Below, piece after piece: positions 1 through 55,721 of a stretch of DNA of 55,721 nt. The DNA is from Prevotella sp. (lineage in GTDB: Bacteria > Bacteroidota > Bacteroidia > Bacteroidales > Bacteroidaceae). Below the pieces are notes generated by a model. The model made no database searches. It worked only from the letters and a program-made list of their open reading frames with translations, and had not been told where the DNA came from. The translations under genes and the position numbers were made by a program. The stretch spans positions 1-55,721 of the forward strand of contig JAFVHN010000043.1 in NCBI GenBank assembly GCA_017474515.1, written 5' to 3'. Positions within the stretch are counted from its first letter, which is position 1, and every line of letters begins with the position of its first letter.

Positions 1-71
1 AAGTATGTCCCTACAATCGTGTTGTTCTGCCGAATTGTAATTATTCGTAACCCCCTTTTCAGGCGGCCAAT

Positions 72-172
72 AGGAGCCGACGCTTCCAAGCGTCGGAGTA
101 ACTTTTTTATTTACTCTGACGCTTTTAGGGGTATTTTTTTAGTTACTCCGACGCTCGGAGGCGTCGGCTCCT
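72..172. repeat. GGAGCCGACGC palindrome, copy 1
   Basis: About 100 bp. The outer arms are AGGAGCCGACGC and GCGTCGGCTCCT. The left arm also folds on itself (CCGACGCTT, two-base loop, AAGCGTCGG), and the centre is T-rich with ATTTACTCTGACGC. Near-identical copies lie at 381-481, 2238-2339 and 5254-5354; a fragment is seen at 19327-19340. In all four full copies a GGACATAC palindrome follows within about 60 bp, so the two normally travel together. Function unknown. Confidence 0.85.
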
Positions 173-224
173 ATAAATCGGCTCCTATAAATCGGCTCCT
201 ATTTCGTCAGCTTCTATTGCACCT

Positions 225-323
225 GTAGGGACATACTTTATGTATGTCCGACCCCCCCCCGAGACCATCCGAAACCATTTGAATATGCCGCGGCGGGCGG
301 ACATACATGAAGTATGTCCCTAC
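225..323. repeat. GGACATAC nested palindrome, copy 1
   Basis: The ends GTAGGGACATACTTTATG and CATGAAGTATGTCCCTAC are inverted repeats. Each end is itself a hairpin (GGACATAC, five-base loop, GTATGTCC), so the structure is a palindrome of palindromes. Other copies are at 950-1021, 2396-2483 and 5410-5496, with half-copies at 1-14, 18443-18457 and 19217-19262. The centre varies between copies. No ORF is present. Confidence 0.85.
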
Positions 324-380
324 AATCGTGTCTTTCTGCCTAATTGTAATTATTCGTAACCCCCTTTTCAGGCGGCCAAT

Positions 381-481
381 AGGAGCCGACGCTTCCAAGC
401 GTCGGAGTAACTTTTTTATTTACTCTGACGCTTTTGGGGTAATTTTTTTATTTACTCCGACGCTCGGAGGCGTCGGCTCCT
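381..481. repeat. GGAGCCGACGC palindrome, copy 2
   Basis: Same structure as the copy at 72-172, from which it differs by a few bases in the T-rich centre. It is the second unit of the 309-bp tandem duplication. Confidence 0.85.
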
Positions 482-551
482 ATTACGTCGGCATCTATTA
501 CGTCGGCTTCTATTATCGGCTTCTATTATCGGCATCCATTGTCGGCTCCTA
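482..551. repeat. Degenerate minisatellite of the GTCGGCTTCTATT unit
   Basis: About five degenerate units of 10 to 14 bp (GTCGGCATCTATTAC, GTCGGCTTCTATTA, TCGGCTTCTATTA and similar) extend from the right arm of the palindrome ending at 481. Shorter runs of the same unit follow the other three palindrome copies (173-215, 2340-2390, 5355-5405), each with a different number of units. This looks like slippage or palindrome-associated expansion. Confidence 0.7.
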
Positions 552-625
552 CTGCAACACCTTTCAGCTCCTGCCTGCTTTTTCATTTTACAATGCTGGG
601 AAAAGATGGGTAGGATGATGGGGTG

Positions 626-874
626 AAATTGGTAAAAATATTTTACAAAATTGGATAAAATTCGGCCGTTTTGTAACGTATTGATTATCAGAGGGTTTAA
701 AATCGGCTGGATTTTGACCGCAAATTTCGGGAAGAGATTTGCCAATTCTCTCCCCTCAAACTGCCAATTCTCTCCTCGAAATTTGCGGTCAAAGTTCTTG
801 GGGTAAGCAAAAATCCATGAAAAATCTTGACAAAACAGGGGCGCTTCGCTATTTGAAAAATGCTATATGAAAAA
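626..874 (+). repeat. 81-nt-hairpin element, copy A
   Basis: Intergenic element of about 250 bp. Near-direct repeats AAAAATATTTTACAAAA (left) and GAAAAATCTTGACAAAA (right) flank a central 81-nt hairpin at 713-793. The hairpin arms are TTTGACCGCAAATTTCGGG and its complement, with two GCCAATTCTCTCC units inside. Relatives are at 18881-19130, 32945-33090, 45700-45912 and 53200-53410; in all five the hairpin is exactly 81 nt. No coding potential. It resembles a small non-autonomous repeat or a structured-RNA gene; I do not recognise a described family. Confidence 0.75.
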
Positions 875-949
875 ATGATAAAGTCGGCGGCCATTTTTCA
901 CCGGCTCTCTATTCAGGCTAATTTGCTATTCGCTGGTTCCCGTTTGCTC

Positions 950-1021
950 GTAGGGACATACTTATGTATGTCCGAAAACACACGAGTGGCCTGGGCGGAC
1001 ATACATAAAGTATGTCCCTAC
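950..1021. repeat. GGACATAC nested palindrome, copy 2 (short centre)
   Basis: Same ends as the copy at 225-323, but with a shorter centre (about 20 bp between the inner arms). It lies about 120 bp upstream of the first lectin-fold gene and its promoter. Confidence 0.8.
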
Positions 1022-1088
1022 GCTCGTGTACTTTTCATACTATCGTGCTATCATGGAAGCATTTTTCTGAATTATTCCCGCCCATTCA

Positions 1089-1118
1089 TTGCTTTTCTCC
1101 ATTTTCTTTGTATATTTG
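1089..1118 (+). promoter_or_regulatory. Bacteroidetes-type promoter of the first lectin-fold gene
   Basis: ATTG at 1088-1091, then 19 bp, then TATATTTG at 1111-1118, matches the TTTG-N19-TAnnTTTG consensus of the primary sigma factor in Bacteroidetes. The same block, TCTCCATTTTCTTTGTATAT, is repeated upstream of the second gene. The ATG at 1144 lies about 25 nt past the box. Confidence 0.75.
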
Positions 1119-1143
1119 CACATTAAAATAGTAATGATAAGAA

Positions 1144-2136
1144 ATGATGCGGAAATTATTACTTCTATTGCTCATGCCGCTGGCGGTGCTGACGGCACAG
1201 GCACAAAGCAATGATTACAACATGGTCATTGAGCTGAACAACGGCACGACAATCACCCTGGGTGCCAACGATGTGAGAAACCTCACCTTCAACGGCGATG
1301 CGCTCTCCATCAGCGGCAACACCATCGAGGACATTATCGCTGCCCTTGCCACCAAGGCCGACAAGTCCGAAATTGAAGAGCTGAGAGCCTTGATAAACCA
1401 GTTTAAGGATGTTGTGTCCAAAAAGACTATTACCGTCAACGGCGTCAGTTTTAAAATGGTGAAGGTTTTCGGTGGAACGTTCCAGATGGGTGCGACGTCA
1501 GAGCAGGTGAGCGATTCTGACTCGGATGAACGCCCTGTCCACTACGTGTCGCTTTCCGACTACTGGATTGGTGAGACGGAGGTGACGCAGGCCCTGTGGC
1601 AGGCCGTCATGGGCAGCAATCCTTCCGAGTTCACGGGTGACAGCCAACGTCCGGTGGAGAATGTCAGTTGGAATGACTGCCAGACGTTCATCCAGACATT
1701 GAACGAGCTGACGGGCATGTCGTTCCGCCTGCCCACGGAGGCCGAATGGGAATTTGCGGCCCGCGGCGGCAATTCCTCCCAGGGCTACAAGTATGCCGGC
1801 AGCAACACAGTTGACAACGTGGCCTGGTATTATTTCAACAGTTATGCCTTGGGCAGCAGCAGTCCGGATTATGGCACCCATCCTGTTGCCACCAAATCCC
1901 CGAATGAGCTTGGCCTTTACGACATGAGCGGCAACGTGTGGGAGTGGTGTCAGGACTGGTATGGCAGTTACAGTTCTTCAGCCCAGACAGACCCTGTCGG
2001 TCCTTCGTCGGGCTCCAACCGGCTGAGGCGCGGGGGCAGCTGGAACAGCAACGCCAGGAACTGCCGTGTGGCGTATCGCAACTACGGCACGCCCTCTAGC
2101 CGCGACAACAGCCGTGGGCTACGCCTTGCTTTTTAG
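1144..2136 (+). CDS. Secreted FGE/C-type-lectin-fold protein with DGR-like variable C terminus (1 of 3)
   Basis: A secreted protein of 330 residues. A signal peptide (1-20, ending AQA) is followed by a small beta-rich domain (about 22-60, NNGTTITLG and LTFNGDALSISG), a heptad-like stalk (about 60-95) and a formylglycine-generating-enzyme-like domain (about 100-330). Domain motifs are FQMGATSEQ, ETEVTQALW, RLPTEAEWEFAARGG, MSGNVWEWCQDW and the terminal GLRLAF. The FGE family adopts a C-type-lectin superfold, used both by enzymes and by DGR variable proteins. No sulfatase substrate is encoded nearby, so I favour a ligand-binding role. Residues 292-324 are hypervariable relative to the two paralogues downstream, while the sequence on both sides is nearly identical. 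The start is ATGATG at 1144 or 1147, just after a good promoter. It probably acts at the cell surface or outside the cell, but no T9SS sorting domain is visible. Confidence 0.9.
   Translation: MMRKLLLLLLMPLAVLTAQAQSNDYNMVIELNNGTTITLGANDVRNLTFNGDALSISGNTIEDIIAALATKADKSEIEELRALINQFKDVVSKKTITVNGVSFKMVKVFGGTFQMGATSEQVSDSDSDERPVHYVSLSDYWIGETEVTQALWQAVMGSNPSEFTGDSQRPVENVSWNDCQTFIQTLNELTGMSFRLPTEAEWEFAARGGNSSQGYKYAGSNTVDNVAWYYFNSYALGSSSPDYGTHPVATKSPNELGLYDMSGNVWEWCQDWYGSYSSSAQTDPVGPSSGSNRLRRGGSWNSNARNCRVAYRNYGTPSSRDNSRGLRLAF
2017..2118 (+). other. DGR-like variable region 1
   Basis: The 102 nt before the conserved end encode a segment ending at GLRLAF. Aligned without gaps to 3470-3571 and 5036-5137, 22 of the first 33 codons differ among the three copies. 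By my count 20 first positions, 15 second positions and 8 third positions differ. The 11 codons identical in all copies (CGG, CGC, GGG, GGC, TGG, GCC, TGC, CGT, GTG, CGC, CCC) contain no adenine. This is the signature of adenine-directed mutagenesis from a template repeat. The DGR assignment is inference. Confidence 0.75.
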
Positions 2137-2237
2137 TTCTTCCAAAAAAATGGAAATTTCGCGCATGCCTTGTTCAGGTGAATTTGCTTTTTTTTTTCGT
2201 AAACTCGGCTGAAATGGATAGTTAGTCCGACATTCTT

Positions 2238-2339
2238 AGGAGCCGACGCTTCCAAGCGTCGGACTAACTTTTTTATTTACTCTGACGCTTTCAGGAGTAT
2301 TTTTTTTAGTTACTCCGACGCTCGGAGGCGTCGGCTCCT
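2238..2339. repeat. GGAGCCGACGC palindrome, copy 3
   Basis: It lies about 100 bp downstream of the first lectin-fold gene. The whole stretch from the stop codon to the following palindrome (2134-2483) is nearly identical to 5153-5496 after the third gene, so gene end and palindromes were duplicated as a block. The gap 2137-2564 holds only this element and the GGACATAC palindrome. Confidence 0.85.
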
Positions 2340-2395
2340 AATGGCGTCGGCTCCTACTGGTATCTGCTCCTATTTTGTCGGCCCTTATTCAACTT

Positions 2396-2483
2396 GTAGG
2401 GACATACTTCATGTATGTCCGAAATCACCCGAGAAATCAGGATGCTCCGAGGCGAGGCGGACATACATGAAGTATGTCCCTAC
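2396..2483. repeat. GGACATAC nested palindrome, copy 3
   Basis: Perfect outer inverted repeats GTAGGGACATACTTCATG and CATGAAGTATGTCCCTAC around a centre nearly identical to that at 5410-5496. It sits between the first lectin-fold gene and the promoter of the second. Confidence 0.85.
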
Positions 2484-2564
2484 TCTAAATATCCTGTTTA
2501 TATATTTCAATGCTATCCTTGAAACATTTTTCTAAATATTTATGAAAACTTTTCTGCCAAAGAG

Positions 2565-2595
2565 TTGCTCTTTCTCCATTTTCTTTGTATATTTG
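2565..2595 (+). promoter_or_regulatory. Promoter of the second lectin-fold gene; decides the start codon
   Basis: TTG at 2565-2567, 20 bp, then TATATTTG at 2588-2595. An in-frame ATG at 2585 overlaps this box, so it cannot be the start of an mRNA made from this promoter; the ATG at 2621, which begins a good signal peptide, is the likely start. The block is copied from the promoter at 1089-1118. Confidence 0.75.
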
Positions 2596-2620
2596 CACAC
2601 ATAAACCAAATTACTATAAT

Positions 2621-3589
2621 ATGAAGAAATTATTGTTAATGTTGCTCATGCCGCTGACCATGGTGTCGGCACAGGCGCAAAGCAATGACTACAACATGGT
2701 CATTAGGTTAAACAACGGCACGAAGATAACGTTGGGCGCCAACGACGTGAAAGACCTTACCTTCAACGGCAATGAGCTGTCCATCAGCGGCAACACGATA
2801 GCAGACCTTTACTCACGAATCGCGAGGCTGGAAGGTCTGGCCAGCCGGGTGCAGGATAAAGCGTCCCCAGAATGGACGTTCACCGTCAATGGTGTGAGTT
2901 TCAAGATGGTGAAGGTAGTTGGCGGCGCGTTCCAGATGGGTGCGACGTCAGAGCAGGGGAGCGATGCGCGCGATGATGAGAAACCAGTCCACAGAGTGAC
3001 ATTGTCTAACTATTACATCGGCGAGACGGAAGTGACTCAGGCGTTGTGGTATGCCGTGATGGGGCAGAGGCCCATACCCCAATCTTCTCACCAGTGGGAA
3101 AACGCTTACGGCCTTGGCGACAACTATCCTGCTTATTATGTCAACTGGAATAACTGCCAGGAGTTCATTACCAGGTTAAACCAGCTGACGGGCCTGACTT
3201 TCCGCCTTCCCACGGAGGCCGAGTGGGAGTTTGCTGCCCGTGGCGGCAACAGTTCCCAAGGTTACAAATATGCCGGCAGCAACACGATTGACGACGTGGC
3301 TTGGTACAAATCCAATTCCGACGGCACGACTCACCCTGTTGCCACCAAAGCTCCGAATGAGCTTGGCCTTTACGACATGAGCGGCAATGTGTGGGAGTGG
3401 TGTCAGGACTGGTATGGCAGTTACAGCTCTTCAGACCAGGCAGACCCTGTCGGTCCTTCGTCGGGCTCGGGCCGGGTGGAACGCGGGGGCGGCTGGGACA
3501 GCCTTGCCAAGTTCTGCCGTGTGGCGGGTCGCGTCTACAGCAACCCCTCTGGCCGCATCTACTTCCTCGGGCTGCGCCTTGCTTTATAG
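2621..3589 (+). CDS. Secreted FGE/C-type-lectin-fold protein with DGR-like variable C terminus (2 of 3)
   Basis: A 322-residue paralogue of the protein at 1144. It has a signal peptide (MKKLLLMLLMPLTMVSAQA), a beta domain (NNGTKITLGANDVKDLTF), a short coiled-coil stalk (about 60-85, IADLYSRIARLEGLASRV) and an FGE-like domain (about 90-322). The core motifs are the same (IGETEVTQALW, RLPTEAEWEFAARGG, YDMSGNVWEWCQDWYG). Residues 284-316 form the variable segment; the last residue is Leu where the others have Phe. The gene is probably co-transcribed with 3680-4129 and 4166-5155, since the gaps are 90 and 36 bp and I see no strong terminator. The start is set by the promoter box at 2588-2595. Confidence 0.9.
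   Translation: MKKLLLMLLMPLTMVSAQAQSNDYNMVIRLNNGTKITLGANDVKDLTFNGNELSISGNTIADLYSRIARLEGLASRVQDKASPEWTFTVNGVSFKMVKVVGGAFQMGATSEQGSDARDDEKPVHRVTLSNYYIGETEVTQALWYAVMGQRPIPQSSHQWENAYGLGDNYPAYYVNWNNCQEFITRLNQLTGLTFRLPTEAEWEFAARGGNSSQGYKYAGSNTIDDVAWYKSNSDGTTHPVATKAPNELGLYDMSGNVWEWCQDWYGSYSSSDQADPVGPSSGSGRVERGGGWDSLAKFCRVAGRVYSNPSGRIYFLGLRLAL
3470..3571 (+). other. DGR-like variable region 2
   Basis: Aligned without gaps to 2017-2118 and 5036-5137. Examples of codon triplets (copy 1/2/3) are AAC/GGC/TAC, AAC/GAC/GGC, AAC/GTC/GCC and AGC/GGC/GCC: the third base is constant while the first two vary, as expected if the template codon is AAC. Immediately upstream, TCCTTCGTCGGGCTC is identical in all three genes. 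Confidence 0.75.
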
Positions 3590-3679
3590 TTCTTCCAAGA
3601 AAAAAGAAAGAAAAAAACTAACAAACCTTATTGACCATTAACCGTCTGACGGGAGCCATCGGACATAAATAGAAAGTAA

Positions 3680-4129
3680 ATGAAAAAGAAAATCTTTATT
3701 TTATTCCTGTGGCTATTGCTGCCACAGGTGCTGTTGGCAAAGGTGAATGCCGTGGTGGTGCATCAGACCAACGGCACAAAGACCGTGTTTTTGCTTGCTG
3801 ATGCCCCCGTCGTCACTTATTCGGGGAATACGCTCGTCTTGAGAACAGCCACAAAGGAGGCATCGATGCCTGTGGAGGGCATAGAGAATGTGACGTTTGA
3901 AGACTATTCCGTTCCCACGCTGATTGACGAGGCGACCATTACCTCCGACGGCATCTTGTTCCGACAGCTGGCTGCCGGTAGTGAAGTGCGAATCTACACC
4001 GTTGACGGCAAGACGGTCAGCACACTGAAGGCTGACAGCAGCGGCGTCGTAGCCCTCGACCTGTCTGCGTTGCCCAAGGGCGTGCTGATTATCAGAACTC
4101 CCGATACCACTATCAAAGTGAATAACTAA
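3680..4129 (+). CDS. Small secreted protein: NGT-type beta domain plus T9SS type A-like C-terminal sorting domain
   Basis: 149 residues. A signal peptide (about 1-20) is followed by a short domain whose motif (TNGTKTVFLLADAPVVTYSG) resembles the N-terminal domain of the flanking lectin-fold proteins. The C-terminal ~60 residues (EVRIYTVDGKTVSTL, LDLSALPKGVLIIR, TIKVNN) match the pattern of type IX secretion C-terminal sorting domains. There is no other effector domain, so this is close to a bare sorting module. It lies 90 bp after the second lectin-fold gene and 36 bp before the third, which suggests co-expression. A role as anchor or partner of its neighbours is inference; export by the T9SS encoded at 21556-27767 is the family expectation. 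Confidence 0.75.
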   Translation: MKKKIFILFLWLLLPQVLLAKVNAVVVHQTNGTKTVFLLADAPVVTYSGNTLVLRTATKEASMPVEGIENVTFEDYSVPTLIDEATITSDGILFRQLAAGSEVRIYTVDGKTVSTLKADSSGVVALDLSALPKGVLIIRTPDTTIKVNN

Positions 4130-4165
4130 TCCAAACGTCATTAATAACTAAAAACCAAAAAGAAT

Positions 4166-5155
4166 ATGAAGAAACTATTGTTAATGTTGCTCATGCCGCT
4201 GGCCATGATGACGGCACAGGCACAAAGCAATGACTACAACATGGTCATTGAATTGAACAACGGCACGAAGATAACGTTGGGTGACAACGACGTGGAAAAC
4301 CTCACCTTCAACGGTGATGCGCTGTCCATCAGCGGCAGCACGATAGCAGACCTTTACTCACAAATCGCGAGGCTGGAAGTTCTGTTCAGTCAGTTGCGGG
4401 ATAAAGTGTCCCCAGGAAAGACGTTCACCGTCAATGGTGTGAGTTTCAGAATGGTGAAGGTAGCTGGCGGCACGTTCCAGATGGGTGCGACGTCAGAGCA
4501 GGGAGACGACGCATCCGACTCGGAGAAGCCTGTCCACAATGTGACGTTGTATGACTATTACATCGGCGAGACGGAAGTGACTCAGGAGTTGTGGTATGCC
4601 GTGATGGGTAAGAGGCCCACGTCGGACGGCGACCAGTGGAGCAGTTCTTGGGGCCTTGGCGACAACTATCCTGCTTATAATGTCAGCTGGAATGACTGTC
4701 AGACGTTCATCACCAGGTTAAACCAGCTGACGGGTCAGCAGTTCCGCCTTCCCACGGAGGCGGAGTGGGAATTTGCTGCCCGCGGCGGAAAAAATTCTCT
4801 GGGCTACAAGTATGCCGGCAGCAATACGATTGGCGACGTGGCATGGTATTTGGACAACATCCCTTCGCATTCATACGGCACGGCGGGCTATGGCACCCAG
4901 CCTGTTGCCAACAAATCCCCGAATGAGCTTGGCCTTTACGACATGAGCGGCAACGTGCGGGAGTGGTGTCAGGACTGGTATGGCAGTTACAGCTATCCAG
5001 ACCAGACGAACCCTATCGGTCCTTCGTCGGGCTCCTACCGGGTGACGCGCGGGGGCGCCTGGGGCGGCTACGCCAGGGATTGCCGTGTGTCGCAACGCGC
5101 CAACAGCCACCCCAATGGCTACAGCGAAAGACTCGGGCTGCGCCTCGCTTTTTAG
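4166..5155 (+). CDS. Secreted FGE/C-type-lectin-fold protein with DGR-like variable C terminus (3 of 3)
   Basis: 329 residues with the same architecture as its two paralogues. The signal peptide is MKKLLLMLLMPLAMMTAQA, followed by the beta domain (NNGTKITLGDNDVENLTF), the stalk (IADLYSQIARLEVLFSQL) and the FGE-like domain (about 95-329). The conserved MSGNVWEW reads MSGNVREW here. It differs from the second gene around residues 150-165 (KRPTSDGDQWSSSWG), outside the variable region, as ordinary paralogue divergence. Residues 291-323 are the DGR-like variable segment. It is the last gene of a likely three-gene unit starting at 2621, and is followed by a copied block carrying both palindrome families. 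Confidence 0.9.
   Translation: MKKLLLMLLMPLAMMTAQAQSNDYNMVIELNNGTKITLGDNDVENLTFNGDALSISGSTIADLYSQIARLEVLFSQLRDKVSPGKTFTVNGVSFRMVKVAGGTFQMGATSEQGDDASDSEKPVHNVTLYDYYIGETEVTQELWYAVMGKRPTSDGDQWSSSWGLGDNYPAYNVSWNDCQTFITRLNQLTGQQFRLPTEAEWEFAARGGKNSLGYKYAGSNTIGDVAWYLDNIPSHSYGTAGYGTQPVANKSPNELGLYDMSGNVREWCQDWYGSYSYPDQTNPIGPSSGSYRVTRGGAWGGYARDCRVSQRANSHPNGYSERLGLRLAF
5036..5137 (+). other. DGR-like variable region 3
   Basis: Third member of the aligned set. It retains AAT at codon 27, where the other two have TCT; both changed bases would be adenine in a template. It also has GAA and AGA at codons 31-32, with adenines at third positions. Of 43 variable nucleotide columns in the three-way alignment, I count 32 in which at least one copy still has A. 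Confidence 0.75.
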
Positions 5156-5253
5156 TTCTTCCAAAAAAAGAAAATTTCGCGCATGCCTTGTTCAGGTGAA
5201 TTTGCTTTTTTTTCGTAAACTCGGCTGAAATGGATAGTTAGTCCGACATTCTT

Positions 5254-5354
5254 AGGAGCCGACGCTTCCAAGCGTCGGACTAACTTTTTTATTTACTCTG
5301 ACGCTTTCAGGAGTATTTTTTTAGTTACTCCGACGCTCGGAGGCGTCGGCTCCT
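5254..5354. repeat. GGAGCCGACGC palindrome, copy 4
   Basis: Near-identical to 2238-2339, with an almost identical ~100-bp lead-in from the lectin-fold stop codon. Confidence 0.85.
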
Positions 5355-5409
5355 AATGGCATCTGCTCCCATTGTGTCGGCTCTTATTGTGTCGGCCCTT
5401 ATTCCACTT

Positions 5410-5496
5410 GTAGGGACATACTTCATGTATGTCCGAAATCACCCGAGAAATCAGGATGCTCCGAGGCGGGCGGACATACATGAAGTATGTCCCTAC
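5410..5496. repeat. GGACATAC nested palindrome, copy 4
   Basis: Near-identical to 2396-2483 and the right-hand boundary of the lectin-fold array. Beyond it, at 5497-5582, I see only unremarkable spacer before the GH3 terminator. Confidence 0.85.
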
Positions 5497-5582
5497 GTCG
5501 TACAAATTCGGCAGAACAGGGAGTTCTCTTTATTTTACAGAAATCATTTCGTGCTGCTTAATTTGCCTGTACCAACAAAAAG

Positions 5583-5617
5583 AAGCCCGCAATGCCGGTA
5601 GGTGGCATCGCGGGCTT
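5583..5617 (-). terminator. Rho-independent-type terminator of the beta-glucan PUL
   Basis: Stem AAGCCCGC-ATGCC paired with GGCAT-GCGGGCTT. On the minus strand it is followed by CTTTTTG. It lies about 35 bp past the GH3 stop codon, which is where the end of the minus-strand PUL transcript is expected. Confidence 0.75.
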
Positions 5618-5651
5618 GAAGCGTTACCGCAAATAGCGGGTTTGCAGAGGA

Positions 5652-7907
5652 TTATTGTATGTATGTGAACTTGCAGGTGGAGTGGAGCAGGGTGGCGGAG
5701 GTACCGGCAATGGCTTCAAACTCACCGGGTTCGGCCGTCCACGCGCCCGTCTGCTCGTCGTAGAAGCTGAGGGCTGAGCGGTCGATGGTGAAGGTGGCCT
5801 GTCGGGTTTCGCCCGGCTGAAGGAAAAGCTTTTGGAACGCTTTCAGTTCCTTCACGGGCCGCACCACCGACGATTTCTTGTCGCGGATGTACAGCTGTAC
5901 GGTCTCGGCGCCCGCCCTGTTCCCGGTGTTGGTGACGTCCACGGTGAAGGTGATGTTCCCGTTGCTGTCCATCTGTTGCCGGTTGCTGCCAAGCTTACCT
6001 ATTTTAAAAGTCGTGTAGCTCAGGCCGTGGCCGAAGGGGAAGAGGGGCTTCAGCTTCTTCTGGTCGGTCCAGCGGTAGCCCACGAAAATGTCTTCCTTGT
6101 ATTCTTCGTCGATGATTTGATGGCCGTCGCGCCAGGTGCCGGGGTATGAGCCGGTGGCATGGGCACCGCACTGCTCAAGGCTGGCATACCATGTGAAGGG
6201 CAGCTTTCCCGAGGGGTTGACGTCGCCGAAGAGCACCGATGTCAGTGCGTTTCCGGCCTCAGAGCCAATGAACCATGCCTGCACCACGGCAGGCACCTTG
6301 CCGAGCCACGGCATGGCCACGCCGTTTCCCGAGATGTTGACAAAGACCAGTCGCGGGTTGACGGCGGCGATGGCCTCCACGACCTCGTCTTGGGCGTAGG
6401 GCAGGCCATATTGCTTGCGGTCGTGACCCTCGCAATCCTGGAAGTCGCTCTTGTTGAGCCCGCCTATGAAGATGACGAGGTCGGCCTGGCGCGCCTTTTC
6501 CACGGCCTCGGCGGTGAGCTCCGGCTGGGTGCGGGTGTCGTAGAGGCTCCGTCCCACTTTCACGCCGTTGTAGCTTTGCACGGTGTCGCCCACATAGCCC
6601 CTGGCGAAGTCGCAACTGATGCCTTCCTTGGCGCACCGCTGGCTGATGGCGTCGAGCGGAAGGATTTCGTGTTGGGCCTTCAACGACGAGGAGCCTCCGC
6701 CCACGGTCATCATCTTGATGGCGTTCTCGCCGACGACGAGGATGCGGCGGGTGGTCTGCCGGTCAACGGGCAGCAGTGGCTCTGCTTTCTTTGCCGGACG
6801 GTCGTTCTTGAGGAGCACGATGCCCTCCTGCGCTATCTTCAACGCGGCGGCATAGTGTTCGTCGGAACAGAGGAAACCATAGGGCTTTTGGCGGTTCATG
6901 GTGGTGCGGAAGAAGAGCCTGAGCACGCGGCGCACCTTTTCGTCGAGCTCGCGGGTGGAGAGCTTCCCTTCCTTGATGAGCCGCTTGTAAGGTGCGGCCA
7001 GGTGGTAGTTGTCGTAGGCGTTGGAAGTGCCCCAGGCGAGGCCGTCGGTCCATGTGCCGAACTCCATGTCGAGGCCGTTCCTGACGGCTTCCTCGGTGCT
7101 ATGGCACCCTCCCCAGTCGCTGATAACCACGCCGTCGAATCCCCATTGCTGCTTCAGGATGTTGTTGAGCAGCACCTGGTTATGGCAGTTGTGCTGGTTC
7201 TGGTAGAGGTTGTAGGCGCCCATGATGGCCCATGCTCCGCCCTGCTGGACGGCGGCCTTGAAGGCTGGCAGGTAGATTTCGTGGAGGGCGCGGTCTGACA
7301 CGATGACGTTGACCTGGTGGCGGTACTCCTCATCGTTGTTGAGCGCATAGTGCTTCACGCAGGCCGCCACCCCCTTCGATTGGAGTCCCTGAACGTAGGG
7401 CACCACCATTTGCGCGGCCAGGAACGGGTCTTCGCCCATATACTCGAAGTTGCGCCCTGCCAGCGGTGTGCGGTAGATGTTCACGCCGGGGCCGAGCATG
7501 ACGTTCTTGTTGCGGTAGAGGGCTTCCTCGCCCAGGCTTTCGCCGTAGAGGCGCGCCAGGGCGGGGTTCCAAGTGGCTGCCAGACAGGTCAGTGCGGGGA
7601 AGGCCACGCACGAGTCGTTGGTCTGCCCGGCCTGTTCCCATTCGTCCCAAAGCACGTCGGGGCGCACGCCGTGAGGGCCGTCGTCGGTCCACAGGTCGGG
7701 GAATCCGAGCCGCTTCACGCCGGGCGACGAGAACTTCGATTGCGCGTGAATGACGGCAATTTTCTCGTCGAGCGTCATGCGTCCCAGGGCATCGTCGATG
7801 CGCTGCTCCACGGGCTTTGAATCATCGAGCCATAAGGGCAAAGTCTGGGCTTGTAGCGGGCTCAGGCTGGCCAAGCCCGCTACAGTTGCAAGGATAAAAA
7901 GTTTCAT
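5652..7907 (-). CDS. GH3 beta-glucosidase-type exo-glycosidase
   Basis: 751 residues, full length for a GH3 of the BglX type. A signal peptide (1-20, LQAQ) without lipobox cysteine suggests a periplasmic enzyme. The TIM-barrel domain carries KHYALN (185-190) and the nucleophile Asp264 in VISDWGG. The second domain carries the likely acid/base Glu493 in DCEGHDRKQYGLP. A C-terminal fibronectin-III-like domain spans about 640-740. It would release glucose from oligosaccharides imported by the SusC/D pair. It is the last gene of the PUL, 3 bp after GH16, so the two are translated from one message. The substrate could also be a xyloside; the GH16 neighbour favours beta-glucan. Confidence 0.9.
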   Translation of the reverse strand: MKLFILATVAGLASLSPLQAQTLPLWLDDSKPVEQRIDDALGRMTLDEKIAVIHAQSKFSSPGVKRLGFPDLWTDDGPHGVRPDVLWDEWEQAGQTNDSCVAFPALTCLAATWNPALARLYGESLGEEALYRNKNVMLGPGVNIYRTPLAGRNFEYMGEDPFLAAQMVVPYVQGLQSKGVAACVKHYALNNDEEYRHQVNVIVSDRALHEIYLPAFKAAVQQGGAWAIMGAYNLYQNQHNCHNQVLLNNILKQQWGFDGVVISDWGGCHSTEEAVRNGLDMEFGTWTDGLAWGTSNAYDNYHLAAPYKRLIKEGKLSTRELDEKVRRVLRLFFRTTMNRQKPYGFLCSDEHYAAALKIAQEGIVLLKNDRPAKKAEPLLPVDRQTTRRILVVGENAIKMMTVGGGSSSLKAQHEILPLDAISQRCAKEGISCDFARGYVGDTVQSYNGVKVGRSLYDTRTQPELTAEAVEKARQADLVIFIGGLNKSDFQDCEGHDRKQYGLPYAQDEVVEAIAAVNPRLVFVNISGNGVAMPWLGKVPAVVQAWFIGSEAGNALTSVLFGDVNPSGKLPFTWYASLEQCGAHATGSYPGTWRDGHQIIDEEYKEDIFVGYRWTDQKKLKPLFPFGHGLSYTTFKIGKLGSNRQQMDSNGNITFTVDVTNTGNRAGAETVQLYIRDKKSSVVRPVKELKAFQKLFLQPGETRQATFTIDRSALSFYDEQTGAWTAEPGEFEAIAGTSATLLHSTCKFTYIQ

Positions 7908-7910
7908 GGT

Positions 7911-9014
7911 TTACTTCTTTTGGAATACTCTGACGTAATCGACCTCCATGGTTGCGGGGAGTGCGTTTTCGTCAACCCCCTGCGCTCCGCCCCAGTCGCC
8001 GCCCCAAGCGAGGTTGAAGATGATGTAGAACGGGTCGTCGTAGGGCCAGTCGTCGCGCCCTTTGCCCTTGTTGTCGTAGGAGAGCTGCACCTTTCCGTCA
8101 ACGTAGGTGGTGATGTTCTTGGCCGTCCAGAGCATGGCGTAGGTGTGGAACTCGCCCTCGGCGCCCTCGCACTTCATTTCGTGCGTCACCTGTGTGTTGT
8201 TGGTGTGGACGTGGGCGTTGGCGTGAAGGCTCGACGAAACATAATCGGGGTGGTAGCCCACTTCTTCCATGATGTCAATTTCGCCGTCGGCGGGCCATGA
8301 GCGGAAGTTGACGGGCATCATCCAGAAGGCGGGCCAGGTGCCCTTTCCCTTCGGCAGTTTGATGCTGGCCTCGATGTATCCGTAGGTCCATCCGCTCTTC
8401 ACCTTGGCATAGACGCGGCCGGAGTAAATCTTGCCGTTCTCCTTCAGGCAGTTGATGCGCAGTTTTCCGTTTCGCACCTCGGTGACGAACGAGCCCTCGG
8501 GCGTTTTGTGGTTGACGTAGTTCTGAAGCTCGTGGTTCACCCATCCGGCGTTTTTCACCTCGTGCGTCCAGTCGTCGGCATTCAGTTCCGAGCCTTTGTC
8601 GAACTCGTCGTGCCAGACGAGGGTGTAGCCTTCGGGCGCATAGTAGGCCTGCTTCTCGGAGGGTGCCTGCACAACGTTGATGGTCTGGCGTGCCGCTCCC
8701 GACATGAGCACGATGGTTCCCGTGCGCTGAGTGGTGTTGGGGTTTCCGGCGACGGTGGCCGTCAGCGTGCCCTGCTGCGACGTGGCGTTGCGGGTTTCAA
8801 CGGTTATGAAATCCGCTTCGGAGTAGGCCCCCCATTCTTTTCCCGTGGTGGTCACGCTGACGGTGTAAGTGCCGCCGTCGGCCGGGGCATTGATTTCCTG
8901 AGGCGAGGCGGTGATGGTCACGGCCGCGGGCTGTGGGTCGTCCTCGCTCCCGCCGCACCCGCTGAGGGTGACGGCGAGAGAGAACATTAAAACGTTAAGC
9001 ATGAGCTGTTTCAT
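7911..9014 (-). CDS. GH16 endo-beta-1,3(4)-glucanase lipoprotein with BACON-like domain
   Basis: 367 residues. The lipoprotein signal ends LSGC (Cys20) and is followed by acidic GGSEDD, compatible with surface export. A BACON-like Ig domain occupies about 30-118 (SPQEINAPADGGTYTVSV), a module common in Bacteroidetes surface glycosidases. The GH16 domain (about 125-367) has the catalytic EIDIMEE signature: Glu245, Asp247, Glu250. The reaction is endo-hydrolysis of laminarin or mixed-linkage glucan at the cell surface. Its ATG overlaps the TGA of the upstream glycan-binding protein (ATGA), implying translational coupling. Confidence 0.92.
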   Translation of the reverse strand: MKQLMLNVLMFSLAVTLSGCGGSEDDPQPAAVTITASPQEINAPADGGTYTVSVTTTGKEWGAYSEADFITVETRNATSQQGTLTATVAGNPNTTQRTGTIVLMSGAARQTINVVQAPSEKQAYYAPEGYTLVWHDEFDKGSELNADDWTHEVKNAGWVNHELQNYVNHKTPEGSFVTEVRNGKLRINCLKENGKIYSGRVYAKVKSGWTYGYIEASIKLPKGKGTWPAFWMMPVNFRSWPADGEIDIMEEVGYHPDYVSSSLHANAHVHTNNTQVTHEMKCEGAEGEFHTYAMLWTAKNITTYVDGKVQLSYDNKGKGRDDWPYDDPFYIIFNLAWGGDWGGAQGVDENALPATMEVDYVRVFQKK

Positions 9015-11491
9015 TGCGCTTTTTCAAAAATAATGTCGCTGATGACAATGTTTGCACCGATGGGCGAGCCGCCGAAGTCGAAGAAGAGCGACAGGGCGTG
9101 GGCATCGTTCAGGGGCAGGTTGACACCCGTCATCTTGTAAACAAAGGGTTCGTCGGCCTTGATGTCGTGGCGGTCGGCAAAGTAGAAGTTGCTGTCGTGC
9201 TTGGCACCGTCGGGACCGTCGGTCTCGGTCAGCTTGATGGTGACACCCGGCAGGTCTTCATCGGCCGTGATGGTGCACGAGAAGTTGTAGGCATCGTTCA
9301 TGGCCGTGGCCAGCGTGGTGTTGATGGGGAATTGTCCCTGCCACTGTGAGCCGCCCATGCCCTCGGGGATGGTGAGCTGCCACTTGTTGCCTTCGTGCTT
9401 CCATGTGGGGTCGCCAATCTGGCTCCAGCCGTCGTTGGCAAACCACGGTGTTACGCTGATGAATGCGGAGCCTTCATCTACGGCTTTCCAGAGGTTGGCA
9501 TCGTCGTCGTAGCTCATCGACACGGTTTCTTCAAAGTAGATGTTGCTGATCTTGACGTTCGAGCCGATGGGCGAGCCGCCGAAGTCGAAGAAGAGCGACA
9601 GGGCGTGGGCATCGTTCTTGGGCAGGCTGACGCCCTCGGCCTTGTAGATGAAGGGCTCGTCGGCCTTGATGTCGTGGCGGTCGGCAAAGAAGAAGTTGTC
9701 GTCGTGCTTGGCACCGTCGGGACCGTCGGTTTCCGTCAGCTTGATGGTGACGCCGGGCAGGTCTTGGTCGCTTTCAAGCACCAGGTAGAAGTTGTATTTC
9801 TTGCTCATGCTGGCTGTCAGCGTGGTGTTGATGGGGAATTGTCCCTGCCACTGCGAGCCGCCCATGCCCTCGGGAATGGTGAGCTCCCATGCGCCGTTCT
9901 CATGTTTCCAGGCAGGGTCGCCAATCTGCGACCAGCCGTTGTCGGCAAACCACGGTGTGACGCTGAGGAAAGCGTCGCCGCTTTCCACGGCCTTCCAGAG
10001 GTTGGAGGCGGCGTTCACGTCCCAGTCCATGATGGGCGTGCCGGGGTCCACGGTCTCACCGGTGGGCGGCACGGTGCCGTCGTCGTCGGCATGGTTCTTC
10101 AGCACGATGTCGGAGATGTTGATGTTGGTCTCGCCGGTGGCATGGCCGAAGTCGAAGACGAGCTTCACGGGATTGAGGTCCTTACCGGGAATGTCGCTCA
10201 TCCAGAAGATGTAGTCCTCGCCGGCCTTCAGGTTCACGTCGTGTGCGTCGATGATGGCCTCGGAGTCACTTTCGTTGGTCAGTTTCACCACCACGCCGTC
10301 GATGTCGCGGTCGGTGCTGAGGATGCACGAGAAGTCGTAGTTGTTGGCGGCTGAAGTGACAAGGCTGGTGTGGAAATGCACCTGTGCCTGCCATTCGGAA
10401 TAGCACTCCTGCGGGATGGTGATGCTATAGTCGTTGTTGCCCATCTTGAAGAGAGCCGCAAAGGCGTCGGTCTGCTCGTTGCCCCATCCCGGGTCGGGGT
10501 TATAATAGAACGACATTTCGGGCGTAATGCCTTTCCATAGGTTGAAGTCGCTGTTGGGGTCGAATCCGCTCCACTCTTTCTCAGCCTCTTCGCTGGTGAA
10601 GATAAATCGCCAGGCTATGCTGCGGTCGGGCGTTTCGTAGATGAGTACGAGCTTCTTGGCCGAGAGCTGCTCAATGCGGAACCTGGGGTCCTCATACTGG
10701 GCGTCGCTGCTGATGTAGGGGAAGGCGGTGTTCGGGGCCAGCTGGATGAATGTCTGCTGGGTGACGTTGCCTTCGGCATCTTGCCAAGGATACACTTCAA
10801 AGCTCCACGAAGAGGTCTGGTTGCCCACGGCGGCGTCGAAGTCGGCACTGTTGGAGCCCCATTTCGTGGTGCCCGTGTTCACGTATGTCAGGCCGTCCTC
10901 GCCGGCATTGTAGTTGAAGGTTCCGCCCTTGCGGGTGTCGGCAGTGAAGGTGATGCGGTCGTCGTACATGCCGAAGTCCTTCTTCTCGTCGGGTTGTGCG
11001 CTCCACCATTCGGTACCGGCCGTTCCGGCAGGTCCGCAGGCCAGGTGTGCCACTTCCTTGTTGGCGAAGCGCCACTCCTTGCCCGTAATTTTGCGGAAGT
11101 CGGAGGAATAGTCAATCTTTGTTTCGTTGAAGGCGTATTCCTTCTTGATGCCGCTCTGGCTGAAGCCGTTGCGGTTTCCCAGTCTCAGCTCAATGGTGTG
11201 TGTGCCGGCCTCACTGTTCTTGTAGCCCACCTCTTGAAGCGTGGAGTAGGAGGTGCCGTCGAGAATCCATACGGGATAGACGCCGGCCGCGGGGGTATAT
11301 GTGGCCACCATCTGATTGGTTTCCTGGTCCACGGAGATGTTGAAGTCAACGCCGCTCACCGTTGGAATGCCGTTGGGGTCTGCGCCCTCGAAGCTGTCGG
11401 GCGAGCAGGCAAATGCCAAGGGCAGAAGTGACAGAAGGGGTACGGCGACTTTTGCCAGCCCTTTGGCCTTGTTCATTATTTTGGTTTTCAT
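9011..11491 (-). CDS. Surface glycan-binding lipoprotein with three tandem CBM-like repeats
   Basis: 826 residues. The lipoprotein signal ends LAFAC and is followed by SPDSFEG. An N-terminal region of about 310 residues with Ig/PKD-like sequence contains an aromatic-rich segment (WRFANKEVAHLACGPAG, EWWSAQPDEKKDFG). Three related modules of about 160 residues follow, each starting NLWK; the last two (PWFA-NGWSQIGDP, GGSQWQGQFPINTTL, TETDGPDGAKHD) are close to identical. It stands where SusE/F or SGBP-B proteins sit and would hold beta-glucan at the surface beside SusD. The tandem tryptophan-rich modules suggest avidity. It ends in a 4-bp overlap with GH16. Confidence 0.85.
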   Translation of the reverse strand: MKTKIMNKAKGLAKVAVPLLSLLPLAFACSPDSFEGADPNGIPTVSGVDFNISVDQETNQMVATYTPAAGVYPVWILDGTSYSTLQEVGYKNSEAGTHTIELRLGNRNGFSQSGIKKEYAFNETKIDYSSDFRKITGKEWRFANKEVAHLACGPAGTAGTEWWSAQPDEKKDFGMYDDRITFTADTRKGGTFNYNAGEDGLTYVNTGTTKWGSNSADFDAAVGNQTSSWSFEVYPWQDAEGNVTQQTFIQLAPNTAFPYISSDAQYEDPRFRIEQLSAKKLVLIYETPDRSIAWRFIFTSEEAEKEWSGFDPNSDFNLWKGITPEMSFYYNPDPGWGNEQTDAFAALFKMGNNDYSITIPQECYSEWQAQVHFHTSLVTSAANNYDFSCILSTDRDIDGVVVKLTNESDSEAIIDAHDVNLKAGEDYIFWMSDIPGKDLNPVKLVFDFGHATGETNINISDIVLKNHADDDGTVPPTGETVDPGTPIMDWDVNAASNLWKAVESGDAFLSVTPWFADNGWSQIGDPAWKHENGAWELTIPEGMGGSQWQGQFPINTTLTASMSKKYNFYLVLESDQDLPGVTIKLTETDGPDGAKHDDNFFFADRHDIKADEPFIYKAEGVSLPKNDAHALSLFFDFGGSPIGSNVKISNIYFEETVSMSYDDDANLWKAVDEGSAFISVTPWFANDGWSQIGDPTWKHEGNKWQLTIPEGMGGSQWQGQFPINTTLATAMNDAYNFSCTITADEDLPGVTIKLTETDGPDGAKHDSNFYFADRHDIKADEPFVYKMTGVNLPLNDAHALSLFFDFGGSPIGANIVISDIIFEKAQ
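9014..10004 (-). repeat. Internal DNA-level duplication inside the glycan-binding gene
   Basis: Bases 9014-9497 and about 9533-10004 share long identical runs, including GCCGCCGAAGTCGAAGAAGA and GTGTTGATGGGGAATTGTCC. They encode the second and third CBM-like modules. The first module (about 10090-10560) is clearly related at protein level only. This looks like a recent in-frame tandem duplication. Confidence 0.8.
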
Positions 11492-11569
11492 ATTTTCTTG
11501 TCGTTTTATTTTATATTATTGCGCTAAAGTAAATGACAAAGCATTTTTCACTTTTCACTTTTCACCTTT

Positions 11570-13123
11570 TTAATAGTTGTTCTGCTTGAGCGAGGGGTCG
11601 GCGTCAAGCTCCGACTGTGCCAGCGGGATGTATTTCTTGCTGGCCGTCCAGGAGTTGGTGCGGTAGCCGTAGCTGTCGGGCACAAGCACGGTGGAGGCTT
11701 TCTGAGTGGCCCCCGAGATGCCCTCGGCGCGCACCAGGTCGAAGTAGCGCTTGCCTTCTCCGCAGAATTCCATGTGGCGCTCGGTCAGGATGTCGTCGAT
11801 GGTGACGCTTGAAAGTGCTGCCAGGCCTGCACGTGTGCGCACTTCGTTCACATAGCCGGTGGCCTCGGTGGCGCTGCCGCCTGTCTGGAGCAGAAGCTCA
11901 GCGGCGTTGAGCAGTGTTTCGGCGTAGCGGTAGATGCGCTTGTTGTTGTTGTAGTTCAGGTTCTTTGAAGTGGGGCAGTCCTTGCAGTTCTCGAGCGTGG
12001 GACGATATTTCTTCAGCCAGATGTGAGTGTCCTGATAGCGCTCGGTATAGGTGGTTCCGCGCACGTCCCAACAGGTGGCGTCGCGGCGGGTGTCGCCTTC
12101 GGCAAACATGTTGTAGGTCTCCACACGCATGGGCAGGAAGCCCCAGCCGTCCATGCCGCTCCACTGGTCGTCGGAGAAGCCGTTGGGCGAGATGAGCGTG
12201 GGCAATATGCTGCCGCCGGCGTTCAATGCTGCCGCGCCCCAGTCGCGCTGTGCCTGGTCGTCGTTGTAGTTGATTTCAAAGATGCTTTCCTTGCACCATT
12301 CTCCGGCCTCTTCCCACAGTGCGGCGTAGCTCGGGTTGAGTGCGTAGTCGCTGTCGGCAATGATTTGCTTCATGTAGCCGAGGGCCCGGGGGAAACGTGC
12401 ACTGTCGTTCTGATACATCACCATTTCAGCATAGAGCATGTATGCCATGGCCTGGCTGACGCGTCCCGACTCAGCGTTTGGCCAACGCATTGGGAGAACT
12501 CCCGAGGCGATGATGTCCTCGAGCTCCGGCAGCAGCTGGTTGTAGATTTCGTCGGCGATTATCTGCGGAGCCGTGTAGGGCAATGAAAGATTTTCAAGAT
12601 AGAAAGGCACGTTGCCGTAGTAGTGCCACAGAATGTTGTAGTAGTACACACGCAGCAGGCGGGCTTGAATTTCCATCGATTTGCGGAATTGGTCGCTCAC
12701 GTTGCCTTCCCATCCTGCATATTTGATGGCGTCGTTGCAGCGTTTGATGCCACTGTAGAAGTCGCCCCACAGGGTGGCCAGCGTGTTGTTGCCGTCGGCG
12801 GCAAAGTTGAACAGGCGGTGCCAGTGCTGGTTGTCGGTGTTGTCGCTGCCGCCCACCCAGAAGTCGTCGCCCATGATTTCGGCATCGACGGTGAGGTCGT
12901 TGTAGGCCACGTTGTCCCAGTCGGGCCAGTGCAGGGGGGCGTAGGCCGAAGTGAGGGCCTCGTTCAGGGTTTCTTCGTTGGTGTAGTATTCCTCCAGCGG
13001 TTCGCCCTTGGGGTTTTTCACCTCCAGGAAGTCATCACTGCAGGAGGTCGTCAGTGCTGAGCTTAAGGCGATGAGTGCTGCACCTGAAAGTGCGCAGACT
13101 CTTTTGTATGTCTTGGTAATCAT
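11570..13123 (-). CDS. SusD/RagB-family glycan-binding lipoprotein (beta-glucan PUL)
   Basis: 517 residues. I take the start at 13123 (MITKTYKRVCALSG) rather than further upstream, because the upstream frame overlaps the end of susC and lacks a signal peptide. The lipobox LTTSC is followed by SDDFLEV, an acidic stretch like Bacteroidetes surface-export signals. The TPR-like SusD fold is supported by typical motifs (EEYYTNEETLNEALTSAY; RYAETLLNAAELL; ILTERHMEFCGEGKRYFDL). It forms the lid on the SusC pore and captures oligosaccharide. It is 16 bp downstream of susC. A spacer with AGTGAAAAGTG-type repeat sequence separates it from the next gene. Confidence 0.93.
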   Translation of the reverse strand: MITKTYKRVCALSGAALIALSSALTTSCSDDFLEVKNPKGEPLEEYYTNEETLNEALTSAYAPLHWPDWDNVAYNDLTVDAEIMGDDFWVGGSDNTDNQHWHRLFNFAADGNNTLATLWGDFYSGIKRCNDAIKYAGWEGNVSDQFRKSMEIQARLLRVYYYNILWHYYGNVPFYLENLSLPYTAPQIIADEIYNQLLPELEDIIASGVLPMRWPNAESGRVSQAMAYMLYAEMVMYQNDSARFPRALGYMKQIIADSDYALNPSYAALWEEAGEWCKESIFEINYNDDQAQRDWGAAALNAGGSILPTLISPNGFSDDQWSGMDGWGFLPMRVETYNMFAEGDTRRDATCWDVRGTTYTERYQDTHIWLKKYRPTLENCKDCPTSKNLNYNNNKRIYRYAETLLNAAELLLQTGGSATEATGYVNEVRTRAGLAALSSVTIDDILTERHMEFCGEGKRYFDLVRAEGISGATQKASTVLVPDSYGYRTNSWTASKKYIPLAQSELDADPSLKQNNY

Positions 13124-13139
13124 AATGACTGAATGCTGA

Positions 13140-16100
13140 TTAAAATGAAACATTGATTCCGAGGGTGTAAGTGCGGGCCTGCGGGTAAATGCCGTAATCG
13201 ATGCCGGTGAACTCGGTGTTGTGCTTTTGACTGTTGTTGTCGAAGCCGGCACCGATTTCGGGGTCGAAGCCCCAATACTTGGTCCAGGTGACGAGGTTCT
13301 CGGCGCGGCCGTAGATGCGCAGGCGGCTGATGCCGATGCGGTTTGTAAGGCTGCGGGGCAGTGTGTATCCCAGCGTGAGGTTCTTCAGGCGCAGGTAGCT
13401 GCCGTCCTGAATGTACATGTCGCTGCACACCCAGTTCTTGGAGTCGCCGATGGTGGGCACGGTGTTGCTGGTGCCTTCACCCGTCCAGCGCTGAAGCACC
13501 CAGGTGGGATAGTTGCCCGACGAAATGTCTTGGCGGTAGGTGGCGTCGAACACGTCCACGCCGCTCACGCCCTGCAGGAACACGCCCAGGTCGAAGCCTT
13601 TCCATTCGGCGTCGAAGTTCAGGCCGAAGCTCCAGTCGGGAGTGCCGTTGCCGATGTTCGTGCGGTCGTCGGAAGTGATTTTGTTGTCGTTGTTGGTGTC
13701 GATGAAGCGGAAGTCGCCGGGCTTGCTCGAGGTGCCGTACTTGGAGTTGTAGTCGTTGGCCTCGGCCTGGTTCTGCAAGATGCCGTTCGTCTTGTAGCCA
13801 TAGAAGAAGGGGAAGGGCTGTCCGTTCTCGGCCCGCGCGCCGCCGTCGCTGAACTGGCTGATGCCGTAGTTGAGGAAGCCGGTGTCGTTGCCCAGGTTGG
13901 TGAGCTCGTTCTTCAGGTAGGAGGCGTTGCCTTTCACGGCAAAGCGTGCGTCGCCGATGCTCCATTTGTAGCCCAGTTCAAACTCCCATCCGCTGTTTTT
14001 CATGTCGCCGACGTTGGCCAGCGGGCGCCGTTCGCCCACATAGCTGGGAATGGGCATGTCGATAATCATGCCGTTGGTCTTCTTCATGTAGTAGTCAACG
14101 GTGAAGGTCAGCTGGTTGTTGAAGAAGCCGAAGTCGATGCCGAGGTCGGTCTGCTCGCTTTCTTCCCATTTCAGGTCTTCGTTGGCCAGGCGGTTGGCTT
14201 TCGAGCCGTAGGTCATGGTTGCTGTCTGTCCGTAGTAATAGTTGCTGCTGCCGCCCATTTCCGTCAGTGTGGTATAGGCGAAGTCGCCGATGTTGTCGTT
14301 ACCGTTCTTTCCCCAGCTGGCGCGCAGTTTCAGGTTGCTGAGCCAGTCGCGCGAGGCTTCCATGAAAGCTTCGTTCATGACGTTCCATCCCACGGAGAAC
14401 GAGGGGAATGTTCCGTACTTGTTGTTGCTGCCGAAGCGGCTGGACCCGTCGCGGCGGATGGTGGCCTGCAGCATGTAGCGCTCGTCGTAGTTGTAGCTCA
14501 GTCGGGCGAAGAGCGATGCCAGGCGGTGCTCGGTGTAGGGTCCGCCCCAAATGCCTACCAGGCTCTTGGCTCCCGTCACCTTGCCGTCGGCATCGGTAGA
14601 AAGTTCCAGGTTGCCGCCGGTGGTGTAGTCGATGCTGGGCTTTTCGGTGTTTACCAAGTTCCAGTGCGAGCCGCCCAGCTCGTCGCCCTTGAACTTCAGC
14701 GCACTTTGTCCGAGTACGATGCCGATGGTGTGCTTGCCGAACATCTTGTCGTAGGTCAGCGTGTTTTCAACCTGCCATGTGGTGTTGTTGCCCTTGTAGG
14801 CCTGTGCCTGCGTGTGGTCGCTGTTGTTGTTGCCCGACAGGTAGTACTTCTGCAGGGTGGCGCCGTTGTAGCCCCAGAAAGAGAGCTCGGCGCTGTAGGT
14901 GAAGTGGTATTTCAGCTCGTCCCACAGCTGCAGGTCGATGGAGAACTTGGGCATGAACTTGTGGCTCCAGTTCTTGTTGGGGTTGCCCTGCATCATGGCG
15001 ATGGGGTTGTTCTGCTCGTTGTAGGAGCCGATGAAACCTGGAATGGTGTAGGGGTTGCCGTTTTCGTCCCTGTACAGGTCGTAGGCGGCGTAGCGGTCGA
15101 TCATGTCCAGAGCCAGCTGCCCTTTCAATGTCACGGGCAGAGTGGGAGCCAGGTAAAGCGCCGAGCCGAGGGGTGAGCCCCATGTGCTGTTTGAGTCAAT
15201 GCCGGTGTTGTGAACGCGCATGTAGGAGATGTTGGCGCCCAGGTCGAGCTTGTTGAGGAAATTGCGCTCCTTGGTGGCGTCAATCAGGTTGAACTGGTTG
15301 TTCGAGCGGATGGTCAGGCGGTCGTAGTTCGACTGTCCGAAGTTGCCGCCCACGATGCCGTCCTGTGTGAAATATCCCATGGACAGGTAGTAGTTCACCT
15401 TTTCGGAGGCCCCGCTCACGCTCACGTCGTGTTGCACGATGGGCGCGTTGTCGTTGAAGAGCAGGTCCTGCCAGTTGGTGCCGAAGCCGTTGATGGCCTC
15501 GCCGTTGGCATCCTTCAGGTTATAGGGGTCGGCATAGAGCGGTGCCATGCCGTTCTGCACGCGGCGCTCGTTCTGCAGGATGGCGTAGTCGGTGGCGCCG
15601 GTCACGTCGCGCTTCTTCCACGCACTCTGCCAGCCGTAGCTGAAGTTGTAGTTGATTTGTGCCTTGCCCAGCTTTCCTTTCTTGGTGGTGACAAGTATGA
15701 CGCCGTTGGCGGCGCGTGCTCCGTAGATGGCTCCCGAGGCAGCGTCCTTGAGGACCTCCATCGACTCGATGTCGCCGGGGTTGACGCTCTCCATGCCGTT
15801 CTGGTCGGTGGGCATGCCGTCAATGATATACAGCGGCTCAGAGCTGTTGATGGTGCCGATGCCGCGGATGCGGATCATCGACTTCGAGCCGGGCTGTCCC
15901 GATGCTGAGGTGACGTTCACGCCGGCGGCCATGCCCTTCAAGGCATCGTCGGCACGCAGGCGCGTCTTACCGTCGAGGTCGTCCGACGATACCTTGGCGA
16001 TTGATGCCGTCACCACGCTCTTCTTCTGAACGCCGTAGCCAATGACCACCACGTCCTGCAGCGTCTGCGAGTTTTCGCGCAGCACGATTTTCATGTTCCC

Positions 16101-16352
16101 ACTAGCCCTGAGCTCCTGCGAGTCGTAGCCAATATAACTAATAATAATAGGTGTGCCCTCTTTCACTCTCAGCGTGAACTGACCGTCAATGTTGGTGATG
16201 GTGCCGTTTTGAGGGTTGCCTTTCTCGACGACGGAGGCTCCGATAACGGGCTCCCCCGATTCGTCTGTCACAGTTCCCAACACCTGTTGGGCGTTTGTGG
16301 CCATTGACACCATGAGTGCCAATAACAACAATAGAATCCTGCTTTTTTTCAT
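13140..16352 (-). CDS. SusC/RagA-family TonB-dependent transporter (beta-glucan PUL)
   Basis: 1070 residues. A signal peptide (to NAQ, about 22) is followed by a CarboxypepD_reg-like domain (about 24-105, VTDESGEPVIGASVVEKG) and then the plug with LQDVVVIGYGVQKKS. The 22-strand barrel ends with the terminal aromatic motif LGINVSF. It imports oligosaccharides across the outer membrane together with SusD, powered by TonB. It is the first gene of the minus-strand operon, following the predicted promoter near 16414. Confidence 0.95.
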   Translation of the reverse strand: MKKSRILLLLLALMVSMATNAQQVLGTVTDESGEPVIGASVVEKGNPQNGTITNIDGQFTLRVKEGTPIIISYIGYDSQELRASGNMKIVLRENSQTLQDVVVIGYGVQKKSVVTASIAKVSSDDLDGKTRLRADDALKGMAAGVNVTSASGQPGSKSMIRIRGIGTINSSEPLYIIDGMPTDQNGMESVNPGDIESMEVLKDAASGAIYGARAANGVILVTTKKGKLGKAQINYNFSYGWQSAWKKRDVTGATDYAILQNERRVQNGMAPLYADPYNLKDANGEAINGFGTNWQDLLFNDNAPIVQHDVSVSGASEKVNYYLSMGYFTQDGIVGGNFGQSNYDRLTIRSNNQFNLIDATKERNFLNKLDLGANISYMRVHNTGIDSNSTWGSPLGSALYLAPTLPVTLKGQLALDMIDRYAAYDLYRDENGNPYTIPGFIGSYNEQNNPIAMMQGNPNKNWSHKFMPKFSIDLQLWDELKYHFTYSAELSFWGYNGATLQKYYLSGNNNSDHTQAQAYKGNNTTWQVENTLTYDKMFGKHTIGIVLGQSALKFKGDELGGSHWNLVNTEKPSIDYTTGGNLELSTDADGKVTGAKSLVGIWGGPYTEHRLASLFARLSYNYDERYMLQATIRRDGSSRFGSNNKYGTFPSFSVGWNVMNEAFMEASRDWLSNLKLRASWGKNGNDNIGDFAYTTLTEMGGSSNYYYGQTATMTYGSKANRLANEDLKWEESEQTDLGIDFGFFNNQLTFTVDYYMKKTNGMIIDMPIPSYVGERRPLANVGDMKNSGWEFELGYKWSIGDARFAVKGNASYLKNELTNLGNDTGFLNYGISQFSDGGARAENGQPFPFFYGYKTNGILQNQAEANDYNSKYGTSSKPGDFRFIDTNNDNKITSDDRTNIGNGTPDWSFGLNFDAEWKGFDLGVFLQGVSGVDVFDATYRQDISSGNYPTWVLQRWTGEGTSNTVPTIGDSKNWVCSDMYIQDGSYLRLKNLTLGYTLPRSLTNRIGISRLRIYGRAENLVTWTKYWGFDPEIGAGFDNNSQKHNTEFTGIDYGIYPQARTYTLGINVSF

Positions 16353-16413
16353 ACTTTGTTATTTGTTAATAAATTTGATTTAGGATTATCGCGTGATGAT
16401 TGATTGACGGGAG

Positions 16414-16421
16414 CAAAATTA
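16414..16421 (-). promoter_or_regulatory. Probable -7 box of the beta-glucan susC
   Basis: On the minus strand, TAATTTTG matches TAnnTTTG about 60 bp before the susC ATG. The upstream -33 element is weak, as is usual for regulated PUL promoters that need an activator. The gap 16353-16581 between susC and the regulator holds only this. Confidence 0.5.
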
Positions 16422-16581
16422 CGAAATAATCGCATGCCTCTCTCGGTGCATGGTGAAAAAAGTGGACGAAAATAGACTCTTGAAACAGTTAGTAATTTGA
16501 TATTCAGTAAGATAGAAAGCCGCCGCTTTCTGAAAAGAGTGGATATTATGTAGAGGTGTTTTTTTTACATTTATCGCCTTT

Positions 16582-18234
16582 TTAGAGCGTTTTTACCAGT
16601 TTTTCGAACTGTTCGCGGTTGCACACGGCGCCGTTTTTTATGCGTGCGCGGTAATTGTAAATGGTGTTGACGGAGTAGTGGAGGAACTCGGCAATTTTCG
16701 ACGAGTCTTCAAATCCCAGGCGTATGAGCGCGAAGATGCGGATGTCGGTGGTCAGCCGGTTTTCCTTGGGGTGTATTTGCATGTCGGGCTGCAAAAGGGC
16801 GTTGAAGTCGTCGATGAAGTTGGGGAAGAGGTGCAGGAACACGGTGTCGAAGTTTTCGTAGAGCTCCTCCAGCTCCTTTTCCTTCAGTTCGGTCGATTTG
16901 CTCATTTGGAACAGCTCATCAAGTTCCTTGTTCTTCATTTTCTTGTTCACCATCTTGCGGTAGTTGTCGAGCTTGTCGATATACTGCGAGCAGAGGCTCA
17001 TGAAGCGGCCGATATATTCCTCTTTCACGCGGTTGCTCTCGGTGAGCTGGGCGTTGAGTACGGCGAATTGGGCGTTTTTCTCCGACAACTGTCCGTTGGC
17101 GTCCTTCAGTTCGGCGTTGAGAGCCGCCAGCTGCCCGTTGGTTTCGTGCAGGGCGTTGCGTGCCACCGCCAGCTGCTTGTTCCTGCGGCGCAGGAAGAAG
17201 AGCAGGGCCAGCAGCAGCAGGGCCAGCACGCTGATGGCGGCCACCGCCACCCATAGCTGCGAGGTGGTGCGCTCGCTCTGCTGCTTGTAGTTCTTCGCAA
17301 TGTGCGAGAGCAGGGGCGCTATCTGCCAGTTGCGCTGGCGTGAGCCGTAGCGGTTGGCGCAGTCGCAGGTGTAGCTGATGTAGCTCGAGGCGCGCCCGAT
17401 GTCGCCCCTGAGCATCAGTTCGTTGGCCAGTTCCCACATCGACCCCTGGTCCATGGCGGCATTGCGTATGTCGGCCAGCACCGACTCCGTCAGCCAGTGC
17501 ATCATCTGCACCGTGTCGCGCTGCAGCTTGTACTCTATATATCGGTAAAGGGCCACCAGGGCGTAGGGATGTGAGCCGGGCTCCACCGTCTTGAGCCACT
17601 CGTCGTTGATGCGCATCGACTCTTTCAGACGGCCCTCGGCCTGCGCCTTCTGCTCACGGCGCATCAGGCAGCTCTCGCTGGCCGGCGGCAGGTGGCGGAA
17701 CATCAGTTCCTCGTACTGCTGCACCTTCTGCTGGTACATCTTGCGCATGTCGTCGAGCCGCGTGTAGTAGCTCAGCTCGCTATAGACGTTGTTGTAGGCC
17801 TCGTAATAGGTGCCCACGGCAAGGTTCTCCTCATTCCCCGACAGGCGGATGGAGTCCAGGATGTTGAGCGCCTCGTCGTAGAGCCCGATGTTGGAACAGC
17901 GGATGGCCAGCTGCGAGCGGCACCTCACGGAGGCCGAATGGTCGCCCGCGGCCTCGGCCAGCCGGATGCACTGGCGGAGGAAATAAATGGCGGAGTCGCT
18001 CACAAAGGGGCGGTAAAGCTCAAACAGGCGGTAGCCCTCGTCGAACTTCTGGCTGCCCGACGACTGCTCGAAGGCGCGGCGCGCCACGGCAATCTTCGCC
18101 TCGCGCTGCGCCACGAAGGTTGGCGAGGCGGCAATGGCCTCGTCGATTTCGCGGTAGCGTCGTTCCATGTCCGCCGTCTGGCCGGCGGCTGCCGTCGCCA
18201 GAAGGAGCAAAAGGGTTGTCAGCAGGTGTCGCAT
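16582..18234 (-). CDS. Membrane-spanning TPR/coiled-coil/HTH regulator of the beta-glucan PUL
   Basis: 550 residues from the chosen start at 18234 (MRHLLTT). A promoter box lies just upstream, and the longer frame would start above it. A signal peptide (1-18) is followed by a helical repeat region resembling TPRs (about 20-310) and one transmembrane helix (about 325-347, VAVAAISVLALLLLALLFFL). A cytoplasmic coiled coil (about 350-430, repeated QLAALNAELKDANGQLSEKN pattern) leads to a C-terminal region with a LuxR-like helix-turn-helix (RIFALIRLGFEDSSKIAEFL, SVNTIYNYRARIKNG). This matches the SusR-like or DUF6377-type regulators of Bacteroidetes PULs; that family name is from memory. It probably senses a periplasmic oligosaccharide and activates the susC promoter next door. 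Confidence 0.85.
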   Translation of the reverse strand: MRHLLTTLLLLLATAAAGQTADMERRYREIDEAIAASPTFVAQREAKIAVARRAFEQSSGSQKFDEGYRLFELYRPFVSDSAIYFLRQCIRLAEAAGDHSASVRCRSQLAIRCSNIGLYDEALNILDSIRLSGNEENLAVGTYYEAYNNVYSELSYYTRLDDMRKMYQQKVQQYEELMFRHLPPASESCLMRREQKAQAEGRLKESMRINDEWLKTVEPGSHPYALVALYRYIEYKLQRDTVQMMHWLTESVLADIRNAAMDQGSMWELANELMLRGDIGRASSYISYTCDCANRYGSRQRNWQIAPLLSHIAKNYKQQSERTTSQLWVAVAAISVLALLLLALLFFLRRRNKQLAVARNALHETNGQLAALNAELKDANGQLSEKNAQFAVLNAQLTESNRVKEEYIGRFMSLCSQYIDKLDNYRKMVNKKMKNKELDELFQMSKSTELKEKELEELYENFDTVFLHLFPNFIDDFNALLQPDMQIHPKENRLTTDIRIFALIRLGFEDSSKIAEFLHYSVNTIYNYRARIKNGAVCNREQFEKLVKTL

Positions 18235-18259
18235 CTTCCGTCCTGTAGTTTGAACATTG

Positions 18260-18290
18260 CAAAGGTACGGATAAATGAGCGAAATGCAAA
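18260..18290 (-). promoter_or_regulatory. Promoter of the PUL regulator
   Basis: On the minus strand, TTTG (18290-18287), exactly 19 bp, then TACCTTTG (18267-18260). This is a full match to the Bacteroidetes consensus and puts the start codon at 18234 about 25 nt downstream. Confidence 0.8.
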
Positions 18291-18355
18291 ATGAAAACTT
18301 GTTTTTATTTTCATTCCCGAATGTAAGGGGCATGAAATCCAAGTTGAAAGTATAA

Positions 18356-18428
18356 GGAGTTTAGGAGTTCAGGAGTTACAGGAGTTCAGACAATAGTTCT
18401 GAAGGCTCCCTTTTTCGTCAGTTTGCAG
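18356..18428. repeat. GAGTT-arm element, half copy
   Basis: TTAGGAGTTCAGGAGTTACA followed by GAGTTCAGACAATAGTTCTG and TTTTTCGTCAGTTTGCAG. The same order of sequence, inverted, occurs at the window end (55640-55721), including the unique core, so this is half of the same element. It adjoins a half GGACATAC palindrome at 18443-18457. I see nothing else in 18458-18680, which is AT-rich. Confidence 0.7.
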
Positions 18429-18687
18429 TGGCGTGGAAACATACTGTATGTCCGAAATCATCGTTAATCTTGGTTGTGATGCCAATAATAATGCCCGCCG
18501 ATTTGTTTATTTGGAGAAAAACACCTAAGCTTTGTGCCTAATAACTGAAAACCTAAATAAAGATAAGTGGTAAAACATAATTATCTTATTATATTGAAAC
18601 GAATTTGTCTTAATTCTGTTTTAATTCTTTACCCCTTTAATATTGAAGGTAATTAGAGGAAAATTAAAAAGCAATTAGGATAATTCG

Positions 18688-18716
18688 TTTTAGAAAAACA
18701 CTTACAATTATTTTTG
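18688..18716 (+). promoter_or_regulatory. Promoter-like sequence upstream of the truncated lectin-family ORF
   Basis: TATTTTTG at 18709-18716 matches the -7 consensus, with a T-rich TTT at 18688-18690 at the right distance. The ATG at 18728 would lie about 7 nt after the start point, leaving almost no leader. Confidence 0.45.
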
Positions 18717-18727
18717 TTCACTTACTT

Positions 18728-18874
18728 ATGAAAAAGTATTTGTTGTTATTGCTCATGCCGCTGGCAGTGCTGTCGGCATTTGCGCAAGGCAATGACTACA
18801 ACATGGTCATTGAGTTGAAGAACGGCACCACCATCACCTTAGCCCAACTTGTTGGGCTATTTTGCGATGTATAA
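18728..18874 (+). pseudogene. Truncated N terminus of a lectin-fold family protein
   Basis: A 48-codon ORF. Residues 1-20 are a signal peptide (MKKYLLLLLMPLAVLSAFAQ) and residues 21-38 (GNDYNMVIELKNGTTITL) match the start of the proteins at 1144, 2621 and 4166. Homology then stops at AQLVGLFCDV and a TAA. The break point is marked by an 8-bp inverted repeat, AGCCCAAC-TT-GTTGGGCT, and hairpin element B begins 7 bp after the stop. The reading frame, signal peptide and a promoter-like box are intact, so a short exported peptide is possible. A remnant of an ancestral fourth family member is more likely. Confidence 0.7.
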
Positions 18875-18880
18875 CTACAT

Positions 18881-19130
18881 GGATAAAATTGGTAAAAATA
18901 TTTGACAAAACGAGGCTGTTTTGTGCTGTTTTTGTAAGTTGCTGAATATCAGTGGTTTGTAAATTGCGCCGACTTTGACCGCAAATTTCGGGGAGAAATC
19001 TTCAAGATCTCTCCTCTCAAACTTCAAGATCTCTCCCCGAAATTTGCGGTCAAACTCTGAGGGGGAAGGAAAATTTTATGAAAAATCTTGACAAAATGAC
19101 GGCCTTGGGCATAATGAAAAATGCCGTTTT
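18881..19130 (+). repeat. 81-nt-hairpin element, copy B
   Basis: Same layout as 626-874. The left repeat is AAAAATATTTGACAAAA, followed by GTAAGTTGCTGAATATCA, the hairpin (18974-19054, 81 nt) and the right repeat GAAAAATCTTGACAAAA. The two inner units read CTTCAAGATCTCTCC instead of GCCAATTCTCTCC, and both changed together. It abuts the truncated lectin-family ORF. Confidence 0.75.
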
Positions 19131-19138
19131 CCGCTTGT

Positions 19139-19470
19139 GGGACATAGATGGGTTTTGAGTTATGAGTTTTGAGTTATGAATTATGAGTTATGGCGGCGGC
19201 AAAACTCATCACTCCCGTTCATGTATGTCCGAAATCATCTTGGTGTGCTGGGGTGGGCGGACTGCGCAATGGAATTGCATATTCGCCAGAAAGGTTATAT
19301 GGTTCGAGGCAAAGGAGAGGCTTGGCAGGAGCCGACGTCTATAAAAAGAACAAGTTTCGCATGCTTAAGGAGTTTAGGAGTTTTGCGGCTTTCAGACGCT
19401 GGAGGTTAGACGTTAGTTTTGTTCGTTGTCTTGATGAAATGGGCACGACAAGACTATCGTCTGTTCGTCG
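19139..19470. repeat. Patchwork of degenerate intergenic repeats
   Basis: In order: a GAGTTATGAGTTTTGAGTTA run (19155-19190), a GGCGGCGGCAAAACTCATCA block related to the AGTGAA-element core, a half GGACATAC palindrome (19217-19262), AGGAGCCGACGTC (19327-19339), and a degenerate GAGTT element with AGACTATCGTCT (19365-19462). Two overlapping open frames run through it, but they only read repeats, so I call no gene. Together with elements B and 19487-19546 this accounts for the whole gap to the acyl-CoA synthetase. Confidence 0.6.
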
Positions 19471-19486
19471 GAGGTTGAAAAAAACA

Positions 19487-19546
19487 CGGACAAACACGGA
19501 CTGACACGAAAAAATTCAAAAGTCCGTGACAGTCCGTGTTCGTCCG
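19487..19546. repeat. 22-bp inverted repeat of the ACACGGAC type
   Basis: CGGACAAACACGGACTGACA at 19487 pairs with TGACAGTCCGTGTTCGTCCG ending at 19546: 20 of 22 positions match across a 16-nt A-rich loop. It lies about 60 bp after the stop of the minus-strand acyl-CoA synthetase and may serve as its terminator. Confidence 0.6.
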
Positions 19547-19603
19547 AGGTAAAAAAGTTCCTAAACTCCAAAACATAAGTGAGCTTGAGGAACTTGAATA
19601 TGA

Positions 19604-21412
19604 TTATTCCTTGTACATTTCCTCTATCTCGGCGGCGTAGTTCCTGTTGAGCACCGTGCGGCGTATCTTCAGCGTGTTGGTGAGCTCGCCGGCCTCCATG
19701 GTGAAGGGCTTGGGCAGGAGGGTGAACCGCTTAATCTGCTCATAGCTGGCCAGTTGCTGTTGAAGGGTGGCGATGCGCTCGGCAATCATGACGATGATGC
19801 GCTTGTCGGTGCAGAGGTCCTCGGGCTTGGCGTAGTCGATGTTGTTGTCCTGGGCATATTCCTCGAGCTCGGGCATGCTGGGCACGATGAGGGCCGACAC
19901 GAACTTGCGCTGGTCGGCAATGACGGCTATCTGCGCCACGTATTTGTCAACGAGCAATTTCGACTCTATCATCTGCGGCGCTATGTACTTGCCGTTGGAG
20001 GTCTTGAAGAGTTCCTTGATGCGCTCCTTGAGGAAGAGTTCGCCGTCGCGGAGGTACCCGGCGTCGCCGGTGCGGAAGAAGCCGTCGGCGGTGAAGCTAG
20101 CGGCATTGAGGGCGTCGCGCTTGTAGTAGCCGCGGGTGATGGTGGGGCCTTTGAGGAGGATTTCGTCGTTCTCGCCGATTTTTATCTCTATGCCCTCGAT
20201 GGGCCGTCCCACGCTGCCCACGGTGTAAGGCTCGCCGAGGTGGTCGCACGACACGGTGGCCAGGCTTTCGGTGAGCCCGTAGCCCACAATCATGTTGATG
20301 CCGATGCTATGGACGAACTCCTCCACCTTTTCGCTGACGTATGAGCCGGCGGTGGGGAAGAAGTGGGCATCCTCGAGCCCTAACTGCTTCCTGACGAGGG
20401 CGAAGAGTGTGCGGTCGTAGGTTTCGTATTCCATCTTCAGGGCGAGGGGCGGGCGCCGTCCGCGGCTGAGGTACTCGATGTTGTGCTTGCGCCCCACGGC
20501 GATGGCGTGGCGCATGAGCCGGCGCTGCATGGCGTTCGACTTCTCTATCTTTTCCTGCACGCCGATATATACTTTCTCCCAGAAGCGGGGTACGGCCGAC
20601 ATGCAGGTGGGATGGGTCTCGCGCAATGTTTCCTGGATTTCCTTGGGATAGGTGTTGATGATGAGCTGTGCACCCTCGGTGAGGCAGAGGAACATCCACC
20701 CGCGCTCGAAGATATGGGTGATGGGCAGGAAGGTCATGACGCGGTCTTTCTCGCCCACGGGCACGCACTTGTCGTTGGCAATCATGGCGGCGGCGTATTG
20801 CCCGTAGGTGAGAATGACGCCCTTCGAGTCGCCGGTGGTGCCGCTGGTGTAGAGGATGTTGGCCAGGTCGTCGTCGTTGGCCTCGGCCCACAGCGTTTCC
20901 ACCTCGCTCTGGCGGGGCAGCCCTTCGCCCAGTTTGAGGAAGTCGTCGAAATAGATGCTGCTGGGGTCGCCCTTGTCCATGCGCACGCTATGGTCGAAGA
21001 CGATGATTTTCTCGAGCGTGGGGCAGAGGGGGAGCACGCGGAAGGCCTTGTCGTACTGCTCCTGCTCGCCCACGAAGAGGAATCGTATCTGGGCGTCGCC
21101 GATGATGTACTGGATTTGTTGTTCGCTGCTGGTGGCATAGAAAGGAACGGTGACGGCGCGTATGCCGAAGGCGCCGAAATCGGTGTAGAGGTACTGCACG
21201 GTGTTCTGGGAGAACACGCCCACGTTCTCCTGAACGCGGATGCCGAGGTTGAGCATGGCGTTGCTCACGGTGAGCACTTTCTGAGAAAATTCATTCCACG
21301 AGGCCTGCTTCCACGTGAGGCTGCCGAAATCGCGGTAGTTGAGAACCGGGCGGTCGCCGTACTTCTTGGCCTGCTCGTGAACGAGCACTGAAAGATGACA
21401 TCTTGTTTGCAT
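19604..21412 (-). CDS. Long-chain acyl-CoA synthetase (AMP-forming)
   Basis: 602 residues from the start at 21412 (MQTRCHLSVLVHEQ). Residues 189-198 form the AMP-binding signature TSGTTGDSKG. The YGLTES motif, the RTGDAGYLRDGELFLKERIK hinge and a C-terminal lid (QQLASYEQIKRFTLLPKPFT) are also present. It activates fatty acids to acyl-CoA with ATP, probably at the inner face of the cytoplasmic membrane, for lipid recycling. A TTTG-N20-TATCTTTG promoter lies at 21443-21474, so a longer start at 21457 would fall upstream of the transcript. It is a single gene, divergent from the T9SS operon. Confidence 0.93.
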   Translation of the reverse strand: MQTRCHLSVLVHEQAKKYGDRPVLNYRDFGSLTWKQASWNEFSQKVLTVSNAMLNLGIRVQENVGVFSQNTVQYLYTDFGAFGIRAVTVPFYATSSEQQIQYIIGDAQIRFLFVGEQEQYDKAFRVLPLCPTLEKIIVFDHSVRMDKGDPSSIYFDDFLKLGEGLPRQSEVETLWAEANDDDLANILYTSGTTGDSKGVILTYGQYAAAMIANDKCVPVGEKDRVMTFLPITHIFERGWMFLCLTEGAQLIINTYPKEIQETLRETHPTCMSAVPRFWEKVYIGVQEKIEKSNAMQRRLMRHAIAVGRKHNIEYLSRGRRPPLALKMEYETYDRTLFALVRKQLGLEDAHFFPTAGSYVSEKVEEFVHSIGINMIVGYGLTESLATVSCDHLGEPYTVGSVGRPIEGIEIKIGENDEILLKGPTITRGYYKRDALNAASFTADGFFRTGDAGYLRDGELFLKERIKELFKTSNGKYIAPQMIESKLLVDKYVAQIAVIADQRKFVSALIVPSMPELEEYAQDNNIDYAKPEDLCTDKRIIVMIAERIATLQQQLASYEQIKRFTLLPKPFTMEAGELTNTLKIRRTVLNRNYAAEIEEMYKE

Positions 21413-21442
21413 AAGTGTTGCGATGTTGTTATATAGCCACTG

Positions 21443-21474
21443 CAAAGATAAATACATTTCTTCAAACTGGCAAA
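21443..21474 (-). promoter_or_regulatory. Promoter of the acyl-CoA synthetase
   Basis: On the minus strand, TTTG (21474-21471), 20 bp, TATCTTTG (21450-21443). It defines the start codon of the gene at 21412. I find no equally good box on the plus strand for porP in this 98-bp divergent gap. Confidence 0.75.
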
Positions 21475-21555
21475 TGTTACGGTTGATTTTATTTTTACAA
21501 TGTCAAAAAACGCCCTCTCCACACAATAAAAGGGCGGCGGCGGCGTTATTAGGTT

Positions 21556-22494
21556 GTGTTAAGACGCATTGGCTTCATCATCACCCTGTGCGTCCTGGGC
21601 TCTCTGGCGGCCAGGGCGCAGTATGACATGTACTTCAGTCATTACTGGGACATGGAGACCTCTTTCAACCCCGGCGCGGCGGGAAAGGAGGCCAAGCTCA
21701 ACGTCGTGGGCGCATACGCCATGACGATGGCGGGGTTCCGGCGCAACCCCAATACGTTCTTCGCCGGCGGCGACATGCCCTTCTATGCCATGAACAGCTA
21801 CCACGGCGTGGGGCTCAACCTGCTGAACGACCAGCTGGGACTGTTCAAGCACCAGCGCGTGGCGGCCCAGTATGCCCACAAGCGCAAAGTGGCGGGCGGC
21901 ACGCTGAGCGCCGGCGTGCAGGTGGGATTCATCAATGAAACCTTCGACGGCTCGGACCTCGACCTGGAGGACAGCAGCGACCCCGCCTTCACCAGCGGGC
22001 AGCTCAACGGCAGCACCATCGACCTGGCCTTCGGGCTCTACTACACCCATAAGCGGTGGTATGCGGGCCTGTCGGCCCAGCACCTCACGGCACCCCTGGT
22101 GGAACTCGGTGAGCGCAACGAGCTGCAGATAGACCGCACATATTATTTGACCGGCGGATACAATATAAAGCTGAGAAATCCGTTCTTATCTATACCAACC
22201 TCCGTGCTGGCGCGAACCGATGCCGTGGCGTGGAGGGCCGACGTGACGGCACGGCTTGTTTATTCCAACGACAAAAAGCACATGTATGCCGGCTTTACCT
22301 ACAGCCCCACCAACTCGGTGACGGTGCTTATCGGCGGCAGCGTGCAAGGCTTCAATCTCGGCTACAGCTACGAGGTCTATACTTCGGCCATCAGTCCCGC
22401 CAACGGCAGCCACGAACTCTTCGTGGGCTACCAGCAGGACATTAACTTATATAAAAAAGGTAAGAACAAGCACAAGAGCGTGAGATACCTGTAG
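21556..22494 (+). CDS. porP: T9SS outer-membrane protein, PorP/SprF family
   Basis: 312 residues. The signal peptide (LRRIGFIITLCVLGSLAARAQ) is followed by the PorP/SprF opening YDMYFSHYWDMETSFNPGAAG and a predicted beta-barrel with GGYNIKLRNPF and GYSYEVYTSAISPANGSHEL near the end. The start is GTG at 21556: a TAG lies two codons upstream in frame and no ATG precedes the signal peptide. It heads the T9SS cluster, as in Porphyromonas and Flavobacterium, where PorP/SprF proteins work with the GldK/PorK ring at the outer membrane. It is 50 bp before gldK. Confidence 0.92.
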   Translation: MLRRIGFIITLCVLGSLAARAQYDMYFSHYWDMETSFNPGAAGKEAKLNVVGAYAMTMAGFRRNPNTFFAGGDMPFYAMNSYHGVGLNLLNDQLGLFKHQRVAAQYAHKRKVAGGTLSAGVQVGFINETFDGSDLDLEDSSDPAFTSGQLNGSTIDLAFGLYYTHKRWYAGLSAQHLTAPLVELGERNELQIDRTYYLTGGYNIKLRNPFLSIPTSVLARTDAVAWRADVTARLVYSNDKKHMYAGFTYSPTNSVTVLIGGSVQGFNLGYSYEVYTSAISPANGSHELFVGYQQDINLYKKGKNKHKSVRYL

Positions 22495-22544
22495 GCCGCG
22501 GCCCGCAGGGCAGAATGACAAATGACAAACAACAAACTTGCTAT

Positions 22545-24029
22545 ATGGAAAAGAACACAAATAGAGCAATGACGAGGGCAAGAAGGCTGGCTCCTTTCTG
22601 CCTTTTCGCGCTGTTGATGCTCATTACGGCATGCGCAGGAAGCAAACTCTCGCAAGGCGGAGGGCGCGGAGGCGAAGTGACCGGAGTGAGCGCAGGAAGG
22701 GGGTTCTCGGAGCCTACGCCCTTCGGAATGGTGCAGGTGAAAAGGGGATTCCTGAAAATGGGCATCGAGCAGGACGACAGCCTCTGGGGAAAACAGACGC
22801 CCACGCGCGAAATCTCAGTGGACGGCTTCTGGATGGACGAGACGGAAGTGACCAACGCTGAGTACAAGCAATTCGTGTACTGGGTGCGCGACAGCATCCT
22901 GCGCACCAGGCTCGCCGACCCGGCCTACGGCGGCGATGAAAGCTACATGATTACCGAAGACAAGAACGGCGACCCCATTCCGCCGCAAATCAACTGGAAG
23001 AAAAGCATTCCGCGAAAACCCAACGAGGATGAGCAGAGGGCCATCGAGAGCCTTTATGTCACCAATCCCGTGACGGGCGAAAAGCTCCTCGACTACAGCC
23101 AGATGAACTACCGCTATGAGTTCTACGACTACACCACGGCTGCCTTGCGTCGCAACCGCATGAACCCCGAGGAACGAAACCTCAATACCGACATCGTGCC
23201 CGACCCCAACGAGGTGGTCATGATTTCAAAAGACACGGCATACATCGACGATGAGGGCAGAATAGTGAGGGAAACCATTGACCGGCCGCTGAGCGGGCCG
23301 TGGGATTTCCTCAACACCTATATCGTCAACATCTATCCCGACACCACCTGTTGGGTGAACGATTTCCAGAATGCCGATAACGAAACCTATCTGCGCTATT
23401 ATTTCTCAAATCCTGCCTATAGCGAATATCCCGTGGTGGGCGTCACCTGGGAACAGGCCAACGCCTTCTGCGCCTGGCGCACCGACTACCTGCTAAAGGG
23501 GCTGGGCAACGAGGCACGCTTCGTGCAGCGGTACCGCCTGCCCACAGAGGCAGAGTGGGAATATGCTGCGCGCGGCAAGGATGGCAACGAGTTCCCCTGG
23601 GAGAACGAAGACATGGCGAGCGACCGCGGATGCTTCTATGCCAACTTCAAGCCCGACAAGGGTAATTACACCAAGGACGGCAACCTGATTACCAGCAAGG
23701 TGGGCATCTACGGAGCCAATACCAACGGGCTCTTCGACATGGCCGGCAACGTGGCCGAATGGACCAGCACCATCTACACCGAGGCGGGCGTGCAGGCCAT
23801 GAACGACCTGAACCCGCAGCTCGACTACAAAGCCGCCAAGGAAGACCCCTACCGGCTGAAGAAGAAGAGCGTGAGGGGCGGCTCGTGGAAAGACCCCGAA
23901 AGCTACATCCGCTCGGCGTGGAGGACATGGGAATACCAGAACCAGCCACGGTGCTACATCGGCTTCAGATGCGTGCGCTCCATGGCAAGCGTGCCCAGCT
24001 CCAAACAAAAGGGAAAGAAGAAAAAATAA
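22545..24029 (+). CDS. gldK: T9SS outer-membrane ring lipoprotein GldK/PorK
   Basis: 494 residues from the start at 22545 (MEKNTNRAMTRARR); 22569 is an alternative. The lipobox LITAC lies near residue 31. The FGE-like domain runs from VQVKRGFLKMG to the end, with ETEVTNAEYKQFVYW, RLPTEAEWEYAARG, GLFDMAGNVAEW and RGGSWKDPESYIRSAW. It assembles with GldN/PorN into the periplasmic ring under the outer membrane. A 30-nt longer frame begins inside an AATGACAAATGACAAAC repeat and is less likely. It shares its fold with the lectin-type proteins at 1144-5155 but lacks their hypervariable C terminus. Confidence 0.95.
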   Translation: MEKNTNRAMTRARRLAPFCLFALLMLITACAGSKLSQGGGRGGEVTGVSAGRGFSEPTPFGMVQVKRGFLKMGIEQDDSLWGKQTPTREISVDGFWMDETEVTNAEYKQFVYWVRDSILRTRLADPAYGGDESYMITEDKNGDPIPPQINWKKSIPRKPNEDEQRAIESLYVTNPVTGEKLLDYSQMNYRYEFYDYTTAALRRNRMNPEERNLNTDIVPDPNEVVMISKDTAYIDDEGRIVRETIDRPLSGPWDFLNTYIVNIYPDTTCWVNDFQNADNETYLRYYFSNPAYSEYPVVGVTWEQANAFCAWRTDYLLKGLGNEARFVQRYRLPTEAEWEYAARGKDGNEFPWENEDMASDRGCFYANFKPDKGNYTKDGNLITSKVGIYGANTNGLFDMAGNVAEWTSTIYTEAGVQAMNDLNPQLDYKAAKEDPYRLKKKSVRGGSWKDPESYIRSAWRTWEYQNQPRCYIGFRCVRSMASVPSSKQKGKKKK

Positions 24030-24096
24030 CAGGACCCTGCCTTCAGCCACAGGGAATAACAAGTAACCACCACCATTCAACCGAAATAACAACATC

Positions 24097-24942
24097 ATGG
24101 CCAAATACAGCAAATACAACATCGTCTATCGCCTGCAGAAATGGATGGACAGCGTGCCGGGACAGACATTCCTGAACTACGCCTACAGCTGGGGCGCATC
24201 CATCGTGATTCTGGGTGCATTGTTCAAACTTACACACCTGGCCGGTGCCGACCTCATGCTTTACTTGGGCATGGGCACTGAGGCGTTCGTGTTCTTCCTC
24301 TCGGCCTTCGACAGACCATTCGACAAAACCGCCGACGGCATGGACCTGCCGACGCATTTGGGCGTGGAAGGAGTTCAGACAGAAGGCGAGGAGGGCGAAG
24401 AACCCGCCGTCGCCGGGGCGCAGCCCGCAGTGCAGGGTGTGGGCGGAGGAGGCACCATCATCATCGGCGGGGCACCGGGAGCAACGGCCTCCGGCGAGGG
24501 CGCAGCCTTCATCGAGGGACAGATGCCGGAACCCGGTTCGCCGGAGGCTCAGGCGGCAGCCATCGCCGCAGCATCGGGCGGAGCCATCAATGTGCCGTTC
24601 GTGGCATCGCAGAGCATCAACCCCGAAATGACGGAGGTTACCAACAATTATGTGGAGGAGCTGAAGAAACTCACCGAAGTGCTCGAGAAAGTGGCCGAGC
24701 AGAGCAAGCGCCTCACCACCGACAGCGAGGAGATGGAAAACCTCAACCGCACACTCACCGGCATCTGCAAGATTTACGAAATGCAGCTTAAGACCGCCAG
24801 CCAGCAGATGGGCACGGGCGACGAAATCAATGCCCGCATGCAGAAAATGGCATCGCAGATAGAGGAGCTCAACCGCATCTACACCCGCATGATTGAGGCC
24901 ATGACCGTGAACATGCCAGGTGCAAAGGCTCCCGAAAAGTAA
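24097..24942 (+). CDS. gldL: T9SS inner-membrane motor protein GldL/PorL
   Basis: 281 residues. Two transmembrane helices (about 29-47 and 52-70) include the conserved polar segments SWGASIVILGALFKLTH and GMGTEAFVFFLSAFDRPF. A Gly/Ala-rich linker follows (about 100-170, GGGGTIIIGGAPGATASGEG), then a coiled-coil cytoplasmic domain (about 175-275). With GldM it forms the proton-driven rotary motor of type IX secretion. The long low-complexity linker is larger than I would expect for the family core. Co-transcribed between gldK (67 bp) and gldM (77 bp). Confidence 0.95.
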   Translation: MAKYSKYNIVYRLQKWMDSVPGQTFLNYAYSWGASIVILGALFKLTHLAGADLMLYLGMGTEAFVFFLSAFDRPFDKTADGMDLPTHLGVEGVQTEGEEGEEPAVAGAQPAVQGVGGGGTIIIGGAPGATASGEGAAFIEGQMPEPGSPEAQAAAIAAASGGAINVPFVASQSINPEMTEVTNNYVEELKKLTEVLEKVAEQSKRLTTDSEEMENLNRTLTGICKIYEMQLKTASQQMGTGDEINARMQKMASQIEELNRIYTRMIEAMTVNMPGAKAPEK

Positions 24943-24962
24943 ACCGCTGCCCCAAAAAACAA

Positions 24963-24989
24963 GCGGACGACCGCTGAAGGGCCGTCCGC
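24963..24989 (+). other. Hairpin in the gldL-gldM spacer
   Basis: GCGGACG and CGTCCGC pair across a 13-nt loop in the 77-bp gap between two genes that must be made together. There is no U-run, so it is not a terminator. It could protect or process the mRNA to set GldL:GldM stoichiometry; that is speculation. Confidence 0.4.
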
Positions 24990-25019
24990 CAGTTACCAAC
25001 AACCAATTTCCGACAATAA

Positions 25020-26576
25020 ATGGCAATCAAGAAAAGACCGGTTTCCCCACGCCAGAAGATGATCAACCTGATGTACGTCGTCCTCATGGCCATGCTCGCA
25101 CTGAACGTTTCGACCGAGGTGCTCGAGGGCTTTTCGCTCGTGGAGGAAAGTCTGCGGCGAACAACCGGCAACTCCACCAAGGAGAACCTTTCCATATATG
25201 GCGACTTTGAGGAGCAGATGAAGAAAAATCCGGCCAAGGTGAAGGAGTGGTTCGAGAAAGCCACCGCCGTGAAGCAAATGAGCGACTCGCTCTTCAATAT
25301 GGCACAGGAACTCAAGGAAACCATCGTCAGGGAGGCCGACGGCAAGAACGGCGACCCGCTCAACATCGTGAACAAGGAGAACCTCGAGGCGGCAACCCAC
25401 GTGATGCTCGCTCCCGGCACCGGGAAAGGGCAGCAGCTCTACAACGCCATCAACTCCTTCCGCGAGCGCATCCTCGCCATGACCACCGACCCCAAGCAGC
25501 GCGAAATCATCAAGAGCAACCTCACCACCGACCTGCCGGAGCACGCCCATGCCATGGGCAAGAACTGGCAGCAGTACATGTTTGAGGGCATGCCCACGGC
25601 AGCCGCCGTAACATTGCTTACCAAGTTGCAAAGCGACGTGCGCTATGCCGAGGGTGAAGTGCTCCACACGCTTGTGGCCAATATCGACGTCAAGGACATC
25701 CGCGTGAACAAGCTCGACGCGTTCGTCATTCCCGAAAAAACCACCCTCTACCCCGGTGAGACCTTCTCGGCAAGCATTGTCATGGCCGCCGTGGACACCA
25801 CCATGCAGCCCGAAATCTATGTCAATGGGCAGCGCATCAACTCCAAGAGCGGGAAATATTCCTTCGGCGTGGGAGGCGTGGGTGAACATTCCTTCGGTGG
25901 TTACATCCTCACGCACAACGCTGCCGGCGAGACCCTTCGCCGCAATTTCTCTCAGAAATACAGCGTCATTCCCGCACCCAGCGGGGCCACCGTTGCCGCC
26001 GACCTGATGAACGTGCTCTATGCCGGCTACCAGAACCCCATGAGCGTCAGTGTGCCCGGCGTGCCCCAGAATGCCGTGTCGGTAACCATGTCGGGCGGAA
26101 GCCTCACCTCCAAGGGCGACGGTCACTTCATCGCCACGCCGGCAGCCGTGGGCAAGGACGTGACATTCACCGTGTCGGCCAACCAGGGCGGACAAAACCG
26201 CCAGATGGCGCAAGTAACGTTCAAAGTGCGCAAACTGCCCGATCCGACTCCATATCTTGTGGTTGGCGACAACCGCTTTAAGGGCGGCGGCATGGCCAAG
26301 GCGTCGCTGATGGGCATCAATACGCTGAAAGCCGCCATCGACGACGGACTGCTCGACATCGAGTTCCGCGTTACCGGCTTCGAGGCCGTCTTCTACGACA
26401 ACATGGGTAACGCCGTGCCCATGGCATCCAACGGCGCTCAGTTCACCGAACGGCAAAAAGACGCTTTCAGAAAACTTTCGCGCAACCGCCGTTTCTACAT
26501 CACACATGTGCAGGCCATCGGTCCCGACGGCATTGCCCGCACTCTGCCGGGAGCCATGGAAATCATCGTGAAGTAG
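25020..26576 (+). CDS. gldM: T9SS motor shaft protein GldM/PorM
   Basis: 518 residues. A short cytoplasmic N terminus (MAIKKRPVSPRQKMINLMY) precedes a single transmembrane helix (about 17-34) that continues as NVSTEVLEGFSLVEESL, the characteristic GldM start. Four periplasmic domains follow, with HTLVANIDVKDIRVNKLDAF and the C-terminal GAQFTERQKDAFRKLSRNRR. It is driven by GldL and reaches across the periplasm to the GldK/GldN ring. The order gldK-gldL-gldM-gldN is canonical. Confidence 0.96.
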   Translation: MAIKKRPVSPRQKMINLMYVVLMAMLALNVSTEVLEGFSLVEESLRRTTGNSTKENLSIYGDFEEQMKKNPAKVKEWFEKATAVKQMSDSLFNMAQELKETIVREADGKNGDPLNIVNKENLEAATHVMLAPGTGKGQQLYNAINSFRERILAMTTDPKQREIIKSNLTTDLPEHAHAMGKNWQQYMFEGMPTAAAVTLLTKLQSDVRYAEGEVLHTLVANIDVKDIRVNKLDAFVIPEKTTLYPGETFSASIVMAAVDTTMQPEIYVNGQRINSKSGKYSFGVGGVGEHSFGGYILTHNAAGETLRRNFSQKYSVIPAPSGATVAADLMNVLYAGYQNPMSVSVPGVPQNAVSVTMSGGSLTSKGDGHFIATPAAVGKDVTFTVSANQGGQNRQMAQVTFKVRKLPDPTPYLVVGDNRFKGGGMAKASLMGINTLKAAIDDGLLDIEFRVTGFEAVFYDNMGNAVPMASNGAQFTERQKDAFRKLSRNRRFYITHVQAIGPDGIARTLPGAMEIIVK

Positions 26577-26627
26577 CCGTTTTTTGCCTAAAGAGTAAAA
26601 CACATTTCAATAAGATAAAAAAGATAA

Positions 26628-27767
26628 ATGATGCGAACAGATATTTTTCAGACAGCATTCAGATGGAAGCTCATTGCGGCTTTGTCGTTTGTCATTTGTC
26701 ATTTGTCATTCATCCCGGCAGGGGCGCAGCCCCAGTCGCGTCGCGATGCCCAGCAGCAGAAGCCGAAGTCGAACGCCGACAATATGACCACCCGCGCCCG
26801 CATCTCGTTCCCTGTTCAGGCACAGATGTCGGAAGACGTGGTGTGGCGCCGCGACATCTACCGCGAACTCAGTCTGGAAGAGAAGGACAACGCCGGACTC
26901 TATTACCCGCCCGAACCCGTGGGCAACGAGATGAACCTCTTCACCTACATGTTCAAGCTCATGATGCGCGGGCCCAAGAACGGCGGCATTCCGGCCTACG
27001 AATACCGCATCGACGGACAGGAAGTGTTCAACGACTCGGCACGCATCAAGCCCCTGCAGTTCCTTGACAATTACCATATTTATTATGAAAGAGTCAACGG
27101 TCGCGTGAGGCTCGACAACAGCGATATCCCGTCGCGCGAGGTGAAAGGCTATTACATCAAGGAAAGCGCCTACTACGACCAGGCCAACTCCACCTTCCAC
27201 ACCAAGGTGGTGGCCTTGTGTCCCATTATGAGCCGAGAGGACGATTTCGGCGACGGCGCCACCAAGTACCCGCTCTTCTGGGTGCTCTACGACGACCTGG
27301 CACCCTTCCTTTCCAAGCAGACCATCATGACCAGCGACATCAACAATGCCGCCACCATGAGTCTCGACGACTTCTTTACCAAGAACCACTACCGGGGAAA
27401 AATCTACAAGACCACCAATATGCTGGGCAAGACTTTGGCCCAGTATTGCGAGAACGATTCGGCCATGTCGCGCGAACAGCAACGCATTGAACAAGAGTTG
27501 ATTGACTTTGAAAAGAGTCTCTTCGGCGACCAGGAGCGCAAGGATTCGCTCGACAGTTTGGCCAACCTTGCCAACCAGAAGACCAAGAAGGTGAAGTCGG
27601 CACGCCGCACCCGCCGCTCGGCCGGTAGCGAGGCCGGCCAGAAAGCCGTGGCCGCTGAAGAAAAAGCAGCTCCCGAGCCCAAGGCCCGTGCCAAGCGCCG
27701 CACCTCCACGCCGTCGTCATCTCCGTCGAGCGGTGCAAGGGTCAGCGTGAGAAGGCAGCGCCATTGA
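26628..27767 (+). CDS. gldN: T9SS periplasmic ring protein GldN/PorN
   Basis: 379 residues. The N-terminal signal peptide contains LSFVICHLSFI, encoded by TTTGTCATTTGTCATTTGTC, a sequence that elsewhere in the window is an intergenic repeat. The family core spans about 60-310, with DVVWRRDIYRELSLEEKDNA, LFTYMFKLMMRGPKNGG and YPLFWVLYDDLAPFL. A basic, low-complexity tail (about 315-379, KKVKSARRTRRSAG) extends beyond the core. It binds GldK to form the outer-membrane-associated ring. It ends the T9SS core operon 61 bp before the barrel gene. Confidence 0.95.
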   Translation: MMRTDIFQTAFRWKLIAALSFVICHLSFIPAGAQPQSRRDAQQQKPKSNADNMTTRARISFPVQAQMSEDVVWRRDIYRELSLEEKDNAGLYYPPEPVGNEMNLFTYMFKLMMRGPKNGGIPAYEYRIDGQEVFNDSARIKPLQFLDNYHIYYERVNGRVRLDNSDIPSREVKGYYIKESAYYDQANSTFHTKVVALCPIMSREDDFGDGATKYPLFWVLYDDLAPFLSKQTIMTSDINNAATMSLDDFFTKNHYRGKIYKTTNMLGKTLAQYCENDSAMSREQQRIEQELIDFEKSLFGDQERKDSLDSLANLANQKTKKVKSARRTRRSAGSEAGQKAVAAEEKAAPEPKARAKRRTSTPSSSPSSGARVSVRRQRH

Positions 27768-27828
27768 TTTTCAAGGTTTACCTCTCTTTTTCCTTCAATT
27801 CCAACCACTTAACCGTTACCTGTAAAAC

Positions 27829-28473
27829 ATGAGAAATCTGCTGCCAACAAAAAAGAGCAAGAGTAGCCTTGCCGCATTGCTCCTTGCTTTCGTGGCCGCC
27901 CTGGCCCCTGTTTCCATGCAGGCCCAGACCACCAAGCTCCATTTCGGCATCAAGGGCGGACTGAACATCACACAGTTCTCGTTCGACGAGAAAGTGTTCC
28001 ACTCAGATAACAAAAACGGATTCTTCGCCGGCCCGTCGCTCTATTTCGGCGTGCCCGTCCTCGGGCTGGGTGCCGACCTGTCGGCCCTTTACAACCAGAA
28101 AAAGGCCACCGTGGGCGAGGAAACCATCAAGCAGCAGTCCATCGACGTGCCCTTCAACCTGCGTTATTCCTTCGGCTTTTCCGAAGGGGCCTGCGTGTTT
28201 GTATCGGCAGGGCCGCAGGCCAGTTTCATGCTGGGCGACAAATCGCTGTCGTTCAAAAGCGACAACGACCTCGACGAGGTGGACTGGAAATTCGAGAACT
28301 CCGCCTTCAGCTTCAACGTTGGCGGCGGAATTGTCGTCGGACCGTTGCAGCTGGGCGCCAGCTACAACATCCCAATCGGCAAAACGGGCGAGTTCACTTG
28401 GAAAGAAACCGCCGACAAGGTGTTCCACGCCCATAGCAAGAGCTGGCAGATTTCTGCCGCCATCTACTTCTAA
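27829..28473 (+). CDS. Outer-membrane beta-barrel protein, PorT-like family
   Basis: 214 residues. The signal peptide ends MQAQ (about 33). Alternating beta-strands follow, starting LHFGIKGGLNITQFSF and including FFAGPSLYFGVPVLGLGADL, with a terminal aromatic (SAAIYF). This is the small-barrel pattern grouped with PorT-like outer-membrane proteins. The location 61 bp after gldN on the same strand suggests co-transcription with T9SS genes. A T9SS function is plausible but not shown, since this family is broad. Confidence 0.8.
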   Translation: MRNLLPTKKSKSSLAALLLAFVAALAPVSMQAQTTKLHFGIKGGLNITQFSFDEKVFHSDNKNGFFAGPSLYFGVPVLGLGADLSALYNQKKATVGEETIKQQSIDVPFNLRYSFGFSEGACVFVSAGPQASFMLGDKSLSFKSDNDLDEVDWKFENSAFSFNVGGGIVVGPLQLGASYNIPIGKTGEFTWKETADKVFHAHSKSWQISAAIYF

Positions 28474-28493
28474 CCCTTTCAACCCCATTTACT

Positions 28494-28534
28494 TTCATCC
28501 TCTCCAATTGCTTTTTGGGGAGGATGAATTTTTT
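28494..28534 (+). terminator. Rho-independent terminator after the T9SS/barrel operon
   Basis: TTCATCCTCTCC pairs with GGGGAGGATGAA (one non-Watson-Crick position) across a loop ending CTTTTT, and is followed by TTTTTT. It lies about 20 bp after the barrel gene stop codon. Confidence 0.85.
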
Positions 28535-28644
28535 AAGGAGTTTAGGAGTTCAGGAGTTCAGGAGTTTAGACAATAGTTGAAGGAAAAAGAAGCATCCGTC
28601 AACACTATTGTCTAAACTCCCAAACTCCTAAACTCCTAAACTCC
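28535..28644. repeat. GAGTT-arm palindrome, full copy 1
   Basis: The arms AAGGAGTTTAGGAGTTCAGG and CCTAAACTCCTAAACTCC enclose an inner stem GACAATAGT / ACTATTGTC around a 25-nt loop. It lies between the convergent barrel and ybjQ-like genes, directly after the terminator. Compare 30267-30384, where the inner stem carries a compensatory change. Confidence 0.85.
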
Positions 28645-28666
28645 AAGAGAAAAACAGAGTTTGAAC

Positions 28667-28984
28667 TTATATGACCACAGCCGTGCCGCTTGTAGCCACC
28701 ATCAGCATGGAGCCGTTGGCGCCGATGGTCTCGTAGTCGATGTCGATGCCCACCACGGCGTTGGCACCCATGGCCTGTGCGCGGTCGGCCATTTCCTGCA
28801 TCGAGGTGTCCTTGGCCTGGCGCAGCACCTCTTCATAGCTTGCCGAGCGTCCGCCCACAATGTCGCGGATGCCGGCAAAGAAGTCCTTCACAATGTTTGC
28901 GCCGATAATCGTTTCGCCGGTCACCACACCCTTGTACTCGCGGATGGTGCGTCCTTCAATCTGGGGAGTTGTTGTAAGTAACAT
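28667..28984 (-). CDS. YbjQ/UPF0145 family protein
   Basis: 105 residues, normal size for the family. Recognised by the N terminus ([20 protein letters not shown]), the middle [20 protein letters not shown], and the C-terminal [16 protein letters not shown]. Members form pentamers of unknown function, sometimes labelled heavy-metal-binding; nothing here supports a specific ligand. Monocistronic, divergent from ltaE and convergent with the barrel gene. Confidence 0.9.
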
Positions 28985-29115
28985 GATTTCCTGGTTTTAA
29001 GTGAATATATTTGCTTTTTTTATTTGTTAGACGTTTTCGTGTGGACAAAAGTTGCAAGCAACTATGTTTTTTTTCGGAAAGAACGAATCAACGATTGATA
29101 ATTATTTTGTTAAAA

Positions 29116-29147
29116 TTTCATCAAACCGACGGAAAAGCGTAACTTTG
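29116..29147 (+). promoter_or_regulatory. Promoter of the threonine aldolase gene
   Basis: TTTC at 29116-29119, 20 bp, TAACTTTG at 29140-29147. The ATG is at 29207, so the leader is about 55 nt. Confidence 0.6.
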
Positions 29148-29206
29148 CACTCGTACAAGCCGCCCGCTTTTCCGGCGGCACATACCAGAACAAATATCAG
29201 AAAACC

Positions 29207-30262
29207 ATGATTTCGTTTGAATGCGACTACAACAACGGTGCCCACCCCAAAGTAGTGGAGGCCCTGGTGCGCACCAATGGTGAGCAGACGCTCACCTACG
29301 GTGCCGATATCCATAGCGACCATGCGCGAGAGCTCATCCGCGCGGCATGTGAAACCGACGATGCGCAGGTGTTCCTCCTCACGGGCGGCACGCAGGCCAA
29401 CCTCGTGGTCATCGACGCCATGCTGGCCGGTCACGAGGCCGTCATCGCCGCCGACACCGGGCATATCAGCATCCACGAGGCCGGAGCCATTGAGGCATGC
29501 GGCCACAAAGTCATTGTCCTCGGCCATCACGAAGGAAAGCTTCGTGCGGAAGACCTCAGCGCATATATGGAATGGTTCATCAACGACGAGAGCCGCGAAC
29601 ACCTGGCCCAGCCCGCAATGGTCTATCTGTCGTTCCCCACGGAGCTGGGAACCCTCTACGACCGCGCCGAACTGGCGGCCATCGCCGACACTTGCGCCCG
29701 CTACGGCCTGAAGTTGTTCATCGACGGGGCACGGCTGGGCTACGGCGTGGAAGCCTCCGACGATGTCAACTTGCCCTGGTTGTGCCGCCATTGCGATGTG
29801 CTCTACATCGGCGGCACCAAGGTGGGCGCATTGTGCGGAGAAGCCGTGGTGTTCACCCACAACAACGCTCCGCGGCATTTCTTCACCATGATGAAACGCC
29901 GCGGTGCCGTGCTGGCCAAGGGCCGGCTCACCGGCGTGCAATTTGAAGCCCTGTTCACGCCTGGCGACAATGCTCGGCCGCTCTATTTTGAAATTTCGCG
30001 CCACGCCATCGCCATGGCCCGCCAGATGAAGGCCATGTTCCGCGAGCTGGGACTGGAACTGTGGCTCGACTCGCCCACCAACCAGCAGTTCGTGGTGCTC
30101 GACAACGACTTGATGCACCGGTTGGAGCAGCATGTGCTCTTCACCCACTGGCAGCCGCTCGACGGTCACCACATGGCCTGCCGCTTCGTCACCAGCTGGG
30201 CCACCACCGAGGACGACCTTCGCCAGTTGCGCGAAATCCTTGTGAACGACTTAAGTTCTTAA
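29207..30262 (+). CDS. ltaE: Low-specificity L-threonine aldolase
   Basis: 351 residues, fold-type I PLP enzyme. Visible motifs are LTGGTQANL (58-66), HISIHEAGAIEACGHK (86-101), FIDGARLGYG (171-180, Asp173 contacting the PLP ring) and GGTKVGALCG with the PLP lysine Lys205. It cleaves L-threonine or allo-threonine to glycine and acetaldehyde in the cytoplasm. It neighbours Kbl and Tdh, which convert threonine to glycine and acetyl-CoA by the other route. Its own promoter drives it, and it faces kbl across a long palindrome. Confidence 0.93.
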   Translation: MISFECDYNNGAHPKVVEALVRTNGEQTLTYGADIHSDHARELIRAACETDDAQVFLLTGGTQANLVVIDAMLAGHEAVIAADTGHISIHEAGAIEACGHKVIVLGHHEGKLRAEDLSAYMEWFINDESREHLAQPAMVYLSFPTELGTLYDRAELAAIADTCARYGLKLFIDGARLGYGVEASDDVNLPWLCRHCDVLYIGGTKVGALCGEAVVFTHNNAPRHFFTMMKRRGAVLAKGRLTGVQFEALFTPGDNARPLYFEISRHAIAMARQMKAMFRELGLELWLDSPTNQQFVVLDNDLMHRLEQHVLFTHWQPLDGHHMACRFVTSWATTEDDLRQLREILVNDLSS

Positions 30263-30266
30263 GTTT

Positions 30267-30384
30267 AAGGAGTTTAGGAGTTTGGGAGTTTAGGAGTTTA
30301 GACGATAGTTTTATAAATGGTCTTTGCAAAAGCAACAAACAAGACTATCGTCTAAACTCCTATTCTCCTAAACTCCTAAACTCC
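30267..30384. repeat. GAGTT-arm palindrome, full copy 2
   Basis: The arms AAGGAGTTTAGGAGTTTGGG and CTCCTAAACTCCTAAACTCC enclose an inner stem GACGATAGT / ACTATCGTC. The corresponding stem at 28535-28644 is GACAATAGT / ACTATTGTC: an A-T pair replaced by G-C, i.e. compensated. It lies exactly between the convergent ltaE and kbl genes and probably acts as a two-way terminator. Confidence 0.85.
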
Positions 30385-30393
30385 AAAAGATAA

Positions 30394-31581
30394 TTATCCA
30401 ATCACTCCGAGTTCCTTTCCTACTTTCACGAATGCCGCTATGCACTTGTCGAGCTGTTCGCGGTTGTGTCCGGCGGAAATTTGTACGCGGATGCGTGCCT
30501 GTCCTTTCGGTACCACGGGATAATAGAACCCCGTGACGTAGATGCCTTCCTCCTGCATCTTGGCGGCATAGACCTGCGACAACTTGGCATCGTAGAGCAT
30601 GACGGCGCAGATGGCGCTTTGCGTGGGCTTGATGTCGAAGCCGGCGGCCATCATCTTGTCGCGGAAGTAGTTGACGTTCTCCACCAGCCGGTCGTGGATT
30701 TCGTCGCTCTCCTTCAACATGCGGAACACCTCGAGCGAGGCGCCGATGATGGCCGGAGCCAGCGAGTTGGAGAACAGGTAGGGCCGCGACCTCTGGCGCA
30801 GCAGGTCGATGATTTCCTTTCGCCCCGTGGTGAAGCCTCCCAGTGCTCCTCCGAACGATTTTCCCAGGGTGCCGGTGTAGATGTCCACGCGGCCGTAGGT
30901 GTTGAAAAATTCGCTCACGCCGTGGCCGGTCTTTCCCACCACGCCTGCCGAGTGGCTCTCATCCACCATAACGAGTGCGTCGTATTTCTCGGCCAGGTCG
31001 CAAATCTTGTCCATCGGTGCCACGTTGCCGTCCATCGAGAACACGCCGTCGGTGACGATGATGCGGAAGCGCTGGGCCTGCGCCTCCTGCAGGCAGCGTT
31101 CCAGCTCGCCCATGTCGGCGTTGGCATAGCGGTAGCGCTTCGCCTTGCACAGGCGCACGCCGTCGATGATGCTGGCATGGTTGAGGGCATCGCTGATGAT
31201 GGCGTCCTCGTCGGTGAAGAGTGGTTCAAACACGCCGCCGTTGGCATCGAAGCAGGCGGCATAGAGAATGGTGTCGTCGGTGTGGAAATAGTCTGAGATG
31301 GCGGCTTCCAGCTCCTTGTGAATGTCCTGGGTGCCGCAGATAAATCGCACGCTCGACATGCCGAAGCCCCGGCGGTCCATCATCTGTTTCGATGCCTCGA
31401 TGAGCCGGGGATGGTCCGAAAGGCCAAGGTAGTTGTTGGCGCAGAAGTTGAGCACTTCCTGCCCTTTCACTGTGATGGCGGCCCGTTGTGGGCTTTCAAT
31501 GAGGCGCTCCTCCTTGTAGAGTCCGGCCTCGCGGATGTCCGCCAGCGTCTGGCGGAGGTGTTCCTGCATTTTTCCGTACAT
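30394..31581 (-). CDS. kbl: Glycine C-acetyltransferase (2-amino-3-ketobutyrate CoA ligase)
   Basis: 395 residues, alpha-oxoamine synthase family. Visible motifs are CANNYLGLSDHPRL (47-60), DALNHASIIDG, VMVDESHSAGVVGKTGHG (Asp207 region) and GTLGKSFGGALGG with the PLP lysine Lys241. It uses CoA to split 2-amino-3-ketobutyrate into glycine and acetyl-CoA. The partner dehydrogenase Tdh is encoded divergently at 31841. The 395-residue length and the pairing with an SDR-type Tdh distinguish it from KAS-type homologues such as serine palmitoyltransferase or BioF. Confidence 0.94.
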   Translation of the reverse strand: MYGKMQEHLRQTLADIREAGLYKEERLIESPQRAAITVKGQEVLNFCANNYLGLSDHPRLIEASKQMMDRRGFGMSSVRFICGTQDIHKELEAAISDYFHTDDTILYAACFDANGGVFEPLFTDEDAIISDALNHASIIDGVRLCKAKRYRYANADMGELERCLQEAQAQRFRIIVTDGVFSMDGNVAPMDKICDLAEKYDALVMVDESHSAGVVGKTGHGVSEFFNTYGRVDIYTGTLGKSFGGALGGFTTGRKEIIDLLRQRSRPYLFSNSLAPAIIGASLEVFRMLKESDEIHDRLVENVNYFRDKMMAAGFDIKPTQSAICAVMLYDAKLSQVYAAKMQEEGIYVTGFYYPVVPKGQARIRVQISAGHNREQLDKCIAAFVKVGKELGVIG

Positions 31582-31713
31582 GATGATTGCTTTAAGTTAG
31601 AAGTTTGCGGTTTTCAGACCACAAAGTAAGCAAAAAAAAATGAGAAACTGCACCCTAAAGTCGGAAAAATGAAGGAAAACGCTATTTTTTATGTATTTTT
31701 ATACTGTACGATG

Positions 31714-31743
31714 GTGTTGTTTGAAAAAAAAATGCTTACTTTG
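31714..31743 (+). promoter_or_regulatory. Promoter-like region of tdh
   Basis: GTTG at 31715-31718 and TTACTTTG at 31736-31743 approximate the consensus. The leader to the ATG is about 95 nt and contains a hairpin-forming GGAAACGGCGCGCCGCTTTC. The divergent kbl side has a similar ACTTTG box near 31620. The 259-bp gap holds nothing else. Confidence 0.45.
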
Positions 31744-31840
31744 CATCGTAATTGGGAGGTTGGGGAGTGCAGGAAACGGCGCGCCGCTTTCCTCACCTTT
31801 CCCGCCTTGCATCTTTAATAACTATTTTAACTAAAAATCT

Positions 31841-32809
31841 ATGAATAATATCTTGGTCATTGGGTCCACCGGGCAGATAGGCTCGGAACTCACCAGGGAA
31901 CTGCGTCGGCGCTATGGCAGCAGCCACGTGGTGGCGGGCTATATCCAGGGTGCCGAGCCTCACGGTGAACTCCTGGAGGGCGGCCCGTCGGCGATGGCCG
32001 ATGTCACCGACGGAACGATGATTGCCGAGGTGGTGAAGAAGTACCATGTTGACGCCATCTACAACCTTGCCGCCCTGCTCTCGGTGGTGGCCGAGTCGAA
32101 GCCGCGCCTGGCCTGGCGCATCGGCATCGACGGCCTGTGGAACGTCCTGGAGGTGGCACGCCAGGAGCAGTGCGCCGTATTCACGCCCAGCAGCATCGGC
32201 TCCTTCGGCCTGAGCACGCCCCACCTGCGCACGCCGCAGGACACCATTCAACGTCCGCAGACCATCTACGGCGTATCGAAGGTGACGACAGAGCTGCTGA
32301 GCGACTATTTCCAGAAGAAATACGGCACCGACACGCGCTCGGTGCGCTTCCCCGGAATCATTTCCTACGTCACGCCGCCGGGCGGCGGCACCACCGACTA
32401 TGCCGTTGACATTTTCTACTCGGCGGTGAGGGGCGAGAAATTCGTCTGCCCCATCAAGGCCGGCACCATGATGGACATGATGTACATGCCCGATGCGCTG
32501 AAGGCGGCCATCACCATCATGGAGGCCGACCCCTCGCGCCTTGTCCACCATAACGCGTTCAACGTGACGGCCATGAGCTTCGACCCCGAAACCATCTATG
32601 GCGAGATACGCAAGCACCGTCCTGATTTCCAGATGGAGTACCAGATAGACCCGCTCAAGCAGAGCATTGCCGAAAGCTGGCCCGACAAGATGGACGACAC
32701 CTGTGCGCGCCGCGAGTGGGGCTGGAGTCCCGACTACGACCTTCGCCGCATGACCATGGACATGCTGAAGCACCTGGAGGAGAAACTCCGTCCGCAAGAA
32801 TCCTCCTGA
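31841..32809 (+). CDS. tdh: NAD-dependent L-threonine 3-dehydrogenase, SDR/epimerase type
   Basis: 322 residues. Rossmann motif GSTGQIGSEL (Gly8, Gly11, Gly14), catalytic SSIGSFG and Tyr143-Lys147 (YGVSK), and the substrate-side segment GGGTTDYAVDIFYSA. The last is characteristic of the short-chain L-threonine dehydrogenases found in Bacteroidetes, archaea and animals. It oxidises threonine to 2-amino-3-ketobutyrate, which Kbl cleaves. Divergent arrangement with kbl supports shared control. It ends at a strong terminator. Confidence 0.92.
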   Translation: MNNILVIGSTGQIGSELTRELRRRYGSSHVVAGYIQGAEPHGELLEGGPSAMADVTDGTMIAEVVKKYHVDAIYNLAALLSVVAESKPRLAWRIGIDGLWNVLEVARQEQCAVFTPSSIGSFGLSTPHLRTPQDTIQRPQTIYGVSKVTTELLSDYFQKKYGTDTRSVRFPGIISYVTPPGGGTTDYAVDIFYSAVRGEKFVCPIKAGTMMDMMYMPDALKAAITIMEADPSRLVHHNAFNVTAMSFDPETIYGEIRKHRPDFQMEYQIDPLKQSIAESWPDKMDDTCARREWGWSPDYDLRRMTMDMLKHLEEKLRPQESS

Positions 32810-32857
32810 CACCATTTCCCGTCGCCTCCCTTTCGCCGACGGCGGGGGAGGGGTGAA

Positions 32858-32897
32858 GAAAACGGCCCGGCACGCGTTTTTGTGCCGGGCCGTTTTC
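32858..32897 (+). terminator. Strong terminator after tdh
   Basis: Perfect 16-bp stem GAAAACGGCCCGGCAC / GTGCCGGGCCGTTTTC around GCGTTTTT. With A-tracts on one side and T-tracts on the other, it can work in both directions. Confidence 0.9.
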
Positions 32898-32944
32898 TTG
32901 TGTCCTGCCTTACGGGAGGGGGAGGAAATCAAGGATTGTTAAAA

Positions 32945-33090
32945 AGCCTTTCAATTCTTAAAATGTAAAGATTTTTCCGAAATGGTTTTGAGTATCGGCG
33001 GGTTTGACCACAAATTTCAGGGAGAGATTTTGAAGATCGAGAGGAGAGATCTTGAAGATTTCTCCCCGAAATTTGCGGTTTTATTTTCTG
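32945..33090 (+). repeat. 81-nt-hairpin element, copy C (diverged)
   Basis: Only the hairpin (33003-33083) and part of the left flank are recognisable. Arms are TTTGACCACAAATTTCAGGG and CCCCGAAATTTGCGGTTTTA, so the outer stem has decayed. The inner repeat pair is TTTGAAGATC and CTTGAAGATT, with a G-rich centre (GAGAGGAGAGA). The hairpin is still 81 nt. Confidence 0.6.
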
Positions 33091-33180
33091 CTTTTCTAAA
33101 GCCTTGATAATCAAGGCTTTAGAAAAGCGCTTTGTTTTATGTTAAAATGTAAAGAATTTTTACCAGCTTTTCCCTTGGGC

Positions 33181-33271
33181 TAGGGCTGGATAAACTAGAG
33201 ATTCTAGATATTCTAGATGATCTAGAAGCTCTAGAAGCTCTAGAAAATCTAGAATCTCTAGGAAAGCCCTA
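33181..33271. repeat. CTAG-rich nested palindrome at the end of the mannan PUL
   Basis: A perfect 15-bp inverted repeat, CTAGAGATTCTAGAT (33195-33209) and ATCTAGAATCTCTAG (33247-33261), is extended by TAGGGCT / AGCCCTA at 33181 and 33265. Between the arms lie more TCTAGA palindromes: six TCTAGA sites in all plus two flanking CTAG. CTAG is normally a rare tetranucleotide in bacteria. It directly abuts the stop codon of the GH26 gene, so it may end or stabilise the PUL transcript. Confidence 0.8.
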
Positions 33272-34438
33272 TCAATGCTTCAGATAAAGGCCGTTGACAT
33301 CGCGGGCAAACAGCGTCTGCGGCAGGTTGTAGAACTTCACGAAATCCTCGGCCGAGGGCTGCCCGGGGAAGGGGGCAAAGAAATGTCCGGGCTTGTCGTG
33401 GGCATTGCGCCATACGAGGACGTATGCCACCTGCAGGCTGTCGAGCGCCGGTGCCAGCGTCTGCGTCCACCAGTCCTCCTTGGGCAGGCCCTCGAAGCCG
33501 GTTTCCGACAGTGCAGCGGCCTTCTGGTGCTCCTTGGCCAGTTGGGTGATCATGGTGAGTTGCCGGCGCACCCGCTCTATGTATTTCTCGGTCTCGGCCT
33601 GGTCGAAGGTCGTTAGGTCGCCGTTGCGGTGCGACGGGCAGTAGAGGTCGGTGCCCAGAATGTCGATGATGTCGTCGCCGGGGAACCGCTCCATGTATTT
33701 TTCAGCATTGCCGTCGCTTTCGCCGCCGGGACTATAGGCAAAGAGCACGTTGACCACGCCCTGCTGGCGGAGCCTGTCGGCGGTGAGCCGCCACAGGTCT
33801 TTATATTGCTGTTCGGTGCAGAGGTTTTGTCCCCACCAGAACCAGCTTCCGGTGTGTTCGTGCCAGGGCCTGAAGATGACGGGCACGCGCACGCCGTAGG
33901 GTGTTTCGAGCGACTTGAAGAAGGCGGCCACGGTGTCGAGCCATGAGAGGAATTTCTCGTGGCACTGTCCGCCCTCGAGCACCGCCGCCACCGTCTGCTT
34001 CTCCTGGTCGGTGAGCGAGTCGGGCTTCACCCATGCCGTGCCGCCGGTGAGCGGATTGTTGAGGTGCCAGCTCAGCGTTACGACGCCTCCGCGCTCATAC
34101 TGGCGGATGATTTCCTGCCGCATGCGGTCGAAGGACACGCCGTCGAGGTTCAGGCTGTCGCCAAGTTCCATGTGTCCCAGGTCGAAGCCCATGACGGCGG
34201 GCATGTCGTTGCACACGCTGTTGACATCGCTTCGCAAGGAGTCGCCCACCCATCCGATGCCATACACCGGAGAGTCCTGATGGCCAAACATATAGCCTTG
34301 TGCCGACTGGCGTATCATGTTTTGAAGCAGGTTCTCGGTGCGCTGGGTGCGCCCGCTCTCGGCCAGGGGGTCGTCGGCCTTGTGCTTGCCGCAGGAGACT
34401 ATGAGCATGATTGCGGCGAAAAACAAGTATTTCTTCAT
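33272..34438 (-). CDS. GH26 beta-mannanase lipoprotein (compact form)
   Basis: 388 residues. Lipobox LIVSC (Cys16) is followed by GKHKADD; because the first residues after Cys are not acidic, this enzyme may remain on the periplasmic side, unlike its partner. Single GH26 TIM barrel: GHQDSPVYG, DLGHMELG, the acid/base Glu194 in RPWHEHTGSWFWWG and the nucleophile Glu312 in ALSETGFEG. It hydrolyses beta-1,4-mannan; in Bacteroidetes, compact GH26 enzymes of this kind often release mannobiose. It is the last gene of the mannan PUL. Confidence 0.93.
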   Translation of the reverse strand: MKKYLFFAAIMLIVSCGKHKADDPLAESGRTQRTENLLQNMIRQSAQGYMFGHQDSPVYGIGWVGDSLRSDVNSVCNDMPAVMGFDLGHMELGDSLNLDGVSFDRMRQEIIRQYERGGVVTLSWHLNNPLTGGTAWVKPDSLTDQEKQTVAAVLEGGQCHEKFLSWLDTVAAFFKSLETPYGVRVPVIFRPWHEHTGSWFWWGQNLCTEQQYKDLWRLTADRLRQQGVVNVLFAYSPGGESDGNAEKYMERFPGDDIIDILGTDLYCPSHRNGDLTTFDQAETEKYIERVRRQLTMITQLAKEHQKAAALSETGFEGLPKEDWWTQTLAPALDSLQVAYVLVWRNAHDKPGHFFAPFPGQPSAEDFVKFYNLPQTLFARDVNGLYLKH

Positions 34439-34463
34439 GAGTTTGTAGTTTGGAATTAGGAAT

Positions 34464-34577
34464 TATGAATGAAAAGTGAAAAAAGAAGAGTGAAGAGTGA
34501 TTGCCAACACCCTGATGGCGGCAGCAAATTTTTCACTCTTCACCCTTCACTTAAAAAGATTATTCACTTTTCACTTA
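34464..34577. repeat. AGTGAA-arm palindrome, copy 1
   Basis: Arms GAAAAGTGAAAAAAGAAGAG and TTCACTTTTCACTT enclose a conserved core, GTGATTGCC then GATGGCGGCAGCAAAT. Copies with the same core are at 49157-49247 and (twice) 54386-54520. It fills the 142-bp gap between the two GH26 genes of one operon, so it does not have to terminate transcription there. Confidence 0.75.
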
Positions 34578-34580
34578 AAT

Positions 34581-36392
34581 TTAGTATTTCACCTGGTCGC
34601 GTGTGATAACGGCCGGGCAGTTCATGGCATCTTGCCACCACTCCTTGGAGGCGTGGATGTTCTCGGTGCCGTTGTCCTGGGTGCCGTACCACGGCATGAA
34701 CCACGACCACTGGGCGCCAGCGTTCCATTGCTCGGAGATGGGAGCCACCACGCTGTTGGTGTATTGTGAGTAGCCACATTCGCTGAGGGTGATGATTTTT
34801 CCCTCGAAGTGGTCTTGCACCTTCTGGTATTCCTCCACGCACGATGCCGCGCCGTTGCCGTAGAGGTCGCGGCCGATGATGTCAACGTATTGCGGTCCGG
34901 GGTACCAGTCGGTGTCGCTTCCTTCAGATGTCCACACCCAGATGAGGTTGTCGAGGCCCTCCTGTTTGAAGTAGTCGAACATCATTATCCAAAGTTTCTT
35001 GAACGACTCTGCGTCGGTTCCCCACCAGAACCATCCTCCGCTGGCCTCGTGGAGCGGTCGCCAGAGCACGGGGATGCCGGCATCGCGGAGCAGTTTCAGA
35101 TAGGTTGCCAGGCGAGCCAAGTCGTCCTTGACGAACTGGTTTTGCCATGTTCCCTCGGTGACGGCGGCCTTCAGGTCGAACATGCCTGCCGAGTAGCTGA
35201 AGTCGGTGTTGGGGTCCAGGTCCTCGTAGCGCTTGGCGCGGCGTGGTGCCCATTGCTTGGCGGCGGCGGGATTGGCCAGCGTGATTTTGTTGATGGTGAT
35301 GCCGTAGCCGCTCATCACCATTCCGCCCTCCTTGAGCAGTGCGGCGTCGGCGGCGTTGAGGGTGATGGCGTAGTGGTTGGCATCGGCGGCCAGTTCTATG
35401 CATCCCCAGCCGTTGTCCACCTCTTTATAGCTGCTCAGTTCCTTCCAAGTGCTGTCCATCAGCTTGATTTGCCAGTAGGTGGCGTCGCTGTTCTCCGAGA
35501 AATATACGGTCATGACGGAGCCTTCCTGGGCGTTGGCAAACTTGTCGGCGGCCACCTGGTCGCTCACACCCCATTCGGTGCCGAGGTTGAGCTGGCCTTC
35601 CCAGATGGTTTCGGGTTCGCCGGTGGCGGGCTGGTCGCCGCCGCCGTCGTCGCCGGTGCCGATTTCGAATTTCGGCGCCATCCAGTGCCATCCAATGTTG
35701 ATGATGCCTCCGCCGTCGAACCACTGTTGCACGGGCGTGATGTCGCCATAGTTAATCCAGTTGGCACCGCGCACCGAGGCGGGCAGATGGATGTAGTCGT
35801 AGCCGTTGATGGCGGGATATTTGCCCGTCATTTCATGCACGAGCTCGCTCTCGTCGTTGTTCCAAGCCACGCTGGCCATCATGCCCGAAATGATTTTCTG
35901 GCGATAGTTTTCGCGCAGGTAGTTGTAGAGCGAGATGGCCTTGGCCTGCGTTGCCATGACGGGCGAGGCGGCCACCGGCGGAAGTGCTCGCACCGAGAAG
36001 GCGAGGGTGGTGCCGGCGGCCGGCATGTTGTTGGGACCCGTCACCAGGCCGTCGGGAATGGTGAGCTGGCACGACGTGCCGCGCTCCAAGCCCGTGGCGT
36101 GAATGGTGAGCACGCTGTCGGCGCCATAGACGATGGCCTTGTCGATGGTGCCGCCGGTGAACTGCAACTTTGTGTAGTCGCTGGAGGCGAAGAAGATGCG
36201 GCGGTCGTATTTCACCGTCATCGTGATGTCGCCCGGAGCACCCAGCTCGGCGTTGGCGGCGGGGAAGGTGGCCGTAATCTGCGGGGCGGGCACTTCAGGG
36301 ATGGCGTATTGTGCGTCGGTGTCGGCGCAGGCCGTGGCAAGGAAAGCCACGGCTGCCATTGCGCCGAATGGGATGATGCTTTTCAGTTTCAT
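34581..36392 (-). CDS. GH26 beta-mannanase lipoprotein with a CBM-like domain inserted in the catalytic barrel
   Basis: 603 residues. Lipobox LATAC (Cys22) is followed by ADTDAQ. An Ig/IPT-like domain spans about 38-136. The GH26 barrel starts at about 145 (ATQAKAISLYNYLRENYRQK), is interrupted at about 255-375 by a beta-sandwich-like insert (TIWEGQLNLGTEWGVSDQ ... GYGITINKITL), and resumes with the acid/base Glu449 in RPLHEASGGWFWWG and the nucleophile Glu538 in ITLSECGYSQ. The insert resembles the WTGNVDLAGW ... GEGVVITKISV modules of the adjacent glycan-binding protein, so it probably binds mannan. It is probably the surface endo-mannanase of the locus. Confidence 0.92.
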   Translation of the reverse strand: MKLKSIIPFGAMAAVAFLATACADTDAQYAIPEVPAPQITATFPAANAELGAPGDITMTVKYDRRIFFASSDYTKLQFTGGTIDKAIVYGADSVLTIHATGLERGTSCQLTIPDGLVTGPNNMPAAGTTLAFSVRALPPVAASPVMATQAKAISLYNYLRENYRQKIISGMMASVAWNNDESELVHEMTGKYPAINGYDYIHLPASVRGANWINYGDITPVQQWFDGGGIINIGWHWMAPKFEIGTGDDGGGDQPATGEPETIWEGQLNLGTEWGVSDQVAADKFANAQEGSVMTVYFSENSDATYWQIKLMDSTWKELSSYKEVDNGWGCIELAADANHYAITLNAADAALLKEGGMVMSGYGITINKITLANPAAAKQWAPRRAKRYEDLDPNTDFSYSAGMFDLKAAVTEGTWQNQFVKDDLARLATYLKLLRDAGIPVLWRPLHEASGGWFWWGTDAESFKKLWIMMFDYFKQEGLDNLIWVWTSEGSDTDWYPGPQYVDIIGRDLYGNGAASCVEEYQKVQDHFEGKIITLSECGYSQYTNSVVAPISEQWNAGAQWSWFMPWYGTQDNGTENIHASKEWWQDAMNCPAVITRDQVKY

Positions 36393-36431
36393 TGCGAAAT
36401 ATCTTTAAGGTATTTGACTTTACAAGGGATA

Positions 36432-38930
36432 TCAGGGCAGGATGGCGATTTTCTTGATGACGATGCCGTCGCCCTGGATGATGAATGCTGTTTCTGACCA
36501 TCCGTCAGTGGTCTCGCCCCTCACGCACTTCATCATGTCCTCGGTGAAGACGGTTTCGAGCACCTCGGTGCCGCCCGACCAGTCGGTGAGGTCGGCATCG
36601 GTGATGGGGTTCTTCCAGTTGGCATCGTTCAGCTGAATCATGCCGGTGGACTCGGGAGTCTTGTAGAAAATCATCTTCGACTTGCCGGCCACGAGCTTCA
36701 TGTCGGCCAGTCCGCTACGCATGATGCGCACCTTGCCCAGCGGGTCGCTCCAGGAAAGGGTGAAGGGATAGGTGATGTTTCCGCTCTGGTTTTCCCAAAG
36801 GGAGAAGGGGGCCACGTCCTGCTCGAGGTTGTTGTAGTGGGTGACCGAAATCTTCGTGATGACAACGCCCTCGCCCTGCAAAATCCAACAATAGCCCCAG
36901 TCGGTGAAGGTGGTGAGCTGGTAGTGGATTTCCTCGCTGACGGGAATGTCGAGGCATCCGTTCTCGAGCGATGCAATGCCCGAGTTGACATTGTTGCCGT
37001 TGCCGAAGATGTCGCCGATGGCTGTCGTCTGGGCGTTCCAGTGCCCGTCGAAGAACTGCACCTGCCACCAGTCGTTATAAGGCGTCATGTAGAGGTGGAT
37101 GACGTCGCCCACCTCGAGGCCCATCTTGACGAAGGCCAGCGGGTCTTCGCCCGTGGAGTGGGTGTTGTCGCCAAATTGCCAGTTGAAGCTCCATCCTGCC
37201 AGGTCCACGTTGCCCGTCCAGATGACGGTGTTCACCTCGGTGTTGGGCGTGAAGTCCATGGTGTAGGTGATTTCGCCGTTCGACGAGATGAGGCGCACCT
37301 TCGAGCCGGGACCTGCCGTTTCGGGAATGCCGATGATGAGCTGGTCCTTGTTGTCGCCGGCCAGAATCCAGTGGCATTCCGTGCCGTCGATTTCCACGCC
37401 CGAGAGTTTCTCGCCGTTGGCCACGGTGAGCGTCATGGTGCCGCCGGCTTTCAGCTCAATGTCTTCACCGGGCATTTCGGTGGCGTAGCAGAACACGGCC
37501 TCGGAAATGGTCAGTGCCGGGCCGTTGATGCTGGTGGCGTTGGCAAGGTTGAGCGTGGGCTCGCCGGTCTTGGCGTTCATGGGCACGGAGAGCGAGATGC
37601 TCTTGCCGTCGGCGGCCGGTGTCACCTCCACCACGTCGGAGCCTTCGCCGAAGGTCACCGATTTCACCAGGTCGAGGTCGGTGCCGTAGATGGTCAGTGC
37701 GCCTCCGGCACTCACATTGGCGTTGTCGTAGCCGGTCACGGCGGGTTTCACCAGTGTGAAGGGCACTTCCACGCCCTTGCCGTTGGCCATGCGCAGGATG
37801 AGGTTGCCCTCCTGTGCCTTGTCGGGCACGGGCGACACGACGACCTGGCTTTCCGACACCTGGATGCTGATGGCATCGGCGACGTTGGGCATTTCAACGG
37901 CCACTACCACGTCCATGTCGCGGCCGCTGATGGTGAGCGTTTGTCCGGCCTTCACGGGCGACGGTGCTGCCACACATTCCGAGGGAGCCACGGTGACAAT
38001 GGTGCCCACGGGCACTTCCACCTCGGAACGGCACACCAGGTTCAGGCTGCCGTCGGGAGCCTCGGCGGGAAGGGTGAACGAAAGCGTCTTTCCGTCTTCG
38101 GAAACGGTGAAGTCCTCAAGGGTCACGACGTTGTCTTCATCGCCGAATTTCACGCTCGAAATCAGGTTGAAGTAGCTGCCGGTGACGGTCACGGTCTCGC
38201 CCTGCTTGACGGTGACGGTGCCCTGTGCCTGTGCCTCACCGCGGGGCGACGAGAACTTGGCAATGGCGGGGGTGCCAACAATGAGTGCATTTTCGCTCTC
38301 GATGATGTTGTACGAAACGTCGGCCGTGGGGTCTTCCAGGTTGTTCAGGTCAACGTCGAGCAGGCGGATTTTGCCGGTGCGGGCATCTTCGGGCACCTTG
38401 ACCTCTATCTTATAGCGGTTGTGGGAAATAAATTCCTGTTCGCTTACCTGAATGCCGCTGGTAAATTCCACCATGTGGACCAGGTTGAGGTAGTCGCCCT
38501 CGATGGTGAGCACGTCGCCGGGCATGACGGAAGCCGGCGAGAATGTCGTGAACTCAATGGGCTCGGTGTAAGTGAGTTCGCTATAGGTGCGCAGTTCGCC
38601 GTCGGTGCGCGACACGAGTGTTACATAACCCACCTCGGGGCCGTCCTTGGGCACGGTGATTCGTATTTCGCTGGGCACGCCGCTCTTCACCACTTCAATG
38701 CTGGTGATGGGCTCCACGCCGGGAATGCGCACCATGGCAATCTGGTCGAGGTTGCTTCCCACGAAGCGCAGTTGTCCTCCGCGCATCACGGGATTGGGGC
38801 CGTAGGCATTCAATTTGACACCGCTGCCATATTGGTTGGTGTCTAATTCGTCTTCGCTACACGCCGCCAGCGACAACCCAGTCACCAGGGCGGCCACCAG
38901 CAGGGTGAATATGTTCAAATGCTTTTTCAT
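36432..38930 (-). CDS. Surface glycan-binding lipoprotein with IPT/TIG repeats and C-terminal CBM-like modules
   Basis: 832 residues. Lipobox LAAC is followed by SEDELD, an acidic surface-export signal. Repeated IPT/TIG-type Ig domains span about 35-540 (SVMPGDVLTIEGDYLNLV, TVKQGETVTVTGSYFNLI, SVKAGQTLTISGRDMDVV, VSAGGALTIYGTDLDLVK). Two related C-terminal modules follow: about 560-690 (VIWTGNVDLAGWSFNW ... GEGVVITKISV) and about 700-832 (SLWENQSGNITYPF ... GDGIVIKKIAI). The long Ig stalk would project the binding modules away from the membrane. No catalytic residues are recognised. Confidence 0.85.
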   Translation of the reverse strand: MKKHLNIFTLLVAALVTGLSLAACSEDELDTNQYGSGVKLNAYGPNPVMRGGQLRFVGSNLDQIAMVRIPGVEPITSIEVVKSGVPSEIRITVPKDGPEVGYVTLVSRTDGELRTYSELTYTEPIEFTTFSPASVMPGDVLTIEGDYLNLVHMVEFTSGIQVSEQEFISHNRYKIEVKVPEDARTGKIRLLDVDLNNLEDPTADVSYNIIESENALIVGTPAIAKFSSPRGEAQAQGTVTVKQGETVTVTGSYFNLISSVKFGDEDNVVTLEDFTVSEDGKTLSFTLPAEAPDGSLNLVCRSEVEVPVGTIVTVAPSECVAAPSPVKAGQTLTISGRDMDVVVAVEMPNVADAISIQVSESQVVVSPVPDKAQEGNLILRMANGKGVEVPFTLVKPAVTGYDNANVSAGGALTIYGTDLDLVKSVTFGEGSDVVEVTPAADGKSISLSVPMNAKTGEPTLNLANATSINGPALTISEAVFCYATEMPGEDIELKAGGTMTLTVANGEKLSGVEIDGTECHWILAGDNKDQLIIGIPETAGPGSKVRLISSNGEITYTMDFTPNTEVNTVIWTGNVDLAGWSFNWQFGDNTHSTGEDPLAFVKMGLEVGDVIHLYMTPYNDWWQVQFFDGHWNAQTTAIGDIFGNGNNVNSGIASLENGCLDIPVSEEIHYQLTTFTDWGYCWILQGEGVVITKISVTHYNNLEQDVAPFSLWENQSGNITYPFTLSWSDPLGKVRIMRSGLADMKLVAGKSKMIFYKTPESTGMIQLNDANWKNPITDADLTDWSGGTEVLETVFTEDMMKCVRGETTDGWSETAFIIQGDGIVIKKIAILP

Positions 38931-38945
38931 ATCGGATGAGTTTTT

Positions 38946-40337
38946 TTACTTGTTAGGCACAGCACGGATGTTGTCAATCTTGATGATGGGCGAGCACTCC
39001 GTACCGGCAATGCCGCCGCCCATGACGAAGAAGGTGAGGCTGGCAAAGTCGCTCAGCTTCGGGGTGTTGCTGGTGACGCCGCCGTCCTTGTCATAGATGA
39101 AACTGGTGAGGGGCACCGTAACCGTAATCCATTGGTCGTCGGTGTCGAAGCTGCCGGTGGTTGTCCACGGGCGGTACATGGCGCGGCCGAACTTGCCAAG
39201 GTCGTTGGCCTCGTTGTTGAAAACGTAGGCGTTGGCACCGGCCACCGTGCCGGAGTAACCGTCGATGGCGTTGCCCGAGATGGTCACTTTGTCGTAGCCT
39301 TCAAAGCTGATTTGCATGGCTCCGGCCTTCCAAGGGCTGGACTTGGGAATGAACATCTCGAACTTGAGCGACATGTTCTCATAGTTGGTGAAGTCCACCA
39401 GGTTGTTCAGCGCGATGCCTTCGCCGGAGGTGACGTTCTGAGGGGTGTCCCACGAGCCGCACCAATATTCAAACGAGAAGTCGCTGTCGTTCCATCCGGC
39501 GTTTTCGTCGAGCGTTGCCGTGCCGTTGCCCAGCTGCACGAACTTGCCCGTGATGGATGTTTCGTCGGCAAGGATTTCGCGGTCGTGCCATCCGTGGTTG
39601 CCCAGTCCGGTGACGCCGTCGAAGTCGAACAGCAATCCGCGAGTGTCGCAATAGCGGAACGGGGCCGTGGTGGCGCCATATACCGACGACACCGTGATGG
39701 GGCCTTCCACGGCGCCCTCGGGCACGGTGAAGCTGACCGAGGAATAGTCGGCCGCCACTTCAACATCGGAGGCCGTCACATCCTGTCCGGCGGCATTCTT
39801 GAAGGCCACGGTGAGCGGCACGTTCGGATCGTCAATCATATAGCCGCCATAAATGGTGGCGCGGCTGCCCACGGGGGCATATTCGCACGACATGGAGGCC
39901 ACGGTGGGCGCTGAGATAATGACTTTGAAGTCCACTTCCACGGTGTCGCCCGATGATGCCACGAGATAAATCTTGTCGCTCACTTCCGAAGGCACGCTGC
40001 CCGGCACGTTCACAATGAGCGTATGGTCGGTGATATAGCTGGTGTTGAGGTTGGCCTCCAGGTCGTTGAAGAAAATCTTCACCACGCTACGGAGGTTCTC
40101 GCCCACCAGGCAGAGCGTGCTGGAGGGATAGGCACTTTCCACCAGTTCGCCGTTGGTGTACTTCGTGTCTTCGTCGTCGGTGTTGCTGGTCACCTCACTG
40201 CTCAGACAACGAATGTAGTTGACCACGGGTTTCCCGCCGGCCACTTCATACTTGTCGGGTTCGTCCTTGCAGGATGAAAGGCCCAGTGCAAGCATGGCCA
40301 CTGCCGCCAGCAGTATTTTGTTCATATATTTGTTCAT
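38946..40337 (-). CDS. Surface glycan-binding lipoprotein, SGBP-type
   Basis: 463 residues. Lipobox LSSC is followed by KDEPDKYE. Two Ig/IPT-like domains span about 35-220 (STLCLVGENLRSVVKIFFND, APVGSRATIYGGYMID). A C-terminal beta-sandwich follows (about 235-463, DFDGVTGLGNHGWHDREI ... FFVMGGGIAGTECSPIIKID), a layout common to SGBPs of hemicellulose PULs. It lies between susD and the IPT protein, 15 bp from the latter and 32 bp from susD, which indicates one operon. It would recruit mannan with SusD. Confidence 0.85.
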   Translation of the reverse strand: MNKYMNKILLAAVAMLALGLSSCKDEPDKYEVAGGKPVVNYIRCLSSEVTSNTDDEDTKYTNGELVESAYPSSTLCLVGENLRSVVKIFFNDLEANLNTSYITDHTLIVNVPGSVPSEVSDKIYLVASSGDTVEVDFKVIISAPTVASMSCEYAPVGSRATIYGGYMIDDPNVPLTVAFKNAAGQDVTASDVEVAADYSSVSFTVPEGAVEGPITVSSVYGATTAPFRYCDTRGLLFDFDGVTGLGNHGWHDREILADETSITGKFVQLGNGTATLDENAGWNDSDFSFEYWCGSWDTPQNVTSGEGIALNNLVDFTNYENMSLKFEMFIPKSSPWKAGAMQISFEGYDKVTISGNAIDGYSGTVAGANAYVFNNEANDLGKFGRAMYRPWTTTGSFDTDDQWITVTVPLTSFIYDKDGGVTSNTPKLSDFASLTFFVMGGGIAGTECSPIIKIDNIRAVPNK

Positions 40338-40369
40338 AACCTTTTGCTTGTTTTAAGTTGTCGGGAAAT

Positions 40370-42202
40370 TTAATAGCTGTAAGTTTCTCTCACGTCCACA
40401 TGCACTCCGTTGACGCCCGAGCCCAGGTTGGGATTGAACACCACGTCCTCTGTTGGGAAGGGCATGAAGAAGTATTTCTTTCCGGTATCGGGGTCGTTTT
40501 TCATGAGCGATGTCACCGTGGGAGCGGCGGTCTGGTTGTCATACTGCATGCTTGAGGTGACATTCCACACGCCCGTCTGGTAATAGGTCCTGTAAAGTTC
40601 GCTCAGGCCCCACATGGCGTTGCGCTTCTGGTTGAGCAGTTCGTTCACACAGAAGTCGGAGTCGTAATACGACACCCTGACGTAGTCGTACCAGCGGTCG
40701 CCTTCCATGGCCAGTTCCAGGCGGCGCTCCTTCCAGATGTCGTCCCACGACACCGACTCGGGCCTGGTGGCCGACGGTATGGCGCGGTGGCGCACGGCAT
40801 AGAATGCGTCGATGACTTCCGGATTGGTCGATGTGGCGCGGCTGGCCCCGAGCATGGCCTCGGCATAAACGAGGTAGATGTCAGAAAGGCGCAGGATGTG
40901 CGTGGCCAGGCTGTACGACATGCGTCCGGCGTTGTGGCCGGTGCCCTGCACATGGTCGAAGTCGTCGCCATAGAGGTGTTTCACGGTGTTGCTGCCCGTG
41001 GCCGACTGGCAGATAATCTGTCCGTCCTGCACGGTGACCGACGGGTTGTAGTTTTCGTCGAACATGAATTTCAGGTAGTCGAAGCCTTTTTCGCCGTTGC
41101 CCATGTCCTTGTCGGTCCAGAAGTAGTCGTACTTGAATCCCGGCAGCATCATGGTGGCTTTCAGTCGGGTGTCCACGGCGTTGATCCATGCGTCGGGCGT
41201 CTGTTCGAGAATTTTCACTCCGAAGGCTTCCTGCAGGTCCACCGAAATGCCGTTCCATCCTCCCCAGAGGTCACCAAATTCGTCGAATCCGTTGGCAAAG
41301 AGGTCGCTCTGCAGGGTGTTCTGAGCCGTCCATTCGCCGTTGATGCAGCTCCATCTGAAAGCGATGAGGCTCTCCTCGCTCTTGTTGTTCTTCAGGCGGA
41401 ACACGTCGGCGAAGTTGGGCAGCAGGTGGCGGCCGGAGTTGTCGATGACGTCCTTGGCATACTGAGCGGCCTTGGCCAGGTCGTCGTTGTTGAGCGCTCC
41501 GCTCACGCCGGCCTTGGTCAGATAGACCTTTGCGAGCAGTCCCTCGGCGCAATAGTAGTCGATTCGCCCGGCTTCCATGGGCTGTTTGGGAAGTATCTCC
41601 AAGGCCTTTTCCAGTGTCATGATGATATATTCGTAAACGTCGGCACGCTTCACCTTGGGAGCGGTGCTATAGGTGCCGTTGGCCAGTTCCTCGCTGTTGT
41701 CGTGAACGATGGGCACTTCGCCGAATGAGCGCACCAGGAAGAAGTAGGCCATGGCCTTCCACGTGAGACACTCGCCCATGCACTGGTTGCGTGCGGCTTC
41801 CGAGGCTGAGCTGCCTTCCACATATTTATATACTGTATTGGCGTGTGCGATGACCGACCACAGGGAGTACGACATGTTGATGAGGTCCTGGTCCGAGCCG
41901 TTCAGCGTGAAGGTCATGTAGGGAGAACTGCCCCAGTAATAGTTGCCCGAGAACACCTCGCCCACCTTGATGAACCCGCGCTGGAAGTCATACCAGGGCG
42001 AGTTGTAGAGGTAGGCCGTTCCGGCCAGGCACTGGGCGTCGGTCTTATAGTATCCGTCGGCCACGTAGCTGTCTTCCGTCGGTTTGTTAAGATAGTCGTC
42101 GCACGATGTGAAGGTCGTCAGCAGCAGGGCGGCCATGAAGGGCAGTGATGCCTTGGCCAGTTTTTTGATGCTTATGTGGTTCATAATCGTTGTTGTTTTC
42201 AT
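40370..42202 (-). CDS. SusD/RagB-family lipoprotein (mannan PUL)
   Basis: 610 residues (start at 42202; 42184 is an alternative). Lipobox TFTSC is followed by DDYLNKP. SusD motifs are YYKTDAQCLAGTAYLYNSPW, LTWKAMAYFFLVRSFGEVPIV, RLSDIYLVYAEAMLGAS and WKERRLELAMEGDRWYD. It is larger than the SusD of the first PUL. Its stop codon is followed within 32 bp by the SGBP gene, and it begins 14 bp after susC. Confidence 0.94.
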   Translation of the reverse strand: MKTTTIMNHISIKKLAKASLPFMAALLLTTFTSCDDYLNKPTEDSYVADGYYKTDAQCLAGTAYLYNSPWYDFQRGFIKVGEVFSGNYYWGSSPYMTFTLNGSDQDLINMSYSLWSVIAHANTVYKYVEGSSASEAARNQCMGECLTWKAMAYFFLVRSFGEVPIVHDNSEELANGTYSTAPKVKRADVYEYIIMTLEKALEILPKQPMEAGRIDYYCAEGLLAKVYLTKAGVSGALNNDDLAKAAQYAKDVIDNSGRHLLPNFADVFRLKNNKSEESLIAFRWSCINGEWTAQNTLQSDLFANGFDEFGDLWGGWNGISVDLQEAFGVKILEQTPDAWINAVDTRLKATMMLPGFKYDYFWTDKDMGNGEKGFDYLKFMFDENYNPSVTVQDGQIICQSATGSNTVKHLYGDDFDHVQGTGHNAGRMSYSLATHILRLSDIYLVYAEAMLGASRATSTNPEVIDAFYAVRHRAIPSATRPESVSWDDIWKERRLELAMEGDRWYDYVRVSYYDSDFCVNELLNQKRNAMWGLSELYRTYYQTGVWNVTSSMQYDNQTAAPTVTSLMKNDPDTGKKYFFMPFPTEDVVFNPNLGSGVNGVHVDVRETYSY

Positions 42203-42216
42203 TGTCTTTTATATGC

Positions 42217-45200
42217 TTAGAACGAGATGTTGAGTCCGAATGAGCAGGTGGTAGGCGAGGGATAGCGGCCGTTGTCCAGGCCCAACACGTTTGGCGACTG
42301 GGTGCTCGAGCCTATTTCGGGGTCGTAGCCGTCGTAGCCGGTAATGGTGAGCAGGTTCTGGATGTTGGTGTAGATGCGCAGCGACTCCACGCCGATTTTC
42401 TTCACCAGGGCCTTGGGGAAGGTGTATCCCAGTGCAATGTTCTTCAGGCGGATGTACGAGCCGTCCTCAATGTAGCGGTCGCTCCAGCGGTCGTTGTCGT
42501 TGGGGTCGCCCAAGGTCAGGCGCGGAAGCGATGCGCCGGGGTTCTTCACGCGGATGTTGGTGATGTCGTCATACCAGTTATAGACGAGCATGCCGTCGCC
42601 GCGGTCCACGCCGGCCGAGTAGTCCTTGGCGGCATCGATGGGCTCGAGCACGGTGCGGTCGAGCACGTCCTTCAGCTGGTTGGTCCACGAGGAGTTCATG
42701 TGCGTGAGCTTCATCTTGTTGTAGTTGCCCACCTTGTTGCCGTAGGACCCGTTGATGAAGATGTTGAGGTCGAAGTTCTTGTAGCGGAAGGTGTTGTTGA
42801 AGCCGAAGGTGAACTTGGGCATGGGCGAGCCGATGTTGGTGCGGTCGTTCTCGTCGATGACGCCGTCGCCGTTGAGGTCTTTATACTTGATGTCGCCCAC
42901 CCACACGGTGCTGGCCTTGGCATAGACGCCGTTGCTGGGGTAGTGGGCCGGCTTGGGCGATTTCTCAATGTCTTCCAGGCTCTGGTAGATGCCGTCGGTG
43001 ACGTAGCCGTAGAAGCTGTACAGGCTCTCGCCCACCTGAGTGAGGCTCACCAGGTCGCTCCATTGTCCGTAGCCCGGCAGTGGCACGTCGCTGGCGCTAT
43101 TTCCGCTCAGGGCCACCAGCTTGTTCTTGTTGAACGAAATCTGGAATTCGCTGTCCCACTCAAAGCGCCCTATGAAGGGATGGGTGTTGAGCGCTATCTC
43201 CAGACCGGTGTTGCGGATGGTGCCGTAGTTGCCCCAGGGTGCCTGCAGCTTCGACGAGCCGTTGCCCGACGTTCCCATTGTGGAGGGCAGGTTGAGCTCC
43301 ATGAGCATGTCTTTCGACTCCTTGCGATACCAGTCCATGGTAAGGTTGATGCGGTCGTGAAGGAAGCCCAGGTCGAGGCCCACGTTCCATTGTTCCTGGC
43401 TTTCCCACTTGATGGCGGTGTTGGCAATGTTGAGCGGTCGGTAGCCCTTGCCCAGGTCGGAGGTCATCACCGAGAGGCTGACGCCCCACTTGTATCCGCC
43501 GATGCTGGCGTTGCCGGTTTGTCCCCATCCCACGCGCAGCTTGCCGTTGCTCACGATGTTTTCCAGCGGCTTGAAGAATTTCTCGTTGTTGAAGCGCCAC
43601 GAGGCGGCCAGCGAGTGGAACCCTGCCCAGCGGTTGTCGGGGCCGAAGTTCGACGAGCCGTCGTAGCGGTAGGTGTAGGTGGCGTTGTAGCGGTTGTCGA
43701 AGCTATAGGTCCATCGGGTGAAGAACGATGCCATCGATGAACTGCCGAAGCCGCTGCCGATGGTGGGCACGTCGGCGCCCAGCGACGGGTTGTGAACGTC
43801 GTTCGAGGGCAGGCCCGAGCCGCCCACCTGTATGTATTCATAGTCCGACTGCCAGCACTCCTGGCCGAACATGGCGCTGACGTTGTGCTTGCCGAAGGTG
43901 TTGCTATAGGTGATGTAGTTCTTGAATTGCAGGAAGGTGCTGCTGTTCTTCTGCTTCGAGCTTTCGTTCTTCGTCACATAGTAGTGGGGCAGCTCCACGG
44001 TGGGCTGGAACGTCTCGCCGGTGCTCCAGTTGAGGTCGAAGCCCACTTCGGTGTGCCACACCACGTGCTTCAGCGGCGTCACCTCGAAGAAGATGTTTCC
44101 GTTCAGCTTCTGGCGGTTCAGCAGGATGTCCTTCATCTTGGCAATGGCAATGGGGTTGGGGTTGGTGGAACCCTCCGACGACGTGGAGGAATAGTCGCCG
44201 TTCACGTCGTAGATGGGAATGTTGGGCGTGGTGGTCAGCGAGTAGTTGATGATGCCCTCCTCGCCGTCGGCCAGCTTCAGGTCGTCGTTGGTGTTCGAGA
44301 AGCTCACGCTGGCACCCATCTTCAGCCATTTCTTCAGTTGTGCGTCGAGGTTGGTGCGGAAGTTCATTCGCTCAAACTCCGAGCCTATGATGGTGCCTTC
44401 CTGGTTCATGTAGCCGCCCGACACATAATACTGTATCTTGTCGGAGCCGCCCGACACGTTCACCTGGTGCGAGTGTTGCAGGGCGGTCTGGAAGATGGCG
44501 TCCTGCCAGTTGGTGCCCTTACCCAGGATGGAGGGGTCCGACATCGAGGCGCTGGGGTTGAGCACCTCGCCCTGGGCCACAAAGCCGTTGTAGTAGTCGG
44601 CATATTCGCGCAGGTTGAGCAGCTCCAGGCGCTTCATCTGGCGGTTCAGGGCCACCATGCCGTTATATGAGAACTTGGCGCTGCCCTCCTTGCCGTGCTT
44701 GGTGGTGATGAGCACCACGCCGTTGGCGCCCTGGGCACCGTAGATGGCGGTGGCGGAGGCGTCTTTCAGGATTTCCATCGACACGATGTCGGCGGGGTCG
44801 ATGGTTGACAGGGGCGAAATGGTAGATACCGAGCCGTTGCCCAGCGCGTCGCCCAGGCCGTAGGAATAACCCGTGGCTCCGCCGCTCTGCACGATGACGC
44901 CGTCGATGACGTAGAGCGGCTCGGCATTGGCGTTGATGGTGGCCGTGCCGCGCACGCGGATGGCCGAGCTGCTGCCCGGGGCGCCCGACGTGCTGATGGC
45001 CGTGACGCCGGCGGCGCGACCTTGCAGCGACTGGTCGAGCGAGGTGATGATGGAGCCTTTCACGGCGGCCTCGCCCATCGACACGGAGGCACCGGAGATG
45101 TCGCTCTTCTTCATCGTGCCGTAGCCCACCACCACCACCTCGTCGAGGCTGGTGTTGTCTTCTTCAAGGGTGATGCTCAACGTGGAGGAGTTGCCCACCT

Positions 45201-45495
45201 TTACTTCGCGGGTCACATAGCCCACGTAGGAAATCTGGAGCGTGGCACCGGGCTTCACGCTGATGGTGAACTGGCCGTCCATGTCGGTTACTACACCGTT
45301 TGAGGTGCCTTTCTCCATCACCGTGGCACCGATGACCGGCCCCATGGCGTCGCTGACCACGCCCGTCACCTTCTTCGATTGTTGCACCGCCTGGGCCGTA
45401 GAAAGCGACTCCCCGGCCTTCGCCTCAGGCGAGTGCCACAACCAGAAGAAAGAGCAGGCTGCCAGCAGCACTGTCTTACTGATGTTTTTTCTCAT
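42217..45495 (-). CDS. SusC/RagA-family TonB-dependent transporter (mannan PUL)
   Basis: 1092 residues. A signal segment (about 1-28) is followed by an unusual spacer (SLSTAQAVQQSKK), then the CarboxypepD_reg-like domain (VVSDAMGPVIGATVMEKGTS). The TonB-box/plug region has LDEVVVVGYGTMKKS and the barrel ends with FGLNISF. It imports mannooligosaccharides with the adjacent SusD. No regulator gene accompanies this PUL in the window; it could be controlled from elsewhere. It is the first gene of a six-gene minus-strand operon. Confidence 0.95.
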   Translation of the reverse strand: MRKNISKTVLLAACSFFWLWHSPEAKAGESLSTAQAVQQSKKVTGVVSDAMGPVIGATVMEKGTSNGVVTDMDGQFTISVKPGATLQISYVGYVTREVKVGNSSTLSITLEEDNTSLDEVVVVGYGTMKKSDISGASVSMGEAAVKGSIITSLDQSLQGRAAGVTAISTSGAPGSSSAIRVRGTATINANAEPLYVIDGVIVQSGGATGYSYGLGDALGNGSVSTISPLSTIDPADIVSMEILKDASATAIYGAQGANGVVLITTKHGKEGSAKFSYNGMVALNRQMKRLELLNLREYADYYNGFVAQGEVLNPSASMSDPSILGKGTNWQDAIFQTALQHSHQVNVSGGSDKIQYYVSGGYMNQEGTIIGSEFERMNFRTNLDAQLKKWLKMGASVSFSNTNDDLKLADGEEGIINYSLTTTPNIPIYDVNGDYSSTSSEGSTNPNPIAIAKMKDILLNRQKLNGNIFFEVTPLKHVVWHTEVGFDLNWSTGETFQPTVELPHYYVTKNESSKQKNSSTFLQFKNYITYSNTFGKHNVSAMFGQECWQSDYEYIQVGGSGLPSNDVHNPSLGADVPTIGSGFGSSSMASFFTRWTYSFDNRYNATYTYRYDGSSNFGPDNRWAGFHSLAASWRFNNEKFFKPLENIVSNGKLRVGWGQTGNASIGGYKWGVSLSVMTSDLGKGYRPLNIANTAIKWESQEQWNVGLDLGFLHDRINLTMDWYRKESKDMLMELNLPSTMGTSGNGSSKLQAPWGNYGTIRNTGLEIALNTHPFIGRFEWDSEFQISFNKNKLVALSGNSASDVPLPGYGQWSDLVSLTQVGESLYSFYGYVTDGIYQSLEDIEKSPKPAHYPSNGVYAKASTVWVGDIKYKDLNGDGVIDENDRTNIGSPMPKFTFGFNNTFRYKNFDLNIFINGSYGNKVGNYNKMKLTHMNSSWTNQLKDVLDRTVLEPIDAAKDYSAGVDRGDGMLVYNWYDDITNIRVKNPGASLPRLTLGDPNDNDRWSDRYIEDGSYIRLKNIALGYTFPKALVKKIGVESLRIYTNIQNLLTITGYDGYDPEIGSSTQSPNVLGLDNGRYPSPTTCSFGLNISF

Positions 45496-45574
45496 ACTTA
45501 ATTGTTTTATTGATAGTTATTAGTAATTATTAGCTTCTTGAGAATTCTTCCTGAGAAAGGTAAGTTTTGCGCTG

Positions 45575-45582
45575 CAAAGATA
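45575..45582 (-). promoter_or_regulatory. Probable -7 box of the mannan susC
   Basis: TATCTTTG on the minus strand, about 80 bp before the ATG. The matching -33 TTTG is poor, as at the other susC. The rest of the 627-bp gap to pta holds hairpin element D and the pta promoter. Confidence 0.55.
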
Positions 45583-45699
45583 TGGCAAATAATTGGAATA
45601 TTATTGTACTATTTTATCAATTCTTTCTCATTCCTTGCAATTAGAGCATTATTTTTGCCATCGGCCTTTGCAAGGTGGATAACGAGGTGCAGAGAAATT

Positions 45700-45912
45700 A
45701 TGAAAAATCTTGACAAAAGTTGCGAAATTTTGACAATTTCGTAACAGGTTGATAATCTGACAGTTGTAAATGGCGCGGAGTTTGACCGCAAATTTCGAGG
45801 GGAAATTTGCCAATTTGAGGGGAGAGATTTGCCAATTCTCTCCCCGCGATTTGCCGTCAAACCATCCGGTGGAAATAAAAATCCATGAAAAATTTTTACA
45901 AAATTCCCGCCC
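45700..45912 (+). repeat. 81-nt-hairpin element, copy D
   Basis: The left repeat GAAAAATCTTGACAAAA and right repeat GAAAAATTTTTACAAAA flank GTAACAGGTTGATAATCT and the hairpin at 45781-45861 (81 nt). The inner units are TTTGCCAATT on both sides of a G-rich centre (GAGGGGAGAGA), whereas copy A has a C-rich centre at the same place. Confidence 0.75.
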
Positions 45913-46033
45913 CGACTTATACGCTTTTTGCAAGCCAAAGGTGCGGTTTTCCGGTCGCCATCGCCCTGCAATGGCCTTTGGCGGGCGCAAAATCCGCCTA
46001 CAAAGTGAATATTTTGTAAATCACGGGCAAAAA

Positions 46034-46065
46034 TTTCGGCAATTCAAATAAAAACCGTAAATTTG
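46034..46065 (+). promoter_or_regulatory. Promoter of pta
   Basis: TTTC at 46034-46037, 20 bp, TAAATTTG at 46058-46065. The leader to the ATG at 46123 is about 50 nt. Confidence 0.65.
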
Positions 46066-46122
46066 CATCTTGAACATACAACAAATCAAATCATATACAT
46101 TATTTAATTTTAACTACAAGCT

Positions 46123-47130
46123 ATGGATTTAATTCAAAAAATCATTGCTCGCGCAAAGAGCAACAAGCAGCGCATTGTGCTCCCCGAGGCCGAGGAGGAA
46201 CGCACCCTGACCGCCGCCGACCGCGTGCTGGCCGACGACATGGCCGACATCATCCTCATCGGCAATCCCGAAAAGGTGAAGGCATTGGCCGAGGAGAAAG
46301 GGCTGAAGAACATTGGCAAGGCCACGCTCATCGACCCCGAGAACTGCCCCAAGAGCGAGGAGTATGCCCAGCTGCTGGCCGAACTGCGCAAGAAGAAGGG
46401 CATGACCATTGAGCAGGCCCGCGAACTGGTGAAGAACCCGCTCTACCTGGGCTGCATGATCATCAAGACCGGCGACGCCGACGGCCAGATTTCGGGAGCC
46501 CTCTCCACCACCGGCGAGACGCTTCGCCCGGCCCTGCAAATCATCAAGACGGCACCCGGCATCACCTGCGTGAGCGGCGCCATGCTCCTCATTACGCAGA
46601 AACCCGAATACGGCGAGAACGGCGTGCTCGTGGTGGGCGACGTGGCCGTGACGCCCATGCCCGATGCCAACCAGTTGTCGCAAATCGCCGTGTGCACGGC
46701 GCAGACGGCTCGCTCGGTGGCCGGCTTCGACGACCCCCGCGTGGCCATGCTCAGCTTCTCTACCAAGGGCTCGGCCACTCACGAGGTGGTGGACAAGGTG
46801 ATTGAGGCCACACGCCTGGCCAAGGAAATGGACCCGGCACTGAAAATCGACGGCGAGCTGCAGGCCGACGCCGCACTGGTGCCCGCCGTGGGAAAGAAGA
46901 AGGCTCCGGGCTCCGACATCGCCGGCAACGCCAACGTGCTCGTGTTCCCCAACCTTGAAGTGGGAAACATCGCTTACAAGCTGGTGCAGCGCCTGGGCGA
47001 CGCCATCGCCGTGGGGCCCATCCTCCAGGGCATAGCACGGCCCGTGAACGACCTTTCGCGCGGCTGCTCCGTCGATGACATCTACTACCTCGTCGCCATC
47101 ACCGCCTGCCAGGCCATGGACGCCAAGTAA
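46123..47130 (+). CDS. pta: Phosphate acetyltransferase
   Basis: 335 residues, the short single-domain form. Motifs are RIVLPEAEEERTL (18-30), GALSTTGETLRPALQIIKTA, FSTKGSATHEV, KIDGELQADAALVP and FPNLEVGNIAYKLVQRL with GPILQG, all typical of Pta. It converts acetyl-CoA and phosphate to acetyl phosphate; AckA then makes ATP and acetate. The partner ackA follows at 47947, but an inserted cassette with its own gene separates them. Confidence 0.95.
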   Translation: MDLIQKIIARAKSNKQRIVLPEAEEERTLTAADRVLADDMADIILIGNPEKVKALAEEKGLKNIGKATLIDPENCPKSEEYAQLLAELRKKKGMTIEQARELVKNPLYLGCMIIKTGDADGQISGALSTTGETLRPALQIIKTAPGITCVSGAMLLITQKPEYGENGVLVVGDVAVTPMPDANQLSQIAVCTAQTARSVAGFDDPRVAMLSFSTKGSATHEVVDKVIEATRLAKEMDPALKIDGELQADAALVPAVGKKKAPGSDIAGNANVLVFPNLEVGNIAYKLVQRLGDAIAVGPILQGIARPVNDLSRGCSVDDIYYLVAITACQAMDAK

Positions 47131-47146
47131 GTGAAGTCGTTTTCTT

Positions 47147-47194
47147 GAAACAAATTGTAACTAATTGCAACTAATTTTATTCACAAATTAAAAC
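47147..47194. repeat. Left 48-bp inverted repeat of the GxxExxY cassette
   Basis: Begins GAAACAAATTGTAACTAATT and ends CACAAATTAAAAC. It matches the reverse complement of 47857-47904 at 42 of 48 positions by my alignment. It starts 17 bp after the pta stop codon. Confidence 0.8.
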
Positions 47195-47225
47195 AAATAA
47201 CAACCATTGCCCAAACCTCTTTTTT

Positions 47226-47657
47226 ATGACCAAGTCAGAATATATGGACATGTATGATGTCGTCGGCATCGCCATGGAAGTGCACCGCTTGCTGGGCAGG
47301 GGCCTGGCAGAGCAGGTAAATCAAGAAGCCTTTGCCATAGAAATGAATTTGAGGAAAATGGATGTGGAACGTGAAAAGAAACTGCAACTGAGATATAAGA
47401 ATGTGACGCTGGAGAAAACCTATGTGGCTGATTTCTTTTACAAAGGAATTGTCATTGAGTTTAAATCGGTTGACGAAATCATACCAGACCACAGGGCCCA
47501 ATTGTTCAACTATATGCGCATTGCCCGCCAAAACAGAGGAGTCCTGTTCAACTTCGGAGAAAGACACCTGCATACCGAGCGTTACCTCTTCCAACCAGAG
47601 GATGATGATTTCGTCTTGCTCACCCATGAGAATTACATGCAATACATCTCGGATTAA
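47226..47657 (+). CDS. GxxExxY-family protein (PD-(D/E)XK nuclease-like)
   Basis: 143 residues. The N-terminal segment GRGLAEQVNQEAF (24-36) is the family signature with Asn in place of the usual final Tyr. A nuclease-like core follows: Asp69 in YVADFFYK and Glu78-x-Lys80 in IVIEFKS, then the helix HRAQLFNYMRIA. These residues fit a PD-(D/E)XK active site. The function of the family is not established. The gene lies inside a ~760-bp cassette with inverted-repeat ends inserted between pta and ackA, and its AT-rich composition differs from both neighbours. This suggests a small mobile unit, though no transposase is seen. Confidence 0.85.
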   Translation: MTKSEYMDMYDVVGIAMEVHRLLGRGLAEQVNQEAFAIEMNLRKMDVEREKKLQLRYKNVTLEKTYVADFFYKGIVIEFKSVDEIIPDHRAQLFNYMRIARQNRGVLFNFGERHLHTERYLFQPEDDDFVLLTHENYMQYISD

Positions 47658-47666
47658 AAAAATAAT

Positions 47667-47905
47667 AGTTTTATTTGTGGATATAATTTGCTGTAATTGG
47701 TTGCAATTAGTTTCTTAACAAAGAAAATTCCTTGTAATGCTCTTGGACAAAGCATTTATTAGTTTTAATTTGTGGAAATAATTAGTTGTAATTAGCTGCA
47801 ATTAGTTTCTTAACAAAGAAAATTCCTTGTAATGCTCTTGGATTAAGCATTTATTAGTTTTAATTTGTGGAAATAATTAGTTGTAATTTGTTGCAATTTG
47901 TTTCT
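47667..47905 (+). repeat. Tandem repeat of 94-95 bp, about 2.5 copies, ending in the right inverted repeat
   Basis: Units start at 47667, 47761 and 47856 with AGTTTTAATTTGTGGAAATA; the first two contain AACAAAGAAAATTCCTTGTA. The third, partial unit (47857-47904) is the right arm that pairs with 47147-47194. The leading parts of units one and two could also pair with the left arm, so the cassette end is effectively triplicated. Confidence 0.8.
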
Positions 47906-47946
47906 AAAAAAATAAAAATGAACATTTAGTTATTTAGATTGATAAA

Positions 47947-49158
47947 ATGAAAATTTTAGTGTTAAATTGTGGAAGTTCGTCGATTAAGTATGCATTGTAC
48001 AATATGGACGACAAGAGCGTGATGACGAGCGGCGGCGCAGAGCGCGTGGGACTCGACGGCGCTTTCGTGAAAGTGAAACTGGCCAACGGCGAGAAACGCC
48101 AGATTATGCACGACATCCCCGAGCACACCGAGGGCGTGAAGTTCATCTTCTCATTGCTCACCGACCCGGAGATTGGCGTCATCAAGGACCTCAAGGAGAT
48201 TGATGCCGTGGGACACCGCATGGTGCACGGCGGCGAGAAGTTCAACAAGAGCGTCATCCTCAACGACGAGGTGCTCAAGGCTTTTGAGGAATGTTCCGAC
48301 CTGGCTCCGCTTCACAACCCCGCCAACCTGAAGGGTGTGAACGCCGTGAAGGAGCTGATGCCCGGACTGCCCCAGGTGGGCGTCTTCGACACCGCCTTCC
48401 ACCAGACCATGCCGCCCAAGGCGTTTATGTATGCCATTCCCTACGAGCTCTACGAGAAATACGGCGTGCGCCGCTACGGCTTCCACGGCACCAGCCACCG
48501 CTATGTGTCGGCCCGTGCCTGCCAGTTCCTCGGCATTCCCGCTGAAGGCACCAAGATGGTGACCTGCCACGTGGGAAACGGCGGCTCCATCTGCGCCGTG
48601 AAAGACGGCAAATGCGTTGACACCTCCATGGGACTGACACCCCTGGAAGGCCTCATGATGGGCACCCGCGCCGGCGACATCGACGGCGGAGCGGTCACGT
48701 TCATTGAGAAAAAACTGGGACTGGATGCCGACGGCATGTCGGATTTGCTCAATAAGAAGAGCGGCGTGGCCGGACTGACCGGCGGAAAGAGCGACATGCG
48801 CGACGTGGAAAGTGCTGCCCTTGCCGGTGACGACCGCGCACGCCTGGCTCAGGACATGTATTTCTATCGCATCAAGAAATACATCGGTGCTTACGCCGCC
48901 GCCATGGGTGGCCTCGACGTCATCGTGTTCACCGCCGGTGTGGGTGAAAACCAGACCAGCATGCGCTCGGAAGTGTGCAAGGACATGGAATTCCTCGGAG
49001 TGAAGTTCGACGAGAAAAAGAACATGGTGCGCGGCGAGGAAGCCGTCATCTCGGCCGACGACTCTCGCGTGAAAGTCGTGGTCATTCCCACCGACGAAGA
49101 GCTCATGATTGCCACCGACACCATGAACCTCCTGAAACAAGAAAACCGTTCTAAGTAA
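47947..49158 (+). CDS. ackA: Acetate kinase
   Basis: 403 residues. Motifs are the N-terminal phosphate-binding LVLNCGSSSIKYALYN, GHRMVHGGEKFNKSV, FDTAFHQTMPP (catalytic Asp region), YGFHGTSHRYVS, HVGNGGSICAV, LEGLMMGTRAGDIDG and FTAGVGENQ. It produces ATP and acetate from acetyl phosphate, the final substrate-level phosphorylation step of mixed-acid fermentation. The upstream gap is filled by the GxxExxY cassette, so it is uncertain whether transcription from the pta promoter still reaches it. Confidence 0.96.
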   Translation: MKILVLNCGSSSIKYALYNMDDKSVMTSGGAERVGLDGAFVKVKLANGEKRQIMHDIPEHTEGVKFIFSLLTDPEIGVIKDLKEIDAVGHRMVHGGEKFNKSVILNDEVLKAFEECSDLAPLHNPANLKGVNAVKELMPGLPQVGVFDTAFHQTMPPKAFMYAIPYELYEKYGVRRYGFHGTSHRYVSARACQFLGIPAEGTKMVTCHVGNGGSICAVKDGKCVDTSMGLTPLEGLMMGTRAGDIDGGAVTFIEKKLGLDADGMSDLLNKKSGVAGLTGGKSDMRDVESAALAGDDRARLAQDMYFYRIKKYIGAYAAAMGGLDVIVFTAGVGENQTSMRSEVCKDMEFLGVKFDEKKNMVRGEEAVISADDSRVKVVVIPTDEELMIATDTMNLLKQENRSK

Positions 49159-49247
49159 AGAGTGAAAAGTGAAGAGTGAAGAATAATTGCCGTTTATCAG
49201 ATGGCGGCAGCAAATTCTTCACTCTTCACTTTTCACTCTTCACTTTA
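49157..49247. repeat. AGTGAA-arm palindrome, copy 2
   Basis: AGAGTGAAAAGTGAAGAGTG and CACTCTTCACTTTTCACTCT flank the core AATTGCC then GATGGCGGCAGCAAAT. It starts in the last bases of ackA and ends in the stop codon of murF (minus strand), filling the convergent gap completely, so it probably ends both transcripts. Confidence 0.8.
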
Positions 49248-50591
49248 AAGCAGTTCGACTAATTTGTCGAGCCGCATGCTGTGGCTGCCTTTGATAAGGA
49301 TGAGCCTGCCTTGCGGCTGATGTTCGCCGATGGCTGCCGCCACCGCTTCGGTGTCGGGCAGTTTTCGGTATTCGCATTGCGTCTTGGCAAACTCCGGCCC
49401 CACGAGCCACACCTCTTCGGCCTGGCACCGCGCCACCATGTCGGCCACCCGCTGGTGCTCGGTTTCCGAGTCGGCCCCCAGCTCCTTCATGTCGCCGAGG
49501 ATGAGCATTTTATGGGGGTGGCTGATATGGCAGAAATTGTCGATGGCGGCGGCCATGCTCGTGGGGTTGGCGTTATAGGCATCCACCACCAGGCGGTTGT
49601 GCGCCGTTTGTTCCAGTTGGCTACGGTTGTTCGACGGCACATAGTCGGCCAGTGCACGGCAGATGTTGTCGTTGTCAACGTCGAAGCAAATGCCCACGGC
49701 CACGGCCGCCAGCAGATTGTGGATGTTATAGGTTCCTATGAGGTGGGTGTCCACGCGGTTGTGCTCCGTGTCGCCGTCCTCATCGCTGAACCACCAGCTG
49801 AAACTCACGTATGGGTCGGCCTTTTCCAAGCGCCCTTTCACCGAAATTTCTTCGTTGTCGCCCGTGCCGTAGCCGAACTGGAAAATGAGCTCGCGCTCGT
49901 CGGCCATTGCCCGCAGGTCGTCGTCATCGTCGTTGATGAAGACGAAACCCATGGGCATGCCTTCCTCCGTGGGGTCGAGCGTCTGGCGGTCGGCCAGGAA
50001 ATCGTAGAGTTCGCCTTTTGTGCGCTTCACCCCCTCGAAGGACCCGAAGCCCTGCAGGTGTGCGCGTCCCACGTTGGTGATGAGCCCGCAGGTGGGCTCC
50101 GCCGTTTCCACCAGCGTCTTGATGTCGCCCGGGTGGCTGGCGCCCATCTCTATGACGGCAATCTCGTGCTCGGGGGCCAGTCGGAAGAGCGTCTTGGGCA
50201 CACCCACGTCGTTGTTGTAGTTGGCCTCGGTGAACAACACGTTATACTGGCTTCCCAGCACGGCGGCAATGAGTTCCTTCGTGGTGGTCTTGCCGTTGGT
50301 GCCGGTAATGGCCAGCACGGGAATGTCGAATTGCCGCCGGTGCATGCGTGCCAGGTCCTTGTAGGTTTGCAAGCAGTTGTCCACAAGGATGATGTTGTCG
50401 CCGCCGGCCTTGTCGGCCTCGTCCACGATGGCGTAGGCGCAACCGTTTTCAAGGGCTTTCGCGGCATAGTCGTTGCCGTTGAATGTCTCGCCTTTCAATG
50501 CGAGGAAGATGCTTCCCGGGGGACAATGGCGGCTGTCCGTGGTGATGCACGGGTGCTGCCTGTAGAGGTCGTATAGCTTGCCGATGTCCAT
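49245..50591 (-). CDS. murF: UDP-N-acetylmuramoyl-tripeptide-D-alanyl-D-alanine ligase
   Basis: 448 residues. N-terminal substrate domain with TTDSRHCPPGSIFLALKG (17-34), P-loop ITGTNGKTTTKE (95-106, Lys101), central domain with MGASHPGDIKTLVETAEPT and NVGRAHLQGFGS, and a C-terminal domain with DAYNANPTSM and LGDMKELG. It adds D-Ala-D-Ala to the peptidoglycan precursor in the cytoplasm. It stands alone rather than in a division and cell-wall cluster. It is 38 bp downstream of the BspA-like gene on the same strand, so it may be read from that transcript. Confidence 0.95.
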   Translation of the reverse strand: MDIGKLYDLYRQHPCITTDSRHCPPGSIFLALKGETFNGNDYAAKALENGCAYAIVDEADKAGGDNIILVDNCLQTYKDLARMHRRQFDIPVLAITGTNGKTTTKELIAAVLGSQYNVLFTEANYNNDVGVPKTLFRLAPEHEIAVIEMGASHPGDIKTLVETAEPTCGLITNVGRAHLQGFGSFEGVKRTKGELYDFLADRQTLDPTEEGMPMGFVFINDDDDDLRAMADERELIFQFGYGTGDNEEISVKGRLEKADPYVSFSWWFSDEDGDTEHNRVDTHLIGTYNIHNLLAAVAVGICFDVDNDNICRALADYVPSNNRSQLEQTAHNRLVVDAYNANPTSMAAAIDNFCHISHPHKMLILGDMKELGADSETEHQRVADMVARCQAEEVWLVGPEFAKTQCEYRKLPDTEAVAAAIGEHQPQGRLILIKGSHSMRLDKLVELL

Positions 50592-50629
50592 CTTTCCGTG
50601 GTTTTCTAATGTGTGTGCCGGGGTGTTTT

Positions 50630-52996
50630 TTACTTCACCACGGTCTTTTTGCCGTTCACGATGTAAAGGCCCTTCTGAGCGGGCATGTTGCCGAGTTTGC
50701 GACCGTCAAGGGTGTACCAGCCGTCCTGGTTGTTGTTCATGCGTGCGGCGTTATCGATGCCGGTGGCCACGTCGTCGCTGATGACAAATTCGCCCGTCAC
50801 TTCTTCGTTGTTGAACTTCAGCATATAGTCATGGATGCCTTCGGGCGTTCCTGCCTTGAAGCCCTGGAGCATGAAGCAAGCCTGTTGTGCGCCAAGGTGT
50901 GTGCCGGCCTCGGGCCATGCGAGCTTTTGGTCAGCGTCCAGCAGGAGCATGGTGCGGTCGGCCTCGGTGAAGTCCACCGGAGCGTAAGAGCCCTTGAATG
51001 TAATGGCTTTTCCGTTGCCCAGGTTGATTGAGTTGTCGTTAAATGTGTTGCTGATGGTTACGTCGCGGAAAATGGGGTTTGCAAGTTCTTCGTTGGCACA
51101 TTTGATGACAAACGGCGTGCCGCCCGTAATTGTGCCGGAAGCCTTGCTGAAGTAGAGAGTCAGCGTGTTGCCAAGAAGGTCCGGGGCATAGCTGTCGAGC
51201 GTACATACTTCCACGCCTTCTTCGTGGAGCGGTCCGGCCTGGGTGCTGGCATCGAAGGGCAGGCAGATGGTCTGCCATTTGCCGTTGCCCGGCATTTGGC
51301 TACCGCGCAACACCACGTCGAAGGTCATGTCCTTGTAGGTCTCAACCAGTTCGTTGTTGTCAGCCCCTTCATCCAGCGAGATGACGTGGCTATAGAAGTT
51401 GTTGTTGAAGGTTGCGCCGTCTTCATGGATGGCAATGCCGTCGGTATAGGTTGCGCCGTTTTGCGAGCCCATGTCGGCAATGTCTGCTGCTTCGGTGACC
51501 ACACGGGCGCGTACTGCTCCATGATTGTTGGAGAGGTCAACATTATAGGTGTTGTTGGCGGAACCGCTTCCAACTCTGGTTGTTTGCTGTCCAATGGCCT
51601 TGATGTCGGCATTGGGATAAGTGTAGAAATTCGAGGCGAAGGTGATTGTAGAGTAGGGGTTGGAGATAGACTGTCCAACAATGGCTCCTGTTGGCGTACC
51701 ACTTCCCGAAACCGACGTGCCGTAGTAGAGACAGTTTTCAATGGTCACATAAGCAGAATTGGACGAGGACCCCTCATATCCGCACATGCCGATAATGCCG
51801 CCCACGCTGTAATTGCTGCTGTTTGTCTTGACGCTGGCAGCGCTGGTGCAGCCTAATATGCTGATGTTGTTGATATAAGTGGATGCAACGATGCCTCCGA
51901 CATGTCCTTCTCCGGTGATGCTCACGCTTTTGGTGACATGACAATTTTCAATGGTTCCACCGTTTGAAATATTTGCCGCAATGCCTGCTGCCAGAGAATT
52001 GTTCGTGTTGACGATGGTGCTGTTGTCGAGCGTGAGGTTCTTCACGGTGCCTGCGCCCACGGTGCCGAATAAAGCCTGCCGCCCAGTGCCGCTGATGTTG
52101 ATGCCGCTGATGGTGTGGCCCTGGCCGTCGAAGATGCCGTCGAAGCAGTGCTTGTTGGTGTCGCCGATGCGGGTATAGTAGTTTTCAGTGCCTTTATAGT
52201 CAAGGTCTTTGTTCAGCAAGAAAGTCTTGTCGGCGTAGGTGGTATGTCCGGCGTTGACTTCCTGGGCCAAAAGTTCCATCTCACCCTTGTTGTTGATGGT
52301 GATGGTGTTGCCGTCAACCTCCCAGAAGTCTTCGGCCACATGAGTCTCCCAATAAGCATCTTCGGAGGTCAAGTAGCCGCCGGGGCCGGTGTGGGCATAA
52401 GCGGCGGTCCACGTGTTGTTGTCATCGGGGTCAACACATGTCACTCCGTCTTCTCCCACAAGATTTGGACATTTAAGGAAAAGCATGAGAGAAGCCTTAT
52501 CACCCACCAACGACGATGTGTCCCAGCCATCGCCCACATAAATGGTTGTCAACATGACGCAGTCAGCGAACATCATAAGCATGTTTTCAACCTTAGATGT
52601 GTTGAAATAGATGAGGTTGAGCTCTGTCAGTTTCTCACTGCCGGCGAATGCAAAACTCATGTCGGTGACTGAATCAGTATGTAAGTAAACCATACCTTCA
52701 ATGCTCTCAAGCTCCAACATGGTCTCGAACCATGCCGCAATGGAAGTCGGCCTGGCCTCGTCAAATGAGGAGTCGAACACCACTTTGGTATAATTATTAA
52801 TAGCATCGTCATTCCAGGTATCAAGAGGGTGAGACGAAATAAGCCATTGATTTGTTCCGTTGGGCTCGGTGTTTGTGCCCTTGAAGGTGAGTGTCTGGCC
52901 GTTTTTCTCGGCAATGTAGTACTGGTAGGCCGTAGCCCAAGCCCCCTGTGCCAAGGTAAGCAGAAGGGCAATCGTAAATAGAACTCTCTTTTTCAT
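50630..52996 (-). CDS. BspA-like/GLUG-type secreted protein with T9SS-like C-terminal domain
   Basis: 788 residues. A signal peptide (1-22, GAWAT) is followed by a DUF285/BspA-type leucine-rich segment (about 50-190, VTDMSFAFAGSEKLTELNLI, FNTSKVENMLMMFADC). A beta-helix region with GLUG-like repeats follows (about 270-450, FDGQGHTISGINISGTGRQALFG; GGIVASTYINNISILGCTS). A beta-sandwich part contains KWQTICLPFDAS, and the end (WYTLDGRKLGNMPAQKGLYI then VNGKKTVVK) matches the Prevotella-type sorting domain. It is probably exported by the T9SS and anchored or released at the surface. The ligand is unknown; such proteins are often adhesins. Confidence 0.85.
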   Translation of the reverse strand: MKKRVLFTIALLLTLAQGAWATAYQYYIAEKNGQTLTFKGTNTEPNGTNQWLISSHPLDTWNDDAINNYTKVVFDSSFDEARPTSIAAWFETMLELESIEGMVYLHTDSVTDMSFAFAGSEKLTELNLIYFNTSKVENMLMMFADCVMLTTIYVGDGWDTSSLVGDKASLMLFLKCPNLVGEDGVTCVDPDDNNTWTAAYAHTGPGGYLTSEDAYWETHVAEDFWEVDGNTITINNKGEMELLAQEVNAGHTTYADKTFLLNKDLDYKGTENYYTRIGDTNKHCFDGIFDGQGHTISGINISGTGRQALFGTVGAGTVKNLTLDNSTIVNTNNSLAAGIAANISNGGTIENCHVTKSVSITGEGHVGGIVASTYINNISILGCTSAASVKTNSSNYSVGGIIGMCGYEGSSSNSAYVTIENCLYYGTSVSGSGTPTGAIVGQSISNPYSTITFASNFYTYPNADIKAIGQQTTRVGSGSANNTYNVDLSNNHGAVRARVVTEAADIADMGSQNGATYTDGIAIHEDGATFNNNFYSHVISLDEGADNNELVETYKDMTFDVVLRGSQMPGNGKWQTICLPFDASTQAGPLHEEGVEVCTLDSYAPDLLGNTLTLYFSKASGTITGGTPFVIKCANEELANPIFRDVTISNTFNDNSINLGNGKAITFKGSYAPVDFTEADRTMLLLDADQKLAWPEAGTHLGAQQACFMLQGFKAGTPEGIHDYMLKFNNEEVTGEFVISDDVATGIDNAARMNNNQDGWYTLDGRKLGNMPAQKGLYIVNGKKTVVK

Positions 52997-53199
52997 ACTG
53001 ATAGCGTTCTGAATTTCTGGTGCAAAGTTACGAAGTTTTATTTAAACCCGCTGCTTTTTTGAGGAAAAAGTTACAAACTCAAGTGTTTGTTCAATTTCAT
53101 TGGAGTTCAGACATTGGTTATGAATTCCATAAAAGTAGATGGCCGGTCCGACAATGCAACCGAAACGAAGATGGCTTTATCATTTAGCTCAGCGCCGCC

Positions 53200-53410
53200 C
53201 CTTTTGTCAAGATTTTTCATGGATTTTTGGTTACCCCAAGATGTTTGACCGCAAATTTCGGGGAGAGATTTGCCAATTCTCTCCCCTCAAACTGCCAATT
53301 CTCTCCCCGAAATTTGCGGTCAAAGTCGGCGCGATTTACAAGCGGTTGATATTCAACAACTTACAAAAACGGTTAAAAACAGCTCGTTTTGTCAAATATT
53401 TTTACCAGTT
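53200..53410 (-). repeat. 81-nt-hairpin element, copy E (inverted)
   Basis: Reads in the opposite direction to copies A, B and D: it starts TTTTGTCAAGATTTTTCAT and ends GTCAAATATTTTTACC. The hairpin at 53244-53324 has the best outer stem of the five: 25 perfectly complementary pairs beginning TTTGACCGCAAATTTCGGGG. Inside are two GCCAATTCTCTCCCC units. It fills most of the 549-bp gap between the BspA-like gene and folP; the remaining sequence shows nothing recognisable. Confidence 0.8.
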
Positions 53411-53509
53411 TATATCCATGCTGTTATCCGTCACAAAACAGGACTTTTTGAACTTGCGATAGTTGAATGAAAAATAAAGCTTGGTTGAAAAAAATTATCC
53501 CCCGAATGT

Positions 53510-53540
53510 TTTGCAGTTCGGGCAATTTGTACTATCTTTG
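53510..53540 (+). promoter_or_regulatory. Consensus promoter of folP with almost no leader
   Basis: TTTG at 53510-53513, exactly 19 bp, TATCTTTG at 53533-53540. The ATG follows at 53546, about where transcription should start, so the mRNA is predicted to be leaderless or nearly so. Confidence 0.75.
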
Positions 53541-53545
53541 TCAGC

Positions 53546-54403
53546 ATGTTTGAAAAAACGGGCTTTCTGAACGCCGGAGGGCGGCTGGTTGACCTGTCGT
53601 CGCCGCTGGTGATGGGCATTGTCAATGCCACGCCCGACTCGTTCTATGCCGCCAGCCGCCACCAGTCGGAGGCCGCCATTGCCGCTCGTGCCGAGGAGAT
53701 GGCTTCGCAGGGTGCCGACATCATCGACGTGGGGGCTTGCAGCACTCGCCCGGGAGCCGTGTTCCCCACCGAGGAGGAAGAGGCCGGGCGGTTGCGCATG
53801 GCCCTCGACGTGGTGAGGCGTACGGTGCCCGGCATGCTGCTTTCCGTAGATACGTTCAGGCCACGGGTGGCCAGGATGGCGGTGGAGGAGTGCGGCGCCC
53901 ACATCGTCAACGATGTGTCGGGCGGCACGGGGCACATGGCCGACGGGCTTACACCGCAGGGCGTTGGCGGCCTGCCAGACCATAGCGAGATGTTTGCCAC
54001 CGTGGCCCGCTTGCGGGTACCTTATATATTAATGTCGTCAAAAAGCAACATCGCCGATATGCTGCTGCACTTTGCCCGCTGCGTGGAGCAGTTGCGCGCC
54101 CTGGGGCAGAAAGACATCGTGCTCGACCCGGGCTTCGGCTTCGGGAAAAGCCTTAAACAGAATTTCTCCGTGCTGAACCAGATGGAGCGCCTCCATGTGT
54201 TTGGCCTGCCGGTGCTGGTCGGGTTGTCGCGGAAAAGCATGATTTGGAAGGCATTAAACACCACGCCACAAGACGCGCTGACGGGCACCACGGTGCTCAA
54301 CACGTTGGCGCTGATGAAGGGTGCCGCCATCCTCCGCGTTCACGATGTGAAAGAGGCGCGGCAGGCGGTGGAAATGGTTAAGAAAGTGAAAAGTGAAGAG
54401 TGA
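53546..54403 (+). CDS. folP: Dihydropteroate synthase
   Basis: 285 residues. Motifs are MGIVNATPDSFYAASR (23-38), GADIIDVGACSTRPGA, LSVDTFRPRVA, HIVNDVSGGTG, DPGFGFGKSLKQN and VGLSRKSM. It condenses p-aminobenzoate with dihydropterin pyrophosphate in folate synthesis. The canonical FSDGG after TPDS is replaced by FYAAS, a change I have seen in Bacteroidetes. The last codons (KKVKSEE-stop) are encoded by an AGTGAAAAGTGAAGAG repeat, so the intergenic element supplies the end of the gene. It precedes cdaA, a common pairing. Confidence 0.94.
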   Translation: MFEKTGFLNAGGRLVDLSSPLVMGIVNATPDSFYAASRHQSEAAIAARAEEMASQGADIIDVGACSTRPGAVFPTEEEEAGRLRMALDVVRRTVPGMLLSVDTFRPRVARMAVEECGAHIVNDVSGGTGHMADGLTPQGVGGLPDHSEMFATVARLRVPYILMSSKSNIADMLLHFARCVEQLRALGQKDIVLDPGFGFGKSLKQNFSVLNQMERLHVFGLPVLVGLSRKSMIWKALNTTPQDALTGTTVLNTLALMKGAAILRVHDVKEARQAVEMVKKVKSEE

Positions 54404-54600
54404 AAAGTGAAAAATTTGCTGCCGCCATCTTTTAAGTGAAGAGTGAAAAGTGAAGAGTGAAGAATGCCGAAGGTATCGCGAGCGCATAGCGAGAACGAAG
54501 TGGCAATTTGCTGCCGCCATCAGTAACGTCTGAACTCCTGAACTCCCGAACTCCTGAACTCCAAAGAGTGAAGAGTGAAAAAAGGCTGCTGCCGTAAATC
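54386..54600. repeat. AGTGAA-element cluster between folP and cdaA
   Basis: Two cores TTTGCTGCCGCCATC (54414-54428 and 54506-54520) with AGTGAAGAGTGAAAAGTG runs around the first, then a GAGTT-type arm (CTGAACTCCTGAACTCCCGA, 54529-54563), another AGTGAA run and a third, shorter GCTGCTGCCGT. ATTTATCATTTGTCATTTAT at 54638 is the repeat also found inside gldN. The 304-bp gap to cdaA holds only these elements. Confidence 0.75.
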
Positions 54601-54707
54601 ATAATGTAATTCAGAACTCATAACTAAAATGCTTTTTCATTTATCATTTGTCATTTATCATTTAGCGTAGCGTAATATTCTCCTGAACTCCATAAATAAT
54701 AAATATT

Positions 54708-55499
54708 GTGTTTGACTTTGGAATAAAAGACATCATCGACATCCTGCTTGTCGCCACGATGCTCTATTACATCTACCGGCTGATGAGAGAGAGCCGCTCG
54801 CTCAACGTCTTCATCGGCATCATGCTGTTCATCCTTGTATGGCTTTTCGTCAGCCAGATTCTTGAAATGAGGCTGCTCGGAAGCATCATGGACAAGTTGG
54901 TTAGCGTGGGCGTCATCGCCCTGATTATTCTCTTCCAGGAGGAAATCAGGAAGTTCTTCTATAACCTGGGCGCACACCAGAGCTTCCGCCGCGTGGCACG
55001 CTTCTTCCACCGCGCCGACGAGGAGGGCGACGACATCAAGGAAATCATGCCCCTGGTGATGGCCTGCATGAACATGGCTCGCAGGAAGGTGGGCGCACTC
55101 ATCGTGCTGGAACGCGATGCGCCCCTCGACGACATCATCAAGACGGGCGACCTCATTGACGCCAACCTCAACCAACGGCTCATTGAGAACATCTTTTTCA
55201 AAAATTCGCCCCTGCACGACGGTGCCATGGTCATCAGGAAGAAACGCATCTGCGCCGCCGGTTGCATCCTGCCCGTGAGCCACACCGTGGACATTCCCAA
55301 GGAGCTGGGACTTCGCCACCGCGCCGCCCTCGGCATATCGCAGGAAAGCGATGCCGTCGCCATCGTCTGCTCGGAGGAAACAGGACGCATCAGCACCGCC
55401 ATCAAGGGGGAATTTCAGCTGAGGCTCTCGGCAGAAGAGCTGGAAAGCATTCTCGTAAGGGAACTGAAGGAAAAGGTAAAGGCAAAGAATGAAAAGTAA
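54708..55499 (+). CDS. cdaA: Diadenylate cyclase CdaA (DAC domain, membrane type)
   Basis: 263 residues from a GTG start (VFDFGIKDIIDILLV); no in-frame ATG precedes the first membrane helix. Three transmembrane helices lie within about 8-85, followed by a DAC domain (about 120-250) with the DGA motif (171-173, PLHDGAMVI) and the RHR motif (203-205, LGLRHRAALG). It makes cyclic di-AMP from two ATP, controlling turgor and cell-wall stress responses. It follows folP in the same direction, as in many Bacteroidetes. Confidence 0.95.
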   Translation: MFDFGIKDIIDILLVATMLYYIYRLMRESRSLNVFIGIMLFILVWLFVSQILEMRLLGSIMDKLVSVGVIALIILFQEEIRKFFYNLGAHQSFRRVARFFHRADEEGDDIKEIMPLVMACMNMARRKVGALIVLERDAPLDDIIKTGDLIDANLNQRLIENIFFKNSPLHDGAMVIRKKRICAAGCILPVSHTVDIPKELGLRHRAALGISQESDAVAIVCSEETGRISTAIKGEFQLRLSAEELESILVRELKEKVKAKNEK

Positions 55500-55605
55500 G
55501 GCCCCCCTCTTATCCCCCCTTGGGGGGAAGACGTGACGGTGTCATAACTCATAACTAAGAAATCATTATTAAAAGTTGCTTTACTCGACTTTCTCAAGTT
55601 GATGT

Positions 55606-55721
55606 AGTTCAGGAGTTACAGGAGTTCCGGAGTTCAGACAATACTTCCAGCCTCTGCAAACTGACGAAAAGGGAGTCTTCAGAACTATTGTCTGAACTCC
55701 TGTAACTCCTGAACTCCTGTA
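55606..55721. repeat. GAGTT-arm palindrome, full copy 3 (cut by window end)
   Basis: The arms AGTTCAGGAGTTACAGGAGT and GAACTCCTGTAACTCCTGAA enclose a core containing GACAATACTT / ACTATTGTC and GCAAACTGACGAAAAGGGAG. The half copy at 18356-18428 is its inverted relative. The stretch 55500-55605 has a CCCCCC-TT-GGGGGG hairpin at 55515-55528, which may end the cdaA transcript. Confidence 0.8.

Follow-up and report, generated by a model that had tools for sequence, protein, structure and literature searches.

Dispersed DGR-type variable regions in FGE-sulfatase-fold genes of a Prevotella draft genome in which no retroelement core was found

The window analyzed here is a stretch of 55,721 nucleotides, contig C74 of a Prevotella draft assembly (3.51 Mb, 118 contigs, 88.14% complete). 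It carries three tandem genes whose products have an FGE-sulfatase domain and end in a variable region (VR) of the type known from targets of diversity-generating retroelements (DGRs; Table 1). The best solved relative of the products of target genes 1 and 3 was TvpA, a DGR target of Treponema denticola (2y3c; E = 4.1e-41 and 4.3e-37, respectively), and the N-terminus of the target gene 1 product resembles a signal peptide by eye. Judged by PF03781 and sequence kinship to TvpA, a C-type-lectin-type fold with the VR at its end is predicted. The kinship to TvpA and N-termini that by eye look like signal peptides mark the three window proteins as putative secreted binding proteins.

Table 1. Target genes, variable regions (VR) and one flank in the window; TR, template repeat. 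Class A is described in the text.
Feature	Position	Strand	Remarks
FGE-sulfatase-fold target gene 1	1144..2136	+	330 aa; PF03781, E = 1e-48
VR 1, class A	2011..2133	+	Register is that of the TRs of five relatives
VR 1 3′ flank	2134..2240	+	Nearly identical to the VR 3 flank (from 5153); without the relatives' hairpin
FGE-fold target gene 2	2621..3589	+	322 aa; PF03781, E = 1.9e-46
VR 2, class A	3464..3586	+	Register and template comparison with the TRs of five relatives
FGE-fold target gene 3	4166..5155	+	329 aa; PF03781, E = 2.9e-49
VR 3, class A	5030..5152	+	Non-A deviations highest of class A

A first-pass annotation had described the ends of the three genes as gap-free copies with an unusual codon pattern. 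Our recount agreed with it for the positions 2017-2118, 3470-3571 and 5036-5137, where 22 codons were variable and the 43 variable columns comprised 20 first, 15 second and 8 third codon positions, 32 of the 43 having an A in at least one copy. The statement that invariant codons are free of A also stood, whereas the interval had to be corrected to 34 codons with 12 invariant ones instead of 33 with 11. The 40 codons that directly precede GPSSG in these genes had 6, 3 and 5 variable columns at the first, second and third codon position, respectively. Invariant codons containing an A numbered 0 of 12 in the VR interval compared to 14 of 28 upstream (Fisher P = 0.003).

The assembly encodes 19 FGE-sulfatase domains, and the same 45-codon block, ungapped and without internal stop, was found in at least 15 VRs on 10 contigs, namely C74 (three), C13 (two), C19 (three), C7, C96, C14, C4, C99, C49, and C48. 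Four of the 19 domains were left out as VRs: those on C42 and C19 with aberrant C-termini, the window gene at 22725-23978, and the one on C26. One of the VRs is located inside a long protein whose end is formed by a second VR. By eye, and according to third bases, we distinguished a class A with seven VRs (the three of C74, the two of C13, C7, C96) and a class B with five (C4, C99, C49, C48, and one of C19); C14 and two C19 VRs, three of the 15, belong to neither. Two template classes were probably used.

A template derived from class A showed an 86% identical match adjoining a reverse transcriptase (RT) gene in G009, a genome of the same genus. This locus consists of an FGE target, an accessory gene with HRDC domain, the RT (IGNLTSQ, YMDD), and a template repeat (TR) just past the RT stop codon. 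In four further genomes (G178, G326, G393, G228) an FGE target, an HRDC accessory gene, and an RVT_1 protein (IGNLTSQ or IGNLPSQ; YMDD) were found together with a VR/TR pair; in G178 the RT reading frame continues through the TR. We take these RT motifs to be DGR-like. The TRs of the five same-genus cassettes are rich in AAC and have the codon register of the VRs of the genome studied here, and 77-91% of the mismatches between their own VRs and TRs are located at template A, which appears as T in the one locus on the minus strand.

Since this genome yielded no TR or RT of its own, we infer its template from the TRs of the five relatives: 31 columns had A in most TRs and 76 had A in none, and the remaining 13 of the 120 columns, in which only a minority of the relatives had A, were excluded. 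The seven class-A VRs were variable at 31/31 A columns compared to 18/76 non-A columns, with mean pairwise differences of 0.667 and 0.091, respectively. For the window's three VRs the numbers were 25/31 and 15/76, for class B 27/31 and 21/76 with the same unpicked templates, and for all 15 VRs 31/31 and 44/76. The result was retained when only codon positions 1 and 2 were considered (permutation P = 1e-5, the floor, in each of the four sets). Across all 15 VRs, A was kept in 42% of the A-column cells at position 1 and in 53% at position 2, and all four bases were present. At AAY template codons, 193 of 210 cells ended in C or T, compared to 1770 of 3000 upstream codons. Mismatches between VR and TR thus lie mainly at template A, as measured against the TRs of relatives, not an own TR. 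Class B fitted six other Bacteroidales templates better (30/33 A and 18/73 non-A columns), a partly circular comparison, as these were chosen with class B already in view, for their fit at codons 9 and 38. At codon 38, where these six templates have AAC, the five class-B VRs read AAC, GAC or TAC and six of the seven class-A VRs read CTC; at codon 9, all of class B has CTT.

In this test, selection is partly confounded with mutagenesis, as the A columns of FGE templates also fall where the fold tolerates change. The contrast to the flanks, for which we compared 110 bases starting at the last VR codon, is what tells the two apart. In four pairs the 3′ flanks were 98-100% identical, and the copies differed at 17-22 of the 31 A sites. 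The flanks of C13b and C96 were identical at 109/109 aligned bases, and the VRs differed at 2/71 non-A and 17/31 A sites; C7 and C96, with 107/109 identical flank bases, differed at 3/71 non-A and 22/31 A sites; VR 1 and VR 3, with 106/107 aligned flank bases identical and 6 gap columns, differed at 11/71 non-A and 18/31 A sites. Ordinary divergence gives no saturation of one site class beside near-identical flanks, and the writing is recent relative to the duplications. Over about 380 nt the flanks of VR 1 and VR 3 were only 94.8% identical with 20 gap columns, which makes this pair older than the first 110 bases suggest. VR 3 showed 10-12 non-A differences per 71 sites to each other class-A copy, compared to 1-5 among the other six. 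An A-only process does not give these 10-12 changes, which speak for drift or another history of VR 3.

Alternatively, the pattern might have arisen without any RT, by duplication of an FGE family combined with diversifying selection on the binding surface and gene conversion. The framework residues are indeed common to FGE domains in general (PF03781), and in 20 of the 21 class-A pairs synonymous identity over the 150 bases next to the VR on its 5′ side exceeded that over 420 bases, as such a process would allow. We nevertheless regard it as extremely improbable, because the variation sits on the A columns of templates that adjoin DGR RTs in relatives, because of the excess of C and T as third bases at AAY template codons (193/210 compared to 1770/3000 upstream), because A sites reach saturation although the adjoining flanks hardly differ, and because a remnant of a DGR accessory gene is present (see below). 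The DGR origin of the variable regions, as proposed in the first-pass annotation, is strongly supported by the register of the relatives' TRs, the match to the A columns, and the saturation of A sites beside nearly identical flanks. According to the variation pattern and the whole cassettes of the relatives, from which the steps of copying and replacement are deduced, a DGR RT would have copied a TR some 120 bases long, with AAC as the diversified codons, and would have misincorporated bases at template adenines; the cDNA would then have taken the place of the corresponding end of each target gene, leaving non-A bases fixed and A columns randomized. Two such templates would have served, one for the seven VRs of class A including the window's three and one for the five of class B.

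With respect to the core of such an element, no DGR RT was found in the 118-contig, 88%-complete assembly, where the RT of G009 as query matched only RTs on C72 and C5. The C72 protein was rejected as a DGR RT as its best match was to the model for group II maturases, split into two pieces that each stayed below the whole-protein cut-off of the model, and the C5 protein as it belongs to RT_UG26 (E = 1.7e-160). The assembly yielded no TR either; VR 3 and the two inferred templates matched only FGE genes above noise. In the first of these own-genome searches every candidate was scored; the genus-wide TR searches, which scored only 5 and 2 of 31 own-genome candidates, were not used for this result. 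A protein search of the whole genome revealed no convincing full HRDC accessory gene. The first-pass annotation had held that absence of both a TR and a DGR RT from the complete genome, combined with strain comparisons showing changes at all bases or mainly at third positions, would speak against DGR targets; the first half of this is what we found, in a genome that is incomplete. As the assembly is a draft of 118 contigs with 88% completeness, not finding the core in it argues only weakly for a loss.

Further information came from the sequence behind the second VR of C13, where MQVKFFFIPRLYPENAKRELNLLLPS resembles the start of the accessory proteins of the relatives. This remnant, the best tblastn match among the extracted stretches (E = 0.027), comprises 26 residues that are 54% identical to G009, and its score against the accessory N-termini of the five relatives was reached by 0 of 2000 shuffles for each. 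Its ATG follows the stop codon of the target at a distance of 125 nt, exactly as in G009; in the other four relatives this distance is 129, 135, 145, and 90 nt. The reading frame then departs from the family and soon stops. The clipped accessory gene points to a loss of the core at C13, where the core would most likely have been deleted and about 26 accessory codons left behind.

Long inverted repeats were present 35-50 nt after the VR in four of the five relatives (not in G228), with arms of 17-22 nt and loops of 29-34 nt; none of the five TRs was followed by a stem of that size, and one had a 9-bp stem that exceeded its shuffles. In the genome studied here, long stems were found at +36 to +49 after 5 of the 15 VRs (C13b, C7, C96, C14, C48), and C99 had a 20-bp stem further off at +95. 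C49 had a 10-bp hairpin, the stem of C19_7460 was no better than chance, and the stems after C4 and one C19 copy were part of dispersed repeats. VR 1 and VR 3 of the window were followed only by a 12-bp stem at +83 and +86, which belongs to a dispersed repeat, and VR 2 by no stem beyond chance (40 simple shuffles each as control). According to the available text of a study on phage BPP-1 (PMC3240598), a hairpin after the VR is needed for efficient homing. If this were also the case here, the three VRs of the window may no longer be targets.

These data also bear on the possibility that a DGR core is present and working in an unassembled or unbinned part of the genome and that the 15 VRs are live remote targets. 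The completeness of only 88% and the five long hairpins would fit such a core, as would the absence of internal stops from all 15 VRs and the saturated A sites beside 98-100% identical flanks in four pairs. We consider it possible, if somewhat unlikely, since VR 3 has drifted at non-A sites, none of the 118 contigs contains a DGR RT or TR, the C13 accessory gene is clipped, and the VRs of the window lack the hairpin. For the last three reasons, the working DGR that the first-pass annotation had assumed for this cell was not borne out. Taken together, it is very likely that the C-termini are DGR VRs and form a dispersed set of at least 15, that the core, which was not found, has most likely been deleted at C13, and that the VRs would then represent a frozen library, provided that no core is located in the unassembled part.

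As a further explanation, a mobile core might come and go, with the targets persisting as landing sites that are rewritten at each arrival. In line with this, the distribution in the genus is patchy: matches to the G009 RT with E ≤ 1e-25 were found in 11 of 398 genomes and VR/TR-like DNA in 17 of 398, the own genome included. Five of the other 16 have a confirmed FGE-type cassette, and the rest were examined as motifs at most. Vertical loss, however, fits the patchiness as well. In a genome collection, 99 stretches, by their titles from several phyla, matched a degenerate TR pattern, and 60 of the 80 examined carried a match to the G009 RT with E ≤ 1e-8; among viral contigs the pattern had no match, which does not favor a mobile core. 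On L098, a contig of an uncultured Prevotellaceae that is very probably identical to G385, as the translation of the TR is the same, an accessory-like sequence runs directly into the TR and no RT was found on the stretch. This junction shows that core decay is not unique to the genome studied here. Genes for an integrase and an IS91-type transposase are located less than 2.5 kb from this RT-less TR, as one might expect for a mobile core, but they may simply have broken the cassette. Even with two apparent template classes in one genome, which also fit this explanation, we regard it as improbable.

The set of VRs resembles the TvpA-type DGR of T. denticola (PMC4891356; 2y3c), for which the accessible part of the report describes targets with the FGE-sulfatase fold, of which several lie far from the core, an HRDC accessory protein, and two TR types within the species. 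According to the same source, T. denticola isolates in which no RT or TR was found still hold target genes, which were read as likely leftovers of a loss. As far as described there, the isolates have two to seven targets each (plus "suspicious" ones) compared to the 15 or more VRs of the present assembly, and differ from the genome studied here, in which two apparent template classes occur together and a VR lies inside a long protein ending in a second VR. The FGE-type DGR of rumen Prevotellaceae (G009; L062) shares the target fold, the codon register of TR and VR, and the accessory gene start at 125 nt; it has a whole core, whereas here only the clipped accessory gene and no RT or TR was found. 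The available text on BPP-1 of Bordetella (PMC3240598) describes template-adenine-directed mutagenic retrohoming and a hairpin or cruciform after the VR as well, in a phage system, whereas the set reported here is cellular and of FGE fold, and phage DGR stems of 7-10 bp with 4-nt loops differ from the long arms and loops of the relatives. We recognized no published account of the VR repertoire of this genome, which is no proof of its absence in print.

It is conceivable, although rather doubtful, that lineages of the genus retain large dispersed sets of DGR-written lectin-fold genes after loss of the core; a DGR would then be a temporary generator of a library, and cores of different template classes would visit in turn. 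A large metagenome survey of DGRs (PMC8144416) could by its own statement, in the part available, not detect remote targets, and the present assembly, in which 15 VRs are spread over 10 contigs and no DGR RT was found, indicates how much can be missed. If the repertoire is frozen or intermittently rewritten, it would allow us to ask whether selection retains particular DGR products once the machine that wrote them has been lost.

On the stretch L044, a single open frame of 2238 aa was found to encode two FGE domains, each of which carries one variable repeat (VR), the first of these being internal. An FGE domain is also present in a 521-aa frame of the window; the end of this frame is not VR-like, and we assume the protein to be similar to GldK/PorK. 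For the 149-aa gene, a Pfam search gave no match; its C-terminus presumably resembles a secretion-sorting tail.

Features identified in the window and on the other DNA stretches
Feature	Location	Position
149-aa gene	window 3680-4129	between targets 2 and 3
FGE domain in 521-aa frame	window 22725-23978	
Near-palindromic repeat GGACATAC...GTATGTCC	window 229-249, 299-319, 997-1017, 2400-2420, 2459-2479, 5414-5434, 5472-5492	surrounds FGE genes
Second palindromic repeat CCGACGCTTCCAAGCGTCGG	window 77-96, 386-405, 2243-2262, 5259-5278	
Two VRs in single long open frame	L044 6091-6225, 7816-7950	
UG26-type reverse transcriptase	L043 3621-4916	
Group II intron maturase	L042 4150-5130	
Template repeat fused to accessory-gene sequence	L098 2527-5100	

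A search of the own genome revealed 87 sites per strand for the near-palindrome and 0 sites for its backwards control. The second palindrome shares intergenic modules with this repeat.

Two reverse transcriptases were of non-DGR type. About 1.4 kb from the UG26-type enzyme, a repeat protein with the pattern TSLQSIDIPDSVT is encoded. The group II intron maturase is broken by a stop, and a contig end lies nearby. No reverse transcriptase was found on the stretch of L098, an uncultured Prevotellaceae contig, that carries the template repeat and accessory-gene sequence; an integrase gene and an IS91-type transposase gene are located nearby.
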